Part shown: in pieces, positions 1 through 22,376 of the stretch
How positions within the stretch are numbered: the first letter of the stretch is position 1
Layout: every line of letters begins with the position of its first letter
From: a virus
Direction: 5' to 3' (one strand)
Length of the DNA: 22,376 bases
IMG/VR virus record: IMGVR_UViG_3300032284_001575
Coordinates: 1-22,376 of that record
Made by a program: the position numbers and the translations under genes
The notes under the pieces: model-generated
What the model saw: only the letters and a program-made list of their open reading frames with translations
The model's database searches: none
Told to the model about the DNA's origin: nothing

Positions 1-1
1 A

Positions 2-631
2 GAATATAACCCTATTGAAATTGATACTTTACACAATAATCTTATGCAATATATGACTGATGGAAAGCAATATTTTTTATCTCGTCAAATTACTGAGGAA
101 GCAATGGAATATTTTAATTTAGGTTATTCCTATAAACAGGAAATGGTAACTGTTCCATTATACTCACCAGATGGTATCCCAGTTGGAATAATTGGAAGAT
201 CAATTAAAGATAAGCGTTTTAAAAATAGTTTTAATTTGCCACGCAATAAAACAATGTTTAATATACATAAAGCAAAGCGTGAGGGTGGCACAATTATTGT
301 AGTTGAGTCTAGTTTTGATGCTATACGTTTGTGGCAAGCTGGATTTCCAAATGCTGTTGCTACCTTGGGTGGAAGCATATCAGATATTAATATTCAAAAC
401 TTAAATAAATATGCATCTACAATTATTATAATGACTGATAATGATAGTGCAGGAAGAGCACTTGGCAAAACAATTGCTAATAAATTAAAAAATAAAAATG
501 TATTATGGGCTAAATATAACTACGATGTAATATATCCACATCATGCAAAAGATGTTGGCGATATGACAGATGAAGAAATAAAACAGTGTATAAAAAATGC
601 AATTCCGCATTTTGAGTACGCAGTTATGTGA
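2..631 (+). CDS. DNA primase, TOPRIM domain (5' partial)
   Basis: DnaG-type primase that would make RNA primers at the phage fork. The reading frame is open to the left edge, so the Met at 44 is probably internal and the N-terminal part, including any CHC2 zinc finger, lies outside the window. The TOPRIM core is visible: a hydrophobic strand ending in the acidic VVESSFDA motif (Glu codon at 304), then a GG turn, then the metal-binding MTDNDSAG motif (DND codons 437-445). The tail HHAKDVGDMTDEEI is typical of phage TOPRIM primases. The stop at 629-631 overlaps the TG of a promoter for the next gene. Position next to an SSB-like gene and dnaE supports the role. Confidence 0.88.
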   Translation, partial: EYNPIEIDTLHNNLMQYMTDGKQYFLSRQITEEAMEYFNLGYSYKQEMVTVPLYSPDGIPVGIIGRSIKDKRFKNSFNLPRNKTMFNIHKAKREGGTIIVVESSFDAIRLWQAGFPNAVATLGGSISDINIQNLNKYASTIIIMTDNDSAGRALGKTIANKLKNKNVLWAKYNYDVIYPHHAKDVGDMTDEEIKQCIKNAIPHFEYAVM

Positions 632-637
632 TATAAT
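629..637 (+). promoter_or_regulatory. extended -10 promoter for the SSB-like gene
   Basis: TGaTATAAT, a perfect extended -10, overlaps the primase stop codon. No clear -35 box is seen. The leader to ATG 684 contains a short GGGC/GCCC hairpin (647-650 with 659-662) and a good AGGAGA ribosome binding site around 672-678. Confidence 0.6.
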
Positions 638-683
638 AGAAAGACAGGGCATAATATAGCCCCTTACACTTAGGAGAAATAAT

Positions 684-1361
684 ATGGGAATAGTAACAGG
701 CTTAGCAGCAATGAATAAGCAAATGGAAAGGCCAGTAAGTTCTGGCGAAGCACAAAAAGGAAGATGGCTACAGCTTAAAGATGGCCAATCATTAAAGATT
801 AGATTCTTACAAGAAATTGATCCAGATTCACCTTCATATGTAGAAAAAGCTGGATTAGCTTTTATTGCAGTTGAACACACAAATCCAAAAGATTATAAGC
901 GTAAAGCTCTTTGCACAATTGAAGACCAAGGTCGTTGTTATGGATGCGAAATGCATCGTCGTGATCCGAAGGCTGGTTGGAAAGGTCGCTCACGCTTCTA
1001 CGCAAACGTATTAGTTGATGATGGTGCAGAAGAGCCATATGTAGCAATCTTCTCACAAGGTGCAGGACCAAAGTCTGCAACACCAGAAATTATTAACTAT
1101 GCTGGAGAGACTGGTAGCATCACAAACTTAAATTGGAAATTAAAGCGTACTGGAGAAAAGACTGATACTAATTACAGCATCATTCCTCTACCAACAGCTG
1201 ATGCAAAGCCAATCGAATTTGATAAATATGAACTCTTTGATTTGCAAAAGACTGCAGTAAGAGACGTTCAGTATGCTGAGCAAGAAAATTTCTATCTCGG
1301 TATCACTTCTGACTCACATGACTCAGAATCCTCTTCAGCATCATCTGCTGTTGAGTGGTAA
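684..1361 (+). CDS. gp32-like single-stranded DNA-binding protein
   Basis: Probable phage ssDNA-binding protein that coats the template during replication and recombination. At 225 aa it shows an N-terminal QSLKIRFL strand of the OB-fold type. It then has a putative zinc module with ligands in the order His65, Cys77, Cys85, Cys88, which is the same His-Cys-Cys-Cys order and near-identical spacing as the zinc site of T4 gp32. The C-terminus is a Ser/Asp/Glu-rich low-complexity tail ending in an aromatic residue (VEW), as in many SSBs where the acidic tail recruits partners. It lies between primase and polymerase genes, has its own promoter at 629-637 and a strong AGGAGA ribosome binding site. 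Assignment rests on motif order and context. Confidence 0.75.
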   Translation: MGIVTGLAAMNKQMERPVSSGEAQKGRWLQLKDGQSLKIRFLQEIDPDSPSYVEKAGLAFIAVEHTNPKDYKRKALCTIEDQGRCYGCEMHRRDPKAGWKGRSRFYANVLVDDGAEEPYVAIFSQGAGPKSATPEIINYAGETGSITNLNWKLKRTGEKTDTNYSIIPLPTADAKPIEFDKYELFDLQKTAVRDVQYAEQENFYLGITSDSHDSESSSASSAVEW

Positions 1362-1388
1362 TATAAAAAACTAATAGAAAAGATAACC

Positions 1389-4300
1389 ATGTCTGACTTT
1401 GTTCATTTACATGTTCATAGCCATTACTCTTTAATGGATGGACTTAACACACCTCATGAATTACTTGAGGCTGCCAAAGCACAAGGTCAGACATGTCTTT
1501 CTATTACTGATCATGGAACTTTGTCATCTCATAGAGATATGCAAATTGCTGCCAAAGAATTAGGAATGAAGCCTATACTCGGTCTTGAAGCTTATATCTC
1601 AGCAACAGATCGTTTCGATAAAAGAGCGGTAGCCAAAAGAGATGACAATACTTCCTTGTACAACCACATTATTCTTCTTGCAAAGAATGATGAGGGATTA
1701 AAAAATCTGCAAAAACTTTCACAGATTGCTTGGACAGAAGGATATTATCACAAGCCACGTATTGATATGGAAGTACTTTTTGAGTATGGTGACGGTATAA
1801 TTGTAGTATCTGGATGCATGAATGGTCTTATTTCAAAGGCCATAGAGCGTGGAGAAAATGAAAAGGCTGTAGATCTTGTAAAGTCATTTAAAGCACGTTT
1901 TGGTAAAGACTTTTATATTGAAGTTCAAGCACATAACCCAGAGAGTTTAAATAATGCTCTGCTTTCATTAGCAGACGAATACGGGGTTAAGTCAGTTGCT
2001 ACGGGAGACTGCCATTTTGCAAAGAAAGAGGAGAGGGATTTGGAAGAACTCCTCCTCATCCTCTCTACAAAACCTTCGCAAAACAAAGAAGCAGATTATG
2101 CAAGTGGTCGTACACGATCTAATATTATTGATAGGTTTGACCATATTTATCCCAATCGCCCTATTTCTTTCGCTGACATTAACGTTTATATTCAATCCTA
2201 TGATGAGATTAAGTCAGACTTTGAAAAAGCGGGGATAACAAGAGAAGACATATATGAATCCTCATTAGAAATAGCAGACAAGATTGAACAATATGATTTT
2301 CATGAGAATCTAGATTTATTGCCAGTACCTAAAAAGAATGCATTAAAGACATTGCAAGATATGTGTTTTGAAGAATTAGAAAAAAGACATTTAACATCAT
2401 CGTGGTTAGGAAACGATATTTATGAGCTTAGACTCGTCGAAGAATTGGAAGTTATTAAGGAAAAGAACTTTGCTAGTTATTTTCTCGTTGTTAGTGATAT
2501 GGTTAATTGGGCGAAACAGAATGAGATACTTGTTGGACCAGGCAGAGGGTCAGCAGCAGGATCTTTAGTATGTTATTTATTGGGTATAACAGAAGTTGAT
2601 CCAATACAATTTGATTTACTTTTCTTTAGATTTATTAATCCAGAGCGTAATGACTTTCCAGATATTGATACAGATTTTATGGATCGTCGTCGTGGAGAGG
2701 TCAAAGATTATTTAAAAAAGAAGTTTAAGCATGTAGCTTCTATTTCTACTTATACTTATTTTAAAGATAAGGGAGTTATTCGTGACGTTGCTAGAGCATT
2801 CTTAGTACCACTTGGAGAAGTAGATAAGGCTCTAAAGGGCGTTGAAACATTTGAAGAATATGAATCTTCTTCAAGTACAGAAGATTTTAGAAAAAAATAT
2901 CCAGAAGTCACTAAATATGCTTCTATGTTGCGTGGTAAAATTCGTTCAAACGGAATGCATGCAGCAGGCGTTGTTGTTGCAAAGGATGATATTAGCAAGT
3001 ATGTTCCAATTGAAACACGTAAAGATCCAAACGAATCAGTATCTGGTCGTATTCCAGTAGTTGCTTATGATATGGAGCAAACAGCAGATTTAGGATTAAT
3101 TAAGCTTGACGTATTGGGATTAAAAACTCTTTCGGTTATTGACGATGCATTAAAAACTATTAGCCACATTAAAAAGAAAACAATTAATCTTAAAGAAATC
3201 CCTTTGGATGATTTAAAAGTTTACGAGATGCTATCTAGCGGATTTACAAAGGGTGTGTTTCAAGCAGAAGCAACGCCCTACACAAATTTGCTTATGAAAA
3301 TGGGCGTTAGTACATTTGAAGATCTTGCAGCTTCTAACGCTTTAGTTCGTCCAGGTGCCATGAATACTGTTGGAGGATCTTATATCCGACGTAAAAAGGG
3401 GGAAGAGATAATTACTTATGCTCACCCAATCATGCATGAGTTTACAGAACGTACATATGGAGTTATTATTTATCAAGAACAAGTTATGCAAGCCTGCGTA
3501 CACTTAGGTGGAATGAGTTGGGCTGATGCAGATAAAGTTAGAAAAATTATTGGAAAGAAGAAAGATGCTAAAGAGTTTGACATATATAAAGATCAATTTA
3601 TTACAGGTGCTTCAAATCACATTACTCAAGAAGATGCAGCAAAGCTTTGGCATGATTTTGAAGCTCATGCGGGTTATTCTTTTAATCGTTCTCACGCTAT
3701 TGCTTATTCTATGCTCTCTTACTATACGGCTTGGCTTAAGTGTTATTACCCTCTTGAATTTATGTTTGCTATTCTTAAAAATGAAAAAGATAAAGATGCA
3801 AGAACAGATTATTTATTAGAGGCAAAAAGGCTTGGAATTAAAGTTTTGCTTCCACATATTAATGAATCTGAGTTAGATTTTAGTATTCAAGGAAATTCAA
3901 TTCGCTTTGGTTTGTCTAACATTAAATATATTTCAGACAATATTGGTAGCAAAATTACACAACTTCGTCCATTTAAATCTTATAAAGATTTTACAGAAAA
4001 ATCAGGAGTTAAGGGTAGTGGTATTAATTCAAGAGCAATTGACTCTCTTAATATGATTGGTGCTGCTGCTTTTCCAGATAACACACGCAAGGGTAATGAA
4101 AATGAAAATCTTTATGAATATCTTGGTATTCCAAAGTTTGACACAGGAAAATTAAGTCCTGCAATTAAATCACAGGTCAACCCTCTATCAGAGTTTTTAG
4201 AGTCAGGATGCTTTGTTCTTCTTGCAATGGTTAAGTCTATCAAAAAGGGGCAGGGATGGTCCAGAGTTGAGCTTGTAGATGATACAGGTTCAGTAGGTAT

Positions 4301-4682
4301 CTTCCATAGTGAAAATACTCAAATTGAGACAGGTATGATGTACTTCTTCTTAGTAGGGGACAATAGAATCCATAAATATGTTACAATTAGTGATGTAGTT
4401 GACAAAAGTGATGATCCTTTTGTACAATGGTTATATAGAGATAAGCTTAAGATTGATAGTGGTAAAAGATTAGTATTGGATTTTACTAATTATAAGACAA
4501 AGGCAAACAAGATGATGGCTCATATTATACTTTCTGATTCGGATAAAAATCTTGAAAGAGTTATTGCCTTCCCTAAAATTTATACAACAGCACTTGGCAA
4601 AATGAAGCCAGGAACTGTTTGTGACCCAGCCATATCTAAAATGGATGATGGAACACTATTTGTAAAGGAGGTGACAATATGA
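1389..4682 (+). CDS. dnaE: DNA polymerase III alpha subunit (DnaE type)
   Basis: Replicative C-family DNA polymerase of 1097 aa, close to bacterial DnaE length. The N-terminal PHP domain begins with HLHVHSHYSLMDG (residues 6-18) and continues with SITDHGT, SGCMNG and GDCHFAK, so the metal-binding positions look retained. The polymerase core has the GPGRGSAAGSLVCYLLGI block and the PDIDTDF motif (Asp425, Asp427), with the third catalytic Asp at LIKLDVLG (Asp574). These match the order of E. coli Asp401, Asp403 and Asp555. A helix-hairpin and OB-type C-terminus follow (VLLAMVKSIKK...ELVDDTGSV). The ATGA overlap with the next gene indicates translational coupling. No clear ribosome binding site precedes ATG 1389. 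Phage-encoded DnaE is less common than PolA or PolB but is known in actinobacterial phages. Confidence 0.97.
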   Translation: MSDFVHLHVHSHYSLMDGLNTPHELLEAAKAQGQTCLSITDHGTLSSHRDMQIAAKELGMKPILGLEAYISATDRFDKRAVAKRDDNTSLYNHIILLAKNDEGLKNLQKLSQIAWTEGYYHKPRIDMEVLFEYGDGIIVVSGCMNGLISKAIERGENEKAVDLVKSFKARFGKDFYIEVQAHNPESLNNALLSLADEYGVKSVATGDCHFAKKEERDLEELLLILSTKPSQNKEADYASGRTRSNIIDRFDHIYPNRPISFADINVYIQSYDEIKSDFEKAGITREDIYESSLEIADKIEQYDFHENLDLLPVPKKNALKTLQDMCFEELEKRHLTSSWLGNDIYELRLVEELEVIKEKNFASYFLVVSDMVNWAKQNEILVGPGRGSAAGSLVCYLLGITEVDPIQFDLLFFRFINPERNDFPDIDTDFMDRRRGEVKDYLKKKFKHVASISTYTYFKDKGVIRDVARAFLVPLGEVDKALKGVETFEEYESSSSTEDFRKKYPEVTKYASMLRGKIRSNGMHAAGVVVAKDDISKYVPIETRKDPNESVSGRIPVVAYDMEQTADLGLIKLDVLGLKTLSVIDDALKTISHIKKKTINLKEIPLDDLKVYEMLSSGFTKGVFQAEATPYTNLLMKMGVSTFEDLAASNALVRPGAMNTVGGSYIRRKKGEEIITYAHPIMHEFTERTYGVIIYQEQVMQACVHLGGMSWADADKVRKIIGKKKDAKEFDIYKDQFITGASNHITQEDAAKLWHDFEAHAGYSFNRSHAIAYSMLSYYTAWLKCYYPLEFMFAILKNEKDKDARTDYLLEAKRLGIKVLLPHINESELDFSIQGNSIRFGLSNIKYISDNIGSKITQLRPFKSYKDFTEKSGVKGSGINSRAIDSLNMIGAAAFPDNTRKGNENENLYEYLGIPKFDTGKLSPAIKSQVNPLSEFLESGCFVLLAMVKSIKKGQGWSRVELVDDTGSVGIFHSENTQIETGMMYFFLVGDNRIHKYVTISDVVDKSDDPFVQWLYRDKLKIDSGKRLVLDFTNYKTKANKMMAHIILSDSDKNLERVIAFPKIYTTALGKMKPGTVCDPAISKMDDGTLFVKEVTI

Positions 4683-4921
4683 CAGACGAGACAACAAATG
4701 CAACACCTGCAAATAACAATATAAACATTGGTATTGAACAGATTTGTGCAGCTATCCTTACTTCACTTAATTCGGTTGAAGTTCAGCTAGACGCTCTTTT
4801 GGCAGATTATAGCAGTAAAGTTATTGCTGTAAATCAAGATCAAGATACTAAAGCAATTACATTCTCTATTGTTGATGCTCCAGTAGCACCAGCAGAAGAT
4901 ACTGCGGAGGAAGTTGAATAA
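4679..4921 (+). CDS. small acidic protein of unknown function
   Basis: An 80-aa protein I do not recognise. The N-terminus is Asn/Thr-rich (NATPANNNINIG), a central helix (EQICAAILTSLNSVEVQLDALLADY) could form a coiled coil or dimer, and the C-terminus is Ala/Glu-rich and acidic. It starts inside the dnaE stop (ATGA) behind a textbook AAAGGAGGTGA ribosome binding site, so it is almost certainly translated. Lying between polymerase and recombinase, it may be an accessory replication protein, but that is inference only. Confidence 0.75.
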   Translation: MTDETTNATPANNNINIGIEQICAAILTSLNSVEVQLDALLADYSSKVIAVNQDQDTKAITFSIVDAPVAPAEDTAEEVE

Positions 4922-4923
4922 AA

Positions 4924-5184
4924 TTGACTAAATCTTACGTTTTAAAAGGTACGGAAAACGAATATCTTTTGGTCATAAGAGCAGAAGATGAAAAAGCAAT
5001 ATATAAAGTAATAGACCATTTATATTCCAGCAGAGTAGCTGAAATAAAAGAGTTAGCAAGTGAATTAGAAAAGAGTTTAAACGAAGATGTTAACAGAGGA
5101 AGTTCTAGCGAAACTGGATCCAAAAACAAGAGCAAGGGTTCAAATAGCAACAACAGTAGACGTGGAAAAACAAAAGACTCCTAG
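4924..5184 (+). CDS. small hypothetical protein, TTG start, overlaps recA-like gene
   Basis: An 86-aa protein of unknown function starting at TTG 4924, three bases after the previous stop. A GGAGGAAG ribosome binding site lies upstream. Residues 1-57 look like a folded domain (SYVLKGTENEYLLVIRAEDEKA, then a helix). The last ~30 residues are a basic Ser/Asn/Gly/Lys-rich tail encoded out of frame over the first 98 nt of the recombinase gene. The composition of that tail suggests it arose by overprinting and may be non-essential or disordered. Confidence 0.6.
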   Translation: MTKSYVLKGTENEYLLVIRAEDEKAIYKVIDHLYSSRVAEIKELASELEKSLNEDVNRGSSSETGSKNKSKGSNSNNSRRGKTKDS

Positions 5185-6085
5185 TATAGGTCTTAATATG
5201 GCTTTAAAGGGTGGCCTTGGCTATGGCAGACAAGTTTTAGTATGGGGTAATAAGTCTGCTGGTAAATCTTCCTTTTGTTTGCAAATGATTGCAGATGCAC
5301 AAAAAAATGGCAAGGCTTGTGCTTGGATTGATGCTGAGGCTTCATATTCTGCAGAGTGGGCAACAAAACTGGGGGTTGATTCAGAAAAACTTATTTATTC
5401 ACCAGCTAAAACAATTAATGATATGGTTGATGTAGCAACACAGCTTATGGACGCTGGAGTAGATTTAATAGTTGTTGATTCTATTTCTGCTTTATTGCCA
5501 GCAATTTATTTTGAAAAAGATAGTTCTGAATTAAAAAAGTTAGAAGACACCAAGCAAATTGGTGCAGAAGCAAAGGATATGACACATGCAGTCAAAATGC
5601 TTAATTATGCCAATAAAAATACGCTACTCGTTCTTATTTCTCAGCAGAGAAATCAGTTTGGGTCTATGCATGCCAGCCACATCCCTACTGGGGGAATGGC
5701 AGTCAAATTTTTCTCTAGTACCGTTATCAAACTCTGGTCTTCCGAAGCTGAAGCAAATGCTATTAAATCTGGAGTCCAAGTTGGCGATAAGATTATTGAA
5801 CAAAGAGTGGGGAGACCCGTTAACTGGATCATTGACTATAACAAACTCGGACCCCCAAACCTTTCAGGTCAATATGACTTTTACTACCAAGGAGATAACG
5901 TTGGAGTTGACTCCGTAGGAGAAATAGTTGATGTTTCAGAAATGATGGGTATTATTCAAAAGGGTGGTGCTTGGTATACAGTTGGAGAAGAAAGATTCCA
6001 GGGTAGAGCCAAGGTCGTAGAGTACGTTAGAGCAAACCCAAATGTAATAAAAGATTTGCAGGATAAAATATATGCCAAGTCTTGA
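5087..6085 (+). CDS. RecA/UvsX-like recombinase
   Basis: Phage strand-exchange ATPase of 332 aa. It has the Walker A motif GNKSAGKSS (residues 54-62), a CAWIDAEASY strand with acidic Asp82/Glu84, Walker B LIVVDSIS (127-134), and the ISQQRNQ segment (184-190) before a loop-2-like Gly/Met-rich stretch. The conserved TPSIGLNMALKGGLGYGR preceding Walker A is typical of phage RecA-like proteins and supports using the upstream ATG 5087 rather than the Met in NMALKG, although the ribosome binding site there is weak. It overlaps the preceding small gene by 98 nt and the next gene by 14 nt. It probably works with the ssDNA-binding protein and the resolvases encoded around it in replication restart and recombination. 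Confidence 0.93.
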   Translation: MLTEEVLAKLDPKTRARVQIATTVDVEKQKTPSIGLNMALKGGLGYGRQVLVWGNKSAGKSSFCLQMIADAQKNGKACAWIDAEASYSAEWATKLGVDSEKLIYSPAKTINDMVDVATQLMDAGVDLIVVDSISALLPAIYFEKDSSELKKLEDTKQIGAEAKDMTHAVKMLNYANKNTLLVLISQQRNQFGSMHASHIPTGGMAVKFFSSTVIKLWSSEAEANAIKSGVQVGDKIIEQRVGRPVNWIIDYNKLGPPNLSGQYDFYYQGDNVGVDSVGEIVDVSEMMGIIQKGGAWYTVGEERFQGRAKVVEYVRANPNVIKDLQDKIYAKS

Positions 6086-6263
6086 AGAATTTTTAAACAA
6101 AAAAGAACCATTAATTAAAGATGTTTTTAATCAAGTTGAAGGTACTTTTCAGTGCCAAAACAAAGAATGTTCTTTAATTATTTATGAAGCATCATTTGAT
6201 AGAATGCATAATAAAATTAAATGGACTTGTGAAAATGGACATGATTCGAGTGTTGCAATATGA
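6072..6263 (+). CDS. small zinc-ribbon-like protein
   Basis: A 63-aa protein with the pattern FQCQNKEC...KWTCENGH, so four possible metal ligands (three Cys and one His) in a zinc-ribbon arrangement. It overlaps the recombinase by 14 nt and the next gene by ATGA. Function unknown; it may bind DNA or a replication partner, judged only from its location. Confidence 0.7.
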   Translation: MPSLEEFLNKKEPLIKDVFNQVEGTFQCQNKECSLIIYEASFDRMHNKIKWTCENGHDSSVAI

Positions 6264-6568
6264 GTGAGCGTGGGGAAATTAAAAGAGATGGTGCAAAAGC
6301 TCAAAAGAATTCTGGTAGAGGCGTATATCAAAAGGGTGATAGCCAATGGCATGATTTCGTGGTTGATTATAAGGAGTATAGTAAATCCATCTCAATTTCA
6401 AAAGAAATTTGGGCAAAAATTTGTACGGATACTTTTAAGGTTAGCAGGGACAAATATCCTGTACTTAAATTAATTTTAGGAGAAGAAAGTGCTAAAACTC
6501 GTCTTGCAGTAATTGAGTGGGCATTGTTAGAGCAGTTAATAGAATGTTGGGAGACACATAATGGGTAA
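6260..6568 (+). CDS. PD-(D/E)XK Holliday junction resolvase-like protein
   Basis: A 102-aa protein with the signature of small Hjc-like nucleases: NSGRGVYQKGDSQWHDFVVDYKEYSKS. This provides the conserved Arg20, the Gly-Asp of the first acidic motif (Asp27) and the Asp-x-Lys core (Asp36, Lys38), followed by a helix rich in Trp/Lys and a PVLKLILGEE strand. Hjc-type enzymes cut four-way junctions. The setting next to the RecA-like gene fits. It has an ATGA overlap upstream and an 8-nt overlap downstream. A different PD-(D/E)XK nuclease activity is possible. Confidence 0.68.
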   Translation: MSERGEIKRDGAKAQKNSGRGVYQKGDSQWHDFVVDYKEYSKSISISKEIWAKICTDTFKVSRDKYPVLKLILGEESAKTRLAVIEWALLEQLIECWETHNG

Positions 6569-6716
6569 GCATAGAGGTTCTAATCCTTTTAATGATACAC
6601 AAATAAAAGATGGGCAAATAGTAAAGACAAGAAAAGATGGAACAATTAAAGCAATCATTGGTCCATATGAAGTAAAGCACACTAAACAATTGGTAAAGAA
6701 AAATGACAGAAAGTAA
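6561..6716 (+). CDS. small basic hypothetical protein
   Basis: A 51-aa Lys/Arg-rich protein beginning MGKHRGSNPFND. It starts within the end of the resolvase gene (8-nt overlap) and overlaps the next gene by 14 nt, so it is embedded in the operon in the way its neighbours are. There are no recognisable domains. The KTRKDGTIKAIIGPY core looks like a small beta hairpin. Confidence 0.6.
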   Translation: MGKHRGSNPFNDTQIKDGQIVKTRKDGTIKAIIGPYEVKHTKQLVKKNDRK

Positions 6717-6891
6717 ATACGATACAGCAGATTTTCAAGAGTGGCTTGAATTTGGTCATTCAAAAGGCTGGATTAGCGATGTGTTTTGTAATACCCACGA
6801 TGGTGGGCCAATGACTGATGAAGAAAATCAGGAATGGGAAGATGGTGGGGATCCATGCATGTTTTGTGTTAGGGTGAATGAACTTGACTGA
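6703..6891 (+). CDS. conserved small hypothetical protein, possible metal binder
   Basis: A 62-aa protein with the features NTHDGGPMTDEENQEWEDGGDPCMFCVRV: a Thr-His-Asp-Gly turn, a Glu-rich helix and a GDPCxxC end. Similar short proteins with HDG...DPC are common in actinobacterial phages as far as I recall, without known function. It overlaps the neighbours on both sides by 14 nt. Confidence 0.68.
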   Translation: MTESKYDTADFQEWLEFGHSKGWISDVFCNTHDGGPMTDEENQEWEDGGDPCMFCVRVNELD

Positions 6892-7210
6892 AAAAGCAAC
6901 CATAGACTTGATAAGTGAGCTTACAGAATTTAACGATATGAAAGCTTACATGAATGATAAAGATCTTGATTATGCACTTGATTTGATTATTAAGCTTATC
7001 ACTAAACCAGATGTGCCTTCTTCTAAAGCACCTGATTTAATTATTAAGATGCAAGCACTTGCTGCAAAATTTGCAATGATGTCAAGATACTACACTACCT
7101 TTGAAAAAGGTGGGGAAAACTCAAAGAAAAAAAACGTATATTACACAGCAGAAGAAGCAATTAATAGACTCGTAGATGCCCTTAAGTATTCTGCAAGATA
7201 TGGGGCATAA
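6878..7210 (+). CDS. helical hypothetical protein
   Basis: A 110-aa, probably all-helical protein of unknown function. It has amphipathic stretches (ATIDLISELTEFNDMKAYM, LDYALDLIIKLI) and a C-terminal helix EEAINRLVDALKYSARYGA. Its stop is directly followed by the ATG of the Cas4-like gene, so the two may be translated together. The length and helix-only pattern would suit a partner subunit, but nothing specific identifies it. Confidence 0.72.
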   Translation: MNLTEKATIDLISELTEFNDMKAYMNDKDLDYALDLIIKLITKPDVPSSKAPDLIIKMQALAAKFAMMSRYYTTFEKGGENSKKKNVYYTAEEAINRLVDALKYSARYGA

Positions 7211-7996
7211 ATGGGAAGAGATTTAATAGCTAATTTAAAGTTTCAAAAAATGACAAATCCAGACGGGTTTGATCCAATTAAATTTGCAGAAATGTATGAG
7301 GAGGCAGTATTAAGTGGAAAAAGACCAAACGAATTTACACAGAAAAAAACTTTTAGTCCTAGCACTGTCGGTTATGGTAATGGTAACTGTCCTAGATATT
7401 GGTTCCTTGCTTTTACTGGTGCTGAATTTGAAAATGAAACCGATGCTATGGGTGTCGTTAACATGGATAATGGTACGTATGTTCATGATCGCATACAGAA
7501 AGTACTTGCTAAAACGCCAGTATTCAAGGCAAATGAAACAGAAGTTACCCATGATGATCCACCGATTAGAGGATTTGCAGACACATTTATAGAATGGAAT
7601 GGCAAAGAAGTAATTGGTGAAATTAAGTCTGCAAAAGAAGAAATATTTGCTATTAGACAAGCAGAGATGCAAGGATTACCTTATCATAAGGTTCAGCTTC
7701 TCACTTATATGAAAATTAAAGGTGCAGACCAAGGATTTTTCTTTTATGAAAATAAAAATGATAATTCATTTTTAATTATTCCAATTAATATGGATGAAAA
7801 AAACTCAAAGCTTGTTGACGGAGTTTGGGACTGGATGAGAAAAGTTTACGCTGCATATGAAGCGGGAACACTACCAGAAAGAAAATTTACAAAATCAACA
7901 TGGGCATGTAAAGGTTGTCCAGTAAAAAAGGTTTGCTGGGAAGACAAAAAAGATCTTGGTGAAGTAGACATAGAGGCTTTGGTACTTGAAAAATGA
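7211..7996 (+). CDS. Cas4-like/RecB-family PD-(D/E)XK exonuclease with Fe-S cysteines
   Basis: A 261-aa nuclease. Motifs in order: Cys60 in GNCPRYW, His92 in YVHDRIQ, Asp124 in GFADTFI, Glu137-x-Lys139 in GEIKSAK, Gln162 in VQLLTY, and the C-terminal Cys233, Cys236, Cys242 in WACKGCPVKKVC. One upstream Cys plus three near the C-terminus is the 4Fe-4S arrangement of Cas4 and AddB nucleases. It probably resects DNA ends to supply 3' strands for the RecA-like protein. There is no cas gene or CRISPR array nearby, so a recombination role is more likely than spacer acquisition. It abuts the upstream gene and has an ATGA overlap with the next. Confidence 0.9.
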   Translation: MGRDLIANLKFQKMTNPDGFDPIKFAEMYEEAVLSGKRPNEFTQKKTFSPSTVGYGNGNCPRYWFLAFTGAEFENETDAMGVVNMDNGTYVHDRIQKVLAKTPVFKANETEVTHDDPPIRGFADTFIEWNGKEVIGEIKSAKEEIFAIRQAEMQGLPYHKVQLLTYMKIKGADQGFFFYENKNDNSFLIIPINMDEKNSKLVDGVWDWMRKVYAAYEAGTLPERKFTKSTWACKGCPVKKVCWEDKKDLGEVDIEALVLEK

Positions 7997-8280
7997 AATG
8001 TGCTTATGAAGAGTGTAATAATGAATTTGAACCAAAAACTCATAATCAAAAATACTGCTCTGATGAGTGCTGCCGTATAGCAACAAACCAAAAGCTTAAA
8101 GACGCTTATTATGAGAAAAAAGCTAGATTAGCTGGCAAAAAAAGATATTGTAAAAACAAAGGTTGCAACGTAGAATTAAGTCGTTATAACACAACAAGTA
8201 TTTGCGATAAGTGTGTAGGCTTAGAAAAACAAAAAGAAAGAATTGCCCTAGTAGAAATGTTAAAAAATGTCTCTCGCTAA
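7993..8280 (+). CDS. double zinc-knuckle protein
   Basis: A 95-aa protein with two metal-binding clusters: Cys3, Cys8, Cys22 and Cys26 (CAYEEC...YCSDEC), then Cys53, Cys58, Cys71 and Cys74 (YCKNKGC...ICDKC). A Lys-rich helix lies between them. Treble-clef or zinc-ribbon folds like these usually bind nucleic acid. It has ATGA coupling with the nuclease gene upstream and a 14-nt overlap with the RuvC-like gene. Role unknown. Confidence 0.72.
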   Translation: MKCAYEECNNEFEPKTHNQKYCSDECCRIATNQKLKDAYYEKKARLAGKKRYCKNKGCNVELSRYNTTSICDKCVGLEKQKERIALVEMLKNVSR

Positions 8281-8824
8281 ATTAGCAAAGCCTAAGTCAA
8301 ACAAAGTTTTGGGGATAGATGCGAGTACAAATAGTATAGCTTTTTGTTTAATGGATGGTAAAAAAGCAGTTAAATGGGGAGAAATATCTTTTGAGGGTTC
8401 AGATGTATATGAAAGAATTCTTGACGCAAAGAACAAAATGAGGTCTTTCAAAAGAGAATTAGATACTGACTTGGTTGTTATAGAAGCAGCAATTTCAGTT
8501 AAGTCTGTAGCAACAGGAATGAAGATGGCTTACGTATTTGGTGCTATAATGGGAGAGTTACTTCATGATAATATAACAGTTATTGAAGTTCATCCAATTA
8601 CTTGGCAGTCTTATATTGGAAATAAAAATTTTACTAAGGCTGAAAAACAAGGGGTAAAAGATGAGTTTCCTGGGAAAACGGAAAATTGGTACAAAGGAAA
8701 GATTAGAGAAATCAGAAAACAACGTACTTTGGATTTTGTTAGAAAGATGGGCATTGAAGTTCAAAGTGATAATGTCGCTGATGCAGCGGGAATAGCGTGG
8801 TATGCAGTAAATGAAATTATATGA
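8267..8824 (+). CDS. RuvC-like Holliday junction resolvase
   Basis: A 185-aa protein with an RNase H-like fold of the RuvC type. The acidic residues expected for two-metal catalysis are visible: Asp18 in VLGIDASTNSIA, Glu73 in LVVIEAA, and Asp168/Asp172 in SDNVADAAGIAWYA. HPITWQSYIG is also typical of RuvC-like proteins. The family resolves Holliday junctions. In phages it can also process branched concatemers before packaging, which fits its place between recombination and terminase genes. The gene overlaps its upstream neighbour and the small HTH gene downstream, each by 14 nt. Confidence 0.87.
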   Translation: MSLAKLAKPKSNKVLGIDASTNSIAFCLMDGKKAVKWGEISFEGSDVYERILDAKNKMRSFKRELDTDLVVIEAAISVKSVATGMKMAYVFGAIMGELLHDNITVIEVHPITWQSYIGNKNFTKAEKQGVKDEFPGKTENWYKGKIREIRKQRTLDFVRKMGIEVQSDNVADAAGIAWYAVNEII

Positions 8825-8972
8825 TAGTAAAGACTGGGTATACAAAAGATACGTAGTTGAAAAGAAAACAGTCAGAGAAATGGCCTTGGAAGCTAAATGT
8901 AGCCACATGACTATTCAAAGAGAATTAGAAAGACATGGATTTATCAAAAAACCTAGAAAGTGGACTAAGTAA
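8811..8972 (+). CDS. small helix-turn-helix protein
   Basis: A 53-aa basic protein starting at ATG 8811 within the end of the RuvC-like gene. The segment YVVEKKTVREMALEAKCSHMTIQRELERHGF is a convincing HTH: a first helix (VREMALEAKC), a turn, and a recognition helix (MTIQRELERHG). It probably binds DNA as a small regulator or as a partner of the resolvase or terminase. Its stop TAA overlaps the next ATG (TAATG). Confidence 0.78.
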   Translation: MKLYDSKDWVYKRYVVEKKTVREMALEAKCSHMTIQRELERHGFIKKPRKWTK

Positions 8973-9313
8973 TGTTAAAACCAGTATATGAAGATATAAA
9001 GCAGTTTAGCTGTAGTGATCTATACTTGCATTCCACCAGTGCCCCTTCTGGCACTGCTATATGGAGTGCTTGTCATGAAATTGCACACTTATTAGTTGAA
9101 AAGAATATTTCATATGGAGATTCAGCTTTATCTCCAAGTCGGATATTTGCACAGTCGGACGGGATTGAACAATTAAAGGTAAGAATTGACGATAAGTTAA
9201 ATAGAGTAAAGAATAGTCAAGGCTATGCTGGAGATAATGATATTGATGATTTGATTGGTTATTTAATCTTACTTAAAATTGCGATTGACAAAAGTAAACA
9301 AAAAGGAGTATAA
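8972..9313 (+). CDS. DUF1599/Nmad1-like (nucleotide modification associated) protein
   Basis: A 113-aa mainly helical protein with the family's three motifs: KNISYGDS (44-51), RIDDKLNR (71-78) and DNDIDDLIGYLILL (88-101). DUF1599/Nmad1 proteins are found in phages and were proposed from comparative genomics to act in nucleotide or base modification. The acidic motifs resemble MazG-like NTP pyrophosphohydrolases. The actual substrate is unknown. No DNA base-modification enzyme (thymidylate synthase-like, TET/JBP) is seen in this window. It starts at the TAATG junction with the HTH gene. Confidence 0.72.
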   Translation: MLKPVYEDIKQFSCSDLYLHSTSAPSGTAIWSACHEIAHLLVEKNISYGDSALSPSRIFAQSDGIEQLKVRIDDKLNRVKNSQGYAGDNDIDDLIGYLILLKIAIDKSKQKGV

Positions 9314-9319
9314 TTAAAT

Positions 9320-9499
9320 ATGCCTACATATGAATATGCCTGCATAGAATGCGAAGAAACCCAAGAAGTAACCAGAGGTTTTAATAAAGATGAAAACTTG
9401 CCCGCATGTCCAAAATGTGGATACCATATGGCAAGAGTTTACAATGCGCCAGGAATTCAGTTTAAAGGTAGTGGATTTTATAAAACGGATAATGGGTAA
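9320..9499 (+). CDS. FmdB-like zinc-ribbon protein
   Basis: A 59-aa protein with Cys8/Cys11 and Cys30/Cys33 (YACIEC...PACPKCG) and the conserved C-terminal GSGFYKTDNG. This is the architecture of the FmdB putative regulatory zinc-ribbon family, common in actinobacteria and their phages. The start follows AAGGAG at 11 nt. A TATAAT (9309-9314) also sits 5 nt before ATG, so either an ordinary ribosome binding site or a leaderless start is possible. The stop TAA is directly followed by the next ATG. Confidence 0.82.
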   Translation: MPTYEYACIECEETQEVTRGFNKDENLPACPKCGYHMARVYNAPGIQFKGSGFYKTDNG

Positions 9500-10027
9500 A
9501 TGGATAAAGAACTAGAAGTTGCGGGTCAATTTGATCAAATGAATAAAGTAGTTGAAGAATTACTTAAAGGTAATTCTCCTTTACAAATTTCTAAATCTTT
9601 GGGTATTACCCGTGCTCAAGTTGATAATTATATTGACGCTTGGAAAGGCTTTGTTCACGATAACAATGCAATACGTGATAGAGCAAAAGAAGCTCTTGCT
9701 GGAGCAGATGAACATTACAGCATGTTAATTAAAGAGGCTTGGGATGTTGTAAATCAAGCTGGTGTAACAGAAGAACTTAATACTAAAAATGCTGCATTAA
9801 AACTTATTGCTGATATTGAGGCTAAACGTATTGATATGCTAAATAAAGCGGGAGTCTTAGAAGATAACTCTATGGCAGACCAGATACTAGAATCAGAAAG
9901 AAAGCAAGAGATTTTGGTTAATATATTAAGAGACGTAACTTCAAACTGTGATCATTGTAAATGGGAAGTTTCTAAGAGATTATCAGAAGTTACGGGACAA
10001 GTAGAAGCAGTAGTTATAACAGAATAA
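9500..10027 (+). CDS. putative terminase small subunit
   Basis: A 175-aa protein with an N-terminal HTH (LLKGNSPLQISKSLGITRAQVDNYIDAW, about residues 18-46), followed by long helices and a CDHC pair near residues 152-155. Small terminase subunits bind packaging sites through such an HTH and oligomerise through helices. The gene overlaps the large terminase start (TAATG), which is the main reason for the call. The sequence itself would also suit another DNA-binding phage protein. Confidence 0.65.
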   Translation: MDKELEVAGQFDQMNKVVEELLKGNSPLQISKSLGITRAQVDNYIDAWKGFVHDNNAIRDRAKEALAGADEHYSMLIKEAWDVVNQAGVTEELNTKNAALKLIADIEAKRIDMLNKAGVLEDNSMADQILESERKQEILVNILRDVTSNCDHCKWEVSKRLSEVTGQVEAVVITE

Positions 10028-11874
10028 TGGCAGATTTTAGCGATTTTCTAGATGCTTTAACTGGAGATGAATTTAGTGAAAAGCCTGTTTCTTTAGAGGA
10101 ATTTGTTACTAATAAAAAATATCTTGGACTACCACCTTTATCTGAATATCAATATACAATGCTTAAAGCATCAACACAAATATATAAAGAATCTACTTTA
10201 ATTAGTTTGTACGGCGAAACAGAGGGTAGAAAGATATTTAAGCAGACTTGTAATGAAGTTATCTTGCAACTTGGCAAAGGTTCAGGAAAAGACTATACAT
10301 CTACAATTGCTTGTGCTTATGTTGTATACCTGCTTCTTTGTTTAGAAGATCCCGCAGTTTATTACGGTAAGCCACCAGGAGATGCTATTGATATTATCAA
10401 TATTGCTATAAACGCTGTTCAGGCTAATCGTGTTTTCTTTAAAGGATTTAATCAACGTATTGAAAGATCACAATGGTTTCAAGGAAAGTATATAGCAAAA
10501 GCAAATAGTATTGAGTTTGATAAATCTGTTACAGTTCACTCAGGTCACTCCCAAGCAGAATCTTGGGAAGGATATAACGTTCTCATTGTTATCCTTGACG
10601 AAATTTCGGGATTTGAACTAGAATCCACATCTGGACATTCACAAGCAAAAACAGCTTCTTCTATTTATAAAATGTATAAAGGATCTGTAACATCTCGTTT
10701 TCCAGACTTTGGTAAAGTATTACTTCTTTCTTTCCCACGTTTTAAAATGGATTATATTCAACAAAAATATAATGAAGCTATTGCTGAAAAAGAAGTTGTT
10801 ATTAGACATCATAAATTTAAAGTTGATCCAGATCTTCCAGACGGAACTGAGGGTAATGAATTTGAAATTGAATGGGAAGAAGACCATATTGTCTCATATA
10901 AGATGCCAAGAATTTTTGCATTAAAAAGACCAACATGGGATATTAACCCTACAAGAAAAATTGAAGATTTTACAGAGGCATTCTATACAGATCCCACAGA
11001 TGCTCTTTCTCGTTTTGCTTGCATGCCACCAGATGCTACAGATGCATTCTTTAAAAACCGTGCAGTAATTGAAAAAGCATTTAGCAATCCTAAGTTAAAT
11101 GTTGATTCTTATGGAAGGTTTGATGACGATTTTAAACCAGATCCAGAAAAACAATATTTTGTTCACGTTGACTTAGCTCAAAAGCATGACCACTGTGCAG
11201 TAGCTTTAAGTCACGTTCAAGGCTGGGTAACAATGAAAATTGGAGAGCAATACAAGGAAGCAGCACCTAGAGTTATTGTAGATGCAGTAAGATATTGGAC
11301 ACCAACAGCATCAAAATCTGTTGATTTCACAGAAGTTAAAGATTATATAATTAGTTTAAGATCACGGGGATTTAACTTGAAAATGGTTACATTTGACCGT
11401 TGGAACTCACATGACATGATGCAACAATTAAAAGCAAACGGAATCAATACAGAATTACTTTCAGTAGCTAAAAAGCACTATGAAGATATGTCTCTTACTT
11501 TAACTGAAGAAAGATTATATGGTCCTCATATTCAACTTTTGATTGATGAATTACTTCAATTACGCATTCTTAAAGATAGGGTAGACCACCCTAGAAAGGG
11601 CTCTAAAGACCTTTCAGACGCTGTTTGCGGTGCAGTGTACAATGCTATATCTTTAACCCCTCCAGACGCTGATAGAGAAGTAGAAATTTATACTTATTCT
11701 GGGGTATTCTCTACAGAGATTGAGCAATTAAGAAAAGAATCAGATGATAGATTAAATAATAGTAAAACGATTCGGATACCAGATAAACCAGATATGCCTG
11801 CAAGTTTGCGGGAATACCTAGGAATAGAAGAACAAGAAGATCAATTACCTGTTGACAGCATGAGAATACTCTGA
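10027..11874 (+). CDS. terL: terminase large subunit
   Basis: DNA-packaging motor of 615 aa. The ATPase domain has a Walker A-like GKGSGKDY (residues 83-90) and Walker B IVILDE (Asp191, Glu192). The RNase H-like nuclease domain shows three acidic positions: Asp382 in YFVHVDLAQKHD, Asp457 in MVTFDRWNSHD, and Asp531 in SKDLSDAVCGA. Length and motif order fit TerL of tailed phages. The gene is translationally coupled to the putative small subunit. Unusually, no portal or capsid gene follows: the next genes are a small protein and a tRNA cluster. Structural genes must lie elsewhere. Confidence 0.95.
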   Translation: MADFSDFLDALTGDEFSEKPVSLEEFVTNKKYLGLPPLSEYQYTMLKASTQIYKESTLISLYGETEGRKIFKQTCNEVILQLGKGSGKDYTSTIACAYVVYLLLCLEDPAVYYGKPPGDAIDIINIAINAVQANRVFFKGFNQRIERSQWFQGKYIAKANSIEFDKSVTVHSGHSQAESWEGYNVLIVILDEISGFELESTSGHSQAKTASSIYKMYKGSVTSRFPDFGKVLLLSFPRFKMDYIQQKYNEAIAEKEVVIRHHKFKVDPDLPDGTEGNEFEIEWEEDHIVSYKMPRIFALKRPTWDINPTRKIEDFTEAFYTDPTDALSRFACMPPDATDAFFKNRAVIEKAFSNPKLNVDSYGRFDDDFKPDPEKQYFVHVDLAQKHDHCAVALSHVQGWVTMKIGEQYKEAAPRVIVDAVRYWTPTASKSVDFTEVKDYIISLRSRGFNLKMVTFDRWNSHDMMQQLKANGINTELLSVAKKHYEDMSLTLTEERLYGPHIQLLIDELLQLRILKDRVDHPRKGSKDLSDAVCGAVYNAISLTPPDADREVEIYTYSGVFSTEIEQLRKESDDRLNNSKTIRIPDKPDMPASLREYLGIEEQEDQLPVDSMRIL

Positions 11875-11886
11875 TAGACTGTCGTC

Positions 11887-12174
11887 ATGATAGCAAACGG
11901 AACAATTAAAACAATAGAAGACGAAGAAGACATTTATATTTCTTTAACTGCATTGTGTGAATATTTTACACAATCAGCTGTAAACATGCAACATGAGGTT
12001 GCTGATATAGATACAAAAGATAAGCGTTACGCACAAGGTCTTTTGGATATGATGCATACAATTGCAGATGAAATGGTGCAACTAGGCAAGTTTGAGGCAC
12101 AAAGAAGAATGATTAATAATCCAGATGATTTGTTAAAAATGATTGACAAAAACCCTTTTGGTAAGATAGAATAG
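11887..12174 (+). CDS. helical hypothetical protein downstream of terL
   Basis: A 95-aa probable helical protein. It begins with a short strand (ANGTIKTIEDEEDIYISLTALCEYF), then helices rich in Met/Ala/Glu (GLLDMMHTIADEMVQLGKFEAQRRM) and a DDLLKMIDKNPFG tail. No ribosome binding site is clear at ATG 11887. It begins 12 nt after TerL and precedes tRNA-Asn. Function unknown; it may belong to the packaging operon. Confidence 0.7.
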   Translation: MIANGTIKTIEDEEDIYISLTALCEYFTQSAVNMQHEVADIDTKDKRYAQGLLDMMHTIADEMVQLGKFEAQRRMINNPDDLLKMIDKNPFGKIE

Positions 12175-12182
12175 CCAAATGA

Positions 12183-12255
12183 TGGGGTGTAGCTCAGACG
12201 GCAGAGCGTTCGACTGTTAATCGAAATGTCACAGGTTCGATCCCTGTCACCCCAG
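12183..12255 (+). tRNA. tRNA-Asn(GUU)
   Basis: Full cloverleaf: acceptor TGGGGTG/CACCCCA, D stem GCTC/GAGC, anticodon stem TTCGA/TCGAA with loop CTGTTAA (anticodon GTT at 12216-12218), T arm ACAGG/CCTGT with TTCGATC, and discriminator G. CCA is not encoded. It decodes AAC and AAU. Confidence 0.95.
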
Positions 12256-12283
12256 CAAATTATTAATCAACCAATAGAGAGAG

Positions 12284-12289
12284 TATAAT
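12284..12289 (+). promoter_or_regulatory. -10 box (TATAAT) upstream of the CxxC/CxHH gene
   Basis: Perfect TATAAT 1 nt before ATG 12291 and 7 nt before ATG 12297. If used as a promoter it would give a leaderless message starting at about the second ATG. No convincing -35 box. Confidence 0.45.
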
Positions 12290-12290
12290 T

Positions 12291-12533
12291 ATGAGTATGA
12301 CAATTGATGAAGAAGTTAAGGTAGAAGATAAAAAATATATCTTAGGTCCAACAGATCGTTGTGATCAATGTTCTGCTGAAGCACTTGTTCTTGTCAAAGG
12401 TGTCACAGGAGAATTAATGTTTTGTGGTCACCATTATAATCAAAATGAATCTGCTCTTACAAACTTTGCATATGAAACAATTGACGAAAGAGATAAGCTA
12501 ATACAAAATAAAATTATAGGATCTGAAAATTAA
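12291..12533 (+). CDS. small actinobacterial-type zinc protein (CxxC...CxHH)
   Basis: An 80-aa protein with TDRCDQCSAEALVLVK...GELMFCGHH: Cys24, Cys27, Cys45 and His47/48 as likely zinc ligands. This short domain (DUF7455-like by memory) is widespread in actinobacteria and their phages with no assigned function. There are two in-frame ATGs, 12291 and 12297. The second lies 7 nt after a TATAAT and could be the real, leaderless start. The gene sits between tRNA-Asn and tRNA-Ile. Confidence 0.82.
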   Translation: MSMTIDEEVKVEDKKYILGPTDRCDQCSAEALVLVKGVTGELMFCGHHYNQNESALTNFAYETIDERDKLIQNKIIGSEN

Positions 12534-12538
12534 TTTAA

Positions 12539-12611
12539 GGTCCGATAGCTCAATGGTTAGAGCATTTGTCTTATATGCAAACGGCTGAAGGTTCAAATCC
12601 TTCTCGGACTA
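12539..12611 (+). tRNA. tRNA-Ile(UAU)
   Basis: Acceptor GGTCCGA/TCGGACT with a terminal G-U, D stem GCTC/GAGC, anticodon stem TTTGT/GCAAA with loop CTTATAT (anticodon TAT at 12572-12574), T arm GAAGG/CCTTC, and discriminator A. CCA is not encoded. It would read AUA directly, which most bacteria do with a lysidine-modified CAU tRNA. Confidence 0.9.
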
Positions 12612-12612
12612 C

Positions 12613-12686
12613 GGAGCAGTAGCTTAGTTGGTTAAAGCCCCGAACTCATAATTCGGTAATCGTAGGTTCAAGTCCTACCTGCTCCA
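12613..12686 (+). tRNA. tRNA-Met(CAU), elongator type
   Basis: Acceptor GGAGCAG/CTGCTCC, D stem GCTT/AAGC, anticodon stem CCGAA/TTCGG with loop CTCATAA (CAT at 12647-12649), T arm GTAGG/CCTAC, and discriminator A. The paired G1-C72 argues against an initiator. A tRNA-Ile2 with lysidine is possible, but tRNA-Ile(UAU) next door makes Met more likely. It starts 1 nt after the previous tRNA. Confidence 0.9.
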
Positions 12687-12692
12687 CAGATA

Positions 12693-12765
12693 GCCCTTCT
12701 AGCCCAGTGGCAGAGGCAGTGGACTTAAAATCCATACAGCGTTGGTTCGAATCCAACGAAGGGCA
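12693..12765 (+). tRNA. tRNA with UAA anticodon (Leu), short variable arm
   Basis: Acceptor GCCCTTC/GAAGGGC, D arm GCC/GGC, anticodon stem GTGGA/TCCAT with loop CTTAAAA (TAA at 12726-12728), T arm GTTGG/CCAAC with TTCGAAT, and discriminator A. It would read UUA. The variable region is only about 5 nt (ACAGC), whereas bacterial tRNA-Leu normally has a long variable arm. Amino-acid identity is therefore a little uncertain. Confidence 0.85.
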
Positions 12766-12768
12766 CAA

Positions 12769-12881
12769 GGCTATACATGGCACTATACTTAGGATGTTAT
12801 AGTTACATATACATATCCCGTGTCGTAAGAGTCATGGAGAGATAGGGCAGCGTCATTCGGTGCTGGAATCCATGTATAGCC
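12769..12881 (+). ncRNA. candidate structured RNA inside the tRNA cluster
   Basis: A perfect 12-bp inverted repeat (12769-12780 with 12870-12881) encloses 89 nt with no open reading frame. Internal hairpins are plausible: CTATA/TATAG (12783-12787 with 12798-12802) and a 7-bp CAGCGTC/GGTGCTG stem (about 12848-12865) with an AUUC loop. The 3' strand is followed by CC and TTTTT (12882-12888), which resembles intrinsic termination. It starts 3 nt after tRNA-Leu and ends 10 nt before tRNA-Gln, so it could be processed from the tRNA transcript. It lacks a T-loop, so it is neither a tRNA nor an obvious tmRNA. I do not recognise the family. Confidence 0.55.
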
Positions 12882-12891
12882 CCTTTTTCAT

Positions 12892-12962
12892 TCCCAGGTC
12901 GTCTAACGGTAGGACATCGCCCTTTGGAGGCGAGTATCTTGGTTCGAATCCAGGTCAGGGAG
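12892..12962 (+). tRNA. tRNA-Gln(UUG)
   Basis: Acceptor TCCCAGG/TCAGGGA with one A-A mismatch, D stem GTCT/GGAC, anticodon stem TCGCC/GGCGA with loop CTTTGGA (TTG at 12924-12926), T arm CTTGG/CCAGG with TTCGAAT, and discriminator G as usual for Gln. CCA is not encoded. It reads CAA. Confidence 0.88.
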
Positions 12963-12986
12963 CAATTATTTTAATAAGAAATGAGG

Positions 12987-12992
12987 TATAAT
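12987..12992 (+). promoter_or_regulatory. -10 box for a leaderless transcript
   Basis: TATAAT ends 6 nt before ATG 12999, so transcription would begin at or next to the start codon. No -35 match is visible at the expected distance. Confidence 0.55.
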
Positions 12993-12998
12993 ATAAAC

Positions 12999-13889
12999 AT
13001 GACAACAAATAAATGCATGACTTGCGGGTGTGATGACCTAGGTAATGATCATCATTATATTTCAGATACAGAAAAGTGCATGTATTGCCTTGATAAAGGT
13101 CAAGGGCCTTGCTGGGACGGTTATCAGTATGCTGGAACTAAAGAGCAAGGTGGAAAGACTGTTCCAAATTGCATACCAGTAAAAAAAGCTGATGGTGGAT
13201 ATCAACCAAATGCAGGAATGAAAGCAGCAGCTCGTCGTGCATTAAAATGGAGAGATGCAGGAATGGCAAGTGGAGCAGGCACACCAGTAGGCTGGGGACG
13301 TGCAAGCGACATAGTTGCTGGAAGATCAATGTCTCTTGATACAGTTAAGCGTATGTATTCTTTTTTTTCAAGACATGAGGTTGATAAAAAAGGAAAAGAT
13401 TGGGATAAGCCATCACATGGAAAAATTATGTGGAACGCTTGGGGTGGAGATGCAGGATACGCATGGTCCCGTGCTATTGTAAACAAAGAAAATAAAATTG
13501 AAAAAGAATCTGCTGGTGCTGGACGCATTGATGGTGGTGTAGGATTTAAATTAGAATATAATGTTCCAGATTGCCAAGGTGGTTATGCTATTACAAAAGC
13601 GGGGACTGGGCAAGTAATTGGTTGTTATACAACTAAAGAACATGCAGAAGAAGCTATGAAGGCAATAGCAGTAAATGAACCTGTAATTAAATCAGATCAA
13701 ACGCAACAAGATAATCAAGATGGAATAGGTTCATTGCATACATGGAATGGATCATTTGCTCCAGTTTTTGGAAATCAAAAAGTTCAACATTCTTGGATGT
13801 CTACTTACAACACCCCTCCACAACATGATGGAGAAAATAATGTAGGTTATGGAAACCGTTCTGATAAGCACGGTAGATCTAACTCATAG
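12999..13889 (+). CDS. mosaic zinc-finger protein with phage head-associated-type modules
   Basis: A 296-aa protein, start chosen at ATG 12999, 6 nt after TATAAT; an upstream in-frame ATG at 12981 overlaps that promoter. Modules in order: an N-terminal metal site CMTCGC...HH...CMYC (6-30), a CWDGYQYAG...VPNCIP motif (38-60), an Arg/Lys-rich domain KAAARRALKWR...VGWGRASDI...TVKRMYSFFSRHEVDK...WGGDAGYAWSRAI (75-160), and a short repeat-like module CQGGYAITKAGTGQVIGCYTTKEHAEEAMKAI (192-223). From memory, similar modules are appended to prohead protease or portal proteins in other phages. The C-terminal part is Asn/Gln-rich and carries WNGSFAP (249-255). I infer a virion or assembly role, at modest confidence. 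Confidence 0.75.
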   Translation: MTTNKCMTCGCDDLGNDHHYISDTEKCMYCLDKGQGPCWDGYQYAGTKEQGGKTVPNCIPVKKADGGYQPNAGMKAAARRALKWRDAGMASGAGTPVGWGRASDIVAGRSMSLDTVKRMYSFFSRHEVDKKGKDWDKPSHGKIMWNAWGGDAGYAWSRAIVNKENKIEKESAGAGRIDGGVGFKLEYNVPDCQGGYAITKAGTGQVIGCYTTKEHAEEAMKAIAVNEPVIKSDQTQQDNQDGIGSLHTWNGSFAPVFGNQKVQHSWMSTYNTPPQHDGENNVGYGNRSDKHGRSNS

Positions 13890-13893
13890 TTTG

Positions 13894-13902
13894 TGATATA
13901 AT
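13894..13902 (+). promoter_or_regulatory. extended -10 promoter for hsp20
   Basis: TGaTATAAT just after the stop of the mosaic protein gene, giving a leader of about 55 nt before ATG 13963. Confidence 0.6.
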
Positions 13903-13910
13903 ATATTTAC

Positions 13911-13929
13911 AGGTAGCCTTCGGGAACCT
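13911..13929 (+). promoter_or_regulatory. 5' leader hairpin with UUCG tetraloop upstream of hsp20
   Basis: AGGT (13911-13914) pairs with ACCT (13926-13929), and an inner CC/GG closes a C(UUCG)G tetraloop. The CCTT present here and again at 13927-13930 could pair with AAGG of the ribosome binding site near 13950, so temperature or ribosome control is conceivable but unproven. Confidence 0.4.
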
Positions 13930-13962
13930 TAATTTAACTAACTTGCTGAAAAGGAGCTAAGT

Positions 13963-14397
13963 ATGACAAACCTAGTATATAAAGACCCATTCAAACAAAT
14001 TCAATCTATTTTTAATGACCCGTTCTTTTTAGGGTTTAATGATCAATTTGTAAGATGGGAAAACAATAAGAAAGTAACATCCACATTCCCCCCATACAAT
14101 GTAAAAAAAGTTGACGAAGATAATTTCTTGGTTGAACTTGCAGTAGCGGGGTATGATCGTGAAGATCTTGATGTAACAGTAGATAAAGATACTCTTATCA
14201 TCAAAAGTAATCGTGATAATGAAGAAGAAGGTGATTTCTTGCATAAAGGAATTGCTGGACGCAATTTCACGCAAACCTTCACGCTTGGTGAATATATGGT
14301 TGTTAAATCAGCTTCGCTTGATAATGGATTATTAACCGTAAAAATTGAACGGGAAGTACCTGAAGAAGCCAAGCCTAAAACAATTAAAATAAAGTAA
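13963..14397 (+). CDS. small heat shock protein Hsp20
   Basis: A 144-aa alpha-crystallin-domain chaperone that holds unfolding proteins in a soluble state without ATP. The N-terminus DPFKQIQSIFNDPFFLGF is the pattern seen in phage Hsp20 proteins. The core runs from PPYNVKKVDEDNFLVELAVAGYDREDLDVTVDKDTLIIKS to the hallmark SASLDNGLLTVKIE (A-x-x-x-N-G-L-like). The tail carries KTIKIK, an I-x-I type motif used for oligomer contacts. It has its own promoter (13894-13902), a structured leader and an AAAAGGAGC ribosome binding site. A GroES gene lies 5 kb downstream. Confidence 0.94.
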   Translation: MTNLVYKDPFKQIQSIFNDPFFLGFNDQFVRWENNKKVTSTFPPYNVKKVDEDNFLVELAVAGYDREDLDVTVDKDTLIIKSNRDNEEEGDFLHKGIAGRNFTQTFTLGEYMVVKSASLDNGLLTVKIEREVPEEAKPKTIKIK

Positions 14398-14406
14398 TGA
14401 TATAAT
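14398..14406 (+). promoter_or_regulatory. extended -10 promoter for a structured transcript
   Basis: TGaTATAAT directly after the hsp20 stop codon, identical to the boxes at 629 and 13894. No gene starts within 130 nt, so the transcript would begin with the structured region 14408-14510. The first arm of the 9-bp inverted repeat straddles the predicted start site. Confidence 0.5.
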
Positions 14407-14407
14407 A

Positions 14408-14510
14408 TTAATCTGCACCCTTTCATCGGGGAGTCGCAGATTAAGTCGGGGGAGACAGCGACTATAAATATTCTGGTATAGTCCTGAGCATGACTGTAAA
14501 AAACTGCTCA
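14408..14510 (+). ncRNA. candidate structured RNA or 5' leader between hsp20 and the holin-like gene
   Basis: A noncoding stretch dense in inverted repeats: 9 bp (14408-14416 with 14436-14444), 7 bp (14460-14466 with 14477-14483) and 6 bp (14485-14490 with 14505-14510). A competing pairing AGTCGC/GCGACT (14432-14437 with 14458-14463) excludes the first two stems, which is the kind of alternative folding seen in switches. It begins at an extended -10 promoter, and a second TATAAT precedes the next gene, so it may be a free small RNA. Family not recognised. Confidence 0.45.
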
Positions 14511-14525
14511 TATTTAAAAATCATG

Positions 14526-14531
14526 TATAAT
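14526..14531 (+). promoter_or_regulatory. -10 box for a leaderless holin-like transcript
   Basis: TATAAT, preceded directly by TG, ends 7 nt before ATG 14539. No ribosome binding site lies in between. Confidence 0.5.
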
Positions 14532-14538
14532 TGATTAT

Positions 14539-14790
14539 ATGTGGAACAAAATATCAACATATTTTAAAAGATATCCAGCCAGAGTGTCTGGGTATACATC
14601 AGCATTAATTTTGTGGGGACACAAATATTTTTCTGGTAAATTGATGGATTTATTAATCCCATCAATCATGTTTATGATTGGTATGGGGGAAATGGCACAA
14701 AGAACAGAAAACAAAAAAACAATAAAAGCACTATATATAGAAAATGATCCAAATAGATCAGATGAAGATATAATTAAGGATATAAAATGA
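14539..14790 (+). CDS. small membrane protein, holin candidate
   Basis: An 83-aa protein with two hydrophobic stretches: ARVSGYTSALILWGHKYF (about 14-31) and LMDLLIPSIMFMIGMGEMA (about 36-54). They are followed by a charged tail QRTENKKTIKALYIENDPNRSDEDIIKDIK. Two short membrane helices and a charged cytoplasmic end fit a phage holin, and an endolysin gene lies 2 kb downstream. The GMGEMAQRTENKKT stretch resembles other actinophage membrane proteins as I recall them. An ATGA overlap with the Dps gene couples the two, which is odd for a pure lysis gene. Confidence 0.6.
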   Translation: MWNKISTYFKRYPARVSGYTSALILWGHKYFSGKLMDLLIPSIMFMIGMGEMAQRTENKKTIKALYIENDPNRSDEDIIKDIK

Positions 14791-15230
14791 ATGATCAAGA
14801 TTTAATTGACGCTTTAAAAACATTAAAGTCAATGGTTGTAAAAATGTACGTACAATCACACGGCTACCATTGGAACATAGAAGGCTCTGGATTTCCACAA
14901 TATCATAAATTTCTTTTAAAAATTTACTCAGATGTATATGAATCTATTGATCCAATTGCAGAAAATATACGTAAATTAGGTGCAAAAGCACCATTTGGGT
15001 TAAAATCTTGGCAAGAAGGTAGCAAATTAGAAATTAATGATTCTGAAAATCTTGATGCAAGAACTATGTTTCAAGAGTTAGTTCAAACAAACACAGTAGT
15101 CCTAGCTATGCTTAGAAGGACTTATGACATCTCTAATGAATTAGATGAACAAGGAATTTGTAATTTTATTGCGGGAAGAATTGAACAACATAAATTCTGG
15201 CAATGGCAGTTGACAGCAACTCTAAAGTAG
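14787..15230 (+). CDS. Dps-like ferritin (DNA protection/iron storage)
   Basis: A 147-aa protein of normal Dps length. Dps dodecamers oxidise Fe(II) with H2O2 and store it, and some bind DNA. The inter-subunit ferroxidase ligands are all present as His28, His40, Asp55 and Glu59. Their spacing of 12, 15 and 4 matches E. coli Dps His51, His63, Asp78 and Glu82. Around them are SHGYHWNIEGSGFPQYHKF and DVYESIDPIAENIRKLG, the family hallmarks. The C-terminus GRIEQHKFWQWQLTATL is also typical. There is no long Lys-rich N-terminal tail, so DNA binding is less certain. It is co-transcribed with the holin-like gene and followed by an intrinsic terminator. Confidence 0.92.
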   Translation: MNDQDLIDALKTLKSMVVKMYVQSHGYHWNIEGSGFPQYHKFLLKIYSDVYESIDPIAENIRKLGAKAPFGLKSWQEGSKLEINDSENLDARTMFQELVQTNTVVLAMLRRTYDISNELDEQGICNFIAGRIEQHKFWQWQLTATLK

Positions 15231-15259
15231 TATAGAATACAACTATAAGTAAATGCAAG

Positions 15260-15279
15260 GGTCACGAAAGTGACCTTTT
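15260..15279 (+). terminator. intrinsic terminator after the Dps gene
   Basis: GGTCAC-GAAA-GTGACC hairpin with a GNRA-type loop and TTTT. It ends 6 nt before tRNA-Lys. Confidence 0.8.
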
Positions 15280-15285
15280 GTATTT

Positions 15286-15359
15286 GTCTCTATAGCTCAG
15301 TCGGTAGTAGCAGCAGACTTTTAATCTGCGGGTCGTTGGTTCAAGTCCAACTGGGGACA
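15286..15359 (+). tRNA. tRNA-Lys(UUU)
   Basis: Acceptor GTCTCTA/TGGGGAC with G-U pairs, D arm with a 3-bp GCT/AGC stem, anticodon stem GCAGA/TCTGC with loop CTTTTAA (TTT at 15320-15322), T arm GTTGG/CCAAC, and discriminator A. CCA is not encoded. It decodes AAA and AAG. Confidence 0.92.
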
Positions 15360-15383
15360 CTTGATATTAATGGTAGAACAGTG

Positions 15384-15389
15384 TATAAT
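15384..15389 (+). promoter_or_regulatory. -10 box for a leaderless HNH transcript
   Basis: GTG followed by TATAAT, ending 6 nt before ATG 15396; no ribosome binding site is present. The same GTGTATAAT octamer-plus-one occurs at 16690. Confidence 0.55.
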
Positions 15390-15395
15390 ATTCTT

Positions 15396-15734
15396 ATGGC
15401 ATACAGAGATAAAGAAAAGCAATATGCAAGACAACAATTACATAGAGAAAAAAATGCACAAAAATTATGGGAACTGTTAAGTAAAAGTTCTTGTAAAGAT
15501 TGTAAAAATAAAGACCCTAGAGTTCTTGAATTTGATCACTTGGGTGATAAAAAGTTTAATGTTTCAAGAGCAGTATCTGGCAGTACAAGGGCATGGGAAA
15601 CTATACTAAGAGAAATTGAAAAATGTGACATTGTGTGTGCAAATTGTCATAGAATAAGAACTCAAGAGCGTGGTAACTACAAAAGAAATCAAGCCTTTGT
15701 AGCTCAGAGGAAGAGCGACACCCTTCTAAGGTGA
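15396..15734 (+). CDS. HNH endonuclease, 3' end inside tRNA-Arg
   Basis: A 112-aa HNH nuclease of the small phage type. It has Cys33/Cys36 (CKDC), the catalytic LEFDHLGDKKF (Asp47-His48), a VSRAVS helix region, then EIEKCDIVCANCHRIRT (Cys81, Cys84, His85). Such enzymes nick or cut DNA, and free-standing ones can act as homing endonucleases. The start at ATG 15396 is preferred because TATAAT lies 6 nt upstream; the frame is open further left only through tRNA-Lys. The last 13 residues and the stop are encoded by the first 42 nt of tRNA-Arg. Confidence 0.85.
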   Translation: MAYRDKEKQYARQQLHREKNAQKLWELLSKSSCKDCKNKDPRVLEFDHLGDKKFNVSRAVSGSTRAWETILREIEKCDIVCANCHRIRTQERGNYKRNQAFVAQRKSDTLLR

Positions 15735-15764
15735 AGGCCACTGGTTCGAATCCAGTCAGGGGCA
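15693..15764 (+). tRNA. tRNA-Arg(UCU)
   Basis: Acceptor GCCTTTG/CAGGGGC with two G-U pairs, D stem GCTC/GAGC, anticodon stem ACACC/GGTGA with an A-A top pair and loop CTTCTAA (TCT at 15725-15727), T arm ACTGG/CCAGT with TTCGAAT, and discriminator A. It reads AGA and AGG. The HNH gene stops inside its anticodon arm. Confidence 0.9.
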
Positions 15765-15797
15765 CGTAAGAAAACAAATACTAACAGAAAGAATAAA

Positions 15798-16685
15798 ATG
15801 AAAAAAGTAATAGCAATTTCAATCGCATTAATGTCAATTGTTCCATTATCTGCACATGCAGATTCAAATAAAACAATTGCAATTATTGATACAGGATATA
15901 TTTCTTCTATTTTGCAATTTCAAGGAAAAATTTCATATGAAGCTTGTTTTAATGGTCTTTTGCCCACCTGCCCAAATGGCAAGTATTTTCAAGAAGGCAC
16001 GGGATCAGCAGCAATAACCGTAGAACAAGCTAAAATCGGTATGGCTTCACATGGTACAGAAATGCTTTCAGCATCAATTAATACAAATCCTACTACCAAT
16101 TTTGTGTATATTAGGGCGTACTCTATTTCTGCAAATAACATTTTTGGTCCTTCAGATTCAGATTTAGCATCCATACTTAACTGGTTATATGCGAACAATA
16201 ATAAATTTAACATTGGGGCAGTAGTATTCAGTGGTGGAAGAAATGTAACCTCATGCCCTACAAACACAGCAATTTCTAAAAGTGTAAGTGATTTTAAATC
16301 ATTAAATATTCCAGTTATTATGTCTGCGGGTAATGATTATAATAACAATATTGTTAATTTTCCATCATGCCTAACTCAAGTAATTTCTGTAGGAAGTGTA
16401 GATAAGTTTGGTTTGCATGCACTTTATAGCAACTCAGGCTTAGGTTTAGATTTTGACGCTTTGGGATCAATTTCAGTAACAAACTATGCTGGAAATCAAG
16501 TTATTTCTACAGGAACATCAGCAGCAGCACAGGTTTTTACTGCTCAGTGGATGGCAATTAAGCAAGCAAAACAAGGGATAACGTATGATCAAGAGTACTC
16601 TTTGATACAAAAAAATGCAGCATTAGTAAGCAATCAATATGTTAAAAATGTACCTTCGATTAGCCTATCTGCTATTCTAAAATAA
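15798..16685 (+). CDS. secreted subtilisin-like serine protease (S8)
   Basis: A 295-aa protein with a signal peptide (MKK, hydrophobic core IAISIALMSIVPL, likely cleavage after AHA at residue 21). The catalytic residues in subtilase order are all present: Asp31 in IAIIDTGY, His85 in ASHGTEM, the oxyanion Asn179 in SAGNDYN, and Ser241 in STGTSAAA. There is no recognisable prodomain; the mature protein would start about ten residues before the catalytic Asp. It would act outside the cytoplasm, on cell-surface or cleaved host or phage proteins. The gene follows tRNA-Arg and has only a weak ribosome binding site (AGAAAGAA). Confidence 0.9.
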   Translation: MKKVIAISIALMSIVPLSAHADSNKTIAIIDTGYISSILQFQGKISYEACFNGLLPTCPNGKYFQEGTGSAAITVEQAKIGMASHGTEMLSASINTNPTTNFVYIRAYSISANNIFGPSDSDLASILNWLYANNNKFNIGAVVFSGGRNVTSCPTNTAISKSVSDFKSLNIPVIMSAGNDYNNNIVNFPSCLTQVISVGSVDKFGLHALYSNSGLGLDFDALGSISVTNYAGNQVISTGTSAAAQVFTAQWMAIKQAKQGITYDQEYSLIQKNAALVSNQYVKNVPSISLSAILK

Positions 16686-16692
16686 TAGAGTG

Positions 16693-16698
16693 TATAAT
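16693..16698 (+). promoter_or_regulatory. -10 box upstream of the endolysin gene
   Basis: GTGTATAAT right after the protease stop, 44 nt before ATG 16743, with an AAGGGAG ribosome binding site at about 16730-16736. Confidence 0.55.
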
Positions 16699-16742
16699 AG
16701 TCATAGAGGAAGTACCAATCTATTTAATTAAGGGAGAATAAA

Positions 16743-17291
16743 ATGACAGCAAAACCAGTCCCAGCAGTGGGAGCAAATAAGCCAGGATCAGCAGCACGTT
16801 TTCTTGAAGTAGCAATTTCTCAAGTTGGTGTAATTGAAGGTCCAGCAGATAATGAAACAGATTACGGTAAATTTACAGGACATGATAAACAAGCATGGTG
16901 TGGGTCATTTATGATGTGGTGTGCCAAGCAAGCTGGAGTAACAATTCCAAATGTTGTTTATACACCAGCAGGAGCAGATGCATTTAAAAAAGCAGGAACA
17001 TTTACAGAGGCAGCAAAAGCTGATCCAAAACCAGGAGATTTAATTTTCTTTCACTTTGCAGCAGAAGCTAAGCCAACAGACGAAGTACAACACGTAGGTG
17101 TTGTTCTTAAAAATAACGGAGATGGAACAATTACAACAGTTGAAGGCAATACAAGCCCAGACTCAAAGCCTTCTGGCTCTGCAGCTAATGGTGGAGAAGT
17201 TGCGTCTAACATTCGTGGATATAAAGTAGGAAATAAAAAGGGTAAGTGGGCAACAGTAGTAGGCTTTGGTCGCCCAGCATACACAGCATAA
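16743..17291 (+). CDS. CHAP-domain endolysin (peptidoglycan hydrolase)
   Basis: A 182-aa protein consisting mostly of one CHAP (Cys/His amidohydrolase/peptidase) domain. The catalytic Cys53 lies in QAWCGSFMMWCAKQAG, His117 in VQHVGVVLKN, and Glu134/Asn136 in TTVEGNTS. PKPGDLIFF before the His is a family signature. The Pro/Ala-rich N-terminus has no export signal, so release would need a holin, and the candidate is at 14539-14790. There is no separate cell-wall-binding domain, unless the Gly/Lys-rich C-terminus serves as one. It could also be a virion-associated or tail hydrolase. Confidence 0.85.
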   Translation: MTAKPVPAVGANKPGSAARFLEVAISQVGVIEGPADNETDYGKFTGHDKQAWCGSFMMWCAKQAGVTIPNVVYTPAGADAFKKAGTFTEAAKADPKPGDLIFFHFAAEAKPTDEVQHVGVVLKNNGDGTITTVEGNTSPDSKPSGSAANGGEVASNIRGYKVGNKKGKWATVVGFGRPAYTA

Positions 17292-17300
17292 GGATATAAA

Positions 17301-17627
17301 ATGGAATACGATGCTTCTAATGAAGAGCATAAAGAACTTATGGAATATTTAGTTTCCGAAGGTGCAGCCATTATTGATGGCATGGACGAAGACGGGGAAC
17401 TAGTTTATAGGTTTGATATGGAAGTATTAGATGAGGTAATGCCAGAATTATATCAAGTTTTAGTAAATGATATGGATCAAGTTCTTATTGATTTATATAA
17501 AAAGGGCTTGATAGAAGTGTCATATGATGAAGAATTGAATGCTCAAATGTCAATTTCAGAAGAAGGTAAGAAAATTCTTATTGAAAATGGCTTTGATTTA
17601 GACGGTTCTGAAGATTATGGTTTTTAA
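17301..17627 (+). CDS. acidic hypothetical protein, possible winged helix
   Basis: A 108-aa, strongly acidic protein of unknown function. The second half (QVLIDLYKKGLIEVSYDEELNAQMSISEEGKKILIENGF) has the helix-strand-turn-strand-helix rhythm of a winged helix, like the C-terminus of many small regulators, but a high negative charge makes DNA binding doubtful. It follows the endolysin gene by 9 nt with an AAGGATA ribosome binding site. Confidence 0.72.
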   Translation: MEYDASNEEHKELMEYLVSEGAAIIDGMDEDGELVYRFDMEVLDEVMPELYQVLVNDMDQVLIDLYKKGLIEVSYDEELNAQMSISEEGKKILIENGFDLDGSEDYGF

Positions 17628-17629
17628 GG

Positions 17630-17635
17630 TATAAT
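17630..17635 (+). promoter_or_regulatory. -10 box upstream of the Ala/Thr-rich protein gene
   Basis: GGTATAAT just after the previous stop, 26 nt before ATG 17662, followed by an AAGGTGGTGA ribosome binding site (17644-17653). Confidence 0.5.
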
Positions 17636-17661
17636 AAGTTGATAAGGTGGTGATTAATTAA

Positions 17662-17901
17662 ATGGATAATAATCAACAAGTAAAAGGAGCAGGTACAGAG
17701 CAACCAGCAGCAGCAGCCCATGTGGCAGAACAAGCTGGACCACAAGCAGGTACAACAGCCCCATCAGTAACAAATCTTGGAGTGAATAGCCCTGCAAAAG
17801 CAACAACAGCGGGTGCATTCACAGGAAAAGATGTTTCAATGACAACACCTCAGTATGCAGGTGGACCAATTGCAACAACAGAATCAGGTTCACATGCCTA
17901 A
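17662..17901 (+). CDS. low-complexity Ala/Gly/Thr/Gln-rich protein
   Basis: A 79-aa protein of low complexity (AAAAHVAEQAGPQAGTTAPS; AKATTAGAFTG) with no Cys and few charges, so probably disordered or a decoration or scaffold-like protein. It has its own promoter and a strong AAGGTGGTGA ribosome binding site. It overlaps the next gene by 8 nt, suggesting co-expression with that DUF6582-like protein. Confidence 0.68.
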   Translation: MDNNQQVKGAGTEQPAAAAHVAEQAGPQAGTTAPSVTNLGVNSPAKATTAGAFTGKDVSMTTPQYAGGPIATTESGSHA

Positions 17902-18757
17902 TTCAGAATTAGAAAAAAAAGATTTTTCAGAAGAAAAGCGTCAAGAGTTAGCTGACAAAGGTCATGCTTTACCAGACGGCTCTTTTCCAATTGAAAATGT
18001 CAATGATTTACATAATGCTATTCAATCAATTGGACGTGCAAAAAATCCAGCAGAGGCAAAGGCTCACATAATTCGTAGAGCAAAAGCTTTGGATGCTGAA
18101 TCTGCACTTCCAGAAGATTGGAAAGTTAAAAAGTTTTTTGATGATGTTAAAGATTTAATTAAATCAATTGGAACTTCATCATCTTCAAATGAAGAACGTG
18201 ACGAAAGAAGCGTCGAAAATTATGTTAGAGGAAATTCTAATACTAATACAAATACTCAGACAGGAGGTAATACAATAGTGTCAAATACAACAGAACCAGA
18301 TCCAAAGGGAGACATCGCAGTAACAAAGTCATTCCCAACAGCAGGTGGAGAACATCTTATTTCACAAGAAACTCGTCCAACAGACGGAGCTACTTCAGTT
18401 TCAGATGCCCCTAATAGCGAAGCAGTTGTTCCTAACGAAGCAACAATTCCTAGTTCAGCAACTTCAGCAATTGCACCATCACGTCAAGGTGAAATGCAAA
18501 ATGCAACCGAAGAAAATATTGAAAAGGCTGCTACATGTAAAGAATGTGGTCAAGCTCTTCCAGTAGCTAAGGCTGATGAAATTACAAAGGCTGCAACATG
18601 TCCAGATTGCGGTAAGTCAATGGACTTATGTGATTGCATGGGCAAGGCAGTTGATGAAAAAGAGACTGCTGCAGAAGCTGCTAAGGAAACCGAAGCAGAT
18701 GAAAAAGCAGAAATGAAGAAATCTATTTGGGGTGGAGCATTCGCACCACGCAAGTAA
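17894..18757 (+). CDS. DUF6582-like protein with C-terminal zinc ribbon
   Basis: A 287-aa protein, start chosen at ATG 17894 (an upstream in-frame ATG at 17855 adds 13 Gln-rich residues). The N-terminal module KGHALPDGSFPIENVNDLHNAIQSIGRAK...AHIIRRAKALDAESALPEDW (22-76) matches what I know as DUF6582, often joined to prohead protease or capsid proteins. A long Ser/Asn/Thr-rich linker follows, then two zinc-ribbon-like clusters (CKECGQALP; CPDCGKSMDLCDC), an Ala/Glu/Lys helix, and the end KKSIWGGAFAPRK. The WGGAFAP tail resembles WNGSFAP of the mosaic protein at 12999-13889. A virion or assembly role is likely but not shown. Confidence 0.75.
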   Translation: MPNSELEKKDFSEEKRQELADKGHALPDGSFPIENVNDLHNAIQSIGRAKNPAEAKAHIIRRAKALDAESALPEDWKVKKFFDDVKDLIKSIGTSSSSNEERDERSVENYVRGNSNTNTNTQTGGNTIVSNTTEPDPKGDIAVTKSFPTAGGEHLISQETRPTDGATSVSDAPNSEAVVPNEATIPSSATSAIAPSRQGEMQNATEENIEKAATCKECGQALPVAKADEITKAATCPDCGKSMDLCDCMGKAVDEKETAAEAAKETEADEKAEMKKSIWGGAFAPRK

Positions 18758-18760
18758 TTT

Positions 18761-18780
18761 AAATATATACGTATATATTT
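18761..18780 (+). repeat. perfect 20-bp palindrome
   Basis: A fully symmetrical AT-rich sequence of 10+10 bp with no spacer (half-site AAATATATAC), 3 nt after the stop of the DUF6582-like gene and 3 nt before a terminator hairpin. It could be an operator or part of the terminator region. Confidence 0.8.
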
Positions 18781-18783
18781 GTG

Positions 18784-18806
18784 CAAGGACGGTAACCCCG
18801 TCCTTG
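18784..18806 (+). terminator. intrinsic terminator-like hairpin
   Basis: CAAGGACGG (18784-18792), loop TAACC, then CCGTCCTTG (18798-18806): a GC-rich 9-bp stem followed by TTCATTT. It separates the virion-type genes from the takeover cluster. Confidence 0.75.
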
Positions 18807-18827
18807 TTCATTTAAGAAAGGAAAAGT

Positions 18828-19196
18828 ATGAGAGTAGTAGTATTTGGATCAAAAGAGTGGACAGACTATAACGAATTAATTCGTCAAGTTACTGTTTTAA
18901 TTGATGATCGTAAACATTTTTACCCAGAAGACAAAGAATACATATTTATCCACACAGGTTTGCGGGGAGCTGAAAATATGATTACTGAGTATATTGGTAA
19001 GACTGAGAAGTTCCTTAGACAAAAAGGTTACAGAATAAAAGAAGAATTAATTAAAGATAAATCAGCATCTTCTGATCTTAAACTGGTAGAAAGTATGCCA
19101 GATTTTGCTTTAATTTTTGGGGAATCATCAAGAAACTCAGCATGCTTAAAAATGCTTGAAATGTACTCAATTCCATTTAGAAAAATTAAAGAGTAA
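18828..19196 (+). CDS. SLOG/DUF2493-like Rossmann protein
   Basis: A 122-aa protein resembling YspA/DUF2493 members of the SLOG superfamily (related to DprA and LOG). It begins with a strand and Gly-Ser (RVVVFGSKEWTDY), followed by a helix, a second strand with Gly-rich loop (YIFIHTGLRGAENMITEYI), and a third strand-loop (DFALIFGESSRNSACLKMLEM). SLOG proteins bind nucleotides or nucleotide-derived ligands, and some act as sensors in conflict systems. The substrate here is unknown. It follows the terminator and has an AAAGGAAA ribosome binding site. Confidence 0.62.
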   Translation: MRVVVFGSKEWTDYNELIRQVTVLIDDRKHFYPEDKEYIFIHTGLRGAENMITEYIGKTEKFLRQKGYRIKEELIKDKSASSDLKLVESMPDFALIFGESSRNSACLKMLEMYSIPFRKIKE

Positions 19197-19202
19197 ATAC
19201 GC

Positions 19203-19232
19203 TTGACATAAGCTGCAAGCACCTGCTATACT
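19203..19232 (+). promoter_or_regulatory. sigma70-type promoter for the groES-whiB operon
   Basis: TTGACA (19203-19208), 18-nt spacer, TATACT (19227-19232), with TGC making an extended -10. It lies in the 67-nt gap before groES and shares the ACGCTTGAC context with the promoter at 22228. Confidence 0.78.
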
Positions 19233-19263
19233 AGACAAGTATACCCATAAACAAAGGAAAATA

Positions 19264-19569
19264 ATGACAAATATAGAACCATTAGGAAGCTTAATTCTGA
19301 TTGAAAAAGTTGAACAAGCAGAAAGAAAAACATCTTCTGGTTTAGTTTTATCAGCATCAGTTCTAGATACAGAGTTATCAAGAGGACGGGTCATAAAGGT
19401 TGGTCCAGGAGATTATGATAATGTTGGTAATAAACACGATATTCCCTTGACAAATGAGGATGTTGTAATCTATAATGAAAATAACGCTACTGAAGTAACA
19501 GATACTTTGGGAAATAAATACTATTTCATCAACTGGCGTTCACTGTTAGGAAAAGAAGGTCAACTATAA
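19264..19569 (+). CDS. groES: GroES-type co-chaperonin
   Basis: A 101-aa co-chaperonin expected to cap host GroEL, as T4 gp31 and phage GroES-like proteins do for capsid folding. Conserved features: IEPLGSLILIEKVE at the N-terminus, the mobile loop ERKTSSGLVLS, GRVIKVGPGDYDNVG, VVIYNENNATEVTD, and the final KYYFINWRSLL strand. There is no groEL in the window. It is the first gene of a tight operon under a strong promoter (19203-19232) with an AAAGGAAA ribosome binding site, and it overlaps the next gene (TAATG). Confidence 0.92.
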   Translation: MTNIEPLGSLILIEKVEQAERKTSSGLVLSASVLDTELSRGRVIKVGPGDYDNVGNKHDIPLTNEDVVIYNENNATEVTDTLGNKYYFINWRSLLGKEGQL

Positions 19570-19799
19570 TGCCAATGATTACATTTAATTATGAAGAGGC
19601 ACATAAGTTTGTAGAAAAAAACAAGAAAAATGGATTTTTTTGGGATGGTTACACCATTATAAAATGGACACCAGGCTCAAATGGTTACATGCAAAAAAAC
19701 GGTATGTTTCGTAATAATCAATGGGGATACTCATCAAGATACGAAGTAGATTCTAGAGGCATGTGGAATTTAAGCGACAAATATGCCAGATTTATTTAG
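19569..19799 (+). CDS. small aromatic-rich hypothetical protein
   Basis: A 76-aa protein rich in Trp, Tyr, Phe and Asn (FFWDGYTIIKWTPGSNGYMQKNGMFRNNQWGYSSRYEVD). It looks like a small beta-rich domain. I do not recognise a family. It is coupled to groES (TAATG overlap) and overlaps whiB by 17 nt, so it is clearly part of this operon. Confidence 0.7.
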   Translation: MPMITFNYEEAHKFVEKNKKNGFFWDGYTIIKWTPGSNGYMQKNGMFRNNQWGYSSRYEVDSRGMWNLSDKYARFI

Positions 19800-20097
19800 C
19801 CAATTAGGTATAGATGAATTAGATATAAAGTGGTACCATCTTGCTGCATGTGCAAACATGCCCATCAACTGGTTTTATGATGATTATGAATCAGATAAAG
19901 AAGTTGCAAAGCAAGCTGATCAAGTATGTTTACATTGTCCAGTAATTAAACAATGTCACAAAGAAGGCGTTTCAAACAAAGAAAAAGGTGTTTGGGGTGG
20001 AGTGTTTATGGATCTAGGGAGACCAGATAAAGATAATAACTCTCATAAAACTCCTGAAGTATGGAAAGAGTTAAAAAAACTTCATGGTAAAAATTAA
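19783..20097 (+). CDS. WhiB-family Fe-S transcription regulator
   Basis: A 104-aa WhiB-like protein, a family confined to actinobacteria and their phages. The four cluster-binding cysteines are present: Cys23 (AACANM), Cys49 and Cys52 (CLHC), and Cys58 (VIKQC). The G-V-W-G-G turn follows at 69-73 and a short basic tail (KTPEVWKELKKL). WhiB proteins bind a 4Fe-4S cluster, respond to O2, NO or redox state, and contact the sigma factor. Phage copies can block host whiB regulation or cell division. The start overlaps the preceding gene. Confidence 0.94.
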   Translation: MPDLFSQLGIDELDIKWYHLAACANMPINWFYDDYESDKEVAKQADQVCLHCPVIKQCHKEGVSNKEKGVWGGVFMDLGRPDKDNNSHKTPEVWKELKKLHGKN

Positions 20098-20356
20098 ATA
20101 TACTGTAGATATGGCAAAAAAAATTAGAGGTGTTAAGCCACCTGTAAAAAACCTTTTGCTTGACATAAGAGCAAGACCTAATTATCTTGCTTTAACAGTA
20201 TACGAAAGTAATATTATGGAATACAGTGAAAATCAAAGAATGCAAATTATGGAATATTTGTTGATGGTTAGAAAGTTAATTCAATCTTATGGAACACCAT
20301 GCGAAATAGAGGGGATGAAATATACTGATGAGCAAGCAAGAAAACAACAACGATGA
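20084..20356 (+). CDS. hypothetical protein
   Basis: A 90-aa basic protein of unknown function: a KKIRGVKPPVKNLLLDIRARPNYLALTVYESNIMEYS stretch that could be beta-rich, then a helix (ENQRMQIMEYLLMVRKLIQSYG). It overlaps whiB by 14 nt and the next gene by 29 nt, so it is translated within the groES-whiB operon. Confidence 0.65.
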   Translation: MVKIKYTVDMAKKIRGVKPPVKNLLLDIRARPNYLALTVYESNIMEYSENQRMQIMEYLLMVRKLIQSYGTPCEIEGMKYTDEQARKQQR

Positions 20357-20549
20357 AAATACTATAACCTATGTTTATATTCCAGATGAACAAGTTTATG
20401 GTACTGTTATAACCCATGGTGCATGGGCATCAATCATTGAATATTATGAAAACGGCATTGGGTATAAAGTTGAGGTGCCTAATGATGAGTTCATAGTAGT
20501 TGATGAAATTGGAATTGGATATATAGAAGAAACGGACGAAAATTTATAA
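20328..20549 (+). CDS. small acidic beta-rich hypothetical protein
   Basis: A 73-aa acidic protein. The pattern TYVYIPDEQVYGTVITHGAWASIIEYYENGIGYKVEVPNDEFIVVDE looks like a small SH3-like or KOW-like barrel, as in other phage proteins of this size. There is no known function. It overlaps the previous gene by 29 nt and the next by 1 nt. Confidence 0.68.
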   Translation: MSKQENNNDENTITYVYIPDEQVYGTVITHGAWASIIEYYENGIGYKVEVPNDEFIVVDEIGIGYIEETDENL

Positions 20550-20779
20550 TGCTGTGTTATTCATGTGGAAAACAAAAAAACGAGCTTCAGCCAAAGAAAT
20601 CGGATATAATAGATGGAGTGATGCTATTTATGTGTCAACTCTGCCTAGACTCCAAGTTTGAGCCTAGATGGGTCATTATTTTATCTGGTAGACAAAATGG
20701 TGCTGAATCGGTAAGAGATTATATTATCAAGCGTCGTTACGTGGGAAGAACCATTGACGCCGAAGAATTGATCGCTTAG
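20549..20779 (+). CDS. small zinc-ribbon protein
   Basis: A 76-aa protein with CYSCGKQ and FMCQLC, two CxxC knuckles for one zinc site, followed by a basic region (RRYVGRTIDAEELIA). Similar proteins with CxxCGK...CxxC...EPRW occur in actinobacterial phages as I recall. The role is unknown. Its start overlaps the preceding stop (TAATG). Confidence 0.74.
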   Translation: MLCYSCGKQKNELQPKKSDIIDGVMLFMCQLCLDSKFEPRWVIILSGRQNGAESVRDYIIKRRYVGRTIDAEELIA

Positions 20780-20793
20780 AAAGAGGAAATAAA

Positions 20794-21102
20794 ATGCTAA
20801 AAATTAGCAATGATATGGAAGAAATAATTAATCAGGATAACGCAGTTGTATATTTTAGTGCAGAATGGTGTGGTCCATGCAAGCAGTTAAAACCACAATA
20901 TGCCAAGGCAGCGGTAATTGATAAAGATACAATTTATTATTTGGTTGATGTAGATAAAATTAAACCAGAATATTTAAATCAGTATAGTATTCAAAGCATT
21001 CCTCAAATTTTTGAAATGAATAAAGGAATAATAAGTAAAAAAATAACAGGTAAAACGTCAGATGCAATTCTGACAGAAATGGGTAAAAATAATGCAGCGT
21101 AA
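20794..21102 (+). CDS. thioredoxin
   Basis: A 102-aa thioredoxin with the active site WCGPC (Trp25 to Cys29) in VVYFSAEWCGPCKQLKPQY. It also has a DVDK strand and the cis-Pro loop SIQSIPQIF. It reduces protein disulfides. In phages a thioredoxin may serve the host reductase, as with phage ribonucleotide reductase, or polymerase processivity as in T7, but neither ribonucleotide reductase nor a T7-type polymerase is in the window. An AGAGGAAAT ribosome binding site precedes it, and it overlaps the next gene by 11 nt. Confidence 0.93.
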   Translation: MLKISNDMEEIINQDNAVVYFSAEWCGPCKQLKPQYAKAAVIDKDTIYYLVDVDKIKPEYLNQYSIQSIPQIFEMNKGIISKKITGKTSDAILTEMGKNNAA

Positions 21103-21628
21103 AAAGATCATGTTAGTAACAGCTGTTTCACTCGTAATTTTAAGTGGTTCAGCAGTTGCAGCAACTCCAGATTGGGTACTCCCTAATTCCGCAGTAACTC
21201 CAGGTGCACTAAATCCTAATGTTACACAAGCAAACATTAAGAATAATGTATGTAAAGCTAACTGGACTGGGACTGTTCGTCCTCCAGTTTCTTATACAAA
21301 TAAGTTAAAAGCAACACAAATGGCTTCAACATATAAGTCAGAGGTTACAACATTTGGTGCAGCTGCAGCAAATTATGAAGAAGATCATTTAATTTCACTT
21401 CAATTAGGCGGAAGTCCAACAGATCCAAAAAATCTTTGGCCTGAACCATATGCAGGTAACAATGCACATCGCAAAGATGTAATTGAAACTAAATTAAAGA
21501 CTCTTATTTGTGGAGGCAAGATTACTCTTGCAGATGCTCAAAAAGCTATTGCCACAAATTGGGTTGCAGCTTATAATAAATATGTAACACCTGCTGATGC
21601 AAAAGCAACAGTAGACGCAAACAATTAA
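21092..21628 (+). CDS. secreted HNH-like (DHLI...NLWPEP) nuclease-domain protein
   Basis: A 178-aa protein with a signal peptide (MQRKK, hydrophobic core to ILSGSAVAA, cleavage near residue 24). The mature part has RPPVSYTNKLK and then YEEDHLISLQLGGSPTDPKNLWPEPYAGNNAHRKDVIETKLKTLICGG (95-142), followed by AQKAIATNWVAAYNKY. Asp98-His99 and Asn114 are placed like the beta-beta-alpha metal core of HNH nucleases, and two Cys (54, 140) may form a disulfide. Similar exported proteins are common in actinobacteria. Activity is not demonstrated. It overlaps thioredoxin by 11 nt, which suggests coupling of redox and export functions. Confidence 0.78.
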   Translation: MQRKKIMLVTAVSLVILSGSAVAATPDWVLPNSAVTPGALNPNVTQANIKNNVCKANWTGTVRPPVSYTNKLKATQMASTYKSEVTTFGAAAANYEEDHLISLQLGGSPTDPKNLWPEPYAGNNAHRKDVIETKLKTLICGGKITLADAQKAIATNWVAAYNKYVTPADAKATVDANN

Positions 21629-21641
21629 TTAAGGGGTAAAA

Positions 21642-22190
21642 GTGACAACCATTGTAGGAGTATGTAAAAACGGTAATGTGATTATGGGTGCTGACTCACA
21701 AGTTACAGACGGTACTCGTAAAAACAACCATGTAAAAATGGAAAAAATTACCAAAAACAATGGTTATTTAATTGCGGGGAGTGGAGATAGTCAGCCATGC
21801 GATATATTGCAGCATATCTTTATTCCCCCAGTTCCTAATACAAATGAAAGAAAAGATCTTTATAAATTTATGATTACCAAATTTGTTCCAGCCATGAGAG
21901 AATGTCTGGAAGAAAATGGATGGAAGCCAGACCGAGAAGATAAAGATTCTGGATTTAGCATGTTATTTGCTTTTGACGGTGAACTGTTTGATATAGGTGA
22001 TGATTTTAGTGTATTGCTGAATAGCGACGGCATATATGGTGTAGGTGCAGGCTCACAATTCGCTATTGGTGCGTTGTACGCTGGGGCAAGTGTAGAAAAA
22101 GCCCTAGAAATTTCAGCTAACAATGACGTTTATACATCTGGACCATTCCAGATTGTAAAACAACAAAAACAAACAAAGAAAATATCCTGA
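21642..22190 (+). CDS. proteasome beta/HslV-like Ntn hydrolase
   Basis: A 182-aa protein starting at GTG 21642 with an AAGGGG ribosome binding site. After removal of Met the N-terminus is TTIVGVCKNGNVIMGADSQVT, which aligns with HslV and proteasome beta subunits: nucleophile Thr1, Asp17 in GADSQ, and Lys34 in EKI near the usual Lys33 (one-residue shift). LIAGSGDSQ matches the family's AGxxxD block, and GIYGVGAGSQFAIGALYAGASVEKALEIS matches the conserved GSG...A....A...A end. There is no propeptide. It would cleave peptides, or act as an amidase, in the cytoplasm. No ATPase partner gene is in the window. HslV, Anbu or a non-protease Ntn hydrolase are alternatives. Confidence 0.85.
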   Translation: MTTIVGVCKNGNVIMGADSQVTDGTRKNNHVKMEKITKNNGYLIAGSGDSQPCDILQHIFIPPVPNTNERKDLYKFMITKFVPAMRECLEENGWKPDREDKDSGFSMLFAFDGELFDIGDDFSVLLNSDGIYGVGAGSQFAIGALYAGASVEKALEISANNDVYTSGPFQIVKQQKQTKKIS

Positions 22191-22227
22191 GAATAGGCTG
22201 GGAATACAATAATACTGGCAAGTACGC

Positions 22228-22257
22228 TTGACTAAAGTCATGCATATAGGATACAAT
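22228..22257 (+). promoter_or_regulatory. sigma70-type promoter for the last gene
   Basis: TTGACT (22228-22233), 18-nt spacer, TACAAT (22252-22257), in the 137-nt gap after the Ntn hydrolase. Same ACGCTTGAC context and spacer as the promoter at 19203. Confidence 0.72.
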
Positions 22258-22265
22258 GTAGTATT

Positions 22266-22301
22266 GGTTATAAATAATAACCATAATCCTGATCAGGGAT
22301 T
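22266..22301 (+). promoter_or_regulatory. two hairpins in the 5' leader of the last gene
   Basis: GGTTAT/ATAACC (22266-22271 with 22277-22282), then AATCC/GGATT (22285-22289 with 22297-22301) containing the palindrome CCTGATCAGG. They lie in a leader of about 65 nt before ATG 22328 and may affect stability or translation. Confidence 0.4.
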
Positions 22302-22327
22302 CAAAATAAAATAACTATAGGAGAAAA

Positions 22328-22376
22328 ATGAAAATAACAAAAAAGATTGCCGTTGTCATTGCTGCAGCTTTGACAA
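22328..22376 (+). CDS. start of an exported protein (3' partial)
   Basis: ATG 22328 follows an ATAGGAGAAAA ribosome binding site. The 16 residues seen, MKITKKIAVVIAAALT, are the basic start and hydrophobic core of a signal peptide. The rest lies beyond the right edge. Confidence 0.8.
   Translation, partial: MKITKKIAVVIAAALT

Follow-up and report, generated by a model that had tools for sequence, protein, structure and literature searches.

In an uncultivated phage, does the gap that separates two tRNA genes hold a structured RNA of its own? The question is raised by a 22,376-base IMG/VR virus record (IMGVR_UViG_3300032284_001575), which was analysed at its full length and is called the window below. 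The original prediction, made from the sequence alone, had described a perfect 12-bp inverted repeat around 89 nt in the tRNA-Leu/tRNA-Gln gap, and its coordinates proved exact (GGCTATACATGG and CCATGTATAGCC; Table 1). It had also held that such a stem would rarely arise by chance. This was borne out locally, as shuffles of the 125-nt spacer gave a perfect 12-bp repeat in only 9 of 20,000 cases, but not for the window as a whole, where shuffles gave 0.57 perfect 12-bp repeats (arms within 200 nt) on average and the real sequence contains a single instance with arms at most 200 nt apart. Therefore, the stem alone is little proof on the scale of the window: although improbable within its spacer, the repeat would be weak evidence by itself. 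The window copy was only moderately unusual in its folding energy (z -2.6), while five of six relatives tested fell at z -4.8 to -5.6 and the sixth at -3.5. The decisive evidence for the element is conservation and covariation.

Table 1. Positions of the RNA element, its helices and the flanking tRNA genes in the window.
Feature	Position	Strand	Basis or remark
tRNA-Leu(UAA), upstream neighbour	12693..12766	+	ARAGORN; 2 nt from element
Whole RNA element, 113 nt, long class	12769..12881	+	cmsearch model R1, 107 bits, E 5e-28, exact ends; own-model score, as the window copy belongs to the training set of R1
P1 5' arm, probable RNA start	12769..12780	+	Pairing in 323/324 cells, 10/12 pairs compensatory; promoters of free-standing relatives
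P5 5' arm CUUA, within conserved CUUAGGAUG	12788..12791	+	Pairs with 12843-12846
P2 hairpin, invariant loop within UAUAGUUACAU	12793..12817	+	Fold of window copy
P3 hairpin CCGUG/CAUGG, conserved GUAAGAGU loop; proposed helix	12818..12837	+	Most of long class
P5 3' arm UAGG	12843..12846	+	Pairs with 12788-12791
P4 hairpin CAGCGUC-AUUC-GGUGCUG (arms 12848-12854 and 12859-12865)	12848..12865	+	95% of cells paired, alignment A2, six pairs counted
Unpaired GAAU, end of conserved CUGGAAU	12866..12869	+	Near-invariant in long class
P1 3' arm	12870..12881	+	Same as P1 5' arm (323/324 cells; 10/12 pairs)
tRNA-Gln(UUG), downstream neighbour	12892..12963	+	ARAGORN; 10 nt from element

A pattern scan with both arms of the repeat returned a contig, L001, with an element at 5090-5201 that is about 96% identical to the window copy and sits between tRNA-Gln and tRNA-Gly. 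More loci were gathered through the terminase and through an 80-aa DUF7455 protein, and three IMG/VR motif scans gave partly overlapping sets of 81, at least 120 and 55 matching stretches. When all collected loci were searched, 136 distinct copies proved to have a good closing stem (P1). The element was present in 20 of 25 loci that had a terminase at least 80% identical and at least 1.8 kb of downstream sequence. Family members range from 73 to 132 nt in length and include a short class of 73-90 nt. A model of the short class retrieved two long-class copies, L102 at E 0.0015 and L189 at E 0.003, and the matches had their ends 2 nt within P1; therefore, the two classes are related. The window copy carries the features that define the family: a covarying closing helix of about 12 bp, a CYUURG...AUG..UAGUUAC hairpin and a GUGC/UGGAAU-like 3' segment.

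All copies came from uncultivated contigs. No copy was found among isolate phages by blastn with several queries against 50,697 records, the matches being tRNAs or chance-level pieces, or by the models in seven isolate phage genomes, in searches run without a positive control. One motif scan, specific to the long class, of cellular genomes from 84,980 species gave two matches, and neither was a convincing element. The nearest isolates by terminase were Streptomyces phages (65%), with weaker matches to Rhodococcus and Gordonia phages, so the host is likely actinobacterial. A literature search found no paper describing the RNA. Structured RNAs of viruses and phages, more than ten thousand in number, were reportedly predicted in a 2023 study, whose unnamed candidates may include this motif.

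Covariation establishes that selection maintains pairing in the closing stem. Across 27 distinct long-class copies, 99.7% of P1 cells were paired, both-sided compensatory changes occurred at 10 of the 12 pairs and one position showed five pair types. In the short class, all 429 P1 cells of 39 copies were paired, with compensatory changes at 6 of 11 pairs. For the whole long-class structure, 82 cells showed both-sided changes versus 23 in shuffles, and sliding the partner columns by one lowered the pairing from 94% to at most 43%. Parsimony counted 44 both-sided versus 9 one-sided changes in P1 on a tree built from the element interior only, with P1 left out. A test of covariation in related contigs had been proposed with the original prediction, and the compensatory changes in P1 are the opposite of what an unconserved spacer would show.

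Nearly the same P1 arms, GACTACAGATGG or GGCTACAGATGG, were seen with clearly different interiors in L113, L176, L105 and L223, and in L113 and L176 the GACTACAGATGG block is joined to two different cores. This pattern suggests recombination at the conserved core or stem. The P1 arms seem to have been exchanged as blocks between interiors and, therefore, the 44 both-sided events are not all independent.

For the interior of the long class, we propose a layout in which P1 encloses P5, P5 encloses P2 and P3, and P4 follows before the unpaired GAAU leads back to P1. The 7-bp stem with an AUUC loop that had been noted from the sequence is present (CAGCGTC/ATTC/GGTGCTG in the DNA) and corresponds to P4, but that description of the internal pairing was incomplete, as the fold contains further helices. 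P2 reads UAUA-GUUACA-UAUA in the window; UAUAGUUAC is invariant across 27 long copies and UAGUUACC across 47 short copies. P5 changes from CCUUA/UAGGG to CCUUG/CAGGG in relatives, an A-U to G-C covariation seen in four sequences that counts as one event on the tree. P3 is present in most long-class copies and absent from the short class, and the loop-proximal pairs of P4 are variable. On the tree, no pair of P5, P3 or P4 had more than one inferred double event, and these helices rest mainly on conservation and energy. Outside P1, the helices are so nearly constant in sequence that they show little covariation. Retained in the short class are P1 and an AUGG/CCAU hairpin whose loop is UAGUUACC; most copies also have a GGC/GCC hairpin, and a GAAU-like stretch stands at the position of the long-class GAAU. 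A mini-ORF, AUG-NNN-UAG, in the conserved core was considered and rejected, since its frame is broken in several members, and the motif was read as structure.

The position of the element in phage genomes bears on whether it is a gene. Within tRNA arrays, the tRNA in front of the element is one of at least seven kinds (Leu(UAA), Leu(UAG), Gln, Met, Thr, Asp and Ile) and ends 0-2 nt from it, and the tRNA that comes next (Gly, Gln, Thr, Lys, Ser, Pro or Asn) is mostly 3-10 nt away; in the window the tRNA-Leu lies upstream and the tRNA-Gln downstream. The element moves as a unit between tRNA contexts. Many copies have no nearby tRNA. A sigma-70 TATAAT-like -10 box ending 3-10 nt before P1 was found in 75 of the 90 copies that are not preceded by a tRNA. 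The same test gave 6.6% for positions drawn at random from these contigs and 2 of 45 for tRNA-adjacent copies. In 10 of the 75, a TTGACA-like box at a distance of 16-19 nt accompanied it. Since the box stands just ahead of P1 in free-standing copies, the start of P1 is the likely 5' end of an independently transcribed gene, and the element is probably an RNA gene that begins at the stem. In L369, L377 and L403, the element heads a tRNA run behind a promoter. The 2 nt between tRNA-Leu and P1 in the window point to co-transcription and excision, and maturation of this copy by tRNA enzymes is plausible. The upstream tRNA-Leu(UAA) is itself only 74 nt long and lacks the long variable arm usual in bacterial tRNA-Leu.

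The terminator role implied for the T5 run behind the stem was not supported. A scan of the window predicted no intrinsic terminator after the stem, and the run is missing in most relatives (e.g. 'ccccatttgcg' in L001), so a terminator was rejected. The genes downstream of the copies do not all belong to one family, and this speaks against a cis leader. Upstream, an Hsp20-like neighbour gene is common to 58 copies, and therefore some of the context is conserved by descent.

Other features of these loci were also recorded. At 13963-15230, next to its tRNA region, the window encodes an Hsp20 (PF00011) and a ferritin-like protein (PF00210). In L330, L332 and L341, the gene immediately upstream of the RNA codes for a protein that by eye resembles the phosphate-binding PstS, and it is a possible auxiliary metabolic gene. 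A second uncatalogued RNA-like element lies downstream of the Hsp20 gene at 14401-14509 of the window and also occurs in L304, L340, L345, L011, L086 and L092. It consists of a TATAAT at 14401-14406, then CTGCACC..GGGGAGTCGCAG, GTCGGGGGAGACAGCGAC and a pseudoknot-like AGTCCTGAGCATGACT..AACTGCTC; a related GACCTGAGCA motif was found in 63 distinct segments of the collected loci, and the L345 copy had no convincing match in Rfam. One sub-class of the main family has a promoter and then GTCGGGGGAGACAGCGAC..CTGGYAT, or a close variant, before the closing stem (L328, L355, L359, L362, L364, L370, L372, L373, L383, L387, L393 and L402), and GTCGGGGGAGACAGCGAC..CTGGYAT or a close variant also occurs at 14445-14479 of the window. 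It is as if RNA modules had been exchanged between neighbouring small-RNA genes.

The element was compared with catalogued RNAs. At the gathering threshold, Rfam release 15 gave no match for the window copy and 17 relatives, and a relaxed E-value for the window element and one short-class copy returned only chance-level or tRNA-related matches. The cmscan check suggested with the original prediction thus found no family. ARAGORN and a tRNA covariance model ignored the element, which lacks the T arm GGTTCRANTCC and any GTTC motif, and a tRNA pseudogene was rejected. Retron msr-msd RNA is a folded RNA between terminal inverted repeats and is alike in this respect. However, a reverse transcriptase (PF00078) was absent from 19 large contigs carrying the RNA, while control genomes gave matches, and a retron RNA was rejected.

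Structured phage RNAs from tRNA regions have been described before. RNA C (139 nt) and RNA D (119 nt) of T4, species 1 and 2, are stable small RNAs of unknown function from its tRNA cluster (PMC9697503, PMC3014915). The element is likewise encoded within a phage tRNA cluster, but it has no covariance-model similarity to RNA C and D (models R1 and R3 were silent on the T4 genome), it lacks the tRNA-like T arm of RNA C (GGTTCGAATCC) and the predicted folds of RNA C and D have no 12-bp closing helix. GOLLD and ROOL are structured RNAs of phages and prophages that often lie close to tRNA islands and have no known function; GOLLD often exceeds 800 nt and ROOL is large and ornate (PMC12286853). The element shares their tRNA-island habit but is far shorter (113 nt; 73-132 nt in the family) and matches no Rfam model. 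By sequence, size or model, it joins none of these, and on this basis it appears to be a new family of a known kind, the phage small RNA of unknown function. The original prediction of a new structured phage RNA in the tRNA cluster is thus supported by the covarying family, the lack of an Rfam match and the transfer between tRNA neighbours.

We put the probability at roughly two in three that the element is a small structured non-coding RNA gene, from a non-Rfam family of uncultivated phages, which is co-transcribed with tRNAs here and acts in trans. In the window phage, a joint transcript with the tRNA array would yield the RNA, cut free by the processing enzymes of the adjacent tRNAs, and its paired ends would shield it from exonucleases. 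A stable trans-acting RNA is the most likely reading, and the conserved unpaired stretches point to a bound partner. The least certain steps are that the RNA would act in trans during infection rather than on a neighbouring gene in cis, that the unpaired UAGUUAC hairpin loop, CUUAG and GGAAU might be displayed to the ribosome or to a protein of either the host or the phage, and that the acting form might be a small RNP or a decoy.

Four other explanations were weighed against this one. It is unlikely that the RNA is a trans-acting antisense sRNA with the UAGUUAC hairpin loop as its seed. Displayed on a short stem, this loop ranks with the best-conserved unpaired parts of the family, but other unpaired stretches are equally conserved and its complements are not enriched in phage sequence: GUAACUA was seen 75 times in phage loci versus 79 expected, and GUAACU near start codons 38 times versus 34. 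A seed against phage mRNAs was therefore rejected. A decoy role toward a tRNA-acting host factor, either a processing enzyme or an anticodon nuclease of a defence system, would fit the tRNA-like spacing within tRNA arrays. Also, P1 equals in length the stacked acceptor and T stem of RNase P substrates, which is 12 bp. We regard this as distinctly unlikely, given the many copies away from tRNAs and the lack of tRNA sequence features, an anticodon or a T loop.

A cis-acting leader or structured spacer that only aids the expression or processing of neighbouring tRNAs would suit both the close fit of the window copy inside its tRNA run and the three copies that head such runs. It is quite improbable, since the unpaired core is conserved far beyond the needs of a spacer, many copies are tRNA-free and the downstream genes differ. 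Bacterial Y RNAs (YrlA and the Deinococcus Y RNA) are about 100 nt long with paired ends, and the element resembles them in its size and in the long helix that joins its ends. A phage counterpart would bind a phage or host Ro60/Rsr (TROVE) protein through this helix and serve in RNA quality control. Bacterial Y RNAs are described as tRNA mimics and have been reported from mycobacteriophages (cited in PMC12282133), and Comrade, a related Streptomyces phage, has a Ro-like protein gene in its tRNA region. However, the element has no tRNA-like domain or Rfam Y-RNA match, the models found no copy in Comrade (in searches without a positive control) and a TROVE protein was encoded in 0 of 32 records, mostly RNA-carrying phages and several of them over 100 kb, while a control genome matched. 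A Y RNA with a phage Ro partner was therefore rejected, and we consider this whole explanation very improbable.

As for its wider meaning, we lean slightly toward a virus-specific class of structured RNA, unrelated to any catalogued family, that is borne by many uncultivated phages, travels as a passenger of tRNA arrays or as an independently transcribed gene and acts on the host in trans, either as a decoy or as an RNP. If this is true, with at least one further uncatalogued RNA in the same neighbourhood, these phages would carry a small-RNA island. Small RNAs of unknown function next to phage tRNAs have been known since RNA C and D of T4, and comparative material has been scarce. The present family offers a likely 5' end and more than 100 natural variants in several sub-classes, down to a minimal form of 73 nt; therefore, its conserved core and its partner are directly testable. 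A covariance model of the family would annotate many environmental phage genomes.
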